From the NCBI RefSeq assembly GCF_900169305.1, contig NZ_FWDP01000002.1, positions 124,001 through 188,000 of the forward strand: DNA of 64,000 nucleotides, in the 5' to 3' direction. The notes under the pieces are model-generated. The model searched no databases. It saw only the letters and a program-made list of their open reading frames with translations, and was not told where the DNA came from. Source of the stretch: Marinilactibacillus piezotolerans. Its GTDB lineage: Bacteria; Bacillota; Bacilli; Lactobacillales; Carnobacteriaceae_A. The first letter of the stretch is position 1. Every line of letters begins with the position of its first letter. The position numbers and the translations under genes were made by a program. Positions 1-64,000 of this stretch are shown here, piece after piece.

Positions 1-165
1 TTTGATTGCTGCTTTATTTCGATTAGAAGGGTCTAAACAAAAGTAGCTCCCGATTGTTTAGACAATCCGACTCTAGACCGATGACATCATAATGTTAAAA
101 TGGTATCATTAGTCTTGTAAGATGATCGAAGGAGGTTACATAATCAAAAAAGGAGGCTTAAAAAA

Positions 166-774
166 ATGGAAGGATTATTACTTGCTGTTGGATTCATAGG
201 TGTCGTTCTCGCGATTTTGACTCCTTTGTCTAAAACTGGTCTTGCATTAACCCTGATCAGTTTCACTCTTTACTTTAGTGTAATCGGTGTAGAAACCTGG
301 TTGCCCATCGTATTGTTTACTATTGGTCTGCTGCTGATCGTATTTGAGATTTTTATACCGGAATTCGGACTTGCCGGCGCGTTAGGAACCGTGCTGCTGA
401 TTGTCGGTCTATACCTGACGATTGGCGACTTCAGTACAACAATTCGCGATTTCAGTTTATCTGTCGTGTTGACTTCAGGTGTGGTATTTTATCTTATTCA
501 TAATGGATACTCTCTTGCCAATGCCAATAAATTGATTTTGAACACAAATCTGCAAAGTGATAAAAAAGCAGAAACGACTAAAAAGACAGTACAAATAACA
601 CCTGGCCTAGAGGGTATCGCCCAAACGCCTTTACGTCCATCCGGAAAAGTCTCTTTTGGAGAAAATAAAGAATCAATTGTGGATGTCTTAAGTTCTGACG
701 GACATATCTCAAAAGATACTGAAGTCATTGTTGAAAAAGTCATGGGCACAAAAGTTGTTGTAAAGAAAAAATAA
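166..774 (+). CDS. NfeD-like membrane protein
   Basis: This 202-residue protein matches the NfeD family. Roughly residues 4-110 form closely spaced hydrophobic segments (about four membrane spans). The last 60 residues form a soluble OB-fold-type domain beginning at GLEGIAQTPLRPSG, the signature of the NfeD C-terminal domain. It lacks the ClpP-like protease part found in long NfeD proteins. It sits 16 bases ahead of floA, the usual pairing, in which NfeD is thought to work with flotillin in membrane microdomains. A good ribosome site (AGGAGG, about 151-156) precedes the ATG. A second AGGAGG at about 131 has no start codon in a useful frame. Confidence 0.88.
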   Translation: MEGLLLAVGFIGVVLAILTPLSKTGLALTLISFTLYFSVIGVETWLPIVLFTIGLLLIVFEIFIPEFGLAGALGTVLLIVGLYLTIGDFSTTIRDFSLSVVLTSGVVFYLIHNGYSLANANKLILNTNLQSDKKAETTKKTVQITPGLEGIAQTPLRPSGKVSFGENKESIVDVLSSDGHISKDTEVIVEKVMGTKVVVKKK

Positions 775-790
775 ATAGGAGATGGTAAGT

Positions 791-1789
791 GTGGATGGAT
801 TTATGGGAGAAAGTTATATCGGTATTATCATAATTGCCGTTATTGTTTTAATTGTATTAGGTATATTCCTTCGATTTGTTCCTGTTGGACTATGGGTTAC
901 AGCCTATTTCTCTGGTGTTAAAGTCGGTATAGGTACTTTGGTAGGAATGAGGCTGCGTCAGGTCAGCCCTCACGCGATCATTAGACCATTGATCAAGGCA
1001 ACAAAAGCTGGTCTGGAGCTCAATACCAATCAGCTGGAAGCACACTATTTAGCTGGCGGAAATGTTAATGCAGTGATTGATGCACTGATTGCTTCTCACC
1101 GTGCTGATATTGATTTGGAATTTGAAAAAGCTGCTGCAATCGATCTTGCTGGTCGTAATGTGTTTGAAGCCGTTCAAGTTTCTGTTAATCCTAAAGTAAT
1201 TGAAACACCAGATATCGCAGCCGTTGCTAAAGACGGTATCGAAATCGTTGCTAAAGCTAAAGTAACCGTTCGTGCCAACATCGAACGTCTTGTCGGTGGT
1301 GCCGGCGAAGATACAATCATTGCCCGTGTTGGTGAAGGTGTTGTAACGACTGTTGGTTCAGCAGATAAACATTCTGATGTTTTAGAAAATCCAGATATGA
1401 TTTCTAAAACTGTCCTAAGCAAAGGTTTAGACTCTGGAACGGCCTTTGAAATTCTGTCCATTGATATTGCCGACATTGATGTCGGACGAAATATTGGGGC
1501 AAAACTGCAAACTGAACAAGCAGAAGCAGACAAAAACATTGCGCAAGCTAAAGCGGAAGAAAGACGTTCAATGGCGATTGCACAAGAACAAGAAATGCGT
1601 GCTGAAACACAAAAAATGCGTTCTAAAGTTGTGGAATCAGAGGCCAGTGTTCCTCTTGCAATGGCTGAAGCTCTGCGTAAAGGCCAAATTGGTGTAATGG
1701 ATTACTACAAAATGCAAAATATCAATGCTGATACTGATATGAGAAATTCTATATCTACTCAGGCGGAACCTAACGAAGAAGAAGAGTGA
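791..1789 (+). CDS. floA: Flotillin-like protein FloA
   Basis: FloA is a flotillin (SPFH/band 7) scaffold of functional membrane microdomains. The protein has an N-terminal hydrophobic hairpin (about residues 8-40), the SPFH domain, and an Ala/Glu-rich coiled-coil region near the C-terminus ([22 protein letters not shown]). Length fits the family (about 330). I chose GTG at 791 because AGGAG at 777-781 abuts the in-frame ATG at 782 and could not serve it, while the spacing to GTG 791 is normal. ATG 803 is another in-frame option. It follows nfeD and precedes a gene for a basic membrane-anchored protein, so the three are probably one operon. Confidence 0.93.
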
Positions 1790-1795
1790 TAACGT

Positions 1796-2347
1796 ATGGA
1801 TCTCATAATCTGGTTAATTCAGTTATTCGTTTTCTTTAGTGTTGTATCGGCAATTCTTGGCTCTTTAAGTAAAAAACAGAATAACAAACAGAACAAACGT
1901 CAATCACCAAAACAAAATAAATCTTTTCATTCTTCTGTTCAAACGTATTCTGCCAGCTCTGCTGCAGAAAAAGCTAGATCAGCTGGCCGCAATACCCCAC
2001 AGAAACAGCGGTCTGCAACTGCTCGACCTGCCAGAGAAACTTATGCTGCCTCTTCCAGTCGGCAACGTTCTGCTGCTCAAGCAGTAACTCAAGAGCGAAA
2101 CCGAAGAAGAAGCGAACGCCAGAAAATGGATCGTACCCGCGGCGCCGGACGCAGCGCACGCGAACCATACTCAAGAAGACAGACGCCCGGACCTGCAGCT
2201 CCGCAAGTAGCGAAGCTGCAAAAGAAGAAAACAACCAAACAAACAAAACAAGTCTCTCCTTTGTTCAATCGCAATAAGACTGCCAATGCAATCTTATACA
2301 AAGAAATACTAGATAAGCCGATTGCCCTTCGAGAAGACGATAAGTAA
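1796..2347 (+). CDS. Basic low-complexity protein with one N-terminal membrane anchor
   Basis: I do not recognise a named family. The first 23 or so residues form one hydrophobic segment (LIIWLIQLFVFFSVVSAIL). The remainder is Ser/Arg/Lys/Gln-rich, very basic and probably disordered. A short non-repetitive C-terminus (NRNKTANAILYKEILDKP) may be the functional motif. The gene starts 6 bases after floA stops and ends just before a strong terminator, so it is the last gene of the flotillin operon. A cytosolic polybasic tail next to a flotillin could bind acidic lipids or nucleic acid, but that is inference only. Codon use looks like its neighbours. Confidence 0.75.
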   Translation: MDLIIWLIQLFVFFSVVSAILGSLSKKQNNKQNKRQSPKQNKSFHSSVQTYSASSAAEKARSAGRNTPQKQRSATARPARETYAASSSRQRSAAQAVTQERNRRRSERQKMDRTRGAGRSAREPYSRRQTPGPAAPQVAKLQKKKTTKQTKQVSPLFNRNKTANAILYKEILDKPIALREDDK

Positions 2348-2354
2348 AATCAAA

Positions 2355-2396
2355 ACCACTAAGGAAACCTGTGTTAGCAGGTCCCTCCTTAGTGGT
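2355..2396. terminator. Bidirectional terminator between the convergent flotillin and ECF operons
   Basis: The 11-base arms ACCACTAAGGA and TCCTTAGTGGT are perfectly complementary and flank an inner CCTG/CAGG stem. T-rich sequence follows on the plus strand and A/T-rich sequence on the minus strand. The stop codon of the minus-strand ECF gene (2389-2391) lies inside one arm. Confidence 0.85.
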
Positions 2397-2946
2397 TTCT
2401 TTGTTTTGAACTGTTTAATTTATCACTGACTTTTTGGAAGATAGGAGTAACGGTTGGATACAGTATAATAAAAAAGCCGATGTTGCCAGCTGCATGATAT
2501 CCATCAAACCACAGCCCCGCTATCCAGTAGCCGATCAATCCTGAAAATGATAATCCCAGAATTGGTGCTTGCAGTATAGAAATCAACAGACCATACAATA
2601 ATCCCGTACAGCCAGAAAACAGCAGCCAAAAAAGATAACGAACTGTTTTTCCAATCATTAAATGATCTGCTATATAAGTCAGCAGCACAATCACTGCATA
2701 AGCACCGATTTGTGCAAAGGTCCAAGGTCCCATTCCTAAAACCAGGTTAGATACCAGCATGGTCCCTGCTGCCACAATCAATCCATCGATTAATCCGAAT
2801 GTCAACGTAATTAAAATCAGTAAAACCGTGATCGGCTGAACATTGGGTAAAAAACTAAACAAAAACCGACTAGTCTGTAGACAAGCGATCAACAAAGCTA
2901 ACGTTGTTAGTCGATAAATGGAGAATTTAACACTAGTTCTGCTCAT
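2389..2946 (-). CDS. ECF transporter S component, probably cobalamin-type
   Basis: This 185-residue hydrophobic protein has about six membrane spans and the look of an energy-coupling-factor substrate-binding (S) subunit: an N-terminal hydrophobic helix, the QPITVLLILITLTFG motif and GMGPWTFAQIGAY. S components capture a vitamin and dock onto a shared EcfA1A2T module encoded elsewhere. I chose ATG 2946, which overlaps the stop of the upstream lipoprotein gene by 14 bases; longer in-frame forms would run far into that gene. The partner's transcobalamin-like domain makes vitamin B12 the likely cargo, similar to CbrT-type S proteins. The substrate assignment is inference. Confidence 0.8.
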   Translation of the reverse strand: MSRTSVKFSIYRLTTLALLIACLQTSRFLFSFLPNVQPITVLLILITLTFGLIDGLIVAAGTMLVSNLVLGMGPWTFAQIGAYAVIVLLTYIADHLMIGKTVRYLFWLLFSGCTGLLYGLLISILQAPILGLSFSGLIGYWIAGLWFDGYHAAGNIGFFIILYPTVTPIFQKVSDKLNSSKQRNH

Positions 2947-3406
2947 ACGGTTCAAGCGTCCAAGTAATTTGATCCTGATCTTCAACTGTGTAGTCAGCGG
3001 CACCGATAGTAGCTGTTTCTCCATTAATTTCATAAAGCCAGTATATATTTTCTGCCTCACTCTGTTCATAACCTTCGATAGAAGTGATCAGTCCACCTTC
3101 TTCTTCTATTTCATACTGCTCTTTCATGACTTCCATCAGTGTAGTTCCTTCTGCTGTATCAACCGATTCTTCGATCGTACTTTCATCAACTTCATAAAGG
3201 TCATCATCAATTTCAAAGTCAAAAGAGACTGTAATTGGATCTTCCATTGTATTTTCAGGTATACCTTCAGAGGATGCGTTGGAATCCTCGCTGCTTGAAG
3301 GATCATTAGCACCTGCTTCTTCTGTGTCCTCTGAAGCAGGTGTATCTGTTCCGCATCCAGCCACTAGTAAACTGAATAATAGACCTATTCCTATCATCTT
3401 TTTCAT
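2933..3406 (-). CDS. DUF4430 (transcobalamin-like) lipoprotein
   Basis: A 157-residue exported lipoprotein. The signal peptide ends in the lipobox LVAGC with Cys18, followed by an acidic Ser/Asp/Glu-rich linker (about 20-55). The C-terminal DUF4430 domain (about 57-155) includes GTTLMEVMKEQYEIEEEGGLITSIEGYEQS and the end pattern ADYTVEDQDQITWTLEPY, as in the C-terminal domain of transcobalamin/intrinsic-factor-like proteins. It is translationally coupled to the ECF S component downstream. The likely role is capturing a corrinoid at the cell surface and handing it to the transporter; the family placement is firmer than the ligand. Confidence 0.85.
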   Translation of the reverse strand: MKKMIGIGLLFSLLVAGCGTDTPASEDTEEAGANDPSSSEDSNASSEGIPENTMEDPITVSFDFEIDDDLYEVDESTIEESVDTAEGTTLMEVMKEQYEIEEEGGLITSIEGYEQSEAENIYWLYEINGETATIGAADYTVEDQDQITWTLEPYEQN

Positions 3407-3445
3407 ATTGATCTGTATCTCCTTTTCTTGATTTCTATATCGAAT

Positions 3446-4420
3446 TTACAATCTTTGTTCTAATTGTTGTCGTTCATCTATGTAAAACTCTCTTTTCAGT
3501 TTAATAAACCGTTCGAAATCCGTTAAAATTTGATAAAGTATTGCTCTGCTTTCAAATTCTTCTCTTGTAGCAGGTAATGGAGACCTCTTAAAGGTATCGT
3601 AGAGATCAGATATATCGTGCAGCAACTGCAATCCTGTATTCTGTTCATGCAACTGAGCGGCTGTTTCTACAAACAGATTGGCCAAGATATCATTTTGCTC
3701 TGTCGCTAAATGGACAAGCGGAAGATTATCGCAGATTTTCTGCATAATAATCTGCTGTTCTTTTCTCATTTGAGCGTATTTTACATAATAACTGCTTCTA
3801 TTGAAGACTTGGTTCTCATATTCTTGAAATGCTAACTGATCCATTTGCTGAATGGTAGACTCTAGTTGTCTTAACTGCTGGTATACCAGCTTATAGTTCT
3901 TTTCCCCGAGCAACTGTTCCTGAAACATGATAAGTGTTTCGCTCATTTGCTGTTCTATACTGAAAATGGTTTTTTTCAGCTTGTCTTGCTGCGAGGGCAT
4001 CCACATATTGACCAGCAGCGCAGCGCTCACACCAATGACCATTAACGCCATTCCGTTGACTTGCCAGTACCAACTGATACTTTCAGCTGTCATAAAATGC
4101 GTGACCAGAACCGTTGTTGGAGCTATCCCAGACTGCAGGCGAAATAGGCAAGACAACGGAATAAATGCACATAAGTAAAGACCGAACGCAAAAATATTAA
4201 AGCCAATCCAGTAAAACAAACCAGTTGCCACTATGAAGCCTATTACAGTGGAACCAATTCTCGCAGCTGCCGTTAGCAGGGATTCTTGTTTTGTCTCCAG
4301 CACACTTAAAATTGCAATTACGCCTGCTGCTAAAGCAGACTCTAAAGATAAAAATTGAGACAGTATAATCGCCAATGATGCAGCTGATACTATTTTTATC
4401 GTTCTCATCGGTATCGTCAT
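3446..4420 (-). CDS. ArAE_1-type membrane protein (aromatic acid exporter family)
   Basis: A 324-residue protein. Its N-terminal half (about 1-145) contains four or five closely packed membrane helices with the pattern of the ArAE_1 (DUF939) family, including AAARIGSTVIGFIVA. The C-terminal half (about 150-320) is a Gln/Leu-rich soluble helical domain. Relatives are annotated as aromatic-acid exporters, but substrates in Firmicutes are largely untested. It lies upstream of the DUF4430 lipoprotein with a 39-base gap and may be co-transcribed with it. Start chosen at the ATG in MTIPMRTIK; a second methionine at residue 5 is possible. Confidence 0.8.
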   Translation of the reverse strand: MTIPMRTIKIVSAASLAIILSQFLSLESALAAGVIAILSVLETKQESLLTAAARIGSTVIGFIVATGLFYWIGFNIFAFGLYLCAFIPLSCLFRLQSGIAPTTVLVTHFMTAESISWYWQVNGMALMVIGVSAALLVNMWMPSQQDKLKKTIFSIEQQMSETLIMFQEQLLGEKNYKLVYQQLRQLESTIQQMDQLAFQEYENQVFNRSSYYVKYAQMRKEQQIIMQKICDNLPLVHLATEQNDILANLFVETAAQLHEQNTGLQLLHDISDLYDTFKRSPLPATREEFESRAILYQILTDFERFIKLKREFYIDERQQLEQRL

Positions 4421-4498
4421 ATTGATTCTCCTGCTTTATAAATTACTGAATAAAGTTTCTTATTTAAATATTCTAACCCGCCTTAGTTTTCTCAGCCG

Positions 4499-6100
4499 TC
4501 ACAAGGTCCCAGACCTTATAATAGAGATCAGCAGCCACAGTCCCATTATCCCAGCACCAAGGAAAATAATGATAGCCAGTATTGAGACGCCCGTACCTTC
4601 TGCTACAGCCAATATAACAGCAGAAGCTAAGATCAGTGCAGCAATGATGACGGCAAAAACGATTCTATTGACCATTTTATTTAAGCCCGTCCACTTAGCA
4701 TTCCCGTCCACTAAATCGATATGAACTTTTAATCTCCCGTTATTAACCGAGTCTAATGCTTTTGAAAGTTTTGTCGGCAGTTGAGAAGAATTCTGCGCAA
4801 ATTGGTAGAGACCTACCATCAATTTATCTTTTGTAACGGAATCAAAAAAAGAAACACTGTCATTATTTTTGATATAAGCTGAAGCAATATTTAAGATATT
4901 TACATCTGGATAGAGTTCAGTGATCACACCTTCCAATATCGTCAACGACTTAGCTAATAACAGAAAATCATTCGGCATAATCATTTTATATTTATGCGTA
5001 ATATATAAAACATCTGTGAAAAACACACTTAAATCAATATTTTTAAAGCTTCTAGAGGCATAGGTATGATAGAAATCCGTTAAGTCTTCATTGAGTGCAA
5101 AACGATTCACTTTCGTTTTGACAATAGCCATTTGAAGTAAAATATTCATCATACTTTCTATATCTTCCAGTACTAGTGATTTGATCAAACGGATCAGGCT
5201 CTCTCGAACCTCAGGAGACAATTCTCCTGTAATGCCAAAATCAATAAACACAATTTGCTGATTTTTAATGATCATATTTCCTTGATGAAGATCACCATGA
5301 AAAAATCCATCTTGAAAAACCTGCGATAGAAAAGAATACATTAACTTTTCTGCAATATCTTTTTTATCGTAGCCAGCTTCTATAATTTGATTTTCATTTA
5401 ATCCTTTTATTCCTTCAACGTATTCTTCTACTAAAACCCGTTTAAAAGTAAGACTTACATGAGGTTTCGGTGCACTGACGGCTTTAATCGAACGATTTAA
5501 ATCACGAAACTTCATTAAATATTTTGCTTCATTTCTGAAGTCTAATTCTATTTTTGTCGTTTCCAGCATCTCTCTGAAGGCAGAGTCTGCATCCACCAGC
5601 ATTTCTTTAACAGTATTGGGTGCCATAGAAACGATACGAGAAAACAATCGAATATCCCGCAATAGATTTTCTTCTATATCCGGACGCTGCACTTTAATAA
5701 TGACATCTTCTCCAGTCAATAGTTTAGCTTTATGTACCTGAGCAACGGAAGCGCTAGCTAATGGCTTCTCATCAACATACTCAAACACTTCTTCTAAGGC
5801 CTGACCAGATTCTGATTTGAATATTTCAGCAATCGTCGTAAAAGGAAAAGGAGGTGCACTGTCCCTCAGTTTTGATAGTTCTTGAATATAGTTATCCGGC
5901 AGTAAATCTCTTCTAGTAGAAATGATTTGGCCAATTTTAATAAAACTAGGTCCCAATTCTTCAAAAGCCCGTCTCAGGTTTTTTGCATCTTGTTCTTTGT
6001 TTCTGGATTTTATTCTTGTGTGATAAATATGACCAAAACCATATGAAGCTAACACAGAAGCAATTTCTCTAAGTCGTTCTCGGTTTGATTTTGCAGGCAT
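4499..6100 (-). CDS. UbiB/ABC1 (AarF) family atypical kinase
   Basis: This 533-residue protein carries the hallmarks of the ABC1/ADCK/UbiB family: the KxGQ motif (FIKIGQIISTRRDLLP, about 54-69), an Ala-rich nucleotide loop (ASASVAQVHKA), the catalytic region FFHGDLHQGNM and the metal-binding FIDFGITGEL. Two hydrophobic helices form the last 60 residues. UbiB proteins support ubiquinone synthesis in proteobacteria, but this lineage does not make ubiquinone, so the role is probably lipid or quinone handling and is unknown. A phasin-like gene lies 60 bases upstream, with a terminator-like hairpin between them. Confidence 0.9.
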   Translation of the reverse strand: MPAKSNRERLREIASVLASYGFGHIYHTRIKSRNKEQDAKNLRRAFEELGPSFIKIGQIISTRRDLLPDNYIQELSKLRDSAPPFPFTTIAEIFKSESGQALEEVFEYVDEKPLASASVAQVHKAKLLTGEDVIIKVQRPDIEENLLRDIRLFSRIVSMAPNTVKEMLVDADSAFREMLETTKIELDFRNEAKYLMKFRDLNRSIKAVSAPKPHVSLTFKRVLVEEYVEGIKGLNENQIIEAGYDKKDIAEKLMYSFLSQVFQDGFFHGDLHQGNMIIKNQQIVFIDFGITGELSPEVRESLIRLIKSLVLEDIESMMNILLQMAIVKTKVNRFALNEDLTDFYHTYASRSFKNIDLSVFFTDVLYITHKYKMIMPNDFLLLAKSLTILEGVITELYPDVNILNIASAYIKNNDSVSFFDSVTKDKLMVGLYQFAQNSSQLPTKLSKALDSVNNGRLKVHIDLVDGNAKWTGLNKMVNRIVFAVIIAALILASAVILAVAEGTGVSILAIIIFLGAGIMGLWLLISIIRSGTL

Positions 6101-6124
6101 CTGGCAACCTCCTTTCTAAAAATA

Positions 6125-6152
6125 GTGCTAGTTAGCATAAACTAACTAGCAC
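6125..6152 (-). terminator. Intergenic hairpin (attenuator or terminator) between the phasin-like gene and ubiB
   Basis: Perfect 11-base arms GTGCTAGTTAG and CTAACTAGCAC enclose a 6-base loop. On the minus strand the second arm is followed by TATTTTTAG, so RNA made from the upstream phasin-like gene should be partly terminated before ubiB. The layout suggests the small upstream product is made in excess over the kinase. Confidence 0.7.
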
Positions 6153-6160
6153 CCTTTTTG

Positions 6161-6469
6161 CTATTTATTGTTAGAATGAGTTTCCAGTTTTCTTTCTAAT
6201 TCTTGAACTTTAGCTTCAAGGTCATCAATGTCTTGTCGTTGTGCTACATTCAATTCCAACAGCAGCGTTTCAAGCCGTTCTTTTTCTTCTAGATCCACAG
6301 ACTGCTGATTCTTATTGCGAATCAGTTCGGACGTTAGTGCTTTTCCTTCTTCAACGGAGAGTTTTCCTTTTGCTACTAGTCGATCAATTTGTTCCATTGA
6401 TTTTTCAACGGCAAGAGCAGTACCGCCGACACCAATCAATAAAGCTTTTTTTATCTCGTTTACTAACAT
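6161..6469 (-). CDS. Phasin-like coiled-coil protein
   Basis: A 102-residue protein. A short hydrophobic N-terminal stretch (KKALLIGVGGTALAVEKS, about 7-24) is followed by a charged helical region with heptad character (about 40-98), similar to phasin (PhaI/PhaF)-like proteins often paired with ubiB in Firmicutes. No polyhydroxyalkanoate genes are visible here, so granule binding is not implied. A membrane- or partner-binding scaffold for the UbiB kinase is a reasonable guess. AAGGAG lies 10 bases before the ATG. Confidence 0.75.
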   Translation of the reverse strand: MLVNEIKKALLIGVGGTALAVEKSMEQIDRLVAKGKLSVEEGKALTSELIRNKNQQSVDLEEKERLETLLLELNVAQRQDIDDLEAKVQELERKLETHSNNK

Positions 6470-6600
6470 AAAAGTACTCCTTTCTCAATCTGTTCTAAAC
6501 CATTACTATTGTTACTTATTTAGTATATCACTCGTGTAAAAGATTGTCAGATAAAATCTATTTGGATATTCATAAAAAGATCATTTCTTTCAGCAGTCTT

Positions 6601-7512
6601 TTATGGGACAAGATTTCCTGCTGCTCGGTAAATTTCATACCATTCTTCTCGTGTCAATCGAATATCAGAAGCCGACGCATACGTTTTAATCCGTTCCGGA
6701 TTCATAGTTCCTAATATAACTTGCATTTTCGCTGGATGTCTCAATAACCAGGCAATCGCAGCAGCTTCGTTATTTACACCATGCTGTTCACCAATCTTCG
6801 TCAGTACTTCATTAACTTCATTGTATTCAGGATTATTTAAGAATACGCCTTTTTCACCCTGTACCGGTGACCATGGCTGAACAGTAATGTTATTTAATCG
6901 GCAATAGTCCAGAATACCTCTGTCGTGATCTACGGACTGTTCATGTTTTGTATTGACATGAATCCCTGCATCAACCATCCCTGTGTGCATTACACTGAAT
7001 TGCAGCTGGTTGGCTACAAGATCTTGTTCAATATACTTTTCTAATAATTGAATTTGATAAGGACTGTGGTTGCTGACGCCGAAGTGTTTGACTTTTCCTG
7101 CTTTCTTTAATGCAGTAAAAACTTCTGCCACTTCTTCCGGTTCCACTAAAGCATCTGGACGATGCAGCAGCAAAACATCCAGGTAATCTGTATCCAATCT
7201 TTCCAAAATACCGTCTACCGCTGCTGTAAGGTGTTCTTTAGAAAAATCGTAAAACCCTTGTCGAATCCCTGCTTTTGACTGAAGCAGAATATCTTCTCTT
7301 TTCAGAGAACTATTTTTCAATGCCTTTGAAAAGATCTTTTCTGATTCTCCCTTGCCGTAAATATCTGCATGGTCGTAAAAATTAATACCGCTCTCATGAG
7401 CAGCTTCTATAACGGCTGTGGCTTCAGTCACCTCTAATGCATTCATACGCATGCATCCTAATGCTACTTCAGATACGGAAAGATCACTTTTACCAAGTTG
7501 AATATTTTTCAT
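6601..7512 (-). CDS. Aldo/keto reductase (YcsN-like)
   Basis: An NADPH-dependent aldo/keto reductase of 303 residues with the catalytic tetrad in order: Asp and Tyr in FYDHADIYGKGESE, Lys in LLQSKAGI and His in LLLHRPD. NADP-phosphate-binding residues lie in the C-terminal VILGTMNPERI stretch. Length and motifs match the YcsN/YdhF group. The natural substrate is unknown. It stands alone, divergent from spx across a 316-base region. Confidence 0.9.
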   Translation of the reverse strand: MKNIQLGKSDLSVSEVALGCMRMNALEVTEATAVIEAAHESGINFYDHADIYGKGESEKIFSKALKNSSLKREDILLQSKAGIRQGFYDFSKEHLTAAVDGILERLDTDYLDVLLLHRPDALVEPEEVAEVFTALKKAGKVKHFGVSNHSPYQIQLLEKYIEQDLVANQLQFSVMHTGMVDAGIHVNTKHEQSVDHDRGILDYCRLNNITVQPWSPVQGEKGVFLNNPEYNEVNEVLTKIGEQHGVNNEAAAIAWLLRHPAKMQVILGTMNPERIKTYASASDIRLTREEWYEIYRAAGNLVP

Positions 7513-7625
7513 AATTATAATAAACCCCTTTCAATTTGATTCAACAGTATCATTGTATGGATTATTTGTAAAATAAGCTAGAAAAATCTACTCACAGAAG
7601 AGAAAAATAATTCTATGTGAAATTG

Positions 7626-7689
7626 TGTCACTTTTGTGACAAAGTGATTTCGATTATTAAATAACCTTGTTTGTGACAGAAATTTGTCA
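7626..7689. promoter_or_regulatory. Two inverted repeats upstream of spx (possible operators)
   Basis: TGTCAC-TTTT-GTGACA at 7626-7641 is a perfect inverted repeat. TGACA-GAAATT-TGTCA at 7674-7689 is a second one using the same half-site. Both lie just upstream of the predicted spx promoter, the position expected for an activator or a repressor. I cannot name the regulator. Confidence 0.5.
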
Positions 7690-7696
7690 AATACTC

Positions 7697-7725
7697 TTGA
7701 TTTATTCTCTGACAGCCCCTAAAAT
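7697..7725 (+). promoter_or_regulatory. Predicted spx promoter
   Basis: TTGATT (7697-7702) and TAAAAT (7720-7725) are separated by 17 bases, a good SigA-type promoter. The leader would be about 95 bases long and include the palindrome at 7778-7795. Confidence 0.6.
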
Positions 7726-7777
7726 AGAAATTGTAACAAATTGTTCACAAAAAATGTTCAATAAAACCAATACGAGA

Positions 7778-7795
7778 TCATTTTACATAAAATGA
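7778..7795. promoter_or_regulatory. Perfect palindrome in the spx leader
   Basis: TCATTTTA-CA-TAAAATGA forms 8-base perfect arms about 33 bases before the spx start codon. It could be a DNA operator or an RNA hairpin in the 5' leader. No known box is assigned. Confidence 0.45.
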
Positions 7796-7828
7796 TTCAG
7801 CATACTTTCAAAAAGGGGCAAATGACAC

Positions 7829-8248
7829 ATGATTAAATTATACGTATCTCCAAGTTGCACGTCTTGTCGAAAGGCTAAAGCATGGTTAGAAGAACAAAAT
7901 CTAGAATTTGAAGAAAAAAATATTTTCCATGAGCCTTTATCAAAAGATGAAATCAAAGACATCCTAAGCTTAACAGAGGAAGGTACCGAAGAAATTATTT
8001 CCTATCGTTCTCAAGCTTATCAAGCATTGGATGTAGATATTGAAGATTTATCAATGAATGAATTGCTGACTTTATTCAAAAACCAACCGAGCTTGATTAG
8101 ACGTCCGATCATCATGGATGACCGCCGACTGCAAATCGGATATAACGAAGAAGAAATCCGCTGCTTCTTACCAAGAAAAGTACGCGAACTGGAGCTAGCA
8201 GAAATCCATCGTAAATTGGCAAATGAAGAAGCTGTAGAAACAGCGTAA
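7829..8248 (+). CDS. spx: Spx-family thiol/oxidative-stress regulator
   Basis: Spx binds the alpha C-terminal domain of RNA polymerase and redirects transcription under disulfide stress. The CxxC redox switch is Cys10-Thr-Ser-Cys13. The conserved EEGTEEIIS stretch holds the glycine that contacts the polymerase, and LIRRPIIMD and GYNEEEIRCFLPRKVRELE follow as in Bacillus Spx. At 139 residues it is slightly longer than the usual 131-132 because of a C-terminal NEEAVETA-type tail, a region that in Bacillus influences ClpXP degradation. RBS AAAGGGGC precedes the ATG. It is monocistronic, ending at a strong terminator. Confidence 0.96.
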   Translation: MIKLYVSPSCTSCRKAKAWLEEQNLEFEEKNIFHEPLSKDEIKDILSLTEEGTEEIISYRSQAYQALDVDIEDLSMNELLTLFKNQPSLIRRPIIMDDRRLQIGYNEEEIRCFLPRKVRELELAEIHRKLANEEAVETA

Positions 8249-8265
8249 TAACACTAATAAAAAAA

Positions 8266-8290
8266 CTCCACAAATTTGTGGAGTTTTTTT
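8266..8290 (+). terminator. Terminator of spx
   Basis: CTCCACAAATTTGTGGAG is a perfect 18-base palindrome followed by seven T residues. A-rich sequence on the other side could also end the convergent YrhK-domain gene. Confidence 0.92.
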
Positions 8291-8312
8291 ATGTCTTCAT
8301 ACCTTACTTGCT

Positions 8313-9137
8313 CTAGTCGTCTTCTTCTACGTATACTTTAGCTTCCTGGTCTTTACTTTCTACTTCTTCTTTCTTTTTCTTTTCTCGATCTTCTTTTTTC
8401 TTTTTCTTTTCTTCTTCGCTTAGTTCTTCATCTTCAGTGTCCTGTTTTTGCTCTTCTTCATCTTCTACATAGATTTTTGCTTCAGGATCTTTACTTTCAA
8501 TTTCCTCTTTATCCTTTTTACTCTCTTCATTGTTTGAGCCTTTATCTTGTTCTTTCTCATCAATACTGATCTTTGCTTCCGGGTCTTGATCTGGCTCTTC
8601 AGTATGGTCCTGTTCATGATGCTCTTGCTGTTTTTCCCCGGCATTCTCACCAGACTGGTTATCCTTTTTCACACTTACCTTATCGTTTGTATCAAGGGAA
8701 CTTCTATCATCTTTTTTGCCATCTTTCCCAGTGTCATCATCATCTCTGTGGTTATCGCTTCCTGTTTTCTCATTAGACTGATCATTATTCGATTTTTTAT
8801 CTTGTTGTTCATTCGTGTCATCGTCTTTTTCACCCAGTACCTGCTTTTTATATTCATGCTCTTTATACAGGAAAACATGGTGAATAATTCTAATGACAGG
8901 TCGCATTAGTAGGAAAAAACTGGCAAAAATATATAAATACATCCCCAGATCTTGAAGATTCGTAAAAGTTTGAATCAGACTACCAGTAAGATATAAACCA
9001 CCAGTGACCAGATCATTGGCCAGAGAAATAATCGTATAATAATTTTGAAAGTATACCCTGAATCCTCCAAGTTTAACAACGACATCTTCTTCTTTGGTTG
9101 GCTTCACTTCATGTGTTTTTCGTTCAATTTCTGGCAT
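8313..9137 (-). CDS. YrhK-domain membrane protein with acidic repeat tail
   Basis: Residues about 20-95 match the YrhK domain: GGFRVYFQNYYTIISLANDLVTG, then a second hydrophobic segment (about 65-88). From about residue 100 the protein is a highly charged Lys/Glu/Asp/Gln tail. Within it a short unit recurs with variations: TNDKVSVKKD, DPEAKISIDE, DPEAKIYVEDEE and, at the very end, DQEAKVYVEEDD. The repeat register is kept although the linkers diverge, which argues against random low complexity. Function is unknown. A small-RNA gene lies upstream on the same strand. Confidence 0.7.
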   Translation of the reverse strand: MPEIERKTHEVKPTKEEDVVVKLGGFRVYFQNYYTIISLANDLVTGGLYLTGSLIQTFTNLQDLGMYLYIFASFFLLMRPVIRIIHHVFLYKEHEYKKQVLGEKDDDTNEQQDKKSNNDQSNEKTGSDNHRDDDDTGKDGKKDDRSSLDTNDKVSVKKDNQSGENAGEKQQEHHEQDHTEEPDQDPEAKISIDEKEQDKGSNNEESKKDKEEIESKDPEAKIYVEDEEEQKQDTEDEELSEEEKKKKKEDREKKKKEEVESKDQEAKVYVEEDD

Positions 9138-9330
9138 ACTGATAGACTCCTTTATTGATACAATTTAACACTTAAAGATTATCATAATCTTAATAACTTT
9201 TCATATAATAAGCTTTCTAATACATATACAGAGAATTTAATGAGCTGATAATAGTTGAAAACGCATGTTATAATATTACCATTATAGTAAATCTGGTCTC
9301 ATTCCTGTTGAATCAATTGAAAAAGAAACC

Positions 9331-9501
9331 AAAAAAAGAGACAGAGAATAAATTCTCTGTCCCTTAAGCAACTTTAATAAAAAAGTGAGGATTGATGTTC
9401 ACAGCATCAGGGTCCTCCAATACCAACATCCTGTTGTGTGTCCGAAAACACTTGTATTGTGCTGACCGTTCACAATAGTGAACGAATCGACTCATCGCAT
9501 A
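9331..9501 (-). ncRNA. Predicted structured small RNA, about 170 nt, family not recognised
   Basis: A stand-alone transcript is predicted from a strong promoter (9508-9536) to an intrinsic terminator (9340-9361). Nothing in it codes for a protein I can support. In RNA order it can form: hairpin A, perfect 6-base arms (9468-9483); a three-way junction closed by CAATAC/GTATTG (9454-9459 with 9418-9423) holding two small hairpins (9438-9451, four-base-pair GUGU/ACAC; 9424-9436, CAAC/GTTG); hairpin C with outer GAGGA/TCCTC and inner TGATG/CATCA stems (9387-9417); then the terminator. CAGCA near 9461 could pair instead with TGCTG near 9402, so the structure may be bistable. I see no 4.5S or tmRNA hallmark; 6S RNA is possible but not shown. 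Confidence 0.65.
9340..9361 (-). terminator. Intrinsic terminator of the small RNA
   Basis: Arms GACAGAGAAT and ATTCTCTGTC (10 bases, perfect) have a 2-base loop. On the minus strand they are followed by a T-rich run corresponding to the A run at 9331-9337. Confidence 0.85.
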
Positions 9502-9507
9502 AACAGG

Positions 9508-9536
9508 ATTATATCATAAGTTATCTATGCATGCAA
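9508..9536 (-). promoter_or_regulatory. Strong extended -10 promoter for the small RNA
   Basis: On the minus strand, TTGCAT (9531-9536) is followed by a 17-base spacer and TATAAT (9508-9513), with TGA directly before the -10 (extended TGn). Transcription should begin near 9501. The promoter lies immediately after the stop of the GDSL hydrolase gene. Confidence 0.8.
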
Positions 9537-9541
9537 CATCT

Positions 9542-10177
9542 TTATTGTTCTACCTGATTCATCCAAGCTTTTTTAATGAATCCGTGACCGGCAACTGTAG
9601 GATGTACACCATCTTCGCCAGTGTAGTATTTAAACCCATGACTGATTCCCGCTGCATTAAACAGGCCATCTAACGGTATCAACTCTGTCTGATAGTCTCT
9701 GGCCATTTTACGGACTATCTGGATTCTAGGATCCAGTTCTCGGCGCCAGTTGATCCTGTCTTTTGGATATGGCAGGACAAAGGGCTCTATTAATATCACT
9801 CTGGCATCTGTTCTCTGGCTGAGTGATTTAAGTAAAAATCGATAGTCTTCTTCAAATTGATTTAACGCTTCTTCATCCAAGGCATCTGTTCTATCGATCT
9901 GATGACTTGTATCATTAATTCCGATCAAGATAGACACGATATCTGGATTCAAATTCAAGCAATCTTCTTCCCAACGGTTTTTCAAATCGATGACTCGGTC
10001 ACCAGAAATTCCTCTATTGTAAAAGGTTAATTGCTTTTGAGGGAAAGTCGCTTTCAGTTCTGAAGCAACCAGCAGTGGATAGCCTTGACCTAAATCTTCT
10101 GAGTGTGAACGATTTCTTCCTGCATCTGTAATACTATCTCCGATAAAGAGTATTTTTTCGTTTTGTTTAATTTTCAA
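9542..10177 (-). CDS. SGNH/GDSL-family hydrolase
   Basis: A 211-residue esterase or lipase-like hydrolase with the four SGNH blocks: FIGDSITD (Ser15 nucleophile), the Gly in GISGDRV, the Asn in IGINDT and the Asp/His pair in DGVHPTVAGH. No signal peptide, so it is cytoplasmic. The start codon is TTG at 10177, supported by CGAGGAGA just upstream. It lies 93 bases after the ROK kinase gene on the same strand, which hints at carbohydrate ester (for example acetyl) removal before phosphorylation, but this is inference. Confidence 0.9.
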   Translation of the reverse strand: MKIKQNEKILFIGDSITDAGRNRSHSEDLGQGYPLLVASELKATFPQKQLTFYNRGISGDRVIDLKNRWEEDCLNLNPDIVSILIGINDTSHQIDRTDALDEEALNQFEEDYRFLLKSLSQRTDARVILIEPFVLPYPKDRINWRRELDPRIQIVRKMARDYQTELIPLDGLFNAAGISHGFKYYTGEDGVHPTVAGHGFIKKAWMNQVEQ

Positions 10178-10270
10178 TGGTTCTCCTCGTTTCTATAAGA
10201 ATCCTACTTCAAAAACATAAACATTTCTTGCAAAACCACTCATTAAAGCTTCAAATATGCAGTACATTTT

Positions 10271-11146
10271 CTATTGATGACTCTTCTTATAATGACATAT
10301 TGCTCCGATAAGATTAGCGTCATTTTTGAACTGGCAAAGTTCGATGACCGGTCTAAACGGCGGAACCCGCAGTCGACTGAATAAAGCATCCATCTCATCA
10401 TTGATTCTTTCAATTAAATCAGGTTTGTTCGATACACCTCCACCTAAAAGCAGAACTTCCGGGTCAAATGAATAAGCTAAATTATATAATCCTTTTACCA
10501 GATAATGATAAAAAGTATTCACTTCTTCTTTCGCCACTTGATCTCCTGCTTCTGCAAGTTGAAAAACTTGTTCACCGCTCACTTCATTGGTCGGCAGATT
10601 CATGCGCTTGGCGTAACGTCTGGCCATTGCAACTGCTGTCCCTAATTCACTGAAGGTCCTCTCCCCTTCTAACAGCATGAATCCGAATTCTCCTCCCAGC
10701 AGATGATGACCATGCTGGATTTCTCCATTAACGATAATTGCTCCGCCGATTCCTGTGCCTAATACGACAAACAGTACATTGCTTTTGTCTACCGCTGCCC
10801 CTCGCCAGATTTCTGCTAGACCTGCACAATTGGCGTCATTTTCAAAAGAGACTGGCAATCCAAATGCTGCTTCCAGCTCATCATAAATCGGGAAAAAGTG
10901 AATGTAAGGCACTTCACTGACACCTTCAATTTGTCTGTCGATCTGATTGATGGCACCTGGTGCAGAAAAGGCAACACCATCTATTATAAAACGTTCTTGA
11001 AAAGATACTTTCGTCTGCACTAATAGCGACTTTAATTGGTCCCAGCTATCCGGAGTGAAAAAACTGCCTTTCTCTTTTAACTGGTCTTCATCCCAGATTG
11101 CATATTTTACTGAAGTTCCACCGATATCAAATGCTAATAAACTCAC
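10271..11146 (-). CDS. ROK-family sugar kinase
   Basis: A ROK kinase of 291 residues with the N-terminal phosphate loop FDIGGTSVKYA, the catalytic Asp in FENDANCAGLAE and GTGIGGAIIVNG. It lacks the Cys-rich zinc motif of many ROK proteins; the equivalent place reads HHLLGGEFGFMLL, so it belongs to the short zinc-free group. Substrate cannot be told (glucose, N-acetylmannosamine or a beta-glucoside are options). The start is GTG 11146 after AAGGAGGGAG. A promoter with a CcpA-like site lies upstream, consistent with carbon regulation. Confidence 0.85.
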   Translation of the reverse strand: MSLLAFDIGGTSVKYAIWDEDQLKEKGSFFTPDSWDQLKSLLVQTKVSFQERFIIDGVAFSAPGAINQIDRQIEGVSEVPYIHFFPIYDELEAAFGLPVSFENDANCAGLAEIWRGAAVDKSNVLFVVLGTGIGGAIIVNGEIQHGHHLLGGEFGFMLLEGERTFSELGTAVAMARRYAKRMNLPTNEVSGEQVFQLAEAGDQVAKEEVNTFYHYLVKGLYNLAYSFDPEVLLLGGGVSNKPDLIERINDEMDALFSRLRVPPFRPVIELCQFKNDANLIGAICHYKKSHQ

Positions 11147-11186
11147 TGGCTCCCTCCTTCATGATTTGACATATTTACCCTCTTTA

Positions 11187-11231
11187 TGAAAATGCTTTCT
11201 TTATTATAGCACTCTGTTTTATAGATTGAAA
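11187..11231 (-). promoter_or_regulatory. Promoter of the ROK kinase gene with a cre-like site
   Basis: On the minus strand, TTTCAA (11226-11231), a 17-base spacer and TATAAT (11203-11208) form a promoter. Directly after it, AGAAAGCATTTTCA (11187-11200) resembles a catabolite-responsive element with two mismatches, placed where CcpA would block initiation. The promoter is well supported; the cre is tentative. Confidence 0.55.
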
Positions 11232-11272
11232 TAACGTATTTTATAACAGACAAACTCTTTGTCCTTTCAGTC

Positions 11273-12889
11273 CTACCAAACGGCAATATGACCATCCGCT
11301 CTCGACTCAGTGCCACCAATCAATACGCCTTGGTCATTTCTCAAGATGATCTCACCTCTGCCGAATAGACCTTTTGTTGGCGTAATTGTTACCTGATGTC
11401 CTCTTTTAATCAAATTTTGGATAATATGAAGCGGCATTTCCGGCTCTACTGATACTTTTTTCCCTTCGTCCCAATGCCATCTAGGTGCATCCAGCGCATC
11501 TTGCGGATTCAGATGGAAATCAATCAGTGAACTGATGACCTGAAGATGCGCTTGGGGCTGCATATGCCCGCCCATAATACCAAACGGTCCGACTGGTTTA
11601 TTATCTTTAGTGATAAACCCTGGAATAATCGTATGGAAAGGGCGTTTTCCAGGATGAACGACATTTAGATGCTGCTCTTCCAGCGTAAACCCGCATGCTC
11701 TATTCTGCAGACTGACCCCATATCCGGGAACGACCGCTCCTGACCCGAATCCCATATAATTACTTTGGATATAGGAAATCATATTTCCTTCTTCATCTGC
11801 TGCGGATAAATAAACCGTACCCGACTGATCTTTAATGCCTGGTTCTGGAAGAGATGCCTGATCGTCGATCAATTCCGATCTAGCTTTAGCGTAACTTTTT
11901 GATAATAGTTGATCTACCGTTTCACTCATATACTTCATATCAGAGATGGTTGCTTTCCCATCGCTGAAGGCCAGTTTAATCGCTTCTATCTGTTTATGAA
12001 CCGTTTCAGGATCCTCTTTAGAAGTCAACTCAACGTTTTCCAGGATGTTCAATGCCATTAAAGCCACAATGCCTTGACCGTTGGGCGGCATTTCCCAGAT
12101 ATCGTATCCCTTATAATTCGTTGATATCGGTGCAATCCATTCCGGTTGATAGTCTGCTAAATCTTCTTTTCTGATAAATCCATCAAACGCTCTTGAAAGC
12201 TGATCAATAGCGTCAGCAATTTCTCCTTTATAAAAAGCCTCACCATTCGTTTGCCCAATTAAACGTAATGCTTTAGCGTGACCAGGTGATCTCCAGATTT
12301 CTCCTGGCTGGATCGGATGTCCATCAGGTGCAAAAGTGTCAAACCAAGTTTTGAGTTCTGGGAACGTTTCAAGCTTCTTTTTTAATATAGTAAACGTCCG
12401 CTCAAACGCTTGAGACACTACATTGGACACTGGAAAACCTTCTTCGGCAATCAAAGCAGCGGGTTCCAGTACTTCTGATAAAGGCAGCTTGCCATGTGTT
12501 TGATTCAAAGCAGCCCATCCTGCTGGAACACCCGGTACTGTCACAGCTTTAAATCCATGCGGTTCGATTTTATCACCGGCTTCTAAAAAGGCTTCTCTCG
12601 TCATGCGTGCCGGTGCTGGTCCGCTTGAATTGAGTCCATAAAGTTCTCCGTCTTTCCATAGAATCGAAAAGCTGTCTCCCCCGATACCATTTGATCCTGG
12701 TTCTACAACGGTCAACGCCGCTGCCGCAGCAATAGCTGCATCAATAGCATTTCCACCTTTTTTCAGTATTTCTAATCCTGCTTGTGAAGCTAATGGATGC
12801 GAGCTCGCAACCATTCCTTTCTTGCCATAAACCAGTTCTCTGCGAGAAGCATAATGGAAAGTATTTGCATCAAATTCAGGTATTGTCAT
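11273..12889 (-). CDS. Gamma-glutamyltransferase family protein (YwrD-like)
   Basis: An Ntn-hydrolase of the gamma-glutamyltransferase family, 538 residues. The N-terminal half has GNAIDAAIAAAAALTVVEPGSNGIGGDSF. The autoprocessing site is the SGTVYLSAAD stretch, where Thr358 should become the new N-terminal nucleophile; NRACGF and the glycine pair GIMGGHMQP follow. No signal peptide, so like Bacillus YwrD it should be intracellular, unlike secreted GGT. Whether glutathione is the real substrate is uncertain. It follows the glyoxalase-like gene with a hairpin between them. Confidence 0.9.
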   Translation of the reverse strand: MTIPEFDANTFHYASRRELVYGKKGMVASSHPLASQAGLEILKKGGNAIDAAIAAAAALTVVEPGSNGIGGDSFSILWKDGELYGLNSSGPAPARMTREAFLEAGDKIEPHGFKAVTVPGVPAGWAALNQTHGKLPLSEVLEPAALIAEEGFPVSNVVSQAFERTFTILKKKLETFPELKTWFDTFAPDGHPIQPGEIWRSPGHAKALRLIGQTNGEAFYKGEIADAIDQLSRAFDGFIRKEDLADYQPEWIAPISTNYKGYDIWEMPPNGQGIVALMALNILENVELTSKEDPETVHKQIEAIKLAFSDGKATISDMKYMSETVDQLLSKSYAKARSELIDDQASLPEPGIKDQSGTVYLSAADEEGNMISYIQSNYMGFGSGAVVPGYGVSLQNRACGFTLEEQHLNVVHPGKRPFHTIIPGFITKDNKPVGPFGIMGGHMQPQAHLQVISSLIDFHLNPQDALDAPRWHWDEGKKVSVEPEMPLHIIQNLIKRGHQVTITPTKGLFGRGEIILRNDQGVLIGGTESRADGHIAVW

Positions 12890-12922
12890 GTCTTTCTCCC
12901 CCTATATGTATCCAAGTAAAGC

Positions 12923-12950
12923 CCGAGAAAAAGTCTTAGGACTTCTCTCG
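12923..12950 (-). terminator. Hairpin terminator after the glyoxalase I-like gene
   Basis: Stem CGAGAGAAGTC / GACTTTTTCTCG (with a small internal mismatch) and loop CTAA on the minus strand, followed by GGCTTT. The T run is short, so read-through into the gamma-glutamyltransferase gene is possible. Confidence 0.55.
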
Positions 12951-12967
12951 AGCTTTGATGAATTTCT

Positions 12968-13351
12968 TTATTTTGCTTGGATAACTTCGATCTTGTATCC
13001 GTCTGGATCTTTAATGAAGAAATAATTTGCAGCTCCGTCAGATAAGCCTTTAAGCTCTGTGACATCGTAGTCAGTCTTTTTGTATTCTTCATGAGTCGCT
13101 TTCAGATCATCTACGCTGATCGCAATGTGACCGTATCCGTTACCAATCTCATATGGTTCTTCTTGGTCATAGTTGTACGTCAGTTCAACTTCATAGTCAT
13201 CACCAGGTAACGCTAGATAAACCAGTGTGAATTTATCATCTGGATAGTCAGATTTTTTAGTAATCTCCATTCCTAGAACATTTGTATAAAATTCGATTGA
13301 TTTGTCTAAGTCTTTCACGCGTACGCAAGTGTGTAATGCTTTTTTCGCCAT
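12968..13351 (-). CDS. gloA: Glyoxalase I-like VOC protein (lactoylglutathione lyase type)
   Basis: A 127-residue vicinal-oxygen-chelate protein with two beta-alpha-beta-beta-beta modules. Metal-ligand candidates fit glyoxalase I: His in LHTCVRVKDLDKSIEFY, Glu in YEVELTYNY, His in GYGHIAISVDD and Glu in DPDGYKIEVIQ. The family isomerises the hemithioacetal of methylglyoxal and glutathione. Presence of glutathione reductase elsewhere in the window supports a glutathione pool. AGGAGGAAGAATAC precedes the ATG. Confidence 0.88.
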   Translation of the reverse strand: MAKKALHTCVRVKDLDKSIEFYTNVLGMEITKKSDYPDDKFTLVYLALPGDDYEVELTYNYDQEEPYEIGNGYGHIAISVDDLKATHEEYKKTDYDVTELKGLSDGAANYFFIKDPDGYKIEVIQAK

Positions 13352-13482
13352 GTATTCTTCCTCCTAATCGTCCATTATGTTTCTATTCTGCCTTATAATC
13401 CAATTCTGGTCAAGTTTTGCAGGTTGAATAAGATAAAAGCAGCAGATCGCAACTAATCATTGCATCTTCCTCAGTTTTTTCT

Positions 13483-13863
13483 TCATTTTTCATATAATTC
13501 AAGCGGCAAATCATCTGGATCTTTGAAAAAAGTAAAGGCTTTTTGCGTGATAGGATCGATTCGTATCGGTTCCGTTTCTATTCCTTTTTTCTGAAGCCAG
13601 TGTGCGGCCGCCTGTACATCTTCCACCTCAAAGCACAAGTGACGCAGCCCCCTTGCTTCTGGAGAACTGACTCGTTCTGGAGGATCCGGAAAAGAAAATA
13701 ATTCGATCTGAGCATCTCCTATGGCCAGATCCAGTTTATATGAGTCGCGCTCTTCTCTGTAAGTTTCATTGATTACTTTAAGCTCCAGCTGTTCAGTATA
13801 GAATTGTTTCGAACGTTCATAGTCAGAAGCTATGATTGCTGTATGATGGATACGGTTTAACAT
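13483..13863 (-). CDS. VOC family protein, YaeR/GloA2-like
   Basis: A 126-residue VOC protein starting MLNRIHHTAIIASDYERSKQFY, with FDP-like PDPPERVSSPEARGLRHLCFEV and the ending DPDDLPLELYEK. The arrangement matches the SMU1112c/YaeR group. Metal ligands are plausible (His, Glu, His, Glu), but the function of this group is unsettled; it may act on methylglyoxal or another ketoaldehyde adduct. It precedes gloA on the same strand with a 131-base gap. Confidence 0.85.
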   Translation of the reverse strand: MLNRIHHTAIIASDYERSKQFYTEQLELKVINETYREERDSYKLDLAIGDAQIELFSFPDPPERVSSPEARGLRHLCFEVEDVQAAAHWLQKKGIETEPIRIDPITQKAFTFFKDPDDLPLELYEK

Positions 13864-14136
13864 GTTCTGCTCCTTTCCCCTGACTGAATGGTCTCAGTCA
13901 CTAGCTATGTGAATTCCCTTGAGTGCTTCTTCATCATACCAATTCTTCTGCATTTTGAAAATGGTGAAATCTACTATTTGAAGCTTACGTTCAAACTATC
14001 CAACCCTACTATTTTATATTGTAGAAGCAGTTCATATCGATTGCTATATACTCCTTTTTGATAGATACTTAAGGTACAAAAACAAAGAATATTGTTGTCC
14101 GAATAGAATCGCTTTTAGTTTGAAGGGGTGAAGAAG

Positions 14137-14280
14137 ATGAGCGTATTTTTAACCGTTATTTTAGTAGGATGTCTTACCTTGATACCATTTGCCGGTCTTT
14201 CTTTACTGAATCTAAACGAACCGCAAAGAGTGAAGGTACCTGTTAGAACCGATGAAGAGAACGATAGAAAAATAAATTGA
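14137..14280 (+). CDS. Small membrane protein, 47 residues
   Basis: An ATG with ribosome site AAGGGGTG opens a 47-residue reading frame. One hydrophobic segment (VFLTVILVGCLTLIPFAGLSLL, about residues 3-24) is followed by a charged tail ending DEENDRKIN. A perfect UUCG-loop terminator follows at once, so it is a single-gene unit. I know no family for it. Start signal, membrane segment and terminator make it likely real. Confidence 0.6.
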   Translation: MSVFLTVILVGCLTLIPFAGLSLLNLNEPQRVKVPVRTDEENDRKIN

Positions 14281-14290
14281 ATACTCATAT

Positions 14291-14316
14291 AAAATGACCT
14301 CTTCGGAGGTCATTTT
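14291..14316 (+). terminator. UUCG-tetraloop terminator of the small membrane protein gene
   Basis: AAAATGACCTC-TTCG-GAGGTCATTTT, perfect 11-base arms with a very stable tetraloop and T residues in the second arm. Confidence 0.85.
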
Positions 14317-14320
14317 GTGT

Positions 14321-14349
14321 TTGCAAACCTGTTTTGTAACCTGTATATT
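14321..14349 (+). promoter_or_regulatory. Promoter of the AEC transporter gene
   Basis: TTGCAA (14321-14326), a 17-base spacer and TATATT (14344-14349). The RNA should start near 14356, leaving only about 24 bases before the predicted AUU start. Confidence 0.65.
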
Positions 14350-14379
14350 TATTTAAATAGACTTTGGAGGTGACCGCTT

Positions 14380-15297
14380 ATTTCATTCATCATTTTAGAA
14401 CAGCTGGCCACTATGTTCTTTATTATGCTTTTTGGGTTTATGCTGGTGAGACTGAAAGTGCTGGATATGAACGGCAGTCAGCAAATTGCCAACATGACCA
14501 CTCGATTTATTATCCCGATCGTTTTAATGATGGCTTTTCAGCAAGAATACAATACTGAACAGTTATCTCTTCTAGCATTTGCTTTTATAGGATCTATTCT
14601 TATTATCCTTTCTAGAATCGCCCTCGCTTCCATTCTGCTCAAAACTGGAACGAAAATCGACCGATATGCTGTTATCTTTTCCAATAATGCTTTTGTCGGC
14701 ATTCCTATCGTGCTGCCGCTGCTTGGTTACGAAGGTATTTTTTATCTATCCATGTACATCGTAGTTTCTAGTATCTTCCAGTTTACATACGGTATACATA
14801 TTCTTTCTGAGGGAAAACAAAGGATGACGATCAAGAAGGCTTTGATCAACCCCGCATCTATTGGGGCTTTTGCTGGATTAGGGCTTTATTTATTGAGGAT
14901 TCAGCTTCCAGCTACTTTATATGCCGGATTTGATAAGATTGCTGCCATGAGTTCACCCATCGGAATGATTTTACTCGGAGGCTACTTGGCTCGAACGAAT
15001 CTGAAAGACATTTTTTTGGTCAGGCAAAATTATTGGACCGTTATTACCCGTTTGATTCTTACACCGCTTGGAGGATTGTTGATGATCTGGCTTTTGCCTA
15101 TTCAAAACGAGGCTGTTTTACTCGTTTTAGCCATCGCAAACTGTACCCCCACCGCTGTGAACACAGCCTTATTCTCTCAACTTTACGGTGGGGACTATGA
15201 GTACGGCGCGCGTCTGATTGTGTTAGCCAGTCTTCTGGCAATGGTGACGATGCCTCTGCTGATTACCTTATCCAGCTTTGTTCTATCCATTGGTTAA
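14380..15297 (+). CDS. AEC (auxin efflux carrier) family transporter, non-canonical AUU start proposed
   Basis: A membrane transporter with about ten helices matching the AEC family, for example GFMLVRLKVLD near the start and GGYLARTNLKDI in the middle. The first ATG in frame (14413) lacks a ribosome site and cuts the first helix. A perfect GGAGGTGA lies at 14366-14373, and the frame is open from just after it. The residues read ISFIILEQLATMFFIM, the usual family N-terminus. The codon 6 bases after the ribosome site is ATT (14380), a rare but known start. This gives 305 residues, the usual length. Substrate unknown; malate and related acids are typical. Confidence 0.82.
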   Translation: MSFIILEQLATMFFIMLFGFMLVRLKVLDMNGSQQIANMTTRFIIPIVLMMAFQQEYNTEQLSLLAFAFIGSILIILSRIALASILLKTGTKIDRYAVIFSNNAFVGIPIVLPLLGYEGIFYLSMYIVVSSIFQFTYGIHILSEGKQRMTIKKALINPASIGAFAGLGLYLLRIQLPATLYAGFDKIAAMSSPIGMILLGGYLARTNLKDIFLVRQNYWTVITRLILTPLGGLLMIWLLPIQNEAVLLVLAIANCTPTAVNTALFSQLYGGDYEYGARLIVLASLLAMVTMPLLITLSSFVLSIG

Positions 15298-15395
15298 ACG
15301 GCTGACTGGACGACTTGGTTTTTAGTTGCTTTCTTTTATCCGCTGAAAGTATACTATAGCTGAAGTTCAGCATTGCAGATGCGGAGGGAAATGGA

Positions 15396-15770
15396 ATGGA
15401 AACATTTGAAGAATACTTGTCGACCATAGATCAAATAGACCAACGAGACAAAATGGCTCATCTACTCAACTGGATTTCCGAGACATTTCCGCAATTAGAT
15501 CAGCGAATAGCTTGGAATCAACCCAATTTTACTGACCATGGTACGTTTATCATCGGCTTTAGTGCAGCAAAGCAGCATATTTCTGTGGCTCCGGAAACGG
15601 CCGCACTAGAGAAATTCAGCGATATGATTGAAGCTGCTGGATATTCTGCGACTAAAATGCTCTTTCGAATCAAGCAGGAACAGGAAATTGATTATCCCTT
15701 GCTTGAAGAAATCATTCAGTTTAATATCGAAGATAAAAAAGACTGCACAACGTATTGGCGTAAAGCTTAA
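15396..15770 (+). CDS. DUF1801 (YdhG-like) protein, iron chaperone family
   Basis: A 124-residue protein that matches the YdhG/DUF1801 domain throughout: TFEEYLSTI, IAWNQPNFTDHGTFIIGFSAAKQHISVAPE and KMLFRIKQEQEIDYPLLEEII. The Bacillus relative Fra is a frataxin-like iron chaperone; many others are unstudied. A promoter TTGCTT-18-TATACT lies about 40 bases upstream and a good ribosome site (GGAGGGAAATGG) precedes the ATG. Confidence 0.85.
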   Translation: METFEEYLSTIDQIDQRDKMAHLLNWISETFPQLDQRIAWNQPNFTDHGTFIIGFSAAKQHISVAPETAALEKFSDMIEAAGYSATKMLFRIKQEQEIDYPLLEEIIQFNIEDKKDCTTYWRKA

Positions 15771-15813
15771 GTTTGCATCACTTTAATAACAAATTTCGGG
15801 AGGAATCTTTACA

Positions 15814-16254
15814 ATGGCTTTAGGATTTGGAAACATTGTGCAAACACTGGCAGGAAACTATTCAGAAAAATCTGTATCGGAATTGACCGGAGAATACGGA
15901 AAGTACTTATTTAGTGAAGAAGAAGTTAAAATGGGCTTTCAATTAGTACGTGACGCACTAGTCTTTACAAATAAACGTATACTATTTGTAGATAAGCAAG
16001 GCGCGACAGGGAAAAAAACTTCCATCAAGTCAATCTACCTTTCTACTTTGGTCGATGTTCGTATGGAAACTGCTGGAAGTGGATTGGATGACAGTCAAAT
16101 CATCATTACTTTCCTAACCAACGTAAATCAAAGATCTAACAACGAAATGCACGGAACGTATACATTCGATTTCCCTAAAAAGACAGATATCATACCTGTG
16201 TATAAAGCACTAGGAGATATCTGCCTGGAAAACAGAGACCGTATTAATCGTTAA
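15814..16254 (+). CDS. Bacterial PH domain protein (bPH_1/YvbH-like)
   Basis: A 146-residue protein with the bacterial pleckstrin-homology fold. GFQLVRDALVFTNKRILFVDKQGATGKKTSIKSI is the characteristic core of the YvbH-like group, and QIIITFLTNVN and a C-terminal helix follow. No membrane segment. The role is not established for this group. It is 43 bases after the DUF1801 gene and ends at a strong bidirectional terminator, so the two may be co-transcribed. Confidence 0.85.
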   Translation: MALGFGNIVQTLAGNYSEKSVSELTGEYGKYLFSEEEVKMGFQLVRDALVFTNKRILFVDKQGATGKKTSIKSIYLSTLVDVRMETAGSGLDDSQIIITFLTNVNQRSNNEMHGTYTFDFPKKTDIIPVYKALGDICLENRDRINR

Positions 16255-16273
16255 GTTAACGAAGAAAAGCAAA

Positions 16274-16305
16274 AAAGTGATCAGGCAAATGCCTGATCAC
16301 TTTTT
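16274..16305. terminator. Bidirectional terminator shared by the PH-domain gene and tRNA-Leu
   Basis: AAAGTGATCAGGCA and TGCCTGATCACTTT arms (14 bases) with an AA loop, flanked by A and T runs, so it can end RNA from both sides. Confidence 0.92.
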
Positions 16306-16311
16306 ATTTTA

Positions 16312-16395
16312 TGCACACGAGAGGACTCGAACCTCCACGGGGCTTCGCCCCACCAGCCCCTCAAGCTGGCGCGTCTACCATTCCGCCACGTATGC
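16312..16395 (-). tRNA. tRNA-Leu (anticodon GAG)
   Basis: The minus strand folds as a class II tRNA. The acceptor stem is GCATACG/CGTGTGC with discriminator A, the anticodon stem CCAGC/GCTGG holds loop TTGAGGG (anticodon GAG), there is a long variable arm (GGGGC-GAA-GCCCC type) and a TTCGAGTCC T-arm. The 3' CCA is not encoded. It reads CUC/CUU codons. Confidence 0.96.
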
Positions 16396-16451
16396 GTTTG
16401 TTCAACAAAAGCTATCATAACAGGGTTTTCATTAGAAGTCAATATCGTGTT

Positions 16452-16925
16452 TCAAAGCTGTACTTCTTCTCTTCCCAGCAGCTTGAATGCGCCTTTACAA
16501 TTTGAACAAACATATTTATTTGTATTGAATCTTCTTTTTCTTCTTACATTCGTTCCACATTTCTGACACTGGTATTTCCACAACTGGATCCACTCATCTG
16601 CACCGGCTTCTTTCATAGAAGGTACATAGCGCAATCCGCCGACTTTTTTCAGCAAAGCCTTAAATTCTCGATCTTTGTGCTGATGACCTTTACCTGCCAG
16701 ATGCAGATGATAATGGCAGAGTTCATGTTTAATAACGCCGATCAATGTTTCCATTCCAAACTTTTCTAACACTTGAGGATTAAAATCCAGATGATGCGAC
16801 TGCAGAAAATACCGACCGCCAGTTGTTTTCAATCGTGCGTTAAAGGTTGCCTGATGTCTAAAAGGCAGTTCAAAAAAATCGATTGAAACCTCCTCAACCA
16901 ATTTCTGTAACGCTTTTTGTTCCAT
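16452..16925 (-). CDS. SprT-family zinc metalloprotein
   Basis: A 157-residue SprT-like protein: the HExxH-type motif KHELCHYHLHL is followed by a C-terminal zinc ribbon with Cys pairs CQKCG and CSNCKG. SprT relatives act on DNA-protein crosslinks or transcription in other organisms, but the bacterial role is unclear. I start at ATG 16925 because AAGGAGGTCATT directly precedes it; an upstream in-frame ATG at 16979 has no ribosome site. It lies 73 bases after tex on the same strand, the standard Firmicutes pair. Confidence 0.9.
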   Translation of the reverse strand: MEQKALQKLVEEVSIDFFELPFRHQATFNARLKTTGGRYFLQSHHLDFNPQVLEKFGMETLIGVIKHELCHYHLHLAGKGHQHKDREFKALLKKVGGLRYVPSMKEAGADEWIQLWKYQCQKCGTNVRRKRRFNTNKYVCSNCKGAFKLLGREEVQL

Positions 16926-16998
16926 AATGACCTCCTTATCCATCGAAAAAAGGAAAAAGGACGAGATGCTCCCAGGCATCTCGTCAATCCATTTCAGG

Positions 16999-19176
16999 TT
17001 ACCCTTTCTGAACCATCGTTAAAGCAATCCGTCCTTTTTGCAAGTCGACAGAATCGATCCAAACTTTTACAATGTCTCCAACGGCTACAACAGCGCTGGG
17101 ATGTTTTACAAATTTATTGCTTAATTTAGAAATGTGTACTAATCCATCTTGTTTAACGCCAATATCGACAAAAGCGCCAAAGTCGACTACATTCCGAACC
17201 GTTCCTTCCAATTCCATGCCTTCTTTTAAGTCTTCCATTGTTAAGACATCTGTTCTCAGTAATGGCGCCGGCATATCATCACGCATGTCGCGGCCCGGCG
17301 CTGCGAGAGCTTTCAAAATGTCTTTATAGGTTTCGATTCCCAAGCCAGTTTCTTCCAGTGCTTTTGCTTCATCCAGCAATTTCACTCTCATGCTGAGTTC
17401 TTCAGTTCCGATTTCCTTTTTCGTTACACCAGCCAGTTCTAATATCTGTTTTGCTTCTTGATAGGTCTCCGGGTGAATGCCTGTATGGTCAAACGGTTCT
17501 TTCCCATCAGGAATACGCAAGAACCCGACCGCTTGCTCATAAGCTTTCGGTCCAAGACGCTTCACTTTTTTCAACTGTGCACGGCTGGTAAACTTACCAT
17601 TTTCTTCTCTGTATAAAACGACATTCTGTGCAGTCGTTTTGGTTAAACCGGCAATATGTTTTAATAGTGCCGCACTAGCTGTGTTGACATTGACCCCCAC
17701 CTGGTTAACCACTGTTTCGATCACAAAATCCAGCTGTTCCGTCAGTCTTTTCTGTGAAACATCGTGCTGATATTGTCCGATCCCGATGGATTTAGGATCA
17801 ATCTTGACTAGTTCTGCCAATGGATCTTGCAGACGGCGTGCAATACTGACCGCACTTCTCTCTTCAACTTGAAGATCCGGGAATTCTCTTCTGGCTTCTT
17901 CGCTGGCAGAATAAACAGAGGCTCCGGCTTCATTCACGATAACATATGCTACTTTTTTTGATACTTCTTTTAAGTTTTCTGCAGTAAACGTTTCTGACTC
18001 GCGGCTCGCCGTACCATTTCCAATTGCAACGGTATCTACATCATACTGCTCAATCAACTCTTTGAATCTTCCTGCTGCGGCTGCTCGCTTCTGCTGTGAA
18101 GCAGGTTTATGCGGATAGATAACGTCAATAGCAAGAACTTTTCCAGTAGCATCAATGACCGCTAGTTTACATCCAGTACGGTAAGCCGGGTCCAAACCAA
18201 GAATTGTCTGATCTTTCAATGGTGCTTGCAGCAGTAAGTTTCTCAGGTTTTCACCAAACACTTCAATAGCTTGTTCTTCTGCCATTTCTGTTAGTTCATT
18301 ACGGATTTCTCTTTCAATTGCCGGGCCGATGAATCGTTTGTAAGCATCGATAACCGCTTCCTGCACCATTTTAACAGCTGGCGTTAAGTCGTTTACCGTA
18401 ATTTCTTGTTTGTAGAGGTAATGATGGATACGTTCTTCATCCAATTCTACCGATACAGACAGCACACCTTCTTTTTCCCCGCGATTCATCGCCAGGATTC
18501 TATGAGAAACCAGCGACTTGATGGCTTCTGAATAGTCATAGTACATCTCATAGACAGCTTTTTCGTCAGCAGTTTTGTCTTTTCCTTTTGCCGTTATTGA
18601 TCCATTCTTGCTGGTATAGGCTCTCGTCCATTCCCGATACTTAGGATTATCTGAGATCCTTTCTGCTAGAATTTCATGAGCGCCTGCCAGAACTTCATCA
18701 ATAGAAGCGATGCCGTGCTCTTCAGAGAGATAGTTTTCTGCTTCAGTCTCCAAGTCTCCTGCCGGGAAAGTCAGAATCCATTCTGCAAAAGGCTCCAGTC
18801 CCTGTTCTTTTGCAATCGTCGCTTTCGTACGACGTTTTTGTTTATAAGGACGGTACAAATCTTCTACGCGCTGCATCTGATTCGCCTGACGAATCTCTTG
18901 TGCCAGCTCTGGTGTCAACTTGCCTTGCTCTTCGATAGCAGCTAAAACGTCGGCCTTTCGTTTTTCCAGATTCTGCAGATACGTATGGCGTTCTTCGATT
19001 TCACGGATTTGAACTTCATCCAGTGATCCTGTGACTTCTTTACGGTACCGTGCGATAAACGGCACAGTATTCCCATCATTTAATAAATCCAGTACGGAAG
19101 TGATTTGCTTTTTTGAAAAGTCGGTCAATTCTTTATTCAGTAATTCTATAATTTGTTTTGTATCGATATCTGCCAA
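16999..19176 (-). CDS. tex: Tex, RNA-binding transcription accessory protein
   Basis: A 725-residue Tex protein. Domain order: helical Tex N-terminal domain, YqgF-like RNase H fold (TILGLDPAYRTGCKLAVID), two helix-hairpin-helix repeats (VNVNTASAALLKHIAGL onward) and a C-terminal S1 RNA-binding domain (GMELEGTVRNVVDFGAFVDIGVKQDGLVHIS). Length is normal. Tex affects transcription and RNA fate; its precise job is unsettled. It is followed by sprT as in other Firmicutes. Confidence 0.96.
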   Translation of the reverse strand: MADIDTKQIIELLNKELTDFSKKQITSVLDLLNDGNTVPFIARYRKEVTGSLDEVQIREIEERHTYLQNLEKRKADVLAAIEEQGKLTPELAQEIRQANQMQRVEDLYRPYKQKRRTKATIAKEQGLEPFAEWILTFPAGDLETEAENYLSEEHGIASIDEVLAGAHEILAERISDNPKYREWTRAYTSKNGSITAKGKDKTADEKAVYEMYYDYSEAIKSLVSHRILAMNRGEKEGVLSVSVELDEERIHHYLYKQEITVNDLTPAVKMVQEAVIDAYKRFIGPAIEREIRNELTEMAEEQAIEVFGENLRNLLLQAPLKDQTILGLDPAYRTGCKLAVIDATGKVLAIDVIYPHKPASQQKRAAAAGRFKELIEQYDVDTVAIGNGTASRESETFTAENLKEVSKKVAYVIVNEAGASVYSASEEARREFPDLQVEERSAVSIARRLQDPLAELVKIDPKSIGIGQYQHDVSQKRLTEQLDFVIETVVNQVGVNVNTASAALLKHIAGLTKTTAQNVVLYREENGKFTSRAQLKKVKRLGPKAYEQAVGFLRIPDGKEPFDHTGIHPETYQEAKQILELAGVTKKEIGTEELSMRVKLLDEAKALEETGLGIETYKDILKALAAPGRDMRDDMPAPLLRTDVLTMEDLKEGMELEGTVRNVVDFGAFVDIGVKQDGLVHISKLSNKFVKHPSAVVAVGDIVKVWIDSVDLQKGRIALTMVQKG

Positions 19177-19302
19177 GCCAGTTCATCTCCAATATTTATA
19201 TAATCAACTAATCTATTTTAACACAAATCAAAAAAGAACACTGTTTCAAAATGACAACAAGCCATTTCAAACAATGTCCATATATTTTCTGTTGGCTGAA
19301 TT

Positions 19303-20127
19303 TCAGATCTCGATGACGGTGAGTGTTTTGATTAATTGGGTTCGGACATCTTTGTGACTCCAGTGCCTTTTATTGCCTAAGCAAGCCGCCAGATATGTCC
19401 GCTCTTGGTCTCGATAGGTTTTTCTGAAATGAACATGTCCCATGAGGCTGTACTGGATGTTCGGAAAGTCCTGGTAAAGTGATTCGTAAGATTTCGCCCC
19501 TAAAAAAGCATTTGCGTAGTCATATATTCTGTGCGGCAGTGAAACGACAAATTCTGGATGCGTTGCTACATGGGTCATTAAAATGATTTTTTTATCCCCA
19601 GCAGCTGTTAAATCCTTTCTTAACTGTTCCAGCATCTGCTGACTGATCGTTACATCACTTTTTCTCCAGTCGACATAGTGACGATCATTCCATGAAGCAA
19701 ATTTGTATTTTTTCTTTTCGAATTGCTGCTCCGTATACTTTTCATGATTGCCGTATCCATAGTCATACCATCCAGGGGAACCCACCAACACCCATTCGTC
19801 GTTTAAGTGCGTTGGCTTCTCAACCAGCGACTCTTTTTTTGACCGAAAGTAGGCATCGACTTGATTGGTATCTTTTACATCATGTTCTTTTGACCAGTAA
19901 TCATGGTTGCCCGGAACAAAAAAGACAGGAATACCCGCAGACTGCTGCAAGTCTTCCAGAAAGTGCTGGCTTCTCAAATAGTGGTTGGAGATGTCGCCAG
20001 CGATCAGCAGCAGATCCAGTTTTTTAGTATGAATCAATTCCGTCAAAAGAGCATCGACCGTCTCTCCTTCTTTTAACGCTTTTTCGTTCACGTCGATATG
20101 CAAGTCGGAGATCATTCCTATTTTCAT
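19303..20127 (-). CDS. Metallophosphoesterase
   Basis: A 274-residue calcineurin-like metallophosphatase with the full motif set: SDLHID, AGDISNHYL, PGNHDYW, MTHVATHPEF and GHVHFRKT. No signal peptide. The substrate cannot be told from sequence. It starts 9 bases after a second phosphatase gene on the same strand, so the two form an operon; having two different phosphatase subfamilies together is mildly unusual. Confidence 0.9.
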   Translation of the reverse strand: MKIGMISDLHIDVNEKALKEGETVDALLTELIHTKKLDLLLIAGDISNHYLRSQHFLEDLQQSAGIPVFFVPGNHDYWSKEHDVKDTNQVDAYFRSKKESLVEKPTHLNDEWVLVGSPGWYDYGYGNHEKYTEQQFEKKKYKFASWNDRHYVDWRKSDVTISQQMLEQLRKDLTAAGDKKIILMTHVATHPEFVVSLPHRIYDYANAFLGAKSYESLYQDFPNIQYSLMGHVHFRKTYRDQERTYLAACLGNKRHWSHKDVRTQLIKTLTVIEI

Positions 20128-20136
20128 ATTGTTTAT

Positions 20137-20880
20137 TTATTCCTTCCGTAACAGGTCATTAAATGCAAATCCTGTATTTTCGATACTATATTGATCAATG
20201 ATGCCATCAGCGTCTAAAACGATACCGTGCAGCGTACCGCCATACACTGCTCCTCCGTCAATACCGATTTTACCATCTTCCGTTTTCCATATCTCAGTAT
20301 TCCGGTTGCTTCCATGCAGCATCGCAGTGACTGTATGTCCGAAGATAATCGTTTTCCCTGTTGTATTGGGCTGGTCGTAGAATCCTTCTCTAATCCATAC
20401 ATAATCCATATCTCTCGTATTGCGCCAATCTTCAATGGTTAAATCCACACCTGCGTGGGCAATAATATAGTTTCCCCATTCAAAATAAAGGGGCAGATTC
20501 TCAATGAAAGGTTTCAGCCACGGAACCTTGCTATTCAGACTAGCTGCGAGTTCATAAGCATCCACTGCTTTTCCTTCTGTATCGATGAAGGAATTGATCG
20601 TAACCATGCCGCCATTCATTTTATAATTAGCAGCATACTGTCCGGGAATATTGATAAAGTTCAATAGCATATCTTCGTGATTACCTTTTAAACAGATCGC
20701 ATCTTGCTCTTCTACCAGTTCTCTAGCTAATTCAAAGCAGGCCTTTGGGTCTTCTCCTCTGTCACCCAAGTCTCCGACAAGTACTAGCTGTTCTTCTTCT
20801 GGATTCCAATGCTGTAAGAGTTCTTTGAACATGGTGATTTGACCATGTACATCTCCGACAACAAATAATTTCTGCTTCAT
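20137..20880 (-). CDS. PrpE/ApaH-type metallophosphatase
   Basis: A 247-residue phosphatase with the serine/threonine phosphatase and dinucleoside tetraphosphatase pattern: GDVHGQ, GDLGDRG, GNHEDM, AHAGVD and FGHTVT. This differs from the downstream metallophosphoesterase. Substrate could be protein phosphate or Ap4A; I cannot decide. I start at ATG 20880 because AAAGGAG lies 8 bases upstream; the in-frame ATG at 20898 would place that ribosome site inside the gene. Confidence 0.9.
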   Translation of the reverse strand: MKQKLFVVGDVHGQITMFKELLQHWNPEEEQLVLVGDLGDRGEDPKACFELARELVEEQDAICLKGNHEDMLLNFINIPGQYAANYKMNGGMVTINSFIDTEGKAVDAYELAASLNSKVPWLKPFIENLPLYFEWGNYIIAHAGVDLTIEDWRNTRDMDYVWIREGFYDQPNTTGKTIIFGHTVTAMLHGSNRNTEIWKTEDGKIGIDGGAVYGGTLHGIVLDADGIIDQYSIENTGFAFNDLLRKE

Positions 20881-21039
20881 CTCATGCTCTCCTTTCATTT
20901 TCTTTCGTCAGTTTATAATCATATTTTACCATATATAGGCACTCCAATTGAAAAATCTGAAACAGGCACCTATTCTATCAACTCCTTTGTCTTTCTTCTA
21001 TGGCCTGTTCTACTTATTTAAGGCAGCTATCCTTTCATA

Positions 21040-21067
21040 TTGACTACTCAAGCTTTCTGTATAGAAT
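21040..21067 (+). promoter_or_regulatory. Promoter of the MacAB-like export operon
   Basis: TTGACT (21040-21045), a 16-base spacer and TAGAAT (21062-21067). A second -10-like TATAAT lies near 21086 but has no good -35. Confidence 0.5.
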
Positions 21068-21136
21068 TACAAAATATCAAACTGTATAATGAATTTGTGA
21101 AAAAAAGATAATGACTATAGAGAGGAAGCCAAGCAG

Positions 21137-22000
21137 ATGAATTGGAAGAAATGGACAGGAATAGTGGTTGTATTAGCCGTTCTGCTTTTTATCGGATACA
21201 GTGTTTACAGCAGTTCTCAAGGAGAAGAAGTTCCAACTGTCCGGACAGCAGAAGCAACAGAAGATGCAGTGACAGAAATCATCGTTGCCAACGGTACGAT
21301 CATTCCTTCTGAATCACAGGAAGTGATGGGACAAGGAATCGTTTCAGAACTAAATGTGGTCGTCGGAGATACGGTTGAAGAAGGGGATCCTTTACTGACA
21401 TATATAGATGGTACGTCTTATTCAGCAAGTTTCAGCGGAACGGTTACGCAAGTAAATGTAAATGAGTCTGAGCCGGATAATAATGCCCAGCAAGGACAGC
21501 CCTCCGTGGTGGTTTCTGATTTAAAAGAGCTGGAAGTAGAAGTTCAGCTTTCTCGCTCAGATGCTGCTCGTGTGGAGGTAGATCAGCCTGTTACGCTGAC
21601 TTATGGAGAAAACGAGTTTGCGGGAACCGTCGCTCAGATTGATCCAGTTGCAACTCAGCAACCTGCTCAAACGGGTACATCAGCTGCTTTAGGGGCTTTA
21701 ATCACATTTGATGAGAATCCAGAGGAGCTGATTGCCGGTTTCGCCATTGATGCAGATATTACCGTAGCTGAAGAAGACCAAGTCCTGATCATCCCTATAG
21801 AAGCCTTAAACTATGATGATGATAACCAACCCTATGTTTACACAGTCACTAATAATGCGGCTGCCAGAACCGAGATTGAAACCGGGATCCAGTCTAATAC
21901 GACTATTGAAGTCACCAGCGGACTATCTGCAGGAGATCAAGTAATCCTCTCTCCTAGTGCTGAAATCAGTAATGAAACACAAGTAGAAATCGAAGAGTAA
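21137..22000 (+). CDS. MacA/YknX-like periplasmic adaptor
   Basis: A 287-residue adaptor. An N-terminal membrane anchor (about residues 7-26) is followed by a biotinyl-lipoyl/HlyD-type beta-barrel: GIVSELNVVVGDTVEEGDPLL and DLKELEVEVQLSRSDAARVEVDQPVTL are the typical halves. It links the ABC transporter encoded downstream to the cell surface. The three genes are tightly packed (14-base gap, then a 1-base overlap) and form one MacAB or YknXYZ-like exporter, a class used against antimicrobial peptides and toxins. Confidence 0.9.
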   Translation: MNWKKWTGIVVVLAVLLFIGYSVYSSSQGEEVPTVRTAEATEDAVTEIIVANGTIIPSESQEVMGQGIVSELNVVVGDTVEEGDPLLTYIDGTSYSASFSGTVTQVNVNESEPDNNAQQGQPSVVVSDLKELEVEVQLSRSDAARVEVDQPVTLTYGENEFAGTVAQIDPVATQQPAQTGTSAALGALITFDENPEELIAGFAIDADITVAEEDQVLIIPIEALNYDDDNQPYVYTVTNNAAARTEIETGIQSNTTIEVTSGLSAGDQVILSPSAEISNETQVEIEE

Positions 22001-22014
22001 AAGGAGGGGTTCTC

Positions 22015-22722
22015 GTGATTGAAGTCACTGATATTGAAAAGATTTACCGCATGGGTGGTGAAAAACTAACCGCATTGGATAACGTTTCACTCTCTATACA
22101 AGAAGGAGAATTCACTTCGATTATGGGTCCCAGCGGTTCAGGAAAATCGACTTTGATGAATATATTAGGTTTGCTGGATCGCTTTGACAGCGGCCGTTAT
22201 TTACTGAATGGGACAGACGTTTCCAGTATATCTGACACAGAGCGCGCGCATATTCGCAACAAAGAAATCGGATTTGTTTTTCAATCATTTAACCTCATGG
22301 CTCGGATGAATGTCCTTGAAAATGTCATGCTGCCGCTGGTTTATGCAAGAGTTCCCAGAAAAGAGCGGAAAGAACGCGCCATTGAAGCCCTCGAAAAAGT
22401 CGGTTTAGGTAATCGCCTGGATCACCTGACAAATGAAATTTCCGGTGGACAAAAACAACGGGTTGCAATTGCCCGTTCCATTGTCAATCGCCCTTCCGTT
22501 TTGATGGCCGATGAACCGACAGGAAATCTGGATTCTAAAACAACAGAAGACATTATGAATATTTTTCAGGATCTGAATGATGAAGGAACGACGATCGTTA
22601 TGGTCACGCACGAACGTGAAATGGCTGAGTATACAAAACGAATCATCCATTTCAGAGACGGCCAATTGCAAAACGATGAAATCCTTCAGCCCAAACGATT
22701 GTCGACAACGGAGGTGCATTGA
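22015..22722 (+). CDS. MacB-type ABC transporter ATP-binding protein
   Basis: A 235-residue ABC ATPase: Walker [11 protein letters not shown] loop, signature [14 protein letters not shown], Walker [13 protein letters not shown] and switch His in [11 protein letters not shown]. It is of the LolD/MacB type. The start codon is GTG after AAGGAGGGGTTCTC. The last base overlaps the permease start (TGATG). Confidence 0.95.
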
Positions 22723-23942
22723 TGTTTTTTAAAGAAAATTTGAAGATGGCAATAGACAGCATCCTTGCAAATAAGATGCGCTCCTTTCTCACAATGCTGG
22801 GCATTATTATCGGTATTTCATCCGTTATTGCTATCTTAGCTGTTGGGAATGGTGCTTCCCAGGAAATTACTGGAACATTTAGTGATTTAGGCGCCACCAC
22901 CATCAGTTTGAGCGCTGATGATACAGAGCAAAGTGGAAGTCCATTGACAAATGAAGATCTAACTGTACTGAAAGAATCCATTTCAGAAATTCGTTATATC
23001 TCTCCAGATGGACAAACTCAGGGAACCGTTGCTTCAGACGAAGAGTCACGGCAAGCGATTGTTTCCTACGGCACTCCAGATCTTCAATTCTTGAGTCAGA
23101 CGATGAGTTCAGTACTTGTTGAAGGACGGTATTTTAATCAAAATGATTATGAAGAAGCTGCTGACGTAGTGGTCATCGATGAAGACACAGCAGATGCTTT
23201 ATTCGGCAGAACAAATATTGTTGGAGAAACCGTACGTGTTACTGTCGCTCAGACACCTCTGAACTTGAGGATTTCAGGTGTGGTTGAGGGACGATTCAGT
23301 GATATGCAGGGTGCCTTCGATACAAGCGAACTGCCGGTATTTCTATCGATGCCAAATTCTACACTGGGTAATGCAGTCCCCCAATTTTCAGGAATTACTT
23401 CTGCAATTGTAGAAGTTGAAGAAACTGATCAGATCGAACCCGTTTCTAATCAGATGGTTCGACTGCTTGAGCTGAGAAACAATACCGTCGGAGAGAATAT
23501 CTACTCAGCTACAAACTTCTTACAGGCATTAGACCAAGTCAATAACGTACTGGGCTTGTTCATTAACTTTATTGCTGCTGTAGCTGGTATCGCTTTGCTT
23601 GTGGGCGGTATCGGTGTAATGAATATTATGCTGGTGTCTGTTACTGAACGAACAAGAGAAATTGGTACTCGAAAAGCTTTAGGTGCCACAACTAACACGA
23701 TATTGACACAGTTTTTAATGGAATCCGTCATTTTAAGCTTGATTGGCGGACTGATCGGTCTGACCTTAGGTATTTTACTGTCTAATATCATTGCCGGAGC
23801 TTTAGATATTGTACCGAACATTACTCTTGGCAGTGTTATCCTCGTTCTTGTCTTTTCTACAGCAGTCGGTGTATTCTTCGGTATTTATCCTGCCCGGAAA
23901 GCCGCTCGCTTAGATCCAATCGAAGCCTTGCGATATGAATAA
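22722..23942 (+). CDS. MacB-type ABC transporter permease
   Basis: A 406-residue permease: one N-terminal helix (MRSFLTMLGIIIGISSVIAILAVGNGA), an extracytoplasmic MacB_PCD domain (about 45-270) and three C-terminal FtsX-type helices with GIGVMNIMLVSVTERTREIGTRKALGA. Start ATG 22722 overlaps the ATPase stop and follows GGAGGTGCAT. This is the membrane unit of the exporter encoded by the two preceding genes. Confidence 0.94.
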   Translation: MFFKENLKMAIDSILANKMRSFLTMLGIIIGISSVIAILAVGNGASQEITGTFSDLGATTISLSADDTEQSGSPLTNEDLTVLKESISEIRYISPDGQTQGTVASDEESRQAIVSYGTPDLQFLSQTMSSVLVEGRYFNQNDYEEAADVVVIDEDTADALFGRTNIVGETVRVTVAQTPLNLRISGVVEGRFSDMQGAFDTSELPVFLSMPNSTLGNAVPQFSGITSAIVEVEETDQIEPVSNQMVRLLELRNNTVGENIYSATNFLQALDQVNNVLGLFINFIAAVAGIALLVGGIGVMNIMLVSVTERTREIGTRKALGATTNTILTQFLMESVILSLIGGLIGLTLGILLSNIIAGALDIVPNITLGSVILVLVFSTAVGVFFGIYPARKAARLDPIEALRYE

Positions 23943-23958
23943 ACGTTTCATTCGTAAA

Positions 23959-23999
23959 TAAAAATGCTGACATCCTTTTAAAGGGTGCCAGCATTTTTA
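23959..23999. terminator. Bidirectional terminator after the exporter operon and the purine permease
   Basis: AAAAATGCTG and CAGCATTTTT arms with an inner imperfect stem. It serves the convergent minus-strand permease gene as well. Confidence 0.85.
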
Positions 24000-24008
24000 C
24001 TGTATATA

Positions 24009-25481
24009 TTAAACGTGAAGCAATGCCATAACGACAAAGTTGACTATAAATAATCCTGCCGTTACCCAAATAACCGGGTGAATTTCACCTGCTTTTCGTT
24101 TAACAAGTTTTGTAATGATATAGAATACAAAACCAGCTGCGATACCATAAGAAATACTATAGGCAAATCCCATAAAGATAGAAGTAAAGAATGCTGGTAC
24201 TGCTTCTTCAAGATCATTCCAGTTGATTTCTCCAAAGGTAGACATCATCAATATCCCTACAACGATCAATGCAGGGGCAGTTGCTGCTCCAGGAACAATT
24301 GCAATCACTGGAGAAAAGATAGCGGCCAGCAAGAATAGTCCCCCGGTAACGACACTGGTTAGTCCTGTACGTCCCCCGGCTCCGATTCCAGCCGTACTTT
24401 CAACGAAGGTAGTAACATTTGAAGTCCCGAAAATTGAGCCAGCAGTTGTTGCGATTGCATCTGCAAATAATGCTTTCTCCATTTTTGTATTGATCCCTTT
24501 TCCTTCATCCATCGCTTTTTCGTCTTCAAGCGTGAAGATACCTGTTTTACGCCCTGTTCCGATAAACGTTCCGACTGTATCAAAGATATCGGTTAACGTA
24601 AAAGCAAATACTGTAATAAAAATTAGTGCATATCTGGATGGGTCTGCCAGCAGAGCACCTAGACCTTCAGAACCGAATGCTGCTCCAAACGTTGTACCCA
24701 GTTCATTGAATGCTGCTCCCACCGAGTTTGCAGGATTCGTTAAACCAGATAAATCTGTTACACCCATTGGAATCCCAATCAATGTAGTTGCTAGAATCCC
24801 GATAAGGATTGCTCCTTTGACATTTGCCACCATCAAGATAATGGTAATGATTAACCCAATCAAAGCAAGCAAGACATGCGGACTAGTAAACGAAGTCAGA
24901 TCTGGAACGATTCCTCCGCCAGTCACGACTGTATTCAAGCCTCCGCTGAACGTTTCTGTTCCGGGAGTGAAAGCTTCATTATTTACTGAAATGATATCTG
25001 GAGCTTCTGATGTAAACTGCAGAAAGTCCGCATTTTTCAGTCCAATATACGCAATGAATACACCGATCCCGCCACCGATTGCATGCTGCAGTGTTTCAGG
25101 AATTGCATGGATAATCATTTTTCGGATACTAGTTAATGTAATAATGATGTTTACGATTCCGCAGATAAAAACCATCATAAGAGCCTGCTGCCACGAGAAT
25201 CCCAGAGCAAACACGACCGTGTAAGTGAAGAAAGCGTTCAAGCCCATTCCCGGTGCTTGAGCATAAGGAACTTTAGCGTATAGTCCCATAATCAGTGTAC
25301 CAATAGCAGATGAAATGATGGTTGCTAAGAATACCGCTTGAGATGGCATTCCAGTAAGAGACAAGATTTGCGGATTAACAAATACAATGTAAGACATAGC
25401 AAAAAAGGTTGTGACGCCTGCTGCAACTTCTCTTCCTACATTCGTATGATTTTCTTTAAGTTGAAAATACTTTTCAAACAC
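24009..25481 (-). CDS. NCS2-family purine permease (guanine/hypoxanthine type)
   Basis: A 490-residue uracil/xanthine-purine (NCS2, AzgA-PbuG branch) permease with about 12 helices and the motifs FAMSYIVFVNPQIL, APGMGLNAFF, TDIFDTVGTFIGTGRKTG and STAGIGAGGRTGLTSV. A guanine-class riboswitch with terminator sits in its leader, so the cargo is most likely guanine or hypoxanthine; Bacillus PbuG is under the same type of switch. It stands alone with its own promoter. Confidence 0.95.
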   Translation of the reverse strand: MFEKYFQLKENHTNVGREVAAGVTTFFAMSYIVFVNPQILSLTGMPSQAVFLATIISSAIGTLIMGLYAKVPYAQAPGMGLNAFFTYTVVFALGFSWQQALMMVFICGIVNIIITLTSIRKMIIHAIPETLQHAIGGGIGVFIAYIGLKNADFLQFTSEAPDIISVNNEAFTPGTETFSGGLNTVVTGGGIVPDLTSFTSPHVLLALIGLIITIILMVANVKGAILIGILATTLIGIPMGVTDLSGLTNPANSVGAAFNELGTTFGAAFGSEGLGALLADPSRYALIFITVFAFTLTDIFDTVGTFIGTGRKTGIFTLEDEKAMDEGKGINTKMEKALFADAIATTAGSIFGTSNVTTFVESTAGIGAGGRTGLTSVVTGGLFLLAAIFSPVIAIVPGAATAPALIVVGILMMSTFGEINWNDLEEAVPAFFTSIFMGFAYSISYGIAAGFVFYIITKLVKRKAGEIHPVIWVTAGLFIVNFVVMALLHV

Positions 25482-25625
25482 AGATAAACCCTTCTTTCAA
25501 AATAGTATAAATCCTTGAGCAGATTTTTTCTCTAATAGTTTAGTTTTACAATAAGGGAAGAGATTCTGTCTCATCCATTTTTCGTCTGAATAAAATCGTC
25601 ATTGGTTATAAGTGCATAGAAAAAA

Positions 25626-25643
25626 GGATGAGAGGTCTCATCC
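25626..25643 (-). terminator. Riboswitch expression-platform terminator
   Basis: On the minus strand, GGATGAG-ACCT-CTCATCC is followed by six T residues, about 145 bases before the permease start. A smaller hairpin (TCACT/AGTGA, 25672-25685) followed by GCTTTTTT is a second candidate nearer the aptamer. Confidence 0.7.
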
Positions 25644-25696
25644 CTAAAAATGCTGAAAAAATTTAAAAAAGCTCACTCGTCAGTGAAATTTCTTAA

Positions 25697-25763
25697 ATCT
25701 AATAGTCAATCTTTTAAGGTGATTGGTAGAAACATTAGCCCTTATCGCTAAACGATATTAGAT
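25697..25763 (-). ncRNA. Guanine-class purine riboswitch aptamer
   Basis: On the minus strand: P1 ATCTAAT/ATTAGAT; P2 TTAGC/GCTAA with loop GATAAGG; the conserved joining segment TGTTTCTACC; P3 CAATC/GATTG with loop ACCTTAAAA; and the joint ACT before P1. The pyrimidine at the specificity position is C, which pairs with guanine or hypoxanthine; adenine switches have U. Size (67 nt) and spacing fit. Ligand binding should stop expression of the permease. Confidence 0.93.
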
Positions 25764-25784
25764 CTTTTTTACAATTCCTTTTTG

Positions 25785-25813
25785 ATTATAATGGGCACTC
25801 AATTAAAAAGCAA
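25785..25813 (-). promoter_or_regulatory. Promoter of the riboswitch-purine permease unit
   Basis: Minus strand TTGCTT (25808-25813), 17-base spacer, TATAAT (25785-25790). Further upstream AAATGACGAACGATA (near 25850-25864) resembles a PurR-type box (CGAAC core). That part is tentative. Confidence 0.6.
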
Positions 25814-25937
25814 CCATATTATTGAACATTAGGTCAAATAAATGTTCTATCGTTCGTCATTTACGGTTTCGCTGTTGCCAAGTTATTAAAAAAAATCGCT
25901 AAATATCCTTGTTTATTAACAATGATAAAGCTTACAA

Positions 25938-25970
25938 AAAAAGAGGACTCCAAAAGAGTCCTCCTTTTTT
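25938..25970 (-). terminator. Terminator of glutathione reductase gene
   Basis: GGAGGACTC / GAGTCCTC arms with an AAAAG-type loop, flanked by T and A runs, directly after the stop of the glutathione reductase gene. The region from here to 25813 holds nothing else I can assign. Confidence 0.9.
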
Positions 25971-25980
25971 AATGATACTG

Positions 25981-27354
25981 TTATCCTTTCATTGTGACAA
26001 ACTCTTCAGCTGCAGTAGGATGAATGGCTACTGTACTGTCAAAGTCTGCTTTTGTTGCGCCCATTTTAATCGCTACTGCAAATCCCTGCAGCATTTCGTC
26101 CATTCCGCGCCCGATTCCATGAAGGCCGACAACTTTTTCTTCAACACCTGCACAGACCAGCTTCATATATGTTTTCTGGCGGTTTCTCGTGATTGAGCTG
26201 TGCATCGAAGTGAAGGTCGTCTGATAAACCTTAATATAATCTTTCCCATATTCATCTTCCGCCTGTTCTTCGGTCATTCCGACTGTACCGATAGGCGGAT
26301 GACTAAAGAACACAGTAGGAATATTGGTGTAATCCAGATAAAGGTTCGTTTTCCCGTTAAATAATCTTTCAGAAAGGCGTCTGCCGGCCGCGATTGCTAC
26401 TGGTGTCAATTCTACTCTTCCCGTTACGTCTCCAACTGCAAAGATATGATCAACTGTTGTGTTCTGGTACTGATCTACCTCGATATACCCATCTGGATAA
26501 ACATTAACACCCGCGGCTTCTATATTTAAGCTGTCCGTATTTGGATTTCTTCCGGTAGCCCATAAAATCTGATCAGTCTCATGAGTTGATCCATCTTCAA
26601 AATACATCGTATATGACTGATCGTCATTTTGTCTGACTTCTTTGACAGATTTATTCGTATGAACTTTTTTCCCTTCAGCTTCTGCAAGCTCTACAAAACC
26701 TTTACAGATGATATCATCAAATCCATGCAGCGGCTTTGGTTTGCGGATAAACTGGTGAGTGTCCACTTTGAAACCATGAAAAATCCCGCTCATTTCCACT
26801 CCGATATATCCACCGCCAACTACAGCGATGCGTTCAGGTAAAGTTTTTAACTTAAATACATCATCAGAAACGATTCCAAACTCGCTTCCAGGGATATTGG
26901 GACGTTTCGGTCTGCCGCCAGTGGCAATCAGAATACGGTCCGCTGTATAGTGTTCTCCATTCACTTCTACTGTATGCGGATCAACAAATGATGCATATCC
27001 TTGAATCAGTTCTACACCATTGCTGTCCAGACCATTTTTATAAGCGGTATGAAGCCGCGCGATAAAAGCTTGACGATTATCTGCCATACGACCGAAATCC
27101 AATTTAGGCGATTCAGTCAATTCTATTCCATAGTCTTCTGCGTACAGGCCGATTTCTTCCATCAACTCTGAAACATGCCACATCACTTTTTTGGGTACAC
27201 ACCCTAGATTCACACATGTTCCGCCCAAGTCGTTAGCCTCGATCAGCCCTACTTTTGCACCATGCATACCCGCACGGTTTGCAGAAGCGATTCCTCCGCT
27301 GCCTCCGCCAATTACTAAATAATCATACTGTCGTGCCGCATTGTTATCTGCCAT
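25981..27354 (-). CDS. gor: Glutathione-disulfide reductase
   Basis: A 457-residue FAD/NADPH disulfide reductase. FAD motif [17 protein letters not shown], redox pair [21 protein letters not shown] fold [14 protein letters not shown], and C-terminal [10 protein letters not shown] with the catalytic His-Glu pair. Bulky features and length fit glutathione reductase rather than dihydrolipoamide dehydrogenase or mercuric reductase, though trypanothione-like specificity cannot be excluded. It keeps glutathione reduced for the formaldehyde and glyoxalase enzymes in this window. The promoter may be at 27556-27583. Confidence 0.92.
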
Positions 27355-27555
27355 TGTCCATTCATCCTTTTAATCCTAGTTTTCATTCACTAACTTATTG
27401 TACATGAATTTTCGGGTGGATAATAGTCCAGTCTTTTCTAAGTGGTTGCGCTTAACTATTGACTGCTGTGAAATCATTTCTATTTTATTTCAATTAAGTT
27501 TATTATACTGTTTTTTCATTCTTATTCTATCTGGTTTGCTCAACTCTCCTGCGTT

Positions 27556-27583
27556 ATTGTATAAAATGACTAGCATTTTTCAA
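27556..27583 (-). promoter_or_regulatory. Possible promoter of glutathione reductase gene
   Basis: Minus strand TTGAAA (27578-27583), 16-base spacer, TACAAT (27556-27561). This gives a leader near 200 bases, which is long; a closer TATAAT near 27500 lacks a good -35. Confidence 0.4.
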
Positions 27584-27591
27584 AACGCACT

Positions 27592-27619
27592 TTGAAAGCT
27601 GATGAATATAGATTATACT
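27592..27619 (+). promoter_or_regulatory. Promoter of the chromate transporter genes
   Basis: TTGAAA (27592-27597), 16-base spacer, TATACT (27614-27619), about 40 bases before the start. Ribosome site AAAGGGAAC follows. Confidence 0.6.
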
Positions 27620-27660
27620 TGAAACTGTATTATATTTTCTGAAAAAGAAAGGGAACATAC

Positions 27661-28242
27661 ATGGAGAAGAGTAACTCACTATATTTTGATTTATTTAAAT
27701 CAACTTTTTTCTTAAGTGCATTTACTTTCGGCGGCGGATACGTCATTGTTCCATTAATGGAGAAACGCTTCGTCAATGAATTGAAATGGATTACTGAAGA
27801 TGAAATGCTTGATTTGATTGCATTAGGACAATCTGCCCCCGGACCGATAGCTGTTAATACATCTATTCTGGTCGGATATAGAATGGCGGGAATACCTGGT
27901 GCCTTAGTTACTGTGCTGGGAACCATTCTGCCGCCTCTAGGGATTATGACTGTACTGGCTTACGTCTATTCAGCTGTCAGTACGAATCCGATTATCAATA
28001 ACATGCTTTTAGGTATGCAAGCTGGTGTAGCGGCAATTATTGTGAATGTCGTTTACAAAATGGCTTCTCGAATTATTAAACAGAGAAAAGTTATTCCTGT
28101 TATTGTCATGATTATTGCGCTGATTGCCGGTATCGTTTTCCAGGTCAATATTCTCTGGCTGCTGCTGTTTGCAGGAATCGTCGGTGCAGTGACGACTTAC
28201 TTGACATTAAGAAAAGGTTCTGAGAAAGGAGATTCCAAATGA
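27661..28242 (+). CDS. Chromate transporter, first half (CHR domain)
   Basis: A 193-residue CHR-domain membrane protein: STFFLSAFTFGGGYVIVPLMEKRFV at the start, GQSAPGPIAVNTSILVGYRMAG, and four or five more helices. One domain only; with the next gene it makes a two-subunit carrier instead of the fused double-domain ChrA of proteobacteria. The physiological anion may be sulfate- or chromate-like. The last four bases overlap the second gene (ATGA). Confidence 0.92.
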   Translation: MEKSNSLYFDLFKSTFFLSAFTFGGGYVIVPLMEKRFVNELKWITEDEMLDLIALGQSAPGPIAVNTSILVGYRMAGIPGALVTVLGTILPPLGIMTVLAYVYSAVSTNPIINNMLLGMQAGVAAIIVNVVYKMASRIIKQRKVIPVIVMIIALIAGIVFQVNILWLLLFAGIVGAVTTYLTLRKGSEKGDSK

Positions 28243-28802
28243 TTTATTTAGAATTATTCCTCAGCTTTTTACAAATTGGACTCTTCAGTTTTGGTGGAGG
28301 ATATGCAGCATTGCCGCTGATTCAACAACAAACGATTGAAGTCAATGGATGGATCACGAATCAGCAGTTTATTGATATTTTAACGCTCTCTGAAATGACA
28401 CCTGGTCCGATCGCCATCAATGCTGCTACCTTTACTGGTAATACGATTGCTGGAATTTTTGGAGGGATTATTGCCACGATTGGTGTTACGCTGCCTTCTG
28501 TAATTATTGTTCTAACGTTGGCCTATTTTTATTTCAAGTATCAGAACATTTCAATGGTACAAGGTGTGATTCAAGGACTAAGACCCGCTGTTGTTGCATT
28601 GATTGCTTCCGCAGGATTAACGATTTTTATGACCGCCATGTTTGGTCACAGTGAGTTTCCGATTCACTTGAGTCAGCTTAGAATTGTCTCTGTTGTCTTA
28701 TTCATTGTTGGACTATTCTTGATTCGCATGTATAAACTAAGTCCTATAAAGATTATTATACTCAGCGGAATAGCCGGCATTATTATTTATCCTTTCCTAT
28801 AA
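28239..28802 (+). CDS. Chromate transporter, second half (CHR domain)
   Basis: A 187-residue CHR protein homologous to the first: FLQIGLFSFGGGYAALPLIQQQTIE, TPGPIAINAATFTGN and the C-terminal helices. It overlaps the upstream gene by 4 bases, so the two are translationally coupled and probably form a heterodimer with opposite topology. The unit ends at the terminator at 28813. Confidence 0.92.
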   Translation: MIYLELFLSFLQIGLFSFGGGYAALPLIQQQTIEVNGWITNQQFIDILTLSEMTPGPIAINAATFTGNTIAGIFGGIIATIGVTLPSVIIVLTLAYFYFKYQNISMVQGVIQGLRPAVVALIASAGLTIFMTAMFGHSEFPIHLSQLRIVSVVLFIVGLFLIRMYKLSPIKIIILSGIAGIIIYPFL

Positions 28803-28812
28803 CAACAAAAGC

Positions 28813-28848
28813 GTCCATTCTCTGCTGAAATTCAACCAGAGAATGGAC
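28813..28848. terminator. Bidirectional terminator between chrA genes and rnfD
   Basis: GTCCATTCTCTG and CAGAGAATGGAC perfect 12-base arms with a 12-base loop; T-rich tail on the plus strand, and the other strand reads away from rnfD. Confidence 0.85.
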
Positions 28849-28854
28849 ATTCTT

Positions 28855-29871
28855 TTATCTATTTAATTCACCTTGGCGGTCATACTTTGTTTTCGGTCTG
28901 GTTTTATGCCCATAAATTCTCGGCATAAGCGCTCCATCAATGAAAGGTGCACAGGCATTCATAATCAATATGGCAAACCCTACTCCACCAGGATAATCAA
29001 AAACAATCCTGAACAAGGCTGTCAATACCCCGCATCCAATGGCAAAAACCGTTTTCCCAGCTGGCGTCAGCGATCCGGAGCTATAGTCAGTAGCCATATA
29101 CGTAGCTGCAAAGAACAAGGTGCCCGTTAATGCATGTGTCATCATAAATGTAAAGTTGAACCCGCTCCATAACCCCATCATCAATACTGTCGTTAAAATA
29201 TAGAGAATAGGTATTTTCGGATGGATCACTCTCCTGAAAATCAAGTAGAGCATCCCGATTAAAATTGCCAGTTTAGACGTTTCACCGACATTCCCTCCTA
29301 GATTTATTCCTAAAAACAAATCCCACAATCCAGGAACCTGAGCAGACACTGTTTGAGCACCGTCTCCTATAAATTCTAGCGGCGTAGCTCCAGATATAAC
29401 TTCAGCACCCCAAGCTGCAGGAAGTACCCAGTTCGTAATCCAAGGAGAGAAAAACACTTTCAGCATTACCCTTGCCGCTACTGCCGGATTGAAATAGTTT
29501 TTTCCTATTCCGCCATTCAGCTGTTTAACAATGATAATCGCAAATAAAGAACCAATGACAACTGTCCATAGCGGCGCTGTCACCGGAAGGCTCAATCCAA
29601 TCAGCATTCCCGTAACACAAGCGCTTAAGTCTTTGATTTTAATTGTCTGATATCGGAATTTCTGATAAGCGTATTCACTCAATACCGCTGTTCCGATACC
29701 TACTGCTACCATCAACAAAACCCGTAATCCAAAAAAGTAGGTTGCTGCGAACAAGGGCGGGACCAGTGCAATCAGTACTTGACCCATGATCCATGCTGAT
29801 GTTCTATTAGTTCTAATATGCGGAGAAGGTCCGACACTGAATTTCTTTTTTGTATCCATCGCTTGCGCCAT
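28855..29871 (-). CDS. rnfD: RnfD-like electron transport membrane subunit
   Basis: A 338-residue RnfD/NqrB-type integral membrane protein with about nine helices. FSVGPSPHIRTNRTSAWIMGQVLIALVPP begins the family pattern. The flavinylation site is present: SGAT in GAEVISGATPLEF, where Thr would carry covalent FMN (needs an ApbE transferase, not in this window). Start ATG 29871 follows the RnfC stop by a few bases. Only rnfC accompanies it; the usual G, E, A and B genes are absent here. Confidence 0.93.
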   Translation of the reverse strand: MAQAMDTKKKFSVGPSPHIRTNRTSAWIMGQVLIALVPPLFAATYFFGLRVLLMVAVGIGTAVLSEYAYQKFRYQTIKIKDLSACVTGMLIGLSLPVTAPLWTVVIGSLFAIIIVKQLNGGIGKNYFNPAVAARVMLKVFFSPWITNWVLPAAWGAEVISGATPLEFIGDGAQTVSAQVPGLWDLFLGINLGGNVGETSKLAILIGMLYLIFRRVIHPKIPILYILTTVLMMGLWSGFNFTFMMTHALTGTLFFAATYMATDYSSGSLTPAGKTVFAIGCGVLTALFRIVFDYPGGVGFAILIMNACAPFIDGALMPRIYGHKTRPKTKYDRQGELNR

Positions 29872-29875
29872 TATT

Positions 29876-31201
29876 CTACCCCGCTTCCTGTTCTTTGATT
29901 GCTGCTTTTGCAGCACGAATATTATCTAAAAGCGGGATTTTAGAAGGACAGATAAAGGAACAGTTTCCACATTCGATACAATCCATGGCTCCCAGTTCTT
30001 TTGCTTTCTGCAAGTTTCCTCTGTCAAAGGCATCTGAAATCAATATCGGCTGCAAGCTGACTGGGCAGACATTTAAGCATTCAGAACACATAATACAATC
30101 TTTTTCTTCTCCTTCATCTGCTTCTTCTGGTGTCAGCACCGTAATGGCGGTTGTTCCTTTAATGATAGCAACACCTAGATCAGAAACAGGTTTCCCCATC
30201 ATCGGACCTCCTGATAAAACTTTTCCAGGTACTTCTGAAAATCCGCCGCAATCTTCAATCAGCGAATCCATCGGTGTCCCGATCTTTACTTTTAAATTCT
30301 TCGGTTCTTTAATGGGTGTTCCTGAAACAGAAACAATTCTTTCAATCAGTGGTTCACCAAATTCACAAGCTCTGTAGCAGGCGCGAATTGTAGAAGTATT
30401 CATTACTACACAGCGCACTTCTGCCGGCAATCCCCCTGGCGGCACTTCTCTGCCGGTCAAGTTTTTGATCAAACCCTTTTCCGACCCTTGCGGATACATC
30501 GTTTTTAGTGGTTGAACCACTACTTTTGGATAAGCTTCCGCTACTTTATTCATGGCTTTTAACGCTTCTGGTTTATTGTCCTCTATCCCTATGTATACTT
30601 TCTTTAATTTAGGGAAAAGTTTGCTGATGACTTTGATACCTTTGAAAATTTCATCTGCATGCTCGATCATGACGCGATTATCAGAGGTAGAGTACGGTTC
30701 ACACTCTGCTCCGTTCACAATCAGTGTATCGATTGTCATACCCGGAGGCGGACTCAGCTTTACAGCTGTCGGAAATGTCGCTCCGCCCATCCCTACGATA
30801 CCGGCTTTTCTAACCGTTTCAATGATATCGTCGTCTGTCATTTCCTCTGATTTCCCTGGATCGACTATAGGTTCTGCCTTCGTATATTGATAATCATTCT
30901 TGATAATGATGGAATCTACATCCCCTTTTGCAGAAGGACGCTTTTCAATCGCAATCACTTCTCCGGACACGGAAGAATAAATATTGGCCGAGATAAATCC
31001 TCCGGCATCTGCAATCATTTGTCCGGCTTTCACTTTCTCTCCTACTTCTACAATCGGCTTGGAAGGTGCACCAATATGCATGGAAACTGGAAAGATCAAT
31101 ATTTTGGGAACAGAAGCGTCCACAATCGGCAACTTTCTAGTATGGTGCTTATTTTCTTCAGGATGCGATCCACCTTGTTTCCTCATAAATGAAAACTGCA
31201 T
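29876..31201 (-). CDS. rnfC: RnfC-like electron transport subunit
   Basis: A 441-residue RnfC: N-terminal barrel-sandwich (GGSHPEENKHHTRKLPIVDASVPK), NADH/FMN-binding Complex1_51K-like fold (VGMGGATFPTAVKLSPP, NGAECEPYSTSDNRVM) and two 4Fe-4S motifs, CIMCSECLNVCP and CIECGNCSFICP. Normal partner of RnfD in the membrane NADH/ferredoxin-quinone type machinery. Start chosen at 31201 (AAAGGACG upstream). An in-frame ATG at 31339 gives 46 more residues, acidic and not part of the family; the predicted promoter gives it a leader of only about 23 bases, so it cannot be dismissed. Confidence 0.93.
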   Translation of the reverse strand: MQFSFMRKQGGSHPEENKHHTRKLPIVDASVPKILIFPVSMHIGAPSKPIVEVGEKVKAGQMIADAGGFISANIYSSVSGEVIAIEKRPSAKGDVDSIIIKNDYQYTKAEPIVDPGKSEEMTDDDIIETVRKAGIVGMGGATFPTAVKLSPPPGMTIDTLIVNGAECEPYSTSDNRVMIEHADEIFKGIKVISKLFPKLKKVYIGIEDNKPEALKAMNKVAEAYPKVVVQPLKTMYPQGSEKGLIKNLTGREVPPGGLPAEVRCVVMNTSTIRACYRACEFGEPLIERIVSVSGTPIKEPKNLKVKIGTPMDSLIEDCGGFSEVPGKVLSGGPMMGKPVSDLGVAIIKGTTAITVLTPEEADEGEEKDCIMCSECLNVCPVSLQPILISDAFDRGNLQKAKELGAMDCIECGNCSFICPSKIPLLDNIRAAKAAIKEQEAG

Positions 31202-31368
31202 TTTCAACGTCCTTTCTTTAAATAAGTGGGTAGTAAAAGTATCAGAATCTTTTGGTTCATCTAGGTATTCTACTGTCTCTTCACATTCAATAGTACGGGC
31301 GTCTAAATCACGGTTTTCTATATTTGAAACCGTCTGCATATTAATTAACTTTTTTGTTCCTTTATTGT

Positions 31369-31406
31369 ATTATATAAATTAATCCTCTCGAATGAAAGCG
31401 AAAACG
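31369..31406 (-). promoter_or_regulatory. Promoter of rnfCD with overlapping cre-like site
   Basis: Minus strand TTTCAT (31392-31397), 17-base spacer, TATAAT (31369-31374). The plus-strand sequence TGAAAGCGAAAACG (31393-31406) fits a CcpA cre with one mismatch and overlaps the -35. It also lies about 30 bases ahead of the MgtC start. Confidence 0.55.
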
Positions 31407-31434
31407 ACTTAAATGAAAGTGAGGTGCTGCAATT

Positions 31435-32148
31435 ATGGTGGATACTCAGTGGGAGTTACTGCTCAGACTTATTCTAGCAGCCTTTTTAGGGGGGATCATC
31501 GGGTACGAACGAGAGTTGAAAGGTAGAGATGCTGGTATCCGTACCCATACTTTGGTCAGTTTAGGATCAGCCATCATTACATTGACTCAACTGGAAGCCA
31601 GCGAATGGGTACTGAATTATGCAACAGAACATGCAGACCTTCCGCCTGTTTTAACAACAGATATTACTCGTTTAACTGCTCAAATCGTCAATGGTATCGG
31701 CTTTCTTGGAGCAGGTACAATCATTATCAGCAAACGCAGTGTTTCAGGACTAACGACAGCAGCTTCGATCTGGGCGGTAGCCAGTTTGGGGATAGCGATC
31801 GGAATGGGATATTATTTTATTTCTCTTTCAAGTACGATCATTATGCTGGTTGTCTTGAGAATCGTTAAAAATTTATTTAAAATTGAACAAACAAAACAAC
31901 TGGATATCAAGTACAGGAAAAGAGAGGAAACGCTAGAGTACCTTAAAGACTGCTTTGATCACTATAATGTTACGGTCGTTTCAACAGACCATTCTATTTT
32001 TTACGAACAAGATGGTGCTTCGACTTGTAGAGATATTTACACTGTGCATCTGCCCGGCAGTCTGAATATGATGACGTTTATCTCAACTTTGGGAAATAAT
32101 CCGAATATTTATGAAATCAAAACGATTAAGGCAGCCTTGGATCAATAA
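31435..32148 (+). CDS. MgtC/SapB-family membrane protein
   Basis: A 237-residue MgtC-like protein: LILAAFLGGIIGYERELKGRDAGIRTHTLVSLGSAIITL and GIGFLGAGTII are the family signatures of the N-terminal four- or five-helix domain. The C-terminal ~80 residues form a soluble ACT-like domain. MgtC proteins affect growth in low magnesium and inhibit ATP synthase in some pathogens; the role here is unknown. Divergent from rnfC. Confidence 0.9.
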   Translation: MVDTQWELLLRLILAAFLGGIIGYERELKGRDAGIRTHTLVSLGSAIITLTQLEASEWVLNYATEHADLPPVLTTDITRLTAQIVNGIGFLGAGTIIISKRSVSGLTTAASIWAVASLGIAIGMGYYFISLSSTIIMLVVLRIVKNLFKIEQTKQLDIKYRKREETLEYLKDCFDHYNVTVVSTDHSIFYEQDGASTCRDIYTVHLPGSLNMMTFISTLGNNPNIYEIKTIKAALDQ

Positions 32149-32368
32149 TGATGCATTTCATACCTCAAGATCGTTTTTTATTGAAGATCCGTTTGCCAGC
32201 GCAACTAATGTATCAATCGTTTTATATCCCTTTTACTCATCCCCCTCCTTTTTCATTTTACTAAAAAAAGGAGATGATTTACCGCGTATAAACAGATTAG
32301 TTTATAAAGAGCAGGATGTAGATTAAACTATGTTTAGAGATACTAAAATAAATGAGGAGGAATCATTC

Positions 32369-32623
32369 ATGGCTTCAACCAACGCACCTTTTCCATTAAC
32401 GAATAAAGTAACAGCCAAGTTGGGAACAACAGACTACGAGGTCAAAAACGGCAGTACAGATGATGTTCAAAAAATCGTGATTGAAGAAGAAAATATTGTC
32501 TTTTATATCTTTCCAAATCAAATCTACTTGTACTCACACCCTATCTCTACAGGACGTGAATGGCACTCGAACGGGGCGATCTCGGTCAATGATGACGGTA
32601 AAGTGGTTATTGAACTCGTTTAA
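32369..32623 (+). CDS. Conserved-type small protein, 84 residues, function unknown
   Basis: Starts after a strong GAGGAGG ribosome site. Sequence MASTNAPFPLTNKVTAKL onward, with alternating hydrophobic residues (KIVIEEENIVFYIFPNQIYLYSHP) that suggest a small beta-rich fold. No membrane segment or Cys. I do not recognise the family. It is a single-gene unit ending at a terminator. Confidence 0.7.
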   Translation: MASTNAPFPLTNKVTAKLGTTDYEVKNGSTDDVQKIVIEEENIVFYIFPNQIYLYSHPISTGREWHSNGAISVNDDGKVVIELV

Positions 32624-32645
32624 GTCAATGTATATTATTTAATTT

Positions 32646-32681
32646 AAAGCAGTCGAGAAGTTTTGCTCTCGGCTGCTTTTT
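32646..32681 (+). terminator. Terminator after the 84-residue protein gene
   Basis: AAAGCAG-T-CGAGA and TCTCG-G-CTGCTTT arms with a T-T-T-T loop region and five T residues at the end. Confidence 0.85.
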
Positions 32682-32717
32682 AATTGGATTTTTCACTTAT
32701 CTGCTTAGTCCTTTTCG

Positions 32718-33692
32718 CTATTTTCCATCCATTTCCTGCGGGTAAATCAAACCCATCTGATGACGGCACTCGTCTAATAAGCGCATAACTTCAATGGTAC
32801 TGTTTGCTGACACTTTCTCTCCTTCTATTCTTCCAGATCGAATATCCTTTGCTGTATTCGAGAATTGCCTGCCGTATAGCAACTCGTCGCTCCCTTGGAA
32901 TACTTCTTCTCCTTCATCTGTTGTCAGTACAGCTTTTTTCGCCATGTGAAATTGGGGCACTTCTATCGTGCCTTTTGTTCCTTTTATATTGAAAAAATGA
33001 CCGCCATTTTCTTGCATTGAAACCTTCATATTCACTTCAAAATCTGGATATTGAAATACAATTTCTTCTTTGTAATCTACCTCATGCATTTCTCCTTCGC
33101 ACTGAATAGATTCTGGTAATCCAAATAGCTCATAGCTGTATCTGATATTGTACACACCTAAATCCATTAAAGCACCGCCAAGCATAGAAGGCGTGGTAAG
33201 CCTTGGATTATCCGTGTATTCAAGTAATGCAACCTCGAACGCACTATCAGCTGAGACAATATCTCCTATTGCTCCAGCATCAATCCATTCTTTTACTTTT
33301 AAAGCTGTTATATTATGCCATGTCCACATAGCTTCAGAAACGTATACATTTTGCTCTGCAGCATAGTCAAACACCGTTTCAGCCTCTTGTTCATTTATGG
33401 TAAAAGGTTTCTCACACAGAACGGCTTTTCCATTTTTTACAGCCAGTCTTGTATAGTAACCATGCTGATCGCCATTCACGTTGACGTAAACACCTTCAAC
33501 TTCCGGAGCGTTAATGGCCTCTTCAGCTGTCTCGAAAACTGTTCCGCCAAACTCTTCTGCAAATGAGTCTGCTTTAGATTTTGTGCGATTCCAGACAGAA
33601 ACAATTCGATTATCCTCTGTTTGAACCAGTTCTTTTGCAGTACCATGAGCAATCCCGCCACAACCAATGTAAGCCCATCCAAATTTCTTCAT
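32718..33692 (-). CDS. Gfo/Idh/MocA-family oxidoreductase
   Basis: A 324-residue NAD(P)-dependent oxidoreductase: N-terminal Rossmann fold (FGWAYIGCGGIAHGTAKEL), the dinucleotide-binding EKPFTINEQEAETVFDYA and C-terminal alpha/beta domain with LMDLGVYNIRYSYELFG. Members act on sugars, inositols or xenobiotics; the substrate is not visible. Start ATG 33692 follows GGAGGAGACTTAAG; upstream codons in frame run into non-coding sequence. Confidence 0.9.
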   Translation of the reverse strand: MKKFGWAYIGCGGIAHGTAKELVQTEDNRIVSVWNRTKSKADSFAEEFGGTVFETAEEAINAPEVEGVYVNVNGDQHGYYTRLAVKNGKAVLCEKPFTINEQEAETVFDYAAEQNVYVSEAMWTWHNITALKVKEWIDAGAIGDIVSADSAFEVALLEYTDNPRLTTPSMLGGALMDLGVYNIRYSYELFGLPESIQCEGEMHEVDYKEEIVFQYPDFEVNMKVSMQENGGHFFNIKGTKGTIEVPQFHMAKKAVLTTDEGEEVFQGSDELLYGRQFSNTAKDIRSGRIEGEKVSANSTIEVMRLLDECRHQMGLIYPQEMDGK

Positions 33693-33910
33693 CTTAAGTC
33701 TCCTCCGTTGTATGTTTATTAATCGATCTATGTGCTGTACAACTTTAAAGCAGTTTACGACTCTATTGAATGACGCCTGCATACTACTGAAACCTTTATT
33801 GTCAGACACTTACATCATACCACAGTGATGACGATGCCTAAAGTAAACGTATTCATTTGTGAAATAAGCAGATGATTCAATAATTATTGAATCGAATAGT
33901 AGGAAAATTT

Positions 33911-33948
33911 AAAAAAGCAGGCGTGATGATATATCAACACGCCTGCTT
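33911..33948 (-). terminator. Terminator after tRNA-Arg
   Basis: AAGCAGGCGTG and CACGCCTGCTT arms (11 bases) with a 12-base loop. On the minus strand a T run follows. Confidence 0.88.
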
Positions 33949-33956
33949 ACTTTATA

Positions 33957-34028
33957 CCTCACCAGAGGGAATCGAACCCCCAGCTTGAGAACCGGAATCT
34001 CAGGTGTTATCCATTACACCATGGTGAG
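33957..34028 (-). tRNA. tRNA-Arg (anticodon CCG)
   Basis: Minus strand cloverleaf: acceptor CTCACCA/TGGTGAG with discriminator G, D-arm GTGTAATGGATAACAC, anticodon stem TGAGA/TCTCA with loop TTCCGGT (anticodon CCG) and T-arm GGGTTCGATTCCC type. It reads CGG. The CCA end is not encoded. Its own terminator follows. Confidence 0.95.
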
Positions 34029-34094
34029 TTGGCAACTATCCTATTTTACTGTATTTTTTGTTATCAGACAAGGTATATCCTGATTTTTATTCAA

Positions 34095-35045
34095 TCAGGA
34101 TATTTTCCCCTGGACTGCATGTTCTTGAATTTCTTCAGCCATTTTATTGAGTTTTCTCAATCGATGATTAACACCTGATTTTGAGACACCGCCATTAGGA
34201 ACCAGTTCTCCTAATTCTTTTAGACTGATGTCCGGGTATTCTACTCTCAATAAGGCAATTTCCTGCAGCTTAGCTGGTAAAGAATCCAATCCTACTGTCC
34301 GCTCAAGCAGCTTTATATTTTCAATCTGCTTGCTGGCTGCATCAATCGTTTTATTCATATTGGCATTCTCGCAGTTTACGAGTCGATTGACAGAGTTTCG
34401 CATATCTCTTACAATTCGAACATCCTCGAATTTAAACATACTTCCAGTCGCACCGATCAATGCTAAGAAATTTGCGATTTTTTCAGATTCTTTCAGATAA
34501 ACGATATATCCGTTTCTTCTTTCATGTGTCCGTGCATTCAGTTCAAAAGTCTGCATCATTTTGCAGATATCTTCGTTATGTGCTTCATAACTTGAATGAA
34601 TCTCAAGATGATAACGACTTGTTCCCGGGCTGTTGACCGATCCGCCTGCTAAAAATGCACCTCGTAAGTAAGACTTGGCTTTTTGTCTGCTGGAGACGAT
34701 TTCCTCCGGCACATGGCCATGATACAGCATACCGTCCATGATACCCAGTTCAGACAAGATCAGCTTACTGCCGCTCTTCAATCGTACAATATAGACATTA
34801 TTCTTTTTCAATTTCATTTTCTTACGGACGAGCAGTTCAGATTCAACATCAAAATTATCTTTGATTAAAGAATAAATGCGTCTTGCGATGGCGGCATTCT
34901 CAGTCTGTACATTTAATAAAAATTCTTGGTTGACAATACTGAGTGTCCCATTCATTCTGATCAGAGCAGCTAACTCCGCTTTCGCATGTTCAGGGTGTAC
35001 TTCTAACATCGTCAGCTCTTTTTTTACATCTGCGGCAAATGACAT
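34095..35045 (-). CDS. whiA: DNA-binding protein WhiA
   Basis: A 316-residue WhiA: an N-terminal LAGLIDADG homing-endonuclease-like domain without catalytic function and a C-terminal helix-turn-helix ([28 protein letters not shown]). In Bacillus it influences cell division and growth. It is the last gene of the rapZ-yvcK-whiA operon, 44 bases after yvcK. Normal length. Confidence 0.97.
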
Positions 35046-35089
35046 ATAGGGTCCTCCTTTCTCTACTTCTTCATTTTCTAGAAACGTGA

Positions 35090-36103
35090 TTAAAAATTAC
35101 GGATAGCTCTTTGAGAATCAAATGCAGTTCTGAAAATTTCTTCTGCAACTTTCTCTCCATTATGGTAGACACCAGAATTTCTCATTTCCAGAAAATCATC
35201 TGAAACGATCACTGGGACTTCTGCTTGCATCCCTTTGAAATCATGAGTGACTTGTAATAAATTTTCTGTTGCTTGGATATCTTCTACATATTTATCAGGT
35301 ACTTTACCGATATTGGCAAGTACAATATCAACGAATTGCTTTCCAAGATGTCGATGCAGCACTTGAATATGTTCAGCATCTGACAAGCCTTCTGTTTCTC
35401 CGAGCTGAGACATGATATTGCAGATATAAACGACTTTACCTTCTGTATTCATTACTGCTTCTCCCAGATCAGGGATCATCAAGTTCGGTAGAATACTGGT
35501 ATATAAGCTTCCCGGACCTAATACAACAAGATCAGCATCCATGATCGCTGAAACAACTTTTCGGCTGGCTTGAATCGGATGAGCTTCGCCGACACAAGAT
35601 AGCGCGACATAATCGATCATTTTACCAACTTTTGGTATCTTGGATTCTCCCTTTTCCGTTGTACCATCTTGGTACCGTGCATTTAAGACTAGCGGTTCTT
35701 CCGCTGCCGGATATACATTCCCTCTAACCTGCATCATTTTCGCCAGCAACTGAATGGCTTCATAGATATTCCCTTTCATATCTGCCGTAGCAGAAATAAT
35801 CAAATTACCAATAGAATGTCCAGATAATGATTGATGATCCGAGTTGAACCGGTATTGAAAAATGTCCTTTTGAACTTGAGGGATCTCTGATAAAGCGACA
35901 AGCACATTTCGCAAGTCTCCCGGCGGCACAGCATTCAAACTCTCCCGCAAAGCACCACTGCTTCCGCCATCATCTGCAACGGTCACTACAGCCGTTACTT
36001 CTGCATCTTTCTCTTTTAAACTTTTTAGAATAACCGGCAAACCTGTTCCGCCGCCGATCACAACGATTTTTGGTCGTCTCTTCCTGAATTTCTGTTTCAT
36101 CAT
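35090..36103 (-). CDS. yvcK: YvcK (CofD-like gluconeogenesis/cell-envelope factor)
   Basis: A 337-residue YvcK of the CofD fold, with [37 protein letters not shown] at the start and the UDP-sugar-binding loop [16 protein letters not shown]. YvcK binds UDP-GlcNAc and affects peptidoglycan synthesis and carbon metabolism. Start ATG overlaps the rapZ stop by 4 bases (ATGATG), so the two are coupled. Confidence 0.97.
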
Positions 36104-36987
36104 GATCGCACGACAGACTCCTTCGTTTTATCTTTATCGCGGTGAGTAGTATTAACTAGATACCCATCCGCTTTGATTTTTTGTCCAAGCCGCTCCGCTA
36201 GTGCAACAGAACGATGTTTTCCACCTGTACATCCAATCGCAATCGTTACATTACTTTTCCCTTCTCGTTTATATCCAGGAAGCGAATAGTCGATTAAATC
36301 GGCAAATTTTTTGAAAAACGGTTCAGTTTCCGGCTGCTGCATCACATAGTCGTAGACTTTTTTGTCCATTCCCGTCATCGGGCGCAATTCTTCGATATAA
36401 TGCGGATTCGGTAAGAATCTTACATCCATGACGATATCTGCATCGATCGGCAGACCATATTTAAAACCGAATGAAACCATCTCGACTCGGAACATTTCTT
36501 TTTCTTTTGTTTTAAATTCACTGATCAGTTTTTCTCTCAATTGACGAGGTGTCAGATTTGTAGTATCCAAAACGACTTGTGCACGAGTTTTAATATCTTC
36601 CAGCAGAGCTTTTTCTTTTCTGATTCCCTCGATCGTTCTGCCATTCGCTGCCAAAGGGTGTGACCGGCGTGTTTCTTTATAACGGGAAACCAGTTCGGTT
36701 TCCGTCGCCTCCAAATACAAAATTCGTGTCGTAATTCGAGAACTGTTTTCTACTTTGAAAATTGTTTCTTTCATTTGTTCAAAAAAGTCGCGCATACGCA
36801 GATCCATCACTAAGGCGATTTTTGAAAATTGCCCAGATTCTCTAACTAAATCCCAGAAAGTAGGCAGCAAGTTAGGCGGCATATTATCGACACAGTAATA
36901 GCCCATATCTTCAAAACTCTGCATTGCCACGGTTTTTCCAGCACCGCTCATTCCAGTGATTACGACTAATTCTATATTCTCTCCCAT
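36100..36987 (-). CDS. rapZ: RapZ (YvcJ) RNase adapter/nucleotide-binding protein
   Basis: A 295-residue P-loop protein: Walker A GMSGAGKTV and CTGGKHRSVALAERL near the C-terminus as in YvcJ/RapZ. In enteric bacteria RapZ delivers small RNA to RNase E; in Firmicutes it binds nucleotides and its role is less clear. I start at ATG 36987 (AAGGAGTG upstream); a 21-residue upstream extension lacks a ribosome site. First gene of the operon. Confidence 0.96.
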   Translation of the reverse strand: MGENIELVVITGMSGAGKTVAMQSFEDMGYYCVDNMPPNLLPTFWDLVRESGQFSKIALVMDLRMRDFFEQMKETIFKVENSSRITTRILYLEATETELVSRYKETRRSHPLAANGRTIEGIRKEKALLEDIKTRAQVVLDTTNLTPRQLREKLISEFKTKEKEMFRVEMVSFGFKYGLPIDADIVMDVRFLPNPHYIEELRPMTGMDKKVYDYVMQQPETEPFFKKFADLIDYSLPGYKREGKSNVTIAIGCTGGKHRSVALAERLGQKIKADGYLVNTTHRDKDKTKESVVRS

Positions 36988-37146
36988 TAAAAAGCACTCC
37001 TTAGTTGATGTCAGCTTACTATATACGACTTGGGATGTTATGGTAACCATTCCCTTTATTATATCATTCCGGGCGTGTCATGTATAGAGTGTTTGGAACA
37101 TTCTTGTGAGATTAATGTGACAGTGTGTTTTATATGTTAAATTAAA

Positions 37147-37183
37147 AACCGTTCAAAATGGATTTTTCCCATCTCAAACGGTT
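37147..37183 (-). terminator. Terminator of the formaldehyde operon
   Basis: AACCGTT...AATGG and CCAT...AACGGTT arms, imperfect, with T-rich sequence on the minus strand right after fghA. Confidence 0.7.
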
Positions 37184-37197
37184 AGAAATAAATTTGA

Positions 37198-38034
37198 TTA
37201 TCTAGAGGCGAAGTGGTTAGCATGAAACGCAATATGCTCATTGATAAATGTAGCAATCGTAAAGTAACTATGATCATATCCTTCTACTGAACGATAGGTA
37301 ATATCCTTATTTTCTGCTGCTTTTAAAAAGTCTGTTTCCACTAATTGGACGTCATAAAAATTGTCTGCAGTTCCTTGAGTAATGAAGATGGGCGGAACAA
37401 TCTCTGCTTGCTGAATCAAATGAGTAGAATCCCATTCATTCCAAGCTGATTTTTCTATACCTAAATAAGCACTAAACGCTTTTTCTCCCCAAGGTACAGC
37501 TGTCGGTGTCAAAATAGGCGCAAAAGCAGAGATCGATTCAAATCTTTTTGACTGTTTCAATCCTATCATCAGTGCTCCATGACCACCCATTGAATGCCCC
37601 ATAATACTTTCTTTCCCAGAAAAATCAGGAATCAATTCATGTACGATGCTTGGCAGTTCTTCTGTTAAATAGGTATACATTTGATAATGTTCTGACCAGG
37701 GAGTTTTTACAGCATTTAAATAAAAACTGGCTCCTTGTCCCAAATCATAACTTTCATCATCCGGTACATTTTCCCCTCGAGGAGAGGTATCAGGAATAGC
37801 GATTGCCACATTATGTTCAGAGGCCGCTTTTTGAAAACCGCCTTTTTGGCTGAAGTTATCATCTGTACAGGTTAAACCAGACAACCACCAAATCAAAGGA
37901 ACAGCTTTTTCCTGAAAGGCTGAAGGCAGAAATAAACTAAATACCATCTCACAATTCAGCACCTTAGAAAAATGACGGTATTTCCGCTGCTCTCCACCAG
38001 CAGCTAGATGAGTTTCGATATGTGTTACAGTCAT
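37198..38034 (-). CDS. fghA: S-formylglutathione hydrolase
   Basis: A 278-residue alpha/beta hydrolase of the esterase D family: WWLSGLTCTDDNF, the nucleophile elbow GHSMGGHGALMIGL, and catalytic Asp/His in TADNFYD and EGYDHSYF. It hydrolyses S-formylglutathione to formate and glutathione, the step after the dehydrogenase encoded just upstream. Start ATG 38034 has GGAGAG seven bases before it, inside the end of the dehydrogenase gene. The ATG at 38049 has no such site. Confidence 0.94.
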   Translation of the reverse strand: MTVTHIETHLAAGGEQRKYRHFSKVLNCEMVFSLFLPSAFQEKAVPLIWWLSGLTCTDDNFSQKGGFQKAASEHNVAIAIPDTSPRGENVPDDESYDLGQGASFYLNAVKTPWSEHYQMYTYLTEELPSIVHELIPDFSGKESIMGHSMGGHGALMIGLKQSKRFESISAFAPILTPTAVPWGEKAFSAYLGIEKSAWNEWDSTHLIQQAEIVPPIFITQGTADNFYDVQLVETDFLKAAENKDITYRSVEGYDHSYFTIATFINEHIAFHANHFASR

Positions 38035-38038
38035 GCGA

Positions 38039-39169
<1,131 letters not shown>

Positions 39170-39200
39170 CTATCATATCTATTCTTTTCTCTTCCTTCAT

Positions 39201-39244
39201 TGTATTGTATAATACAGAAAAAATGAATACTGACATTTTTGTCA
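39201..39244. promoter_or_regulatory. frmA/hxlR divergent control region
   Basis: TGTATT-GTAT-AATACA (39201-39216) is a perfect inverted repeat. TGACA-TTTT-TGTCA (39231-39244) is another. Minus-strand promoter TTCATT-17-TACAAT runs through the first repeat (about 39199-39227), so a regulator there would control frmA. The first repeat is the more likely HxlR site. Confidence 0.55.
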
Positions 39245-39266
39245 CTATAAAAAGGAATGGATATAC

Positions 39267-39623
39267 TTGATTACTCATAAGAACAAAGAATTCCATACAA
39301 GTAAGGACTTGGCTCTTTCAGTTATTGGTGGTCGCTGGAAAATCAGTATTATATGGGCTCTTTTACAAGGGTCACCGCTTCGACTCAGCGAACTGCAGAG
39401 AACTTTTCCTGATATCAATCAAAGAATGCTGATTAGACAACTACGGGAATTAGAAGAAGATCAGATTATTCAGCGAACTGTTTACCCGGTTGTACCGCCA
39501 AAAGTCGATTATAAGTTGACTCGTATTGGACTGGATCTATCACCCGTCATTCTGGCCATTTGCGATTGGGGAGAAGACTATCAGGAATTTCTGCAATCAA
39601 ATTTTACAGAATCAATAAATTAA
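39267..39623 (+). CDS. HxlR-family transcription regulator
   Basis: A 118-residue winged-helix HxlR regulator: LALSVIGGRWKISIIWALLQGSPLRLSELQRTFPDINQRMLIRQLRELEEDQIIQR and PPKVDYKLTRIG. The start codon is TTG after AAAGGAATGG. Bacillus HxlR senses formaldehyde through an N-terminal Cys; here that Cys is absent and the only Cys is residue 99 (AICDWG). Position next to formaldehyde detoxification genes makes it their likely regulator. Confidence 0.85.
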   Translation: MITHKNKEFHTSKDLALSVIGGRWKISIIWALLQGSPLRLSELQRTFPDINQRMLIRQLRELEEDQIIQRTVYPVVPPKVDYKLTRIGLDLSPVILAICDWGEDYQEFLQSNFTESIN

Positions 39624-39691
39624 ACTTTTGATCAACTTAGGTCTCCATAACCAGTTCAAGATCCCTCTTTTAAACAGCGATTACCTTAAAA

Positions 39692-39733
39692 GACACTATT
39701 CTTCCAGCTGCACTGGTTAGAATAGTGTCCTTT
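39692..39733. terminator. Bidirectional terminator between hxlR and the DUF2892 gene
   Basis: GACACTATTCT and AGAATAGTGTC perfect 11-base arms with a 16-base loop and T run. Confidence 0.85.
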
Positions 39734-39761
39734 CCTTTTGAAGCAGTATCACTCGGTTCTT

Positions 39762-39959
39762 TTATTGTTCTTCTTTATAAGTGCTGGTACCTGTTGCTTG
39801 GTACACTCCGCATTTCTGTGTATGCCCCGATGCCAGTAAGCCGATTCCTATGATACCAAGAACTTTTGTGAAACCTTTAGTAAAAAACAGAAATGGAACA
39901 AGCGCTGCACCAAAGATGATTCGCAGTGTACGGTCTAATTCTCCTACATTTTTGTTCAT
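39762..39959 (-). CDS. DUF2892 (YgaP-type) small membrane protein
   Basis: A 65-residue protein: MNKNVGELDRTLRIIFGAAL and GLLASGHTQKCGVYQATG match DUF2892, the membrane hairpin of rhodanese YgaP. Here it stands alone without a rhodanese domain. The conserved Cys in HTQKCGVY is present. Possible role in sulfur transfer at the membrane; not proven. Confidence 0.85.
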   Translation of the reverse strand: MNKNVGELDRTLRIIFGAALVPFLFFTKGFTKVLGIIGIGLLASGHTQKCGVYQATGTSTYKEEQ

Positions 39960-40042
39960 TGCTTTACGCCTCCTTTTACTTTCTTCTTAATTATAAAAAA
40001 CAAAGCGGTACTTCTAAAGGAAAACACCCTCATTTTGAGAAT

Positions 40043-40074
40043 AAAAAAAGACGCACTTAAGCTGTGCGCCTTTT
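40043..40074 (-). terminator. Terminator of phosphoglucomutase gene
   Basis: GGCGCACAGCTT and AAGTGCGTCTT on the minus strand pair (one mismatch) and are followed by a T run. Confidence 0.85.
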
Positions 40075-40086
40075 AGTCTGCAATCC

Positions 40087-41817
40087 TTATTCTCCAACAA
40101 TCTCATTGATTGCTTTTTCAAAAGAGGCCATTTTTTCATTTACGGCAACGCCTGAATCGTCATAAGCTGCAATGTAGAATTTGATTTTTGGTTCTGTTCC
40201 AGAAGGTCTTGCTGCGATCCAGCTGGTATCAACTAAATGATACTTCAGGACATCTGCTGACGGCATATCGATGGTTTCTTCATTTCCATCCATATCCACA
40301 CGCTTGCTTGTCTTAAAGTCCTCTACACTCTTGATTTTGATTTTTCCAAAGCTATCTGGAGAGTCGTTTCTCAAACGATCCATCAAGTCTTTGATTTTTT
40401 GAGCACCTTCGATACCATCCATTTTGATTGAGATGGTTTTTTCTTTGAAGTGACCATGCTCTTGATACAAGTCCTGCAGCGCGTCAAAGCAGCTATTTTG
40501 CTTTTCTTTATGGAAGGCAGCCATTTCTGAAACCAGGACGAGAGCCTGGATTGCATCTTTATCGCGTACAAATGGTTGTACAAGATAGCCATAGCTTTCT
40601 TCAAACCCGAACATAAACGTATGAGAACTGTCTTGTTCGTAATGTTTAATTTTCTCTGCAATAAATTTGAATCCTGTTAAGACATCTACTGTTTGAACGC
40701 CATTCTTTTCAGCGATCGCTCTTGGCAGATCACTTGAAACAATTGATTTAACAATTACACTGTTTTTAGGGAGGATCTCAGTTTCGCGGTGTGCTTTGAT
40801 CATGTAATCCAGCATTAAACTTGCAATTTGATTACCGGTCAACACTTCATAATGACCTTTTGTTGTTTTGACAGCTAATCCTAGACGGTCTCCATCTGGG
40901 TCTGTTGCAATCAGCAAGTCAGCATCAATTTTGCAGCCTAGTTCGATGGCTTTTTCAAACGCTTCTTTATCTTCCGGGTTTGGAGATTTGACTGTTGAAA
41001 ATTCCGGATCTGGTTCAGCTTGTTCTGGTACTAATTCGACATTCCGGAAACCAGCTTGTCTTAACGCTTTTTCTCCAAGCATTTTTGCCGTTCCGTGAAG
41101 CGGCGTAAATACGATTTTCAGGTCATTTGCAACTCGATCGATCAAATCCGGATTGATCGTAACGGTCTTCATAGCTTCTAAGTACTCTTTGTCCACATTG
41201 TGTCCAATGATTTCTAGAAGTCCTTGTTCTTTTAATGTGTCTTCATCGGCTACTTCAACAGCAAGCATATCTTCGACACTTCTTACGTAAGCTGTTAATT
41301 CGTTTGCTTCTTTCGGCGGCAGTTGCCCACCATCTTCACCGTACGTCTTATATCCGTTGTATTCAGGAGGGTTATGACTAGCTGTTACCATAATACCTGC
41401 TGCTGCTTGTAAATGACGAACAGCGAAAGATAACTCCGGAGTCGGGCGCAACTCTTCGAATACATAAGCTTTTATGCCATGAGCGCCTAATGTTTTAGCA
41501 GACTCAAAAGCAAACTCTTTTGACATATGACGAGAATCATACGCGATTACGACACCTCTTTTTTTAGCCTCTTCACCTTGTTCATTTTCAATAAATAACG
41601 CTAATCCTTCTGTCGCTTGACGAACAGTATAAATATTCATGCGGTTGATTCCAGCACCGATGATTCCACGCATACCTGCTGTACCGAATTCTAAAGGTGC
41701 ATGGAATGCATCTTCCAGTTTAGATTCGTCATGTTCAATATTTTTTAAATCCTCTGCAACTCCTTGATCTAATTCAGAGTAATTTTTCCACATATTATAG
41801 GTTTCCTGCCAACTCAT
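40087..41817 (-). CDS. pgcA: Alpha-phosphoglucomutase
   Basis: A 576-residue phosphohexomutase: phosphoserine loop TASHNPPEYNGYK, metal loop DPDGDRLGLA, sugar loop GFEESYGYLV and phosphate loop RPSGTEPKIKFY. Interconverts glucose 1- and 6-phosphate, feeding GalU (also in this window) for UDP-glucose. Length fits Firmicute PgcA. An inverted repeat ATGAAAGGCTTTCAT lies near 41900. Confidence 0.96.
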   Translation of the reverse strand: MSWQETYNMWKNYSELDQGVAEDLKNIEHDESKLEDAFHAPLEFGTAGMRGIIGAGINRMNIYTVRQATEGLALFIENEQGEEAKKRGVVIAYDSRHMSKEFAFESAKTLGAHGIKAYVFEELRPTPELSFAVRHLQAAAGIMVTASHNPPEYNGYKTYGEDGGQLPPKEANELTAYVRSVEDMLAVEVADEDTLKEQGLLEIIGHNVDKEYLEAMKTVTINPDLIDRVANDLKIVFTPLHGTAKMLGEKALRQAGFRNVELVPEQAEPDPEFSTVKSPNPEDKEAFEKAIELGCKIDADLLIATDPDGDRLGLAVKTTKGHYEVLTGNQIASLMLDYMIKAHRETEILPKNSVIVKSIVSSDLPRAIAEKNGVQTVDVLTGFKFIAEKIKHYEQDSSHTFMFGFEESYGYLVQPFVRDKDAIQALVLVSEMAAFHKEKQNSCFDALQDLYQEHGHFKEKTISIKMDGIEGAQKIKDLMDRLRNDSPDSFGKIKIKSVEDFKTSKRVDMDGNEETIDMPSADVLKYHLVDTSWIAARPSGTEPKIKFYIAAYDDSGVAVNEKMASFEKAINEIVGE

Positions 41818-41951
41818 TTCTAAAACCTCTCTTTAATTGAATTTTGTCATGATATTGATTTAATTGTACCACTTTTATTCTGATTGTGCATGATTAAAAC
41901 ATGAAAGGCTTTCATAGACTGATTTTTATTTTATACTTTGCATGTTTACTC

Positions 41952-42031
41952 AAAAAAAAAGCACAATTTGAGAGCATTCCCATCCTTTCAATTGAATGGA
42001 CAGTAGGAAACAGTTCTCAAACTGTGCTTTT
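41952..42031 (-). terminator. Long bidirectional terminator after trxB
   Basis: AAGCACA.TTTGAGA and TCTCAAA.TGTGCTT arms (one mismatch) enclose an inner CCATTC/GGATGG-type hairpin. A long T run follows on the minus strand. Confidence 0.8.
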
Positions 42032-42070
42032 GATACTGGTTTAAAGAAGCATATGATTTAGCTGCTTCTC

Positions 42071-43024
42071 TTAAACGCTTTGTACTTCCAATTTTTCTTT
42101 CAGTTCTTCGACGTATTGATAAGCTGCATTTCCTGCAATAGACCCATCTCCGACAGCTGTTGCCACTTGGCGAAGAACGGTCTTGCGAACATCTCCGACA
42201 GCGAAAATACCAGGAATCTTCGTTTCCATATTTTCATCTGTTTCAATCCAGCCTTCTTCATCTGTAATGCCTAAAGAGCGGAACTGATCAGAGTTTGGCA
42301 ACAATCCGATATAAATGAACGTTCCTTCTGCTTCAATCGTAGAAACTTCACCAGTTTTCACATTACGAATACGCACAGCGTTAACGGCTTGTTCTCCTTC
42401 GATTTCTTCAACGACAGAATTCCAGACAAAATCTACCTTATCATTTTTAAAAGCACGATCCTGCAATATTTTTTGTGCACGCAATGAATCTCTTCTATGC
42501 ACGATAGTTACCTTGCTGGCAAATTGCGTTAGATACGTTCCTTCTTCAACAGCAGAATCTCCGCCGCCGACTACCACAATGTGTTTTTGTTTAAAGAATG
42601 CGCCGTCACAGACTGCACAGTAAGACACTCCTCTACCGTTAAACTCTGCTTCGCCCGATACCCCGAGTTTTTTGTGTTCTGCACCTGTCGCAAGGATGAT
42701 TGAACGTGTACGGAAAGTCTTTGTTGAGGTAATAATTTCTTTGTATTCTTCTTTGTTGATGATTTCTTTTACATCGCCATAAGCGTATTCAGCGCCGAAC
42801 TGCTGGGCACCTTCAAACATTTTAGTTGAAAGGTCCGGACCCAGAATACTACTAAATCCAGAGTAGTTTTCAATTTCAGCTGTATTATTCATTTGACCGC
42901 CAGGGATACCTCTCTCTAGCATTAATGTTGATAAGTTCGAACGAGAGGCATATAGTCCTGCAGTTAATCCGCCGGGACCTGCACCGATGACGACTACGTC
43001 ATAAATTTTCTCAATGGTTTCCAT
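42071..43024 (-). CDS. trxB: Thioredoxin-disulfide reductase
   Basis: A 317-residue low-molecular-weight thioredoxin reductase: FAD motif GAGPGGLTAGLYASRSN, redox pair CAVC in VSYCAVCDGAFF, NADPH motif VVGGGDSAVEEGTYL, and C-terminal GIFAVGDVRKTVLRQVATAVGDGS. Works with thioredoxin for thiol balance beside the glutathione enzymes. Confidence 0.97.
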   Translation of the reverse strand: METIEKIYDVVVIGAGPGGLTAGLYASRSNLSTLMLERGIPGGQMNNTAEIENYSGFSSILGPDLSTKMFEGAQQFGAEYAYGDVKEIINKEEYKEIITSTKTFRTRSIILATGAEHKKLGVSGEAEFNGRGVSYCAVCDGAFFKQKHIVVVGGGDSAVEEGTYLTQFASKVTIVHRRDSLRAQKILQDRAFKNDKVDFVWNSVVEEIEGEQAVNAVRIRNVKTGEVSTIEAEGTFIYIGLLPNSDQFRSLGITDEEGWIETDENMETKIPGIFAVGDVRKTVLRQVATAVGDGSIAGNAAYQYVEELKEKLEVQSV

Positions 43025-43124
43025 TAGAAAACTCCTTTCACTAGTTTCTAGTCTTATTATATTGGAAATAGCTGATTGAATGCTACTTCTTTCTCTTACT
43101 TTTAGTAAGTTTTAATGTTCATCT

Positions 43125-43553
43125 TCAATTTTTGGACAACTTTTGTCTAATCATTTTTCTCATTTCAACTGCTTCTGTCTGATAGGTCTCAGCTTTCTGG
43201 GAGCTCAGATAGAGATCCAGCAAAGATAAGGCAGTTTCATATTCATTCAAGTGAAGATAGTTGGTAGCTTGAAAGAAATAGAGTTCATTGTAGTGGGGTA
43301 ACTCCTGTTCCAGCATCTCATTTAACAGAGCAATCGACTGTTGAAATTCCAGCATATGCTGGTGGATCAAGGCAAGCTGGACCTTTCCAAAAATCGTTTC
43401 CTCTTTAAGATCGGCTAAGCTGATTCCTGTTTTAAAATGCCGTTTTGCACGCATATAGTCTTTTTTACTATAAGCGATCATTGCTCTTTCATAATAAATT
43501 TTTGCGCAGGGAATCAGGGAAATGACCTGATCCTGGTGATTGAATTGATTCAT
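43125..43553 (-). CDS. TPR-like helical protein
   Basis: A 142-residue soluble helical protein with TPR-type spacing: YYERAMIAYSKKDYMRAKRHFKTGISLADL and YNELYFFQATNYLHLNEYETALSLLDLYL. No named family. Start ATG 43553 has AGAGGAGC before it; an in-frame ATG seven codons earlier does not. It precedes trxB by 100 bases. Confidence 0.75.
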   Translation of the reverse strand: MNQFNHQDQVISLIPCAKIYYERAMIAYSKKDYMRAKRHFKTGISLADLKEETIFGKVQLALIHQHMLEFQQSIALLNEMLEQELPHYNELYFFQATNYLHLNEYETALSLLDLYLSSQKAETYQTEAVEMRKMIRQKLSKN

Positions 43554-43689
43554 TATAGAAGCTCCTCTAAACAATTAAAGCACTACGGGATAGAGGTTGT
43601 TCATTGACTTTAATTGTAATGAAAGTATATTGCAAAGTCTACTTTTTGCATTTTCACTGGTTCATCTTAACAACACTTTCCTGCTGTAT

Positions 43690-46596
43690 TTACTTGAACA
43701 GCACCGTCTTATGTTCAAATTCAGTTGAGTCTTTTGCGATGATTCGCTCGTTTCCGACTACGCATACTGATTCTTGATCAACTAAACGATCAAAAATCTC
43801 TGCTGCTGCATGAATGTCGGACAAGCGTGTAGAGAGGATTTCTGCTCGTCTTTGCTTACGTTCATCCTCTGTAATCCCTTGGAAATAAGCATTGTCTGCT
43901 GCATTTCCTTTCATTCTTGCATTCAACGGATGATCCACTTTTGCGATCGTCCCTATAATAAATCGGCTTAATGCCAATTCGCTCAGCTCCAGTTCTTTTA
44001 AGAAAGATCCAGTGTGATCATAAGTTTTCAGTGTATTTGAAAGGTTTGGATCACGGTAAGAATAAAAACCAATATTTCCAGTTTCTGACAGAGACATTCC
44101 GCCTCCATACGCTCCCCCGACAACACGCAGTTTTTCCCATAAATACTCTAGATTTAAGATGCTGTTGACAACAGCCAAGTGTCCTGTTACCTTTTCACCG
44201 ATTAGTTTCAAGTTAGAACCCTTTGAGACATATACTACAGAATTGCTGTTTGTATAGGCTTCTGATGTAACTGAAGGGGTAAATGTCTGCTCAACACGGC
44301 TTCGCTCCACCATTGGGTAATCAGCTTCAAGGACAGCTTGTTTGAAATCAGCATAGCGTTCTTGATTTCCTGTAAAGCTGACCGTAAGATTCATTTTAGA
44401 ATAAATGGAATGTGCAATCTGCTGCAGCTTTTCAATCAGGTCTTCATACTCTGAATCCAGGTTTGCTTCCAGTTCTGTCAAGAAATGATAGAAACTAATA
44501 CCTTCCAGCTGCTCTTTCAACTGACCAGCAACTGTAGAATGGCTGTTCACCTTCATCATTCCTGCCACATGTCCACTATTTTCCAGATATAGTTTAGTGG
44601 AAGAACTCAATCTGCCGATAACTTCCTTCACTTTATCTTTATCATCAAAAATCGTTTCTATCAGGATATGATTGACTAAGCTTAAAGATTCTTTAATTGA
44701 TGATTCTTTTGTTCTAACGGCTACTTTTATTTTATGCAGCGCCGAGTCGATTTCAGGCGAATAAACCTGGTTAGATAAAGAGACACGGCCGACTTTTATT
44801 GCAATTTCCTGCGATAAGGCTTCACTGGAGTACTTAGATGTTCCTAATTGTAGAACAAGCGTTGTAAACAAGCGGTAGTAAGGTACCCAGCGATCTTCTA
44901 TATTGCCCACATCAAAGTACAGATTGTAATAGGCCAGTTTGTTGGTTTCTAATTCATGATATAAGAAATCAATGGACTCTTCTGTTTCTTTTTCAACCGG
45001 CAGTTCCATCGGTTCTTTACTGATATCTTCTAAGTCAAGCGTGGGTAAGGTCTGTTTATTTTCTTCTGAATCTAACGTTGTTTGAAACACAACTAAACGT
45101 TTATTTTCTTCAAGCAAAGCTGATTTTTCTGTTTCCGTCAGATGAGCACTAACCTGTTTCAGCTTCTCTTGTTCCGCTTCATATTCTTTACCTTCTACTT
45201 CTGTTGAAGGCACGCCTACTGCGACTGTTTTATTCGAATTATTTAGCAGATAAGTCTGGATCAATTGTTCAAAATACCCTTCATCCGCTTTTGCTTTTAT
45301 CTTTTTAAAAGACTCTTCATATTTAAACATTGAAAAAATCGGTCTGCCGGCTACCCAGGCTTCTGTTGCACTGATGCCGTAATGCAACCCTTCAGGAGAA
45401 GAGCCGAAATCTCCTTCACGCAATTGAAATTCCAGAGAAGCAATAGCAGATTCAACAATCTTTTTATCAATACCTTCGCTGACTAATTCTTCTAGTACAG
45501 CTGTCAATTCTTCTACAAAAGCTTCTTTTTTCTCTACATCTGTCTGACTCAAACCAATGTTAAACGACGGCATCGTTGATGAAGTATCAAACCATCCGAA
45601 AATATTTTTACCAAGACCTTTTTGCAGCAGACGATTTTTGACTGGCGCTGCATTACCGCGCAGCAATATTTCATCTAAGATTTCAAAAGCCAGCAGCAAT
45701 TCTTCATGGTCTTCAATAGAAAATTTTGTACCATAACCTAAATAGGCTTGCTGTTCACTGCTCTCATTCTCTGAGATTGGAAAAGCTGTTTTTGCTTCTG
45801 GAACTGCTTGACCCCCTTTTAAGTCAACTTGAATCCCAGATACATCTTGAGCGTCGAATTGATTTAAGTACTCAGCTAAATGATCCAAATGTTTTTCGAC
45901 ATCCATTTCGCCGTATAAGTAAATAAAACTGTTAGACGGGTGATAATAAGTTTGATGTGCCTGGACCAGCTGCTCCCAAGATAAATCCAGAATGGACAGC
46001 GGAGTACCCCCGGAGTTGGTCGCATAAGGCGTATTCGGATACAATGCTGCTTCTAGTCCTTGTACAAAGCGTCTTTGAGAAGATGACTGTGCGCCTTTCA
46101 TTTCATTGAATACGATACCTTCAAAAGTATAATTGTCTTTCTGCTCATCGTACTTCAAGTTCCAACCTTCCTGCTGGAAGATTTCTTTTTTGTTGATTAC
46201 ATTCGGGAAGAAAACGGCATCCAGATAGACATCCATTAAATTAGAAAAATCCACTTCATTGATGCTGGCTACAGGATAGATCGTTTTTTCGCTGAAGGTC
46301 ATTGCATTTAAAAAGGTTTGGAGAGACCCTTTCAGCAACTCTACAAATGGATCTTTCAGCGGATACTTTCTTGAGCCATTCAACACAGCGTGTTCTAAAA
46401 TGTGAAAGATCCCTGTATCGTCTTGAGAAGGTGTTTTGAACCCAATTGAAAAAACTTTTTCTGGATCATGATTATCAACATAAACAACCGTTGCCCCTGT
46501 TTTTTCGTGCTGCAACTGATATACATTCCCTCTAATCTCAGGAATCTGTTCTGTATGCGTTACAATAAATCCGTTATACTGTTGATCAAGTTTCAT
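43690..46596 (-). CDS. M16C-family zinc protease (PreP/falcilysin-like)
   Basis: A 968-residue M16C peptidase: inverted zinc motif HILEH (about residues 65-69) with the partner Glu in NEMKGAQSSS further on, the M16C-associated domain near the middle (EKSALLEENKRLVVFQ) and a second, non-catalytic M16 half (GGAYGGGMSLSETGNIGFYSYRDPN). Cytoplasmic, breaks down peptides. It lies between galU and the TPR gene, with its own terminator. Confidence 0.95.
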   Translation of the reverse strand: MKLDQQYNGFIVTHTEQIPEIRGNVYQLQHEKTGATVVYVDNHDPEKVFSIGFKTPSQDDTGIFHILEHAVLNGSRKYPLKDPFVELLKGSLQTFLNAMTFSEKTIYPVASINEVDFSNLMDVYLDAVFFPNVINKKEIFQQEGWNLKYDEQKDNYTFEGIVFNEMKGAQSSSQRRFVQGLEAALYPNTPYATNSGGTPLSILDLSWEQLVQAHQTYYHPSNSFIYLYGEMDVEKHLDHLAEYLNQFDAQDVSGIQVDLKGGQAVPEAKTAFPISENESSEQQAYLGYGTKFSIEDHEELLLAFEILDEILLRGNAAPVKNRLLQKGLGKNIFGWFDTSSTMPSFNIGLSQTDVEKKEAFVEELTAVLEELVSEGIDKKIVESAIASLEFQLREGDFGSSPEGLHYGISATEAWVAGRPIFSMFKYEESFKKIKAKADEGYFEQLIQTYLLNNSNKTVAVGVPSTEVEGKEYEAEQEKLKQVSAHLTETEKSALLEENKRLVVFQTTLDSEENKQTLPTLDLEDISKEPMELPVEKETEESIDFLYHELETNKLAYYNLYFDVGNIEDRWVPYYRLFTTLVLQLGTSKYSSEALSQEIAIKVGRVSLSNQVYSPEIDSALHKIKVAVRTKESSIKESLSLVNHILIETIFDDKDKVKEVIGRLSSSTKLYLENSGHVAGMMKVNSHSTVAGQLKEQLEGISFYHFLTELEANLDSEYEDLIEKLQQIAHSIYSKMNLTVSFTGNQERYADFKQAVLEADYPMVERSRVEQTFTPSVTSEAYTNSNSVVYVSKGSNLKLIGEKVTGHLAVVNSILNLEYLWEKLRVVGGAYGGGMSLSETGNIGFYSYRDPNLSNTLKTYDHTGSFLKELELSELALSRFIIGTIAKVDHPLNARMKGNAADNAYFQGITEDERKQRRAEILSTRLSDIHAAAEIFDRLVDQESVCVVGNERIIAKDSTEFEHKTVLFK

Positions 46597-46690
46597 AATT
46601 TCCCTCCAGGTATGATATCTCTGTGTTCATAATATTGCTATTATATCAGAAATGTCATCATTTTTTTATCCTTCATTTTGCATACAAAAA

Positions 46691-46712
46691 CATCACCAGC
46701 TAGCTGGTGATG
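46691..46712 (-). terminator. Terminator of the M16 protease/galU spacer
   Basis: A 22-base perfect palindrome with arms CATCACCAGCT and AGCTGGTGATG, followed by T residues on both strands. It is directly after galU on the minus strand. Confidence 0.88.
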
Positions 46713-46721
46713 TTTTTAATC

Positions 46722-47660
46722 TTATTCAGATTGGTCTTTATCCAATTCGTGAGATTCAGCATCCATCTTGATATTTGTTCCGCCATTCTCCAACTCTTTT
46801 GCCAGTTCTACAATGTATTCTTTTAAATTGTCTTTAACTTGCGGATGAGTCAGACCGTATTGGATCGTTGTTTTCAAGAATCCGAATTTATCGCCGACAT
46901 CAAAGCGGTCGCCTTTGAATTCTTTCGCAAATACGCGCTGTGTTTTGTTTAAAGCATCGATTGCATCGGTTAACTGGATTTCTCCTCCGACACCCGGCTC
47001 TTGTTTTTCAAGCAAATCAAAAATCTGCGGAGTCAGCAGGTATCTTCCGATAATCGCCAAGTCACTTGGTGCATCTTCCGGCTTTGGTTTTTCAACGAAT
47101 TGACGTACATTATACAATCCTTCTTCTGCCTCTGCTTCAGGATCAATAATACCGTAGCTGGATGTTTCTTCATGCGGCACTCTCATAACTGCAATATTAG
47201 AAGCATGTGTTTTTTCGTAGCCTTCAATCAACTGTTTAGTCAATGGTACTTCATCAGCTGTTACGTCGTCTCCTAACATAACAACAAAAGGCTCATCTCC
47301 AACGAATGCTTTTGCTTGAAGAACAGCATGCCCCAGACCTAGCGGGTAAGATTGACGAGCAAAGTATAGGTTTAGACCCGTCGTTTCTTCAACTAATTTC
47401 AACAACTCGTCTTTTCCTTTTGCTTTTAGGTTTTCTTCCAGCTCTGGATTAGAGTCAAAGTGGTCTTCGATTGGACGTTTTAGTTTCCCAGTAATGATCA
47501 GGATATCTTCAATCCCTGAAGCAATCGCTTCTTCAACAATAAACTGGATCGTTGGTTTATCCACGATGGGAATCATTTCTTTAGGCATTGCTTTAGTTGC
47601 CGGTAAAAAACGTGTACCATATCCTGCTGCTGGGATGATCGCTTTTCTGACTTTTTTCAT
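46722..47660 (-). CDS. galU: UTP-glucose-1-phosphate uridylyltransferase
   Basis: A 312-residue Gal[46 protein letters not shown] and [11 protein letters not shown]. Makes UDP-glucose for glycolipid, capsule and teichoic acid synthesis. I start at ATG 47660 with AGAGGAG upstream; the ORF from 47681 begins with a GTG and adds only seven residues. Last gene of the hprK-lgt-ppaX-gpsA-galU series. Confidence 0.96.
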
Positions 47661-47780
47661 CTCTTTCTTCTCCTCTTTCACTGTTTTTCTCCTAACTTCA
47701 CTTTATATGTAGAAAGACTTTCGCCCTCCTTCTACAATTAAGCAGAATGTCTTAATTGAGCGTAAAAACGACCCGACTTA

Positions 47781-48782
47781 CTATTCTGGTTTGCCTTCAC
47801 GCTGCATTAAATCAAGTATAACATATTTCACTTCAGCGTCACCATAAATGACTCTGTAAATGGCTTCCGTGATCGGCATATCGATCTCATAGTCCTGTGC
47901 CAGCTCGTAAGCTGCTTTGGTCGTAGAAATCCCTTCCACTACCATACCCATTTCTTTTAAGATCGTATCAACCTGCTGCCCTTTTCCAAGCAGCTGACCT
48001 GCCCGCCAGTTTCTGGAGTGCGGGCTTGTACAGGTCACAATCAAATCGCCTACACCGCTTAACCCCATAAAGGTCAGCGGGTCAGCCCCCATAGCCGCAC
48101 CCAGTCTGGTAATTTCTGCCAATCCTCTAGTCACCAATGCGGCTTTGGCATTATCACCAAACCCCATTCCAGTTAACGCTCCAGCACCCACAGCGATAAT
48201 ATTCTTCAGTGCTGCTCCTATCTCTACACCAATGATATCCGGATTTGTGTACACTCTGAAATAATCATTCAAGAATAAGGTTTGAACACTTTCAGAACTC
48301 TTTAAGTCTGTCGAAGCAGCTGTAATGGTTGTAATGTCTTTAGCCATCACTTCTTCTGCATGACTCGGTCCAGATAATGCAACCACACCGAGTCTTTTTT
48401 CTGCCGGTATTTCTTCTTCTAAGATTGTTGAAATCCTTTTGTGTGTCTGCTGTTCTAATCCTTTAGATGCATGAACGATCAGCTTGGGACTGCCGATATA
48501 TTCAGCTGCAGCGGCTGCTAAGGATCTGATCGCTTTTGTCGGAACAACAAATACCAGTACCTCTGCGTGGTGGACCGCTTTTTCTAAATCACTCGTCGCG
48601 GTCAGTGTTTCCGGTAGCGTAAATGCTGGAAGATAAGCATGATTCGTATGCTGCACATTGATTTCTTCTGCTTGAGCTGGATTTCTGCTCCAAAGCATGA
48701 CATCTTGTCCATTTTCAAGCAAGACCGCGGCTAATGCAGTCCCCCAGGATCCAGCTCCTAAAACAGCTACTCGTTTACTCAC
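47781..48782 (-). CDS. gpsA: Glycerol-3-phosphate dehydrogenase
   Basis: A 333-residue NAD(P)H-dependent GpsA: VAVLGAGSWGTALAAVLLENG, SGPSHAEEV and GAALKNIIAVGAGALTGMGFGDNAKAALVTRG. Supplies glycerol 3-phosphate for phospholipids. Its start overlaps the ppaX stop by 4 bases. Confidence 0.97.
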   Translation of the reverse strand: MSKRVAVLGAGSWGTALAAVLLENGQDVMLWSRNPAQAEEINVQHTNHAYLPAFTLPETLTATSDLEKAVHHAEVLVFVVPTKAIRSLAAAAAEYIGSPKLIVHASKGLEQQTHKRISTILEEEIPAEKRLGVVALSGPSHAEEVMAKDITTITAASTDLKSSESVQTLFLNDYFRVYTNPDIIGVEIGAALKNIIAVGAGALTGMGFGDNAKAALVTRGLAEITRLGAAMGADPLTFMGLSGVGDLIVTCTSPHSRNWRAGQLLGKGQQVDTILKEMGMVVEGISTTKAAYELAQDYEIDMPITEAIYRVIYGDAEVKYVILDLMQREGKPE

Positions 48783-49462
48783 TGTTTGGGTGCCTCCTCA
48801 AAAACTGCCGACTGTTCTGCCGGTTCGCCGATGATTAAACCGGTTAATTCACTCATAGACTTGACAGTGTAAGTTGGATGATAGGGAGCAATCTCTTCTT
48901 TGGTTTTCTGGGACCACTCTACAAATACACTTGGGATGCCCGCATTGGTTGCCGATTCGATATCATGAGCGTTGTCTCCGATCATAATCGCCTGATTATG
49001 CGGTGCATTCAGTTCCGCTAATGCTCGATAGATGGGCTCAGGATGGGGCTTGAAGTGAGTGTAGGAATCTGACCCAATAACCAGATCGAACAAATCTTCT
49101 AATCCTAATACTTTAATGCCGCGCTCAATCATATCATTCCGTTTAGTTGAGACAACGGCTAGTTGAACGCCATGCTGCTTTAACTCTGTTAAAGATTCTT
49201 TGACCCCTTCGAACACAGTGATCATTTCGTCATGTAATTCGGAATTCAGTTTGCGGTACTGTGCCACTACTTCCACCGATCGGTCCGGCACCAAAGTCTC
49301 ATAGACCTCTGAAAGAGAGGGGCCGTTGAATTGTCGCACTGTCTCCATGGTATATTCTCCAGGAAACAACTCTTCTAATATCGTAAAGTGTGTTTTATTG
49401 ATCAATTCATTTGAGTTGGCTATTGTACCGTCAAAATCAAATAATGCTGCTGTATATTCCAC
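48779..49462 (-). CDS. ppaX: PpaX-type HAD pyrophosphatase
   Basis: A 227-residue HAD phosphatase: nucleophile DFDGTIANS, VVSTKRNDMI, KPHPEPIYRAL and MIGDNAHDIESA. In Bacillus PpaX removes pyrophosphate made by HprK/P, whose gene is two genes upstream, so the operon couples the reactions. A generic phosphoglycolate phosphatase role is the alternative. Confidence 0.9.
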   Translation of the reverse strand: MEYTAALFDFDGTIANSNELINKTHFTILEELFPGEYTMETVRQFNGPSLSEVYETLVPDRSVEVVAQYRKLNSELHDEMITVFEGVKESLTELKQHGVQLAVVSTKRNDMIERGIKVLGLEDLFDLVIGSDSYTHFKPHPEPIYRALAELNAPHNQAIMIGDNAHDIESATNAGIPSVFVEWSQKTKEEIAPYHPTYTVKSMSELTGLIIGEPAEQSAVFEEAPKQ

Positions 49463-49492
49463 GTATATTTCCTTCCTTGTCTGCCGTTTGGG

Positions 49493-50368
49493 TTAACGTT
49501 TTTTTGATTCGTACTTTTTCTTCTTTTCTGCAAAAGTGCGCTCTGGCAGCATGCCTTGCGTATAATACGGAGGTGTCGGATATAGGAATTTTCTTCTGTA
49601 AATAATCAATGCAATCGCTCCAACAAGCAGCAGAACCGATAGCACTTGCGACACGCGGAATGGACCCCAGTATAAGCTGTCTGTGCGCATTCCTTCAATC
49701 CAGAACCGCCCAAGTCCATACCAGGCAACATATCCTAGAGCCGTCTCGCCTCTGCGTAATAGATCTTTTCTGCTGCGAAGGAACATCAGTAAAACAAATC
49801 CGGCAACATTCCATAATGACTCATATAGGAACGTTGGATGATAATAGGTTCCGTTTATGTTCATCTGTTCAATAATAAAATTGGGGAGCATTAGATTTTC
49901 TAAGAACCCGCGGGTCACTTCTCCGCCATGTGCTTCCTGATTGACAAAGTTACCCCAGCGACCGATTGCTTGAGCAATCATGACGTGCGGTGCTAAAACA
50001 TCTAACAGGAGCCACACTGGCACACTGCGTTTCTTTGTAAACCACAATAAAGCAGCAAATCCGGCAATCAAACCACCATAAATGGCGATTCCGCCCTCCC
50101 AAATATAAAATATCCGGATCGGGTCCTGCAGGTAGGCATCTAATTCAAAGATTACATAGTAAATCCTGGCGCCGATCAGTCCGGCTGGGATAATCCAAAA
50201 TGCCAGATCCACGATAAAATCTTCTTCGATTCCTCTTTTTTCCCCTTCTTTGATACTCAACCATACAGCTAAAAACATTCCAATAACGATAATGATTCCA
50301 TACCATGCTACACTGATCGGTCCCAGCTGAAAAGCTACCGGATCTATAGCACCTATATTGACTGCCAT
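49493..50368 (-). CDS. lgt: Prolipoprotein diacylglyceryl transferase
   Basis: A 291-residue Lgt with about seven membrane helices. The signature GRWGNFVNQEAHGG and HPTFLYESLWN are present. It adds diacylglycerol to lipobox Cys of exported lipoproteins such as the DUF4430 protein of this window. The last residues (AEKKKKYESKKR) are a charged tail. Between ppaX and hprK. Confidence 0.97.
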   Translation of the reverse strand: MAVNIGAIDPVAFQLGPISVAWYGIIIVIGMFLAVWLSIKEGEKRGIEEDFIVDLAFWIIPAGLIGARIYYVIFELDAYLQDPIRIFYIWEGGIAIYGGLIAGFAALLWFTKKRSVPVWLLLDVLAPHVMIAQAIGRWGNFVNQEAHGGEVTRGFLENLMLPNFIIEQMNINGTYYHPTFLYESLWNVAGFVLLMFLRSRKDLLRRGETALGYVAWYGLGRFWIEGMRTDSLYWGPFRVSQVLSVLLLVGAIALIIYRRKFLYPTPPYYTQGMLPERTFAEKKKKYESKKR

Positions 50369-50386
50369 ATTCTTACTTCCTCCATA

Positions 50387-51325
50387 CTATAACTCTTGAG
50401 AGTTCCTTTTGATCAACTGATTTAGATTCTGTTCAAAGGTTTCTGTAGCGTCGTAACCCATTTCTTTCGCGCGTATATTCATTGCGGCGATTTCAATAAT
50501 AATGGACAAGTTGCGTCCTACTCGCACCGGAATAGAGAGTTTAGGCACATCTACATTGAAAAAGCGCATTTTTTCCAGGTTATTTCCTAAACGATCATAC
50601 TCACGGTTGCGGTCCCAATGTTCCAGATTCATAACGAGGTCCACTGTTTTACTTGTGCGGATAGCTCCGACTCCGAAGAGGTTGACTACATCGATCACGC
50701 CAATCCCTCTAATTTCTATTAAATGGCGTAAAATTTCAGGCGGCTCACCAATAATTCGATGCTCATCCATCATGTACAACTCTACGCGATCATCTGCTAC
50801 TAATCGATGTCCTCGCTGGATCAATTCCAGGGCAGTTTCTGATTTTCCAATCCCTGAATCTCCGATAATCAAAACACCCATCCCATAAATATCGACCAGC
50901 ACACCATGTTGAGAAATGCGTTCTGCTAATCTTTCCTCCAAGAAATTCGTTACATTTGAAGATAATCTGGTTGTAGGTCTAGAAGAAACCAACACGGGAA
51001 CGCCTTTTTCAGAAGCTGCTTTGATCAGCTCTTTTGGCGGTTCCTGATTTCTAGAAATCAGAAAAGCCGGTGTATCTGCCTGACACATCCGTTTCATAAT
51101 AATATACCGTTCATCACTGGTCATTCGTTTTACAAATGATAATTCAGTTCTGCCTAATAATTGAACTCGGTTTTGCGGATAAAAGCTGAAATAGCCCGTC
51201 AACTCTAAAGCAGGTCGGGATAAGTCACTGATCGTAATATGACGGTCTAGATGATCTTCTCCAGTAATGACTTCAATGTCATTCATTGCTTCAACAAGTT
51301 CCTTAACAGTTACTTTATTGGTCAT
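50387..51325 (-). CDS. hprK: HPr kinase/phosphorylase
   Basis: A 312-residue HprK/P: Walker A GDSGIGKSETALELIQRGHRLVADD and the signature EIRGIGVIDVVNLFG. It phosphorylates HPr at Ser46 and controls CcpA-dependent regulation and sugar uptake. First gene of a five-gene string; 280 bases of upstream sequence hold the liaXYZ terminator and no other gene. Confidence 0.97.
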   Translation of the reverse strand: MTNKVTVKELVEAMNDIEVITGEDHLDRHITISDLSRPALELTGYFSFYPQNRVQLLGRTELSFVKRMTSDERYIIMKRMCQADTPAFLISRNQEPPKELIKAASEKGVPVLVSSRPTTRLSSNVTNFLEERLAERISQHGVLVDIYGMGVLIIGDSGIGKSETALELIQRGHRLVADDRVELYMMDEHRIIGEPPEILRHLIEIRGIGVIDVVNLFGVGAIRTSKTVDLVMNLEHWDRNREYDRLGNNLEKMRFFNVDVPKLSIPVRVGRNLSIIIEIAAMNIRAKEMGYDATETFEQNLNQLIKRNSQEL

Positions 51326-51538
51326 GTTAATCTCCTTCGCTAATCTTTTACTTTATGATTCACGCTGTTCTTTCACTGCACTGCTGCACTGCTGTGATTG
51401 CCTTCTAATCTGGAAAGCCTTCGTAAAATACTTAGCCTTATCTAAAAATGAATAAGCACTTACATCATATCATAATTGAATACGTCTTTATAGTGGATAT
51501 CATTGCCCTTAATCTAATTTAAACTGAATTTACAATAA

Positions 51539-51582
51539 TAAAAAACTCCACCGAAAAACGGAAGATCCGTCAATCGATGGAG
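51539..51582 (-). terminator. Terminator of the liaXYZ-like operon
   Basis: CTCCA/TGGAG outer stem and ACGGATCTTCCGT inner hairpin, followed by a T run on the minus strand. Confidence 0.75.
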
Positions 51583-51605
51583 CATAACGATTATTCTGCT
51601 TTTTA

Positions 51606-51944
51606 CTAATTTTCGAATCCACTGCTCAAGAATGCGTTTAGCGCAGAAACAATGAGCGCAACGAGCAGTGCCAGCCAGAATGAACTGAAGGCGAAGCCGC
51701 TCACTAAGGCAGCTGTCAACCAGAGCATTAAACCGTTTATGACGAAATAAAACAGTCCTAACGTCAAGAACGTGATGGGTAAGGATAAAAGGACTAAAAT
51801 GGGTTTAACAAACAGATTCAGTCCAGCAAAAACGATTGCCGCAACTAACGCTGTCAGCCAAGTCTCAATAATAAATCCTTCCAGAAATCCGGCTAAAGAT
51901 AAGAATATAATTGTATTAGCTAAGATTTTTTGCCACCATTTCAT
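51606..51944 (-). CDS. liaZ: LiaZ-like phage holin family 4 protein (YvlD)
   Basis: A 112-residue membrane protein with four helices, matching PF04020 (YvlD). FVKPILVLLSLPITFLTLGLFYFVINGLMLWLTA is typical. It is not a real phage holin. In Enterococcus the third gene of liaXYZ is of this type and the three respond to cell-envelope antibiotics. 2 bases after liaY. Confidence 0.9.
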   Translation of the reverse strand: MKWWQKILANTIIFLSLAGFLEGFIIETWLTALVAAIVFAGLNLFVKPILVLLSLPITFLTLGLFYFVINGLMLWLTAALVSGFAFSSFWLALLVALIVSALNAFLSSGFEN

Positions 51945-51946
51945 GC

Positions 51947-52258
51947 TTAAAAGTCACTCCAGTCGTCCTCATCTACCTTTTCAGCTTCTTTTCTCTGTTG
52001 TTTCGGTTGAGGGCCTCTATTCGAGAAGCTGCTCGAACGATCAGAGGATGTTCTGCGAGGATTTCTTTTACTTGAACTGCCCTCTGGTAAAATCAACGCT
52101 AATATTAAATAAATCGGAACGGTCGCTCCTACTCCTACAAAAGTTGCCACGACCACTATGACGCGCAATAAGACAGGATCGATATTGAAATATTCGCCTA
52201 ATCCTCCTAAAACACCGAAGATAACGGCATTATCTTTTGATTTTCTTAAATGTCCCAT
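51947..52258 (-). CDS. liaY: LiaY-like PspC-domain protein
   Basis: A 103-residue PspC domain protein: LRKSKDNAVIFGVLGGLGEYFNIDPVLLRVIVV then a membrane helix and a basic Ser/Arg tail. In the envelope-stress operon it sits between LiaX and LiaZ. The gene order and sizes match the Enterococcus arrangement. Confidence 0.92.
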   Translation of the reverse strand: MGHLRKSKDNAVIFGVLGGLGEYFNIDPVLLRVIVVVATFVGVGATVPIYLILALILPEGSSSKRNPRRTSSDRSSSFSNRGPQPKQQRKEAEKVDEDDWSDF

Positions 52259-52282
52259 TATAACTTTCCTTCCTTTATGAAA

Positions 52283-54046
52283 TTATTGATTAGAGTCTTT
52301 TAAAAGCACATTTCCTGAAGTCGTATGTGCTTCCAGTTGCAGCACTTGTCCTTCACGAATACGTTTAAATTTAAGTTTCGTGTCTTTTTGAGTCTGGATA
52401 TCTAACTCGCTCAATCTGCTCTTCACTTTTCCGAAAACTGTCTTAGCTTCTCCTTCAACATCCGTTTCAAAAGGAATCGCAATTTTGACATCTCCATTTA
52501 CAGACCCTGCTTTGATACGTGTCATCTCTTTACCCGTCAGCGTCAGCTTGATGTCGCCATTTGTTGTAGAAACGTCTGCACTCAACGGTGAGCCGTTATA
52601 AAGAACATCTCCATTTACTGTACTGACCAGAAAATCACGAATATCGGACTGTTTAACTTGAATATCGCCATTCGTTCCTTTGATCTCAAGCATAACAGCT
52701 TCTGTGTTTTTGAATGTCATATCACCATTTGTAGATTTGACAAATAGATCTTTTCCAGAGAATGATTCGAACACTACATCGCCGTTCAGCAACTTAATAG
52801 CAGTGTAATCATAAACTCTTTTAGGTAGTGCCATCGTGACGTTTGCTTCTACTCGTTTATTCGGAACATGGAAAACAAATTTATCATCATCGATCTCAAT
52901 TGTGCTGCGTTCTTCAAAAGCTTTTAAAGGTGTTTCTGAGTCTATTTTACCATAGAGTTTGATTTTTGCAGAGATTTTAATCGTATCATCTTCGCTGGAT
53001 ACTAATTTCAGTTTACCGTTTGCTAGTTTGAAATCTAAAATACTAGCAGTCGTATTCTCAAAAGTCCACTCGTGATCAAGTGTGGTAGAGACCAGTTTTG
53101 GTACGCGTATATTCATGTCTTTCCAGTCGAAGTTTTCAAATGCTGAATTAATGGAGCCTTTGACTGATTTTGCAGCATTGCTGTTCATTGAAGAAGAGAC
53201 TGATTCGCGAATGAATTTTCCGAGCTCTTTGCCGCTCACTTCAATTTGTTTACCCGCTTTAGAAATCGTTTCAGTCGCTTCATCGCGCCAGTTTTCAGGA
53301 ATTTCTAATCTTTCGGAAACCTGTTTAGCTTTGGTCGTCCATTGTTTCATTTTTGTTGCATGCAGCTTTTTCATGACTTCATTTTTTTCATCTTGAATCT
53401 TCTCTACTTTATCAGACAGTCTTTTTACAGTTTGTTCCCGCTCTGAGATTTCCATTTCAACATCCGGCTCAGTTTCAGCTTTGACAGCTTCTAACTCAGC
53501 TTCTGTTTTGGCCAGGTCAGCTTTTAATTCTGCTACTTCAGCTGTATTATCCAGTTCATTGATTTTTTGAACCAAAGACAATTCTTTTTTCAAATTGGCT
53601 ATTGATGTCTGTAAAGCAGCTGTTTCTTCATTTTTACGATTTTCCTGATCCGCTTTAAGGTGATCTAGTTCCGCTTTTTCATGATCTAAAGCTGATTTTG
53701 CTTTTGTCAGTTCGCTATTCACTTGATCTAATTTTGCTGAATGCTGGTTGATTTCTGTTGCTAGGCGTTCCAACTCTTGCTCGTTCTCAGAAGCTTTTTT
53801 CGTTTCGGTTTCTTCTGTAGATGTTTCTGTATTATCATTTGTTTCTGTTGTCTCAACTGTTTCTGATTCTACTGAATCTTCAACTGGTTCTTCAGATACT
53901 GGTTGAACAGGATCTGGTTCGTTAAAATCTTTGTTTTCTTGCTTCTTATCTTCTTTTTTCACTAGCGACTCCAGCAAGTCCAACCCTTCTTGAGTTGAAA
54001 TCACACCGTTTTTGACTAGTTCTAAAATACGTTCTCTCTCTTGCAT
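52283..54046 (-). CDS. liaX: LiaX-like DUF4097 protein
   Basis: A 587-residue protein. The N-terminal ~35 residues (QERERILELVKNGVISTQEGLDLLESLVKK) are the SHOCT-like motif of LiaX/YvlB. A long acidic Glu/Thr-rich linker and a coiled coil (about 75-250) follow, then a DUF4097 beta-helix (about 300-585, with repeated TNGDI/NGDV turns). Secreted LiaX in Enterococcus faecalis controls daptomycin resistance; this protein has no signal peptide. Start ATG 54046 has GGGAGGAAGAAAC upstream. Confidence 0.9.
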   Translation of the reverse strand: MQERERILELVKNGVISTQEGLDLLESLVKKEDKKQENKDFNEPDPVQPVSEEPVEDSVESETVETTETNDNTETSTEETETKKASENEQELERLATEINQHSAKLDQVNSELTKAKSALDHEKAELDHLKADQENRKNEETAALQTSIANLKKELSLVQKINELDNTAEVAELKADLAKTEAELEAVKAETEPDVEMEISEREQTVKRLSDKVEKIQDEKNEVMKKLHATKMKQWTTKAKQVSERLEIPENWRDEATETISKAGKQIEVSGKELGKFIRESVSSSMNSNAAKSVKGSINSAFENFDWKDMNIRVPKLVSTTLDHEWTFENTTASILDFKLANGKLKLVSSEDDTIKISAKIKLYGKIDSETPLKAFEERSTIEIDDDKFVFHVPNKRVEANVTMALPKRVYDYTAIKLLNGDVVFESFSGKDLFVKSTNGDMTFKNTEAVMLEIKGTNGDIQVKQSDIRDFLVSTVNGDVLYNGSPLSADVSTTNGDIKLTLTGKEMTRIKAGSVNGDVKIAIPFETDVEGEAKTVFGKVKSRLSELDIQTQKDTKLKFKRIREGQVLQLEAHTTSGNVLLKDSNQ

Positions 54047-54172
54047 GTTTCTTCCTCCCATTCATTCTTCCCTCTTATGTCTGCAACAATTTTTAAGTTA
54101 TGCTTATCTACTCTTTTCAATCTTGCTGAAAATCAATCTTTAGAATAGAAAAGATGTTTTCTACCCTTACAC

Positions 54173-54219
54173 ATAGTATGCAACAGATGAGTTCAAATGT
54201 CATAGGACTTGCGACTGAT
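54173..54219 (-). promoter_or_regulatory. liaX promoter with AGTC repeats
   Basis: Minus strand TGACAT (54197-54202), 18-base spacer, TACTAT (54173-54178). Immediately upstream is ATCAGTCGCAAGTCCTATGA (54200-54219), with AGTC repeated, in the position of a LiaR-type operator. The operator match is tentative. Confidence 0.4.
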
Positions 54220-54251
54220 ATTTGAGAATCAATCAAAAAAACAAACGACAA

Positions 54252-54285
54252 AGATCCTTCAACACGATGAAATGCTGAAGGATCT
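54252..54285 (-). terminator. Terminator of uvrA
   Basis: AGATCCTTCA and TGAAGGATCT perfect 10-base arms, loop about 14 bases, TTTG on the minus strand. Confidence 0.75.
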
Positions 54286-54292
54286 GAATGGT

Positions 54293-57148
54293 TTACTTAC
54301 TTCCGACTTTTGATTTCCGTTTGGCTTCTTTTTCTAGGACTTCTTTCAAAAAGCGGCCAGTATGGCTTCCCTCGACTTCGGCTATATCTTCCGGTGTCCC
54401 AGTCGCCAAGATCGTTCCTCCGCCAGCACCGCCTTCCGGTCCAAGGTCAATCACATAATCAGCAACCTTGATTACATCCAGGTTGTGTTCGATCACTAAC
54501 ACAGTATTTCCAGCTTCTACCAATCGTTCTAAAACGACCAGCAATCTAGAAATGTCATCTGCGTGCAACCCTGTTGTCGGCTCATCCAGAATATAGAAGT
54601 TGTGCCCATTCTGTCTCTTATGCAGTTCACTCGCTAGTTTCATCCGCTGAGCTTCTCCTCCGGACAAGGTTGTAGCCGGCTGTCCTAACGTCATATAGCC
54701 CAATCCGACATCAATGATCGTTTGAAGCTTGCGTGCGATCTTCGGTACATTCTCAAAGAATTCGACAGCATCTTCGATAGTCATTTCAAGAACTTCAGCG
54801 ATATTTTTGCCTTTATATCGAACTTCCAAGGTTTCTGAGTTATAGCGTGTTCCGTGACAAACTTCACAGGGAACATACACATCAGGCAGAAAGTGCATCT
54901 CGATTTTAATGATTCCGTCACCTTTACACGCTTCGCAGCGTCCACCTTTGACATTAAAACTAAAGCGTCCTTTTTGATAACCGCGCATTTTGGCTTCATT
55001 AGTTTTTGCAAATAAATCTCTGATATCATCAAAAACACTTGTATAAGTCGCTGGATTGCTTCGAGGCGTTCTGCCGATCGGACTTTGATCGATATCGATG
55101 ATTTTTTCAATATTTTCATAACCTGTCACACTCTTATGCAGACCGGGTTTCGCTTTTGAACGTCCGACTTCTCTAGCTAAAGCTTTTTTCAAGATACCAT
55201 TCACAAGAGAACTCTTGCCTGATCCTGATACTCCAGTGACTGCAGTAAATCGACCCAGCGGGAATGAGACATCCACATTTTTCAAATTGTTCTCACGCGC
55301 CCCTTTTACTTCGATGGATCCTAAATCTTCTGTACGGCGTACTTCTGGAACAGGGATGAATTTTTCTCCTGATAGATAAGCACCGGTCAGGGAATCCGGG
55401 TTGCTTTCAACTTCATCAGGTGTTCCGCTGGCAACAATCTGTCCGCCGCGCTCGCCTGCCCCTGGCCCCATATCGATTAGATAATCAGCTGCACGCATAG
55501 TATCTTCATCATGTTCTACGACAATCAGTGTATTACCTAAATCTCTCATATTCTTCAGTGAATCGATCAAACGATTATTATCTCGCTGATGAAGCCCGAT
55601 TGAAGGTTCATCCAGGATATACAATACTCCAGATAAATTAGAACCGATCTGCGTCGCTAAACGAATACGCTGAGCTTCTCCACCTGAAAGGGTTCCTGCT
55701 TTTCGGCTCATTGTCAGATAGTCCAAGCCAACATTTTTCAAAAAGCTCAATCGATCGAGAATTTCTTTTTGAATCGGCAACGCAATTGTCGTATTCCGTT
55801 GTGAAAGATCCATCTTTTCAAAGAAAGCATGCGCTTCTTCAATAGAAAAATCGCTGACTTCACCAATATCTTTGCCCAGAACTTTGACAGACAAAGCTTG
55901 ACGATTCAATCGTTTCCCTTTACACACAGGACATTTAAGCTCTGTCATATACTGAAGCATCTGATTTCGGGTAAAATCACTGTTTGTCTCTTTGTATCGT
56001 CTTGCGATATTCGGCAAAATCCCTTCAAAAGGAATCATGGTATCTCTTACACTGCCGAAGTCATTTTTGTAATGGAAATGGAATTTTCTGTCTTTCGAAC
56101 CATTCATGACAATCTCTTTTTGTTCATCAGTCAGATCTTTAAACGGAATATCCGTTGGTATGCCAAACGTCTCGCAAGCTTGCGACAGCATTTGCGGATA
56201 ATAATTTGAGCTGATCGGATTCCAAGGAATAATTGCACCATCATCAATAGACAGTGACTGATCCGGTACGACCAGTTCCTGGTCAACTTCAAGGTTTGTT
56301 CCCAGTCCGTCACAAGCTTCACAGGCTCCAAAAGGTGCGTTGAAAGAAAATAAACGCGGTTCTATCTTTGGTAAGGTAAAACCGCAATGCGGACAAGCAT
56401 AGTGCTCGCTGAACAAATCTTCCCGCTCTCCGATAATATCAGCTATTACAAATCCATCTGCAAGGCGTAAAGCTGACTCGACTGATTCAAATAAACGAGA
56501 ACGAATTCCATCTTTGATTACGATTCGATCGACTACCACATCAATAGTATGTTTTTTATTTTTATCCAGCTCGATTTGGTCACCGATATCAGCCATCTCA
56601 CCATCGATTCTCAATCTGACATATCCTTCAGCTTTGATTTTATCTAGGATTTTTTTATGTTGGCCTTTTTTCTCTTTTACGATCGGTGCTAAAATTTGGA
56701 TTCTAGTTTTTTCTGGGTTTTCCATGATGCTGTCGACCATTTGATCAACAGACTGACTAGAAATCTCAGTTCCGTCATTAGGACAGATCGGCGTACCGAT
56801 TCGGGCATACATCAAACGCATATAGTCATTGATCTCAGTAGCTGTTCCAACTGTAGACCGCGGATTATTGCTGGTCGTTTTCTGATCAATAGAGATCGCC
56901 GGACTTAAACCATCAATACTGTCCACATCTGGTTTATCCATTTGTCCTAAAAACTGTCTGGCATAGGCAGAAAGCGACTCTACATATCTTCTCTGTCCTT
57001 CAGCATATAGCGTATCAAACGCCAGAGAGCTTTTACCAGAACCGGAAAGGCCAGTCATTACAACGAATTTATCACGCGGAATCGTCACATCGATATCTTT
57101 AAGATTGTGAGAGCGAGCACCGCGAACTTCAATTTTGTCGTTACCCAT
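54293..57148 (-). CDS. uvrA: Excinuclease ABC subunit A
   Basis: A 951-residue UvrA: two ABC modules with Walker [10 protein letters not shown] and GVSGSGKSS, signatures LSGGEAQR twice, zinc Cys sets (CPHCGF... CEACDG and CEACKG... CEVCHG). Nucleotide excision repair with UvrB, which is not adjacent here, unlike many Firmicutes. I start at ATG 57148; the upstream ATG at 57160 abuts its ribosome site. Confidence 0.97.
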
Positions 57149-57244
57149 TAATTTGATCATTCCCTTTACTAAATTCTAGCCTTGCATTTTCAATCTGTTT
57201 TTTAGTTGATTATTGATTTAATTTAAATGATTTTTAGCACAACG

Positions 57245-57275
57245 AAGAGGTAAGTGAATCATTCCCTTACCTCTT
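57245..57275 (-). terminator. Hairpin after the HD nucleotidase gene
   Basis: AAGAGGTAAG and CTTACCTCTT perfect 10-base arms. No clear T run, so a processing hairpin is also possible. Confidence 0.5.
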
Positions 57276-57304
57276 CCCTATCCTGTATTATAACATATCA
57301 TTTT

Positions 57305-57964
57305 CTATTTTGCGAATGTTTGTTCTGTATTTCGTTCGCTGAGCAACTGACTGGTAATTCTTTCCAGTTCTGCCTGATTAGTGAATTCACCTCTGATCAA
57401 GTCCGGTAATATTTCTTTCAAAAAGTACTGTACACAAGATAATGACTGGAATTCTAAAATGGTACCTAAAGACTCTTTATAGATTTCTGTAAATAGCGGT
57501 TCAGGGTTGCCTTTTTGAATTTCTCCAAAAGACTCGTACAGCAGATCAACTTTATCGGCTACCGAAAGAATCTTTCCTTCGAGCGAATCGTCCTTTCCCT
57601 CTTTGAATCGTTCTTGATATATGTCTTGGAATGGTTCAGGAATTTCCTGCTGAATAAAGTGATGAGCCATTGATTCTTCTACTGTCGCTAGTCGTTCTCG
57701 TAAATAAGGGTCAGCGTATTTGACAGGCGTTTTGATATCGCCGATAAAGATTTCTGTATAATCATGGTTCAATGCTTTTTCATACAAAGAGCGCCAGTCT
57801 ACAGCATTACCGTCCTGTTCTTCTACGGTGCCTAAAAATTGAGCAATTTGTGTCACTTTAAATGAATGCGCCGCTACTGAATGTTCCTCATACTTGAACT
57901 TTCCGGGACATCGATTGATCTTTTCCAAGTCGCTCAGACTTTTAAAATATTCGTGCATACCCAT
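57305..57964 (-). CDS. YfbR-like HD-domain nucleotidase
   Basis: A 219-residue HD-domain hydrolase: HSVAAHSFKVTQIAQFL and NHDYTEIFIGDIKTP carry the metal-binding His/Asp set. Resembles YfbR-type 5'-nucleotidase (deoxynucleoside monophosphates). AAGGAGTGAG precedes the ATG. Substrate is inferred only. Confidence 0.85.
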   Translation of the reverse strand: MGMHEYFKSLSDLEKINRCPGKFKYEEHSVAAHSFKVTQIAQFLGTVEEQDGNAVDWRSLYEKALNHDYTEIFIGDIKTPVKYADPYLRERLATVEESMAHHFIQQEIPEPFQDIYQERFKEGKDDSLEGKILSVADKVDLLYESFGEIQKGNPEPLFTEIYKESLGTILEFQSLSCVQYFLKEILPDLIRGEFTNQAELERITSQLLSERNTEQTFAK

Positions 57965-58102
57965 ATTCTCACTCCTTCATTGGTCATATCTATCCGTAAT
58001 GATAAATTTTTACTATATTATCAGCTTCTTGCAATAAATGCAACTTCTTACTTAATTGTATTCTTGATATTCATTGTTCGCAACGATTCCGATTCGGCAA
58101 AA

Positions 58103-58131
58103 AACGCCAGCCTTTTGAAAGGGCTGACGTT
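58103..58131 (-). terminator. Terminator of phoPR
   Basis: AACGTCAGCCCTTT and AAAGGCTGGCGTT pair with a TCA loop (few mismatches) and T run on the minus strand. Confidence 0.85.
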
Positions 58132-58140
58132 CTTGATCGA

Positions 58141-59937
58141 TTAGTTAGGTGGCATAAATTTGTTTTTAAATTCTAAAGGAAGATGAACTTCAAATGTCGT
58201 TCCCTTTCCTACCTGACTATTCAATTCGATATATCCATTTAGGTTATCAACAAGATATTTAACGATCGACAATCCTAAGCCTGTACCGCCGGCATTTCGG
58301 CTTCGTGCTTTATCCACTCTATAGAATCGTTCGAATACTCTTGATTGTTCTTCAGGAGGAATACCAATGCCATTATCAATCACTTTAATGACAGCTTCTT
58401 GCTCCTGATAGGAGATTTCCACTCGTACTGTGCCTTTTTCTGGTGTATAAGAAACGGCATTTCCTACCAGATTCAATACTATTTGCTTCAGCTGATCATG
58501 ATCTACTTCTAAAGAGACATCCTCTTCATCTATCAGCATTAAATCAATTTTTTTCAATTCAGCCTTCTGCTGCAGAATCTGGAAAACTTCTCGTGCAACA
58601 GCTCCAGCTTTTATCGATTCAACATTCAAGCGAATCTGCTTTTGCTCTAATTTGGATAATTGCAGAATGTCTTGAACCATCAAGTCCAGTCTGCTGCTTT
58701 CTTTCAGCATGATCTCCAGAAATTCAATCAGCACTTCACGGTCCTCTAGTGCTCCATCAAGCAAGGTCTCGCTGAATCCTTTCAGAGCAGTAATAGGTGT
58801 CCTTAATTCATGTGAGGCATTTGCAACAAAGTCAGTTCTGACTTTTTCCAGCCTTCTGATCTCCGTGATGTCATATAACAAGACAATATAGTTTGTTGTG
58901 TTCTGTAATCGTCCTGGAATCGGAACAATATTTGCATCCACAATCTTCTCATCTTGGAGCAGCAGAGAAACTTCACGATTCTGAAGTTCATTTCCCTCAT
59001 AGGCAGCTTCAATCAACTGATTTAATCCGTAACTCTTGAATACCTCTAAATAAGAGTGGCCGATTTTTCCATAGAGATTCTCACCCAATATCTCATTCAT
59101 CACCGGATTGACCATGGTGATCTGGCGGTTTTCGTCCAGCAGCAGGACACCAATAACCAAATGATTGATTAATTCTCGCATCCGCTTGTCATTCTGGGCA
59201 ATTTCCTGCATCTGCCCTTGCAAATTTCCTGCTAGGTTATTAATCGTTCCTCCAAGACTATCAATTTCACGGTAGGATGTTGACTGATACCTCGCATCAT
59301 ATTTCCGATGAGAAAGTTTCTTAGCCACATGTTTGATTTCTTCGATTGGGTCACCAATTCTTTTCGTCCAGTAAAAAGTAAACAAAATCGTTAATAGTAA
59401 AGATATCGTGATGAACAACAGAAAATATCTCACAAGTTCATCAGAAAATCCCACCATTTCTTCTACGCGCTTAGAAAGTCTCAGGATCCCGATGCGCTCT
59501 CCATCCGCATTCGATAATGGAACGGCAGCATAGTATCTAAAATCATCAGTACTGCTGCTGATCCGGTCATATGTACCGAGATCTTCTCCTGAGAGTACCG
59601 CTTGAATTTCAGGACGGTTCAAGTGATTTTCAAGTTCTGACTGATCTACGTGTGTATCATAAATGACATCACCTGTTAAACTGATGAGTGTAATTCTTTC
59701 TGAAATGACGGCTTCTGCTCTTTTAAGATCATTAATCAGTTCTGGAAGTTCCGTAGAATCCGAGATCGTTCCATCCAACTGACTCTGCAGGGTTCTCAAC
59801 TGTGCTTCCAATCCACTGGCTTGCTGATTCAACCCTTGATCGGTAAAGACATTTGAAGAAATATAGAAAAATATAATAGAAAATGCACCAAACAGGATCA
59901 GGAAAAAGAGTAGTATCCTCCCTCTCAATTGTCTCAT
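58141..59937 (-). CDS. phoR: PhoR/PnpS-type sensor histidine kinase
   Basis: A 598-residue sensor kinase: TM1 (about 8-28), extracellular domain (about 30-170; ISLTGDVIYDTH), TM2 (about 172-192), HAMP, PAS, phospho-His in ASHELRTPITALKGFSETLL and the ATPase motifs N (IVLNLVGNAVSYTP), G1 (DNGIGIP) and G2 (GTGLGLSI). WalK is excluded since walHIJ are absent. Overlaps phoP by 4 bases. Confidence 0.92.
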   Translation of the reverse strand: MRQLRGRILLFFLILFGAFSIIFFYISSNVFTDQGLNQQASGLEAQLRTLQSQLDGTISDSTELPELINDLKRAEAVISERITLISLTGDVIYDTHVDQSELENHLNRPEIQAVLSGEDLGTYDRISSSTDDFRYYAAVPLSNADGERIGILRLSKRVEEMVGFSDELVRYFLLFITISLLLTILFTFYWTKRIGDPIEEIKHVAKKLSHRKYDARYQSTSYREIDSLGGTINNLAGNLQGQMQEIAQNDKRMRELINHLVIGVLLLDENRQITMVNPVMNEILGENLYGKIGHSYLEVFKSYGLNQLIEAAYEGNELQNREVSLLLQDEKIVDANIVPIPGRLQNTTNYIVLLYDITEIRRLEKVRTDFVANASHELRTPITALKGFSETLLDGALEDREVLIEFLEIMLKESSRLDLMVQDILQLSKLEQKQIRLNVESIKAGAVAREVFQILQQKAELKKIDLMLIDEEDVSLEVDHDQLKQIVLNLVGNAVSYTPEKGTVRVEISYQEQEAVIKVIDNGIGIPPEEQSRVFERFYRVDKARSRNAGGTGLGLSIVKYLVDNLNGYIELNSQVGKGTTFEVHLPLEFKNKFMPPN

Positions 59938-60647
59938 TTCGGCTCCTCTAACTTATATCCGAATCCTCTAGCTGTTTTGATATATTGAGGATTTTTAGTA
60001 TCTTCTTCAATTTTTTCTCTTAAATGACTAATATGAACATCTACAATTCTTGTCTCGCCTGCAAAATCATAGTCCCAGATCGCATTCAGCAACTGTTCTC
60101 TGCTTAAAATACGATTCTGACGTCGAGCCATATACAGCAGTAAATCGAATTCTTTAGGTGTACATTCGATTAGATCGCCTTTTACCCGTACTTCATATTG
60201 TTCAGGGAAAATCTCTACATCTTTTATTATGATCGATTTTTCAATATTTTCCGTCGGCTCTGTTTCCAGATCATTCATTTTTTCATATCTTCTGAAAATA
60301 GCTTTCATGCGTGCCAATACTTCTCTTGGGCTGAACGGCTTAGTCATATAATCATCTGCGCCGATTTCCAGACCAATAATTTTGTCGATCTCAGAATCCT
60401 TAGCGGTCAGCATGATGATAGGAGTATCGACTTTTTCTTGTCTCAAGCCTTTACAGATATCGATTCCGTCTTTAGATGGCAGCATCAAGTCTAAAATGAT
60501 CAGGTCATACGAACCTGAGCTAGCCATTTCATATCCTTCTTCTCCATCCATAGATGCAGTTACCTGATAGCCTTCTTTTTCCAGGTTATAAGTCAACAAC
60601 TTGATGATCGATTGCTCATCTTCAACGATTAACACTTTTTTCAACAT
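59934..60647 (-). CDS. phoP: PhoP/PnpR-type response regulator
   Basis: A 237-residue OmpR-family regulator: receiver domain with EDEQS, Asp in LIILDLMLPSKDG and KPFSPREVLARM; winged helix with ECTPKEFDLLLYMARRQNRILSREQLL. Start ATG 60647 chosen (AAAGGA 12 bases upstream); an extension to 60680 is possible. Likely phosphate control; no pst genes are in the window. Confidence 0.93.
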   Translation of the reverse strand: MLKKVLIVEDEQSIIKLLTYNLEKEGYQVTASMDGEEGYEMASSGSYDLIILDLMLPSKDGIDICKGLRQEKVDTPIIMLTAKDSEIDKIIGLEIGADDYMTKPFSPREVLARMKAIFRRYEKMNDLETEPTENIEKSIIIKDVEIFPEQYEVRVKGDLIECTPKEFDLLLYMARRQNRILSREQLLNAIWDYDFAGETRIVDVHISHLREKIEEDTKNPQYIKTARGFGYKLEEPK

Positions 60648-60714
60648 GTTCGTCTTCAATCCTTTCACATAAACCCGCATCTTTTTACTACTAACCTTTG
60701 TTCATCTTCGTTTT

Positions 60715-61914
60715 TTAAACGACTTTGATTTCTTCTAGTGTAATCAATCCTAAATCATGCGGATCGTCATCATAAATAGCCGTTTCAGCCAGAATAATCT
60801 CTCCATCAATTCGCTTAACTCTTAAGTGGCAATAGGCGCGATTAGAAAAAAGTGCTTCATTATAGTCATCGATTGTCTGGATCGTTTTTTGATTACATTC
60901 CAAAATAGCATCTCCGATATCCAATCCCATTTTTTCTGCGGGACTATTGGGACGAACCGCCACAATTTTTAATCCTTGTTCAGCGGGACCAAATCGAAAA
61001 CTCCATTTTTGCTCTCGTTTTCTGTGTCGATAAAGTACAGCAAATCCGCCAGCGACAAATACGACCAATCCTGCTGCTGCGATTTCTTGGATCCAGAATG
61101 ATAACGCAAATAACAGTATACTTACGATAGAAAGAGCCATAAAGTCCCTGATGATTCTATCTTTTGCTTCACTAGGCATTTGAGCCTGAACAGTGTATCT
61201 CAGCCCGATAAGAACAGGGAGTAAGAAGAAAGAATACGTCTGATTCCCAAATGTAAAAACAGGCCACCAGTCAAAAAATGGTCTGAACCCCTCTCCGGGA
61301 ATAATCAACAGCAGCGGGACCAGCCAGAAAGGCGTCATGCGATACTTGGCAACCAGTTTGCCGCGTTTAGTAGCTAAGAACCTTGGAATGAATCTCGCCA
61401 TGTCTCCTGTATGCAAAACCAAAACGGTACTAAGTAAAAGGAGCAGTGCTAATATAAAGGTTACTTGAGAAAGTTCAAACGCCGTTTCTGTTCCCTCAGT
61501 CAACGGACCGTACCAAGCTGCAGATTGCGGAATCCATTGTGTAACATCAACGTTTAATAGTGCAAGCCCCAGTAAGAGCAGACTCGTTACTGAAAAAGTG
61601 AAAATGGGATGGATAAACCGGTAGCCCATTCCTAAAGATACGATCGTTACGACTTGATACAAAATGATCCAGTCTAGGGTAATCGGCATTCCAATCAAAA
61701 CCGTCAACAATGAAATCAGCAGACCGGGAAGCAACCCCCAGATGAAAAATCGTTTTACTTCAAAATGGTCTTTATAAATCGTTGCTCGTAATTGTTTACG
61801 GTCATAGCTGATTCTTCTGCTTCTGGAAATAAAAACTAATGCAACACCTAGTAAAAATAACGGTTGAATAAAAAAGAGGCCTATTGCAAGCAGTAAATTT
61901 TGTATTATATTCAT
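60715..61914 (-). CDS. minJ: MinJ-like PDZ membrane protein
   Basis: A 399-residue protein with about eight membrane helices and a C-terminal PDZ domain (about 305-390: GLKIVAVRPNSPAEKMGLDIGDAILECNQKTIQTIDDY). Size and layout match Bacillus MinJ, which links DivIVA to MinD. Position next to phoPR is common in Lactobacillales. Function here is inferred. Confidence 0.85.
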   Translation of the reverse strand: MNIIQNLLLAIGLFFIQPLFLLGVALVFISRSRRISYDRKQLRATIYKDHFEVKRFFIWGLLPGLLISLLTVLIGMPITLDWIILYQVVTIVSLGMGYRFIHPIFTFSVTSLLLLGLALLNVDVTQWIPQSAAWYGPLTEGTETAFELSQVTFILALLLLLSTVLVLHTGDMARFIPRFLATKRGKLVAKYRMTPFWLVPLLLIIPGEGFRPFFDWWPVFTFGNQTYSFFLLPVLIGLRYTVQAQMPSEAKDRIIRDFMALSIVSILLFALSFWIQEIAAAGLVVFVAGGFAVLYRHRKREQKWSFRFGPAEQGLKIVAVRPNSPAEKMGLDIGDAILECNQKTIQTIDDYNEALFSNRAYCHLRVKRIDGEIILAETAIYDDDPHDLGLITLEEIKVV

Positions 61915-62082
61915 TTCTCTACACCTTTCTCTTTAGCTTTCTTTATTATTTTAACATATCTTTAGATAAAGGTATGCATTGGTTTACGGTTGGAGCACTT
62001 TATTTAGATCCGCTTTTTGATAATTTAACTATATGCTATACTATTAGGATAAACACATTATTTTTGAATAAAGGAGTTCCTT

Positions 62083-62466
62083 ATGAATTTACTGCAGCAG
62101 TTTGGATGGATCCTGTTCTTTTCTTTAATCGGAGAACTGATTTCTCTTTTTTTACCCTTGCCTATTCCCGGCAGCGTAATCGGTATGCTTTTACTTTTTT
62201 CAGCCCTGCACTTTGATTGGCTGAAAATGGAGAAAGTAGAACAAGTCGGGACATGGCTAACACAAAATATGGCCATCTTATTTGTTCCGGCAGGCGTAGG
62301 ATTAATGGTTTATCTCGATTTACTTGTATCTATCTGGTGGCAAATCATTATCATTTGTATCTTATCTACTTCTTTTGTAATCATCTCTGTAGGCAAAGCA
62401 GTCCAAAAGTTCAAACAACTTAGAGGACAGAAATTTAATGAGAGAGAAGCGGAGATATACGAATGA
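62083..62466 (+). CDS. lrgA: LrgA/CidA-family holin-like protein
   Basis: A 127-residue protein with four helices: LLQQFGWILFFSLIGELISLFLPLPIPGSVIGMLLLFSAL is the family signature. LrgA/CidA proteins affect murein hydrolase activity and, with LrgB, pyruvate uptake in some species. AAAGGAG precedes ATG. 4-base overlap with lrgB. Confidence 0.93.
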   Translation: MNLLQQFGWILFFSLIGELISLFLPLPIPGSVIGMLLLFSALHFDWLKMEKVEQVGTWLTQNMAILFVPAGVGLMVYLDLLVSIWWQIIIICILSTSFVIISVGKAVQKFKQLRGQKFNEREAEIYE

Positions 62467-63158
62467 AAGAAATCATTACAGAAACCCCTATGTTTGGACT
62501 ATTTTTGATTATTAGTACCTATGCTCTGGGCAATGTTCTGCACAAAAAATGGCCCATCCCGTTATTTGCACCTTTAGTATTTTCAATTTTCAGTATCATT
62601 TTCCTGTTGATGATATTTGATGTAAAATATACGACTTTCCAGTTAGGCGGAGATATTGTGCATATGCTGATTACACCAGCAACCGTCTCTCTCGCCATTA
62701 TTCTAGAAAAAAACTATCGTTACTTGAAGGAATATTACCCCTCTATATTGTTAGGGATCGGGATCGGAACTATTGTGCATACACTCATTGTTCTGGGATT
62801 TGTTGCTCTATTTTCTCTTGATCAGCAAATATTTGCTTCTTTCTTTTCAAAAAGTATTACCACTGCCATTGCTCTAAGTGTATCAGATTCACTAGGTGGG
62901 ATAGAAGCTCTGACCGTTACCTTAGTCGTGATTACCGGAATACTCGGCTCATTGATCGGCCCATTTCTGTTCAAAGTCGCCCGTATCCATGACCCGATTG
63001 CACAAGGTGCAGCACTAGGAAGCGGTGCCCATGCTATGGGTACTTCAAAAGCCATTCAACTAGGCGACGTTCATGGAGCTGTATCTGGTATTTCTATTAT
63101 ATTGACGGGTATTTCCTTCGTGCTATTAACATCCATAGCCAGTCTGATCATTCAATAA
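62463..63158 (+). CDS. lrgB: LrgB-family membrane protein
   Basis: A 231-residue LrgB with about seven helices: TPATVSLAIILEKNYRYLK, FFSKSITTAIALSVSDSLGGIEALT and GAALGSGAHAMGTSKAIQLGDVHGAVSG. Co-transcribed with lrgA; no LytST is in the window. Confidence 0.95.
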   Translation: MKEIITETPMFGLFLIISTYALGNVLHKKWPIPLFAPLVFSIFSIIFLLMIFDVKYTTFQLGGDIVHMLITPATVSLAIILEKNYRYLKEYYPSILLGIGIGTIVHTLIVLGFVALFSLDQQIFASFFSKSITTAIALSVSDSLGGIEALTVTLVVITGILGSLIGPFLFKVARIHDPIAQGAALGSGAHAMGTSKAIQLGDVHGAVSGISIILTGISFVLLTSIASLIIQ

Positions 63159-63205
63159 AAACCTATTGAGGAACATTTAAAACAAACTCCATATAAAATC
63201 TGACC

Positions 63206-63256
63206 AAAAAAGGTTAGCCAGAAGACAGTGGATCACTGAATTCGGCTAACCTTTTT
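63206..63256. terminator. Bidirectional terminator between lrgB and the P60 hydrolase gene
   Basis: AAAAAGGTTAGCC and GGCTAACCTTTTT perfect 13-base arms around an inner AGTG/CACT hairpin. Confidence 0.9.
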
Positions 63257-63314
63257 AACCTTTTTTATAGATGAAAGAGTTGTTTTTTATGATTAAAAGA
63301 TCAGATAATGTTGC

Positions 63315-64000
63315 TTAAGGACGACCGAATCCTGCAACATATCTAGACCAGTATCCTGAAGTGAAACTAGCAACGGCTACTCCAGTAGATGTTTGTGCAC
63401 CGATAAATCTTCCGCCGCCTAGGTAGATCCCAACGTGATCAATAGAGCCAGACTGGTTAAAGAAGATCAAGTCTCCAGGTTGTGCTTGTGATTGAGAAAT
63501 TCTTGTTGTAGAGCTGTACTGTCCAGCAGCCGTTCTTGTAATGCTGCGGCCTGCTTGACGGAATACATATTGAACAAATCCTGAACAATCAAACCCTGCT
63601 GGCGATCCGCCACCGTAAGAGTAAGGAACCCCAGTATAATTGTAGGCAATACTTGTAATAGATCCTCCATTTGTTGCAGCTGGTACAGAAGCATTTGAAG
63701 ATTCTGAAGACTTCGAAGAACTAGATGAAGTTGTAACCGTATCTTCTGAAGAACTAGATGAAGTTGTAACCGCGGCTTCTTCTGATTCATCTTCTACAGT
63801 AATTGTGCTGGTTTGTGAGGCAGCTGTTCTAGCTGACTGGATTTCTTGAATACGCGCTTCAGCAGCTTTTTGTTCAGCCAAGAAAGCTTCTTTTTCTTCC
63901 GTTACCTCTGCACGTTCAGCAGCAATTGAAGCTACTAAGCGTTCTTGATTTGCTTGTTCTTCTTCAAGCGCAGATTTTTGGCTTTCCATTTTAGCAGCAC
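63315..64000 (-). CDS. NlpC/P60 peptidoglycan hydrolase, partial (5' end outside window)
   Basis: The frame stays open through the window edge, so the N-terminus (signal and coiled coil) is missing. Seen parts: Glu/Ala-rich coiled coil, Ser/Thr linker with a 33-base tandem repeat and a C-terminal NlpC/P60 domain: catalytic Cys in GFDCSGFVQYVF, His in HVGIYLGGGRF. PcsB/CwlO-like secreted endopeptidase is likely. The first visible ATG (63989) is internal. Confidence 0.92.
   Translation of the reverse strand, partial: AAKMESQKSALEEEQANQERLVASIAAERAEVTEEKEAFLAEQKAAEARIQEIQSARTAASQTSTITVEDESEEAAVTTSSSSSEDTVTTSSSSSKSSESSNASVPAATNGGSITSIAYNYTGVPYSYGGGSPAGFDCSGFVQYVFRQAGRSITRTAAGQYSSTTRISQSQAQPGDLIFFNQSGSIDHVGIYLGGGRFIGAQTSTGVAVASFTSGYWSRYVAGFGRP
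63715..63772 (-). repeat. 33-base tandem repeat in the P60 linker
   Basis: A 25-base identical core at 63715-63739 and 63748-63772 (period 33 bases, 11 residues) encodes VTTSSSSSEDT-like units. It probably arose by slippage and changes linker length. Confidence 0.8.

Follow-up and report, generated by a model that had tools for sequence, protein, structure and literature searches.

The window, that is, the whole 64,000-nucleotide (64-kb) stretch of Marinilactibacillus DNA that was analysed, encodes on its minus strand a small RNA of about 170 nt, present in a single copy in the source genome. An extended -10 promoter of its own precedes the RNA, which begins with a 5′ tail, folds into seven helices and ends in an intrinsic terminator; downstream lies a gene for a YrhK-like protein. 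The features of the locus are as follows:

9542-10177, minus: GDSL lipase/acylhydrolase (PF13472), the upstream neighbour, outside the RNA
9508-9536, minus: promoter, with -35 TTGCAT (9536-9531), a 17-nt spacer ending in TGA and an extended -10 TATAAT (9513-9508), read directly from the sequence
9331-9500, minus: small RNA, starting at the presumed +1 A (9500) and closing with the T run of the terminator, placed by promoter and terminator positions and by orthologues
9487-9500, minus: 5′ tail AUGCGAUGAGUCGA, better conserved order-wide than any other stretch (identical in 39 of 74 homologues, at most two differences in the rest)
9467-9484, minus: hairpin P1, CGUUCAC-UAUU-GUGAACG (compensatory changes in 4 of 7 pairs among close relatives)
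9460-9463, minus: closing helix P2, 5′ strand AGCA (98.4% paired in 16 relatives, with compensatory changes)
9419-9458, minus: three-way junction P3, stem AAUAC/GUAUU pairing 9458-9454 with 9423-9419 (covariation)
9451-9438 and 9436-9424, minus: arms P3a and P3b of the junction (all covary order-wide)
9428-9432, minus: P3b loop AGGAU (aligned as a C-x-GGA loop conserved across families)
9387-9417, minus: two-part hairpin P4, GAGG...CCUC with inner GAUG/CAUC (compensatory changes in 6 of 9 pairs)
9397-9403, minus: P4 loop UGUGAAC (UGUGAAC or UGUGGA in 71 of 74 homologues)
9372-9385, minus: small hairpin P5, CUUU/AAAG (95% paired, compensatory changes)
9367-9370, minus: closing helix P2, 3′ strand UGCU, pairing with 9463-9460 (covariation)
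9331-9365, minus: intrinsic terminator with a 13-bp stem, a 4-nt loop and a T run (shuffles give 0.1 per region)

The presumed +1 at 9500 is inferred and is good to about 2 nt, because the annotated end of S. pneumoniae srf-17 would lie 2 nt inside if the streptococcal locus L021 is that RNA. Seven nucleotides separate it from the TATAAT element. In each of the 74 homologues examined, a -10 element with at most two mismatches is spaced 4-9 nt from the conserved 5′ end, and a -35 element precedes the RNA in 71 of them. The promoter was not listed by a simple promoter scan, which passed over it because TTGCAT matches only three of six positions of the scan's -35 consensus. No ORF of at least 60 aa was found inside the small RNA. 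The initial annotation, made from the sequence alone, had described an RNA of about 170 nt with an extended -10 promoter, a strong intrinsic terminator and no supported ORF, and each of these features is confirmed; its description as a stand-alone structured small RNA is well supported. On the plus strand, a promoter-like site (CTGATA-18-TGn-TATAAT, 9245-9274) points towards the terminator and the small RNA and would transcribe both in antisense; it is a consensus match only, of a kind about as numerous as shuffles predict.

The promoter data also bear on the relation of the RNA to its neighbours. Only 41 nt separate the stop codon of the GDSL gene from the presumed start of the RNA downstream of it, and both are on the same strand, an arrangement in which the RNA could be a 3′ UTR product of the lipase gene and not an independent gene. 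However, a promoter stands ahead of the conserved 5′ end in every homologue, and many homologues have a different upstream gene or, in 9 of 74 cases, one on the opposite strand, leaving a 3′ UTR origin highly improbable. A role in cis, as leader or attenuator of the YrhK-like gene, was the one first predicted for asd and would fit the shared strand of RNA and gene, seen here and in 55 of the 71 loci with a downstream ORF. Nevertheless, the RNA is ended by its strong terminator, and the downstream genes fall into 41 clusters in these 71 loci, some on the other strand, a variety that is itself evidence against a cis role. Furthermore, MarS, the S. pyogenes RNA, does not depend on the neighbouring genes for its transcription (PMC5613026), and a leader function is very unlikely. 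The YrhK-like protein (8313-9137, minus) has a long acidic tail with PEAKIxVxEEE-type repeats; it measures 274 aa here and 162-190 aa in other Marinilactibacillus, with differing tail length.

Fold and covariation

The full RNA folds at -55.6 kcal/mol (z -4.0), and none of 200 dinucleotide shuffles is as good. When the terminator is left out, the advantage over shuffles shrinks to z -2.3, a level that 3 of 200 shuffles equal, so energy alone is modest evidence and the structural case is carried by conservation. In a DNA search, each of the four other Marinilactibacillus genomes yielded an orthologue (E 2.7e-44 to 6e-26), M. psychrotolerans (L002), M. piezotolerans (L003) and M. kalidii (L004) among them, as did most of the Alkalibacterium genomes searched. 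Some short hits in other genomes (L014-L016, L018-L020) align with the 3′ portion of the query; as they cover the terminator side only and lack the 5′ tail, they were judged to be due to chance.

Sixteen Marinilactibacillus and Alkalibacterium sequences were aligned by MAFFT, structure not being used in the aligning. Herein, the 37 proposed pairs were 90.7% formed, and 73 compensatory cells were counted, against a shuffled mean of 26 and at most 12 when slid. P3 and P3b were 100% paired, with compensatory changes. The covariance analysis called for by the initial annotation was thus run on these two genera, and the perfect hairpin, the three-way junction with two arms and the two-part hairpin that it had named are all present and covary in relatives, as does one further small hairpin beside them. 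In predicted ensembles, the first 9 nt of the 5′ tail and the P4 and P3b loops are mostly unpaired; over 55 homologues, the GGA of the P3b loop is on average 85-91% unpaired. The order-wide pattern of the tail is AUGCGAUGAG[U/C/G][C/U]GA.

A switch between hairpin P4 and a CAGCA/TGCTG pairing, also suggested at the outset, did not hold up. The five Marinilactibacillus sequences could form that pairing, but those of Alkalibacterium do not; over the alignment the pairing is present in only 67% of cells, because its first pair is mismatched in 11 of the 16 relatives, and it has zero compensatory change. The AGCA strand covaries instead with UGCU of P2, and a switch of this kind is barely credible. 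An alternative proposed by RNAalifold, pairing 5′ GCGAU with GUUGC, was rejected as well: it is nearly invariant in close relatives and so uninformative, and its GUUGC partner is absent in most other families, whereas P2 covaries both near home and order-wide, where all four of its pairs do so.

Relation to asd/MarS, Ref68 and 6S RNA

An Rfam scan at curated thresholds returned no match at the locus. In a permissive scan, two families matched over their full length, namely RF01732 (asd/MarS; positions 1-146, 43 bits, E 4.5e-7 in 401 nt) and RF02840 (Ref68/Lacto-3, of Enterococcus and other Lactobacillales; positions 1-124, 32.6 bits, E 1.7e-5). The first was described as the asd RNA motif (Weinberg 2010, PMC2864571) and studied as MarS (Pappesch 2017, PMC5613026). 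Neither score reaches its gathering cut-off (84 and 44 bits, respectively), so a routine Rfam scan misses the small RNA. The Rfam scan proposed as a check therefore gave a divided answer, blank at curated thresholds and positive for both families when permissive, and the label of an unrecognised family was wrong in substance: the RNA is a divergent homologue of RF01732 and RF02840, though below both cut-offs.

In common with asd/MarS, the RNA has the 5′ AUGCGAUGAGUCGA, P1, the P2 closing helix, P3 with its GGA-loop arm, P4 with a UGUGAAC loop, P5, a terminator, its own promoter and a single copy per genome. It differs from that family, beyond the low score, in its flanking genes and in the position of GGAGG, which lies in P4 here and not in P3. 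With Ref68 it shares the 5′ end, P1, the P3b loop, P4 and, in several loci, the same GDSL-ROK upstream genes. In Ref68, by contrast, the P1 region is longer and the loop reads UGUGGA; the Ref68 model of Rfam stops before the terminator.

The principal known alternative had been a 6S-like RNA, which is also a stand-alone structured RNA of similar size. However, 6S is one long interrupted hairpin and the present RNA is multibranched; the 6S model (RF00013) gave no match at the locus, either at gathering or at E 10, and the proper 6S gene of the genome lies on another contig (G000:C1:136357-136546, 69 bits, cut-off 46.4), which excludes this identity. In agreement with the earlier judgement that the RNA is not SRP RNA, tmRNA or a T-box, neither these nor other Rfam families matched at 9200-9600. 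Elsewhere in the window, Rfam models recognise a purine riboswitch (RF00167, 25683-25780, minus, 57.3 bits, above cut-off) and two tRNA genes (33957-34028 and 16312-16395, both minus).

Among 148 Lactobacillales genomes, RF01732 matched in 33 and RF02840 in 72, and the two models matched the same place in 16 (G000-G004, G023, G024, G038, G050, G072, G078, G099, G133, G139, G150 and G154). Model R1, for which sequences of Marinilactibacillus and Alkalibacterium alone were used, was run on 42 asd/Ref68-type loci brought in by the Rfam models; all but one were matched, 39 of the 41 at E<0.03, with nearly all matches starting at the same 5′ end. The weight of the tail was gauged with a further model built without its 14 nt (R3). 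This model still matched non-training Ref68-type and other loci (L069, 4e-11; L083, 2.9e-9; L056, 2.7e-7; L042, 2.1e-6), the last three of which represent three further families, and it matched a single streptococcal asd locus, weakly (L023, E 0.01). Since R3 finds Ref68-type loci without the tail and streptococcal loci only weakly, the link of the small RNA to Ref68-type loci is firm, and the link to asd rests on the full-length match of the asd model, the shared tail, the loops, the order of the fold and intermediate chains.

Altogether, RF01732 and RF02840 appear to be portions of a single RNA family that spans the order, with the small RNA as its Carnobacteriaceae branch. Both Rfam models and the model built here recognise the same loci; the 5′ tail, the P3b GGA loop and a P4 UGUGAAC or UGUGGA loop occur in one fold; the helices covary in the unfitted MAFFT alignment as well as in a fitted one; and homology extends beyond the tail for Ref68-type loci, for streptococcal loci only at E 0.01. 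That the two families belong together was not stated in the literature examined, and the clan column is blank in the Rfam output.

Gene order and spread across Lactobacillales

Gene order is conserved for Ref68-type loci and not for streptococcal loci. Upstream of the RNA in the window stand the GDSL lipase, a ROK-family kinase and, some 3.5 kb off, a glyoxalase (12968-13351). A GDSL homologue lies upstream of the RNA in 22 loci and is the syntenic anchor common to Ref68-type loci; GDSL and ROK homologues, about 48-60% identical, precede Ref68-type L051, L052 and L057, and GDSL also occurs at L056. Glyoxalase homologues (up to 73% identical) are found upstream of the RNA in L058-L060, where identity is 72%, and in L074, L082, L083 and L086. 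Coincidence is an unlikely source of this shared GDSL/ROK/glyoxalase order, which provides independent evidence for homology.

For the wider survey, 39 sequences were aligned by fitting to R1 (alignment A3), so that the alignment leans towards the R1 structure. In this alignment 93% of cells are paired, compensatory changes occur at 36 of 37 pairs, and the covariation score is 0.79, compared with 0.20 when shuffled and at most 0.10 when slid. The model built from A3 (R2), the E-values of which the tool itself describes as rough, scores 114.9 bits (E 9e-23) at the small RNA, its sole match in the window. Across the 148 Lactobacillales genomes, R2 has exactly one match each in 106, covering 37 of 48 genera. 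It also reaches genera lacking an RF01732 or RF02840 match (g17, g26 and g28, for example), and such homologues are likely unannotated; those in g17 (G034, G041, G061, G089, G096, G102, G122 and G129) are accompanied by others. In 349 genomes of the class, R2 gave 28 matches, all within Lactobacillales, and R1 gave two in 398 genomes of the phylum, a weak test given the few candidates scored per genome. Families f7 and f8 of the order have no R2 homologue in any genome listed, through either loss or too much divergence.

Possible mode of action

Beyond its identity, fold, homology, gene order and single copy, which the analysis shows, the RNA may be considered in the light of its streptococcal relatives. 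The best explanation, to which a probability of roughly 0.7 is assigned, is that it and its orthologues across Lactobacillales form one single-copy RNA, which takes in RF01732 and RF02840 and acts by base pairing in trans. By analogy, it would work as MarS does, with other targets. Transcribed alone from its own promoter and ending at its own terminator, the RNA would adopt a compact fold in which P1 is followed by a P2-closed multibranch domain holding P3/P3a/P3b, P4 and P5. Such a fold would expose three conserved elements, namely the 5′ tail, the P3b GGA loop and the P4 UGUGAAC loop. Pairing with mRNA leaders would most likely proceed via the P4 loop, perhaps also the 5′ tail, and would alter translation or stability. 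A genome search for sequences complementary to the 5′ tail showed no enrichment, with 12 matches against 9 in a backward control.

In S. pyogenes, MarS binds the mga 5′ UTR directly in vitro, as seen in gel shifts, and an 88-CC-89 change abolishes this binding (PMC5613026). Loss of MarS lowers the mga transcript without destabilising it (PMC5613026), so the mechanism is incomplete even in Streptococcus. The CC of GUGUGAACC falls in the P4 loop at positions 85-106 in 19 streptococcal homologues, at exactly 88-89 in two, and is usually the sole CC nearby, the mapping being made on these 19 homologues and not on the S. pyogenes MarS sequence. Given this placement, the known MarS-mga contact is most likely the P4 loop, conserved here as UGUGAAC. 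In the Marinilactibacillus RNA the second C of the contact, which follows GUGAAC, is replaced by A; since mga is moreover a streptococcal target, homology of targets is not implied, and mga itself is not an expected target. Elsewhere in the genus, the S. agalactiae Srn046/asd RNA was detected by Northern blot at about 200 nt, and its level falls in late stationary phase and at low pH (PMC4448216). For srf-17 (F38), the S. pneumoniae homologue, a fitness of 0 is listed for the nasopharynx (PMC9426450).

The main rival to mRNA base pairing is that the same conserved RNA chiefly meets a protein or the ribosome, its 5′ tail and Shine-Dalgarno (SD)-like GGA loop serving as a platform, or that it is partly translated. 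A fixed partner would easily explain why the tail and the two loops are kept order-wide while the stems change; SD-like GGAGG and AGGA stretches do occur in the RNA, and ribosome profiling in S. pneumoniae found a strong initiation signal, rio56, inside the asd RNA srf-17 (PMC9426450). However, the rio56 frame (UUG-AGC-AUA-AGG-AGG-UCA-UAA) is absent from the RNA of the window, where GGAGG lies in another helix, and the SD-like positions are not conserved. Considering also that MarS binds an mRNA directly, a protein or ribosome platform is rather unlikely. The streptococcal locus L021 (143 nt) holds the exact rio56 sequence TTGAGCATAAGGAGGTCATAA, overlapping the P3 stem, and the signal there could reflect either translation or ribosome contact. 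The 5′ tail itself reads 5′-AUG-CGA-UGA, which would amount to a leaderless start-Arg-stop were that A the first base transcribed. In a more speculative and distinctly improbable version, the RNA would be a near-universal, single-copy housekeeping RNA that contacts the ribosome or some conserved protein through its invariant tail and SD-like loop, mRNA targets such as mga being later, lineage-specific additions.

With base pairing in trans retained as the preferred reading, the small RNA connects a streptococcal virulence regulator with an enterococcal RNA, whose families had so far been handled apart. If these are one RNA, present once per genome in most of the order, results from one genus can guide work in all, harmless food and marine bacteria included. 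The parts that are invariant order-wide, namely the 5′ tail, the GGA loop and the UGUGAAC loop, are where a common partner should be sought, in addition to the single target known from streptococci.
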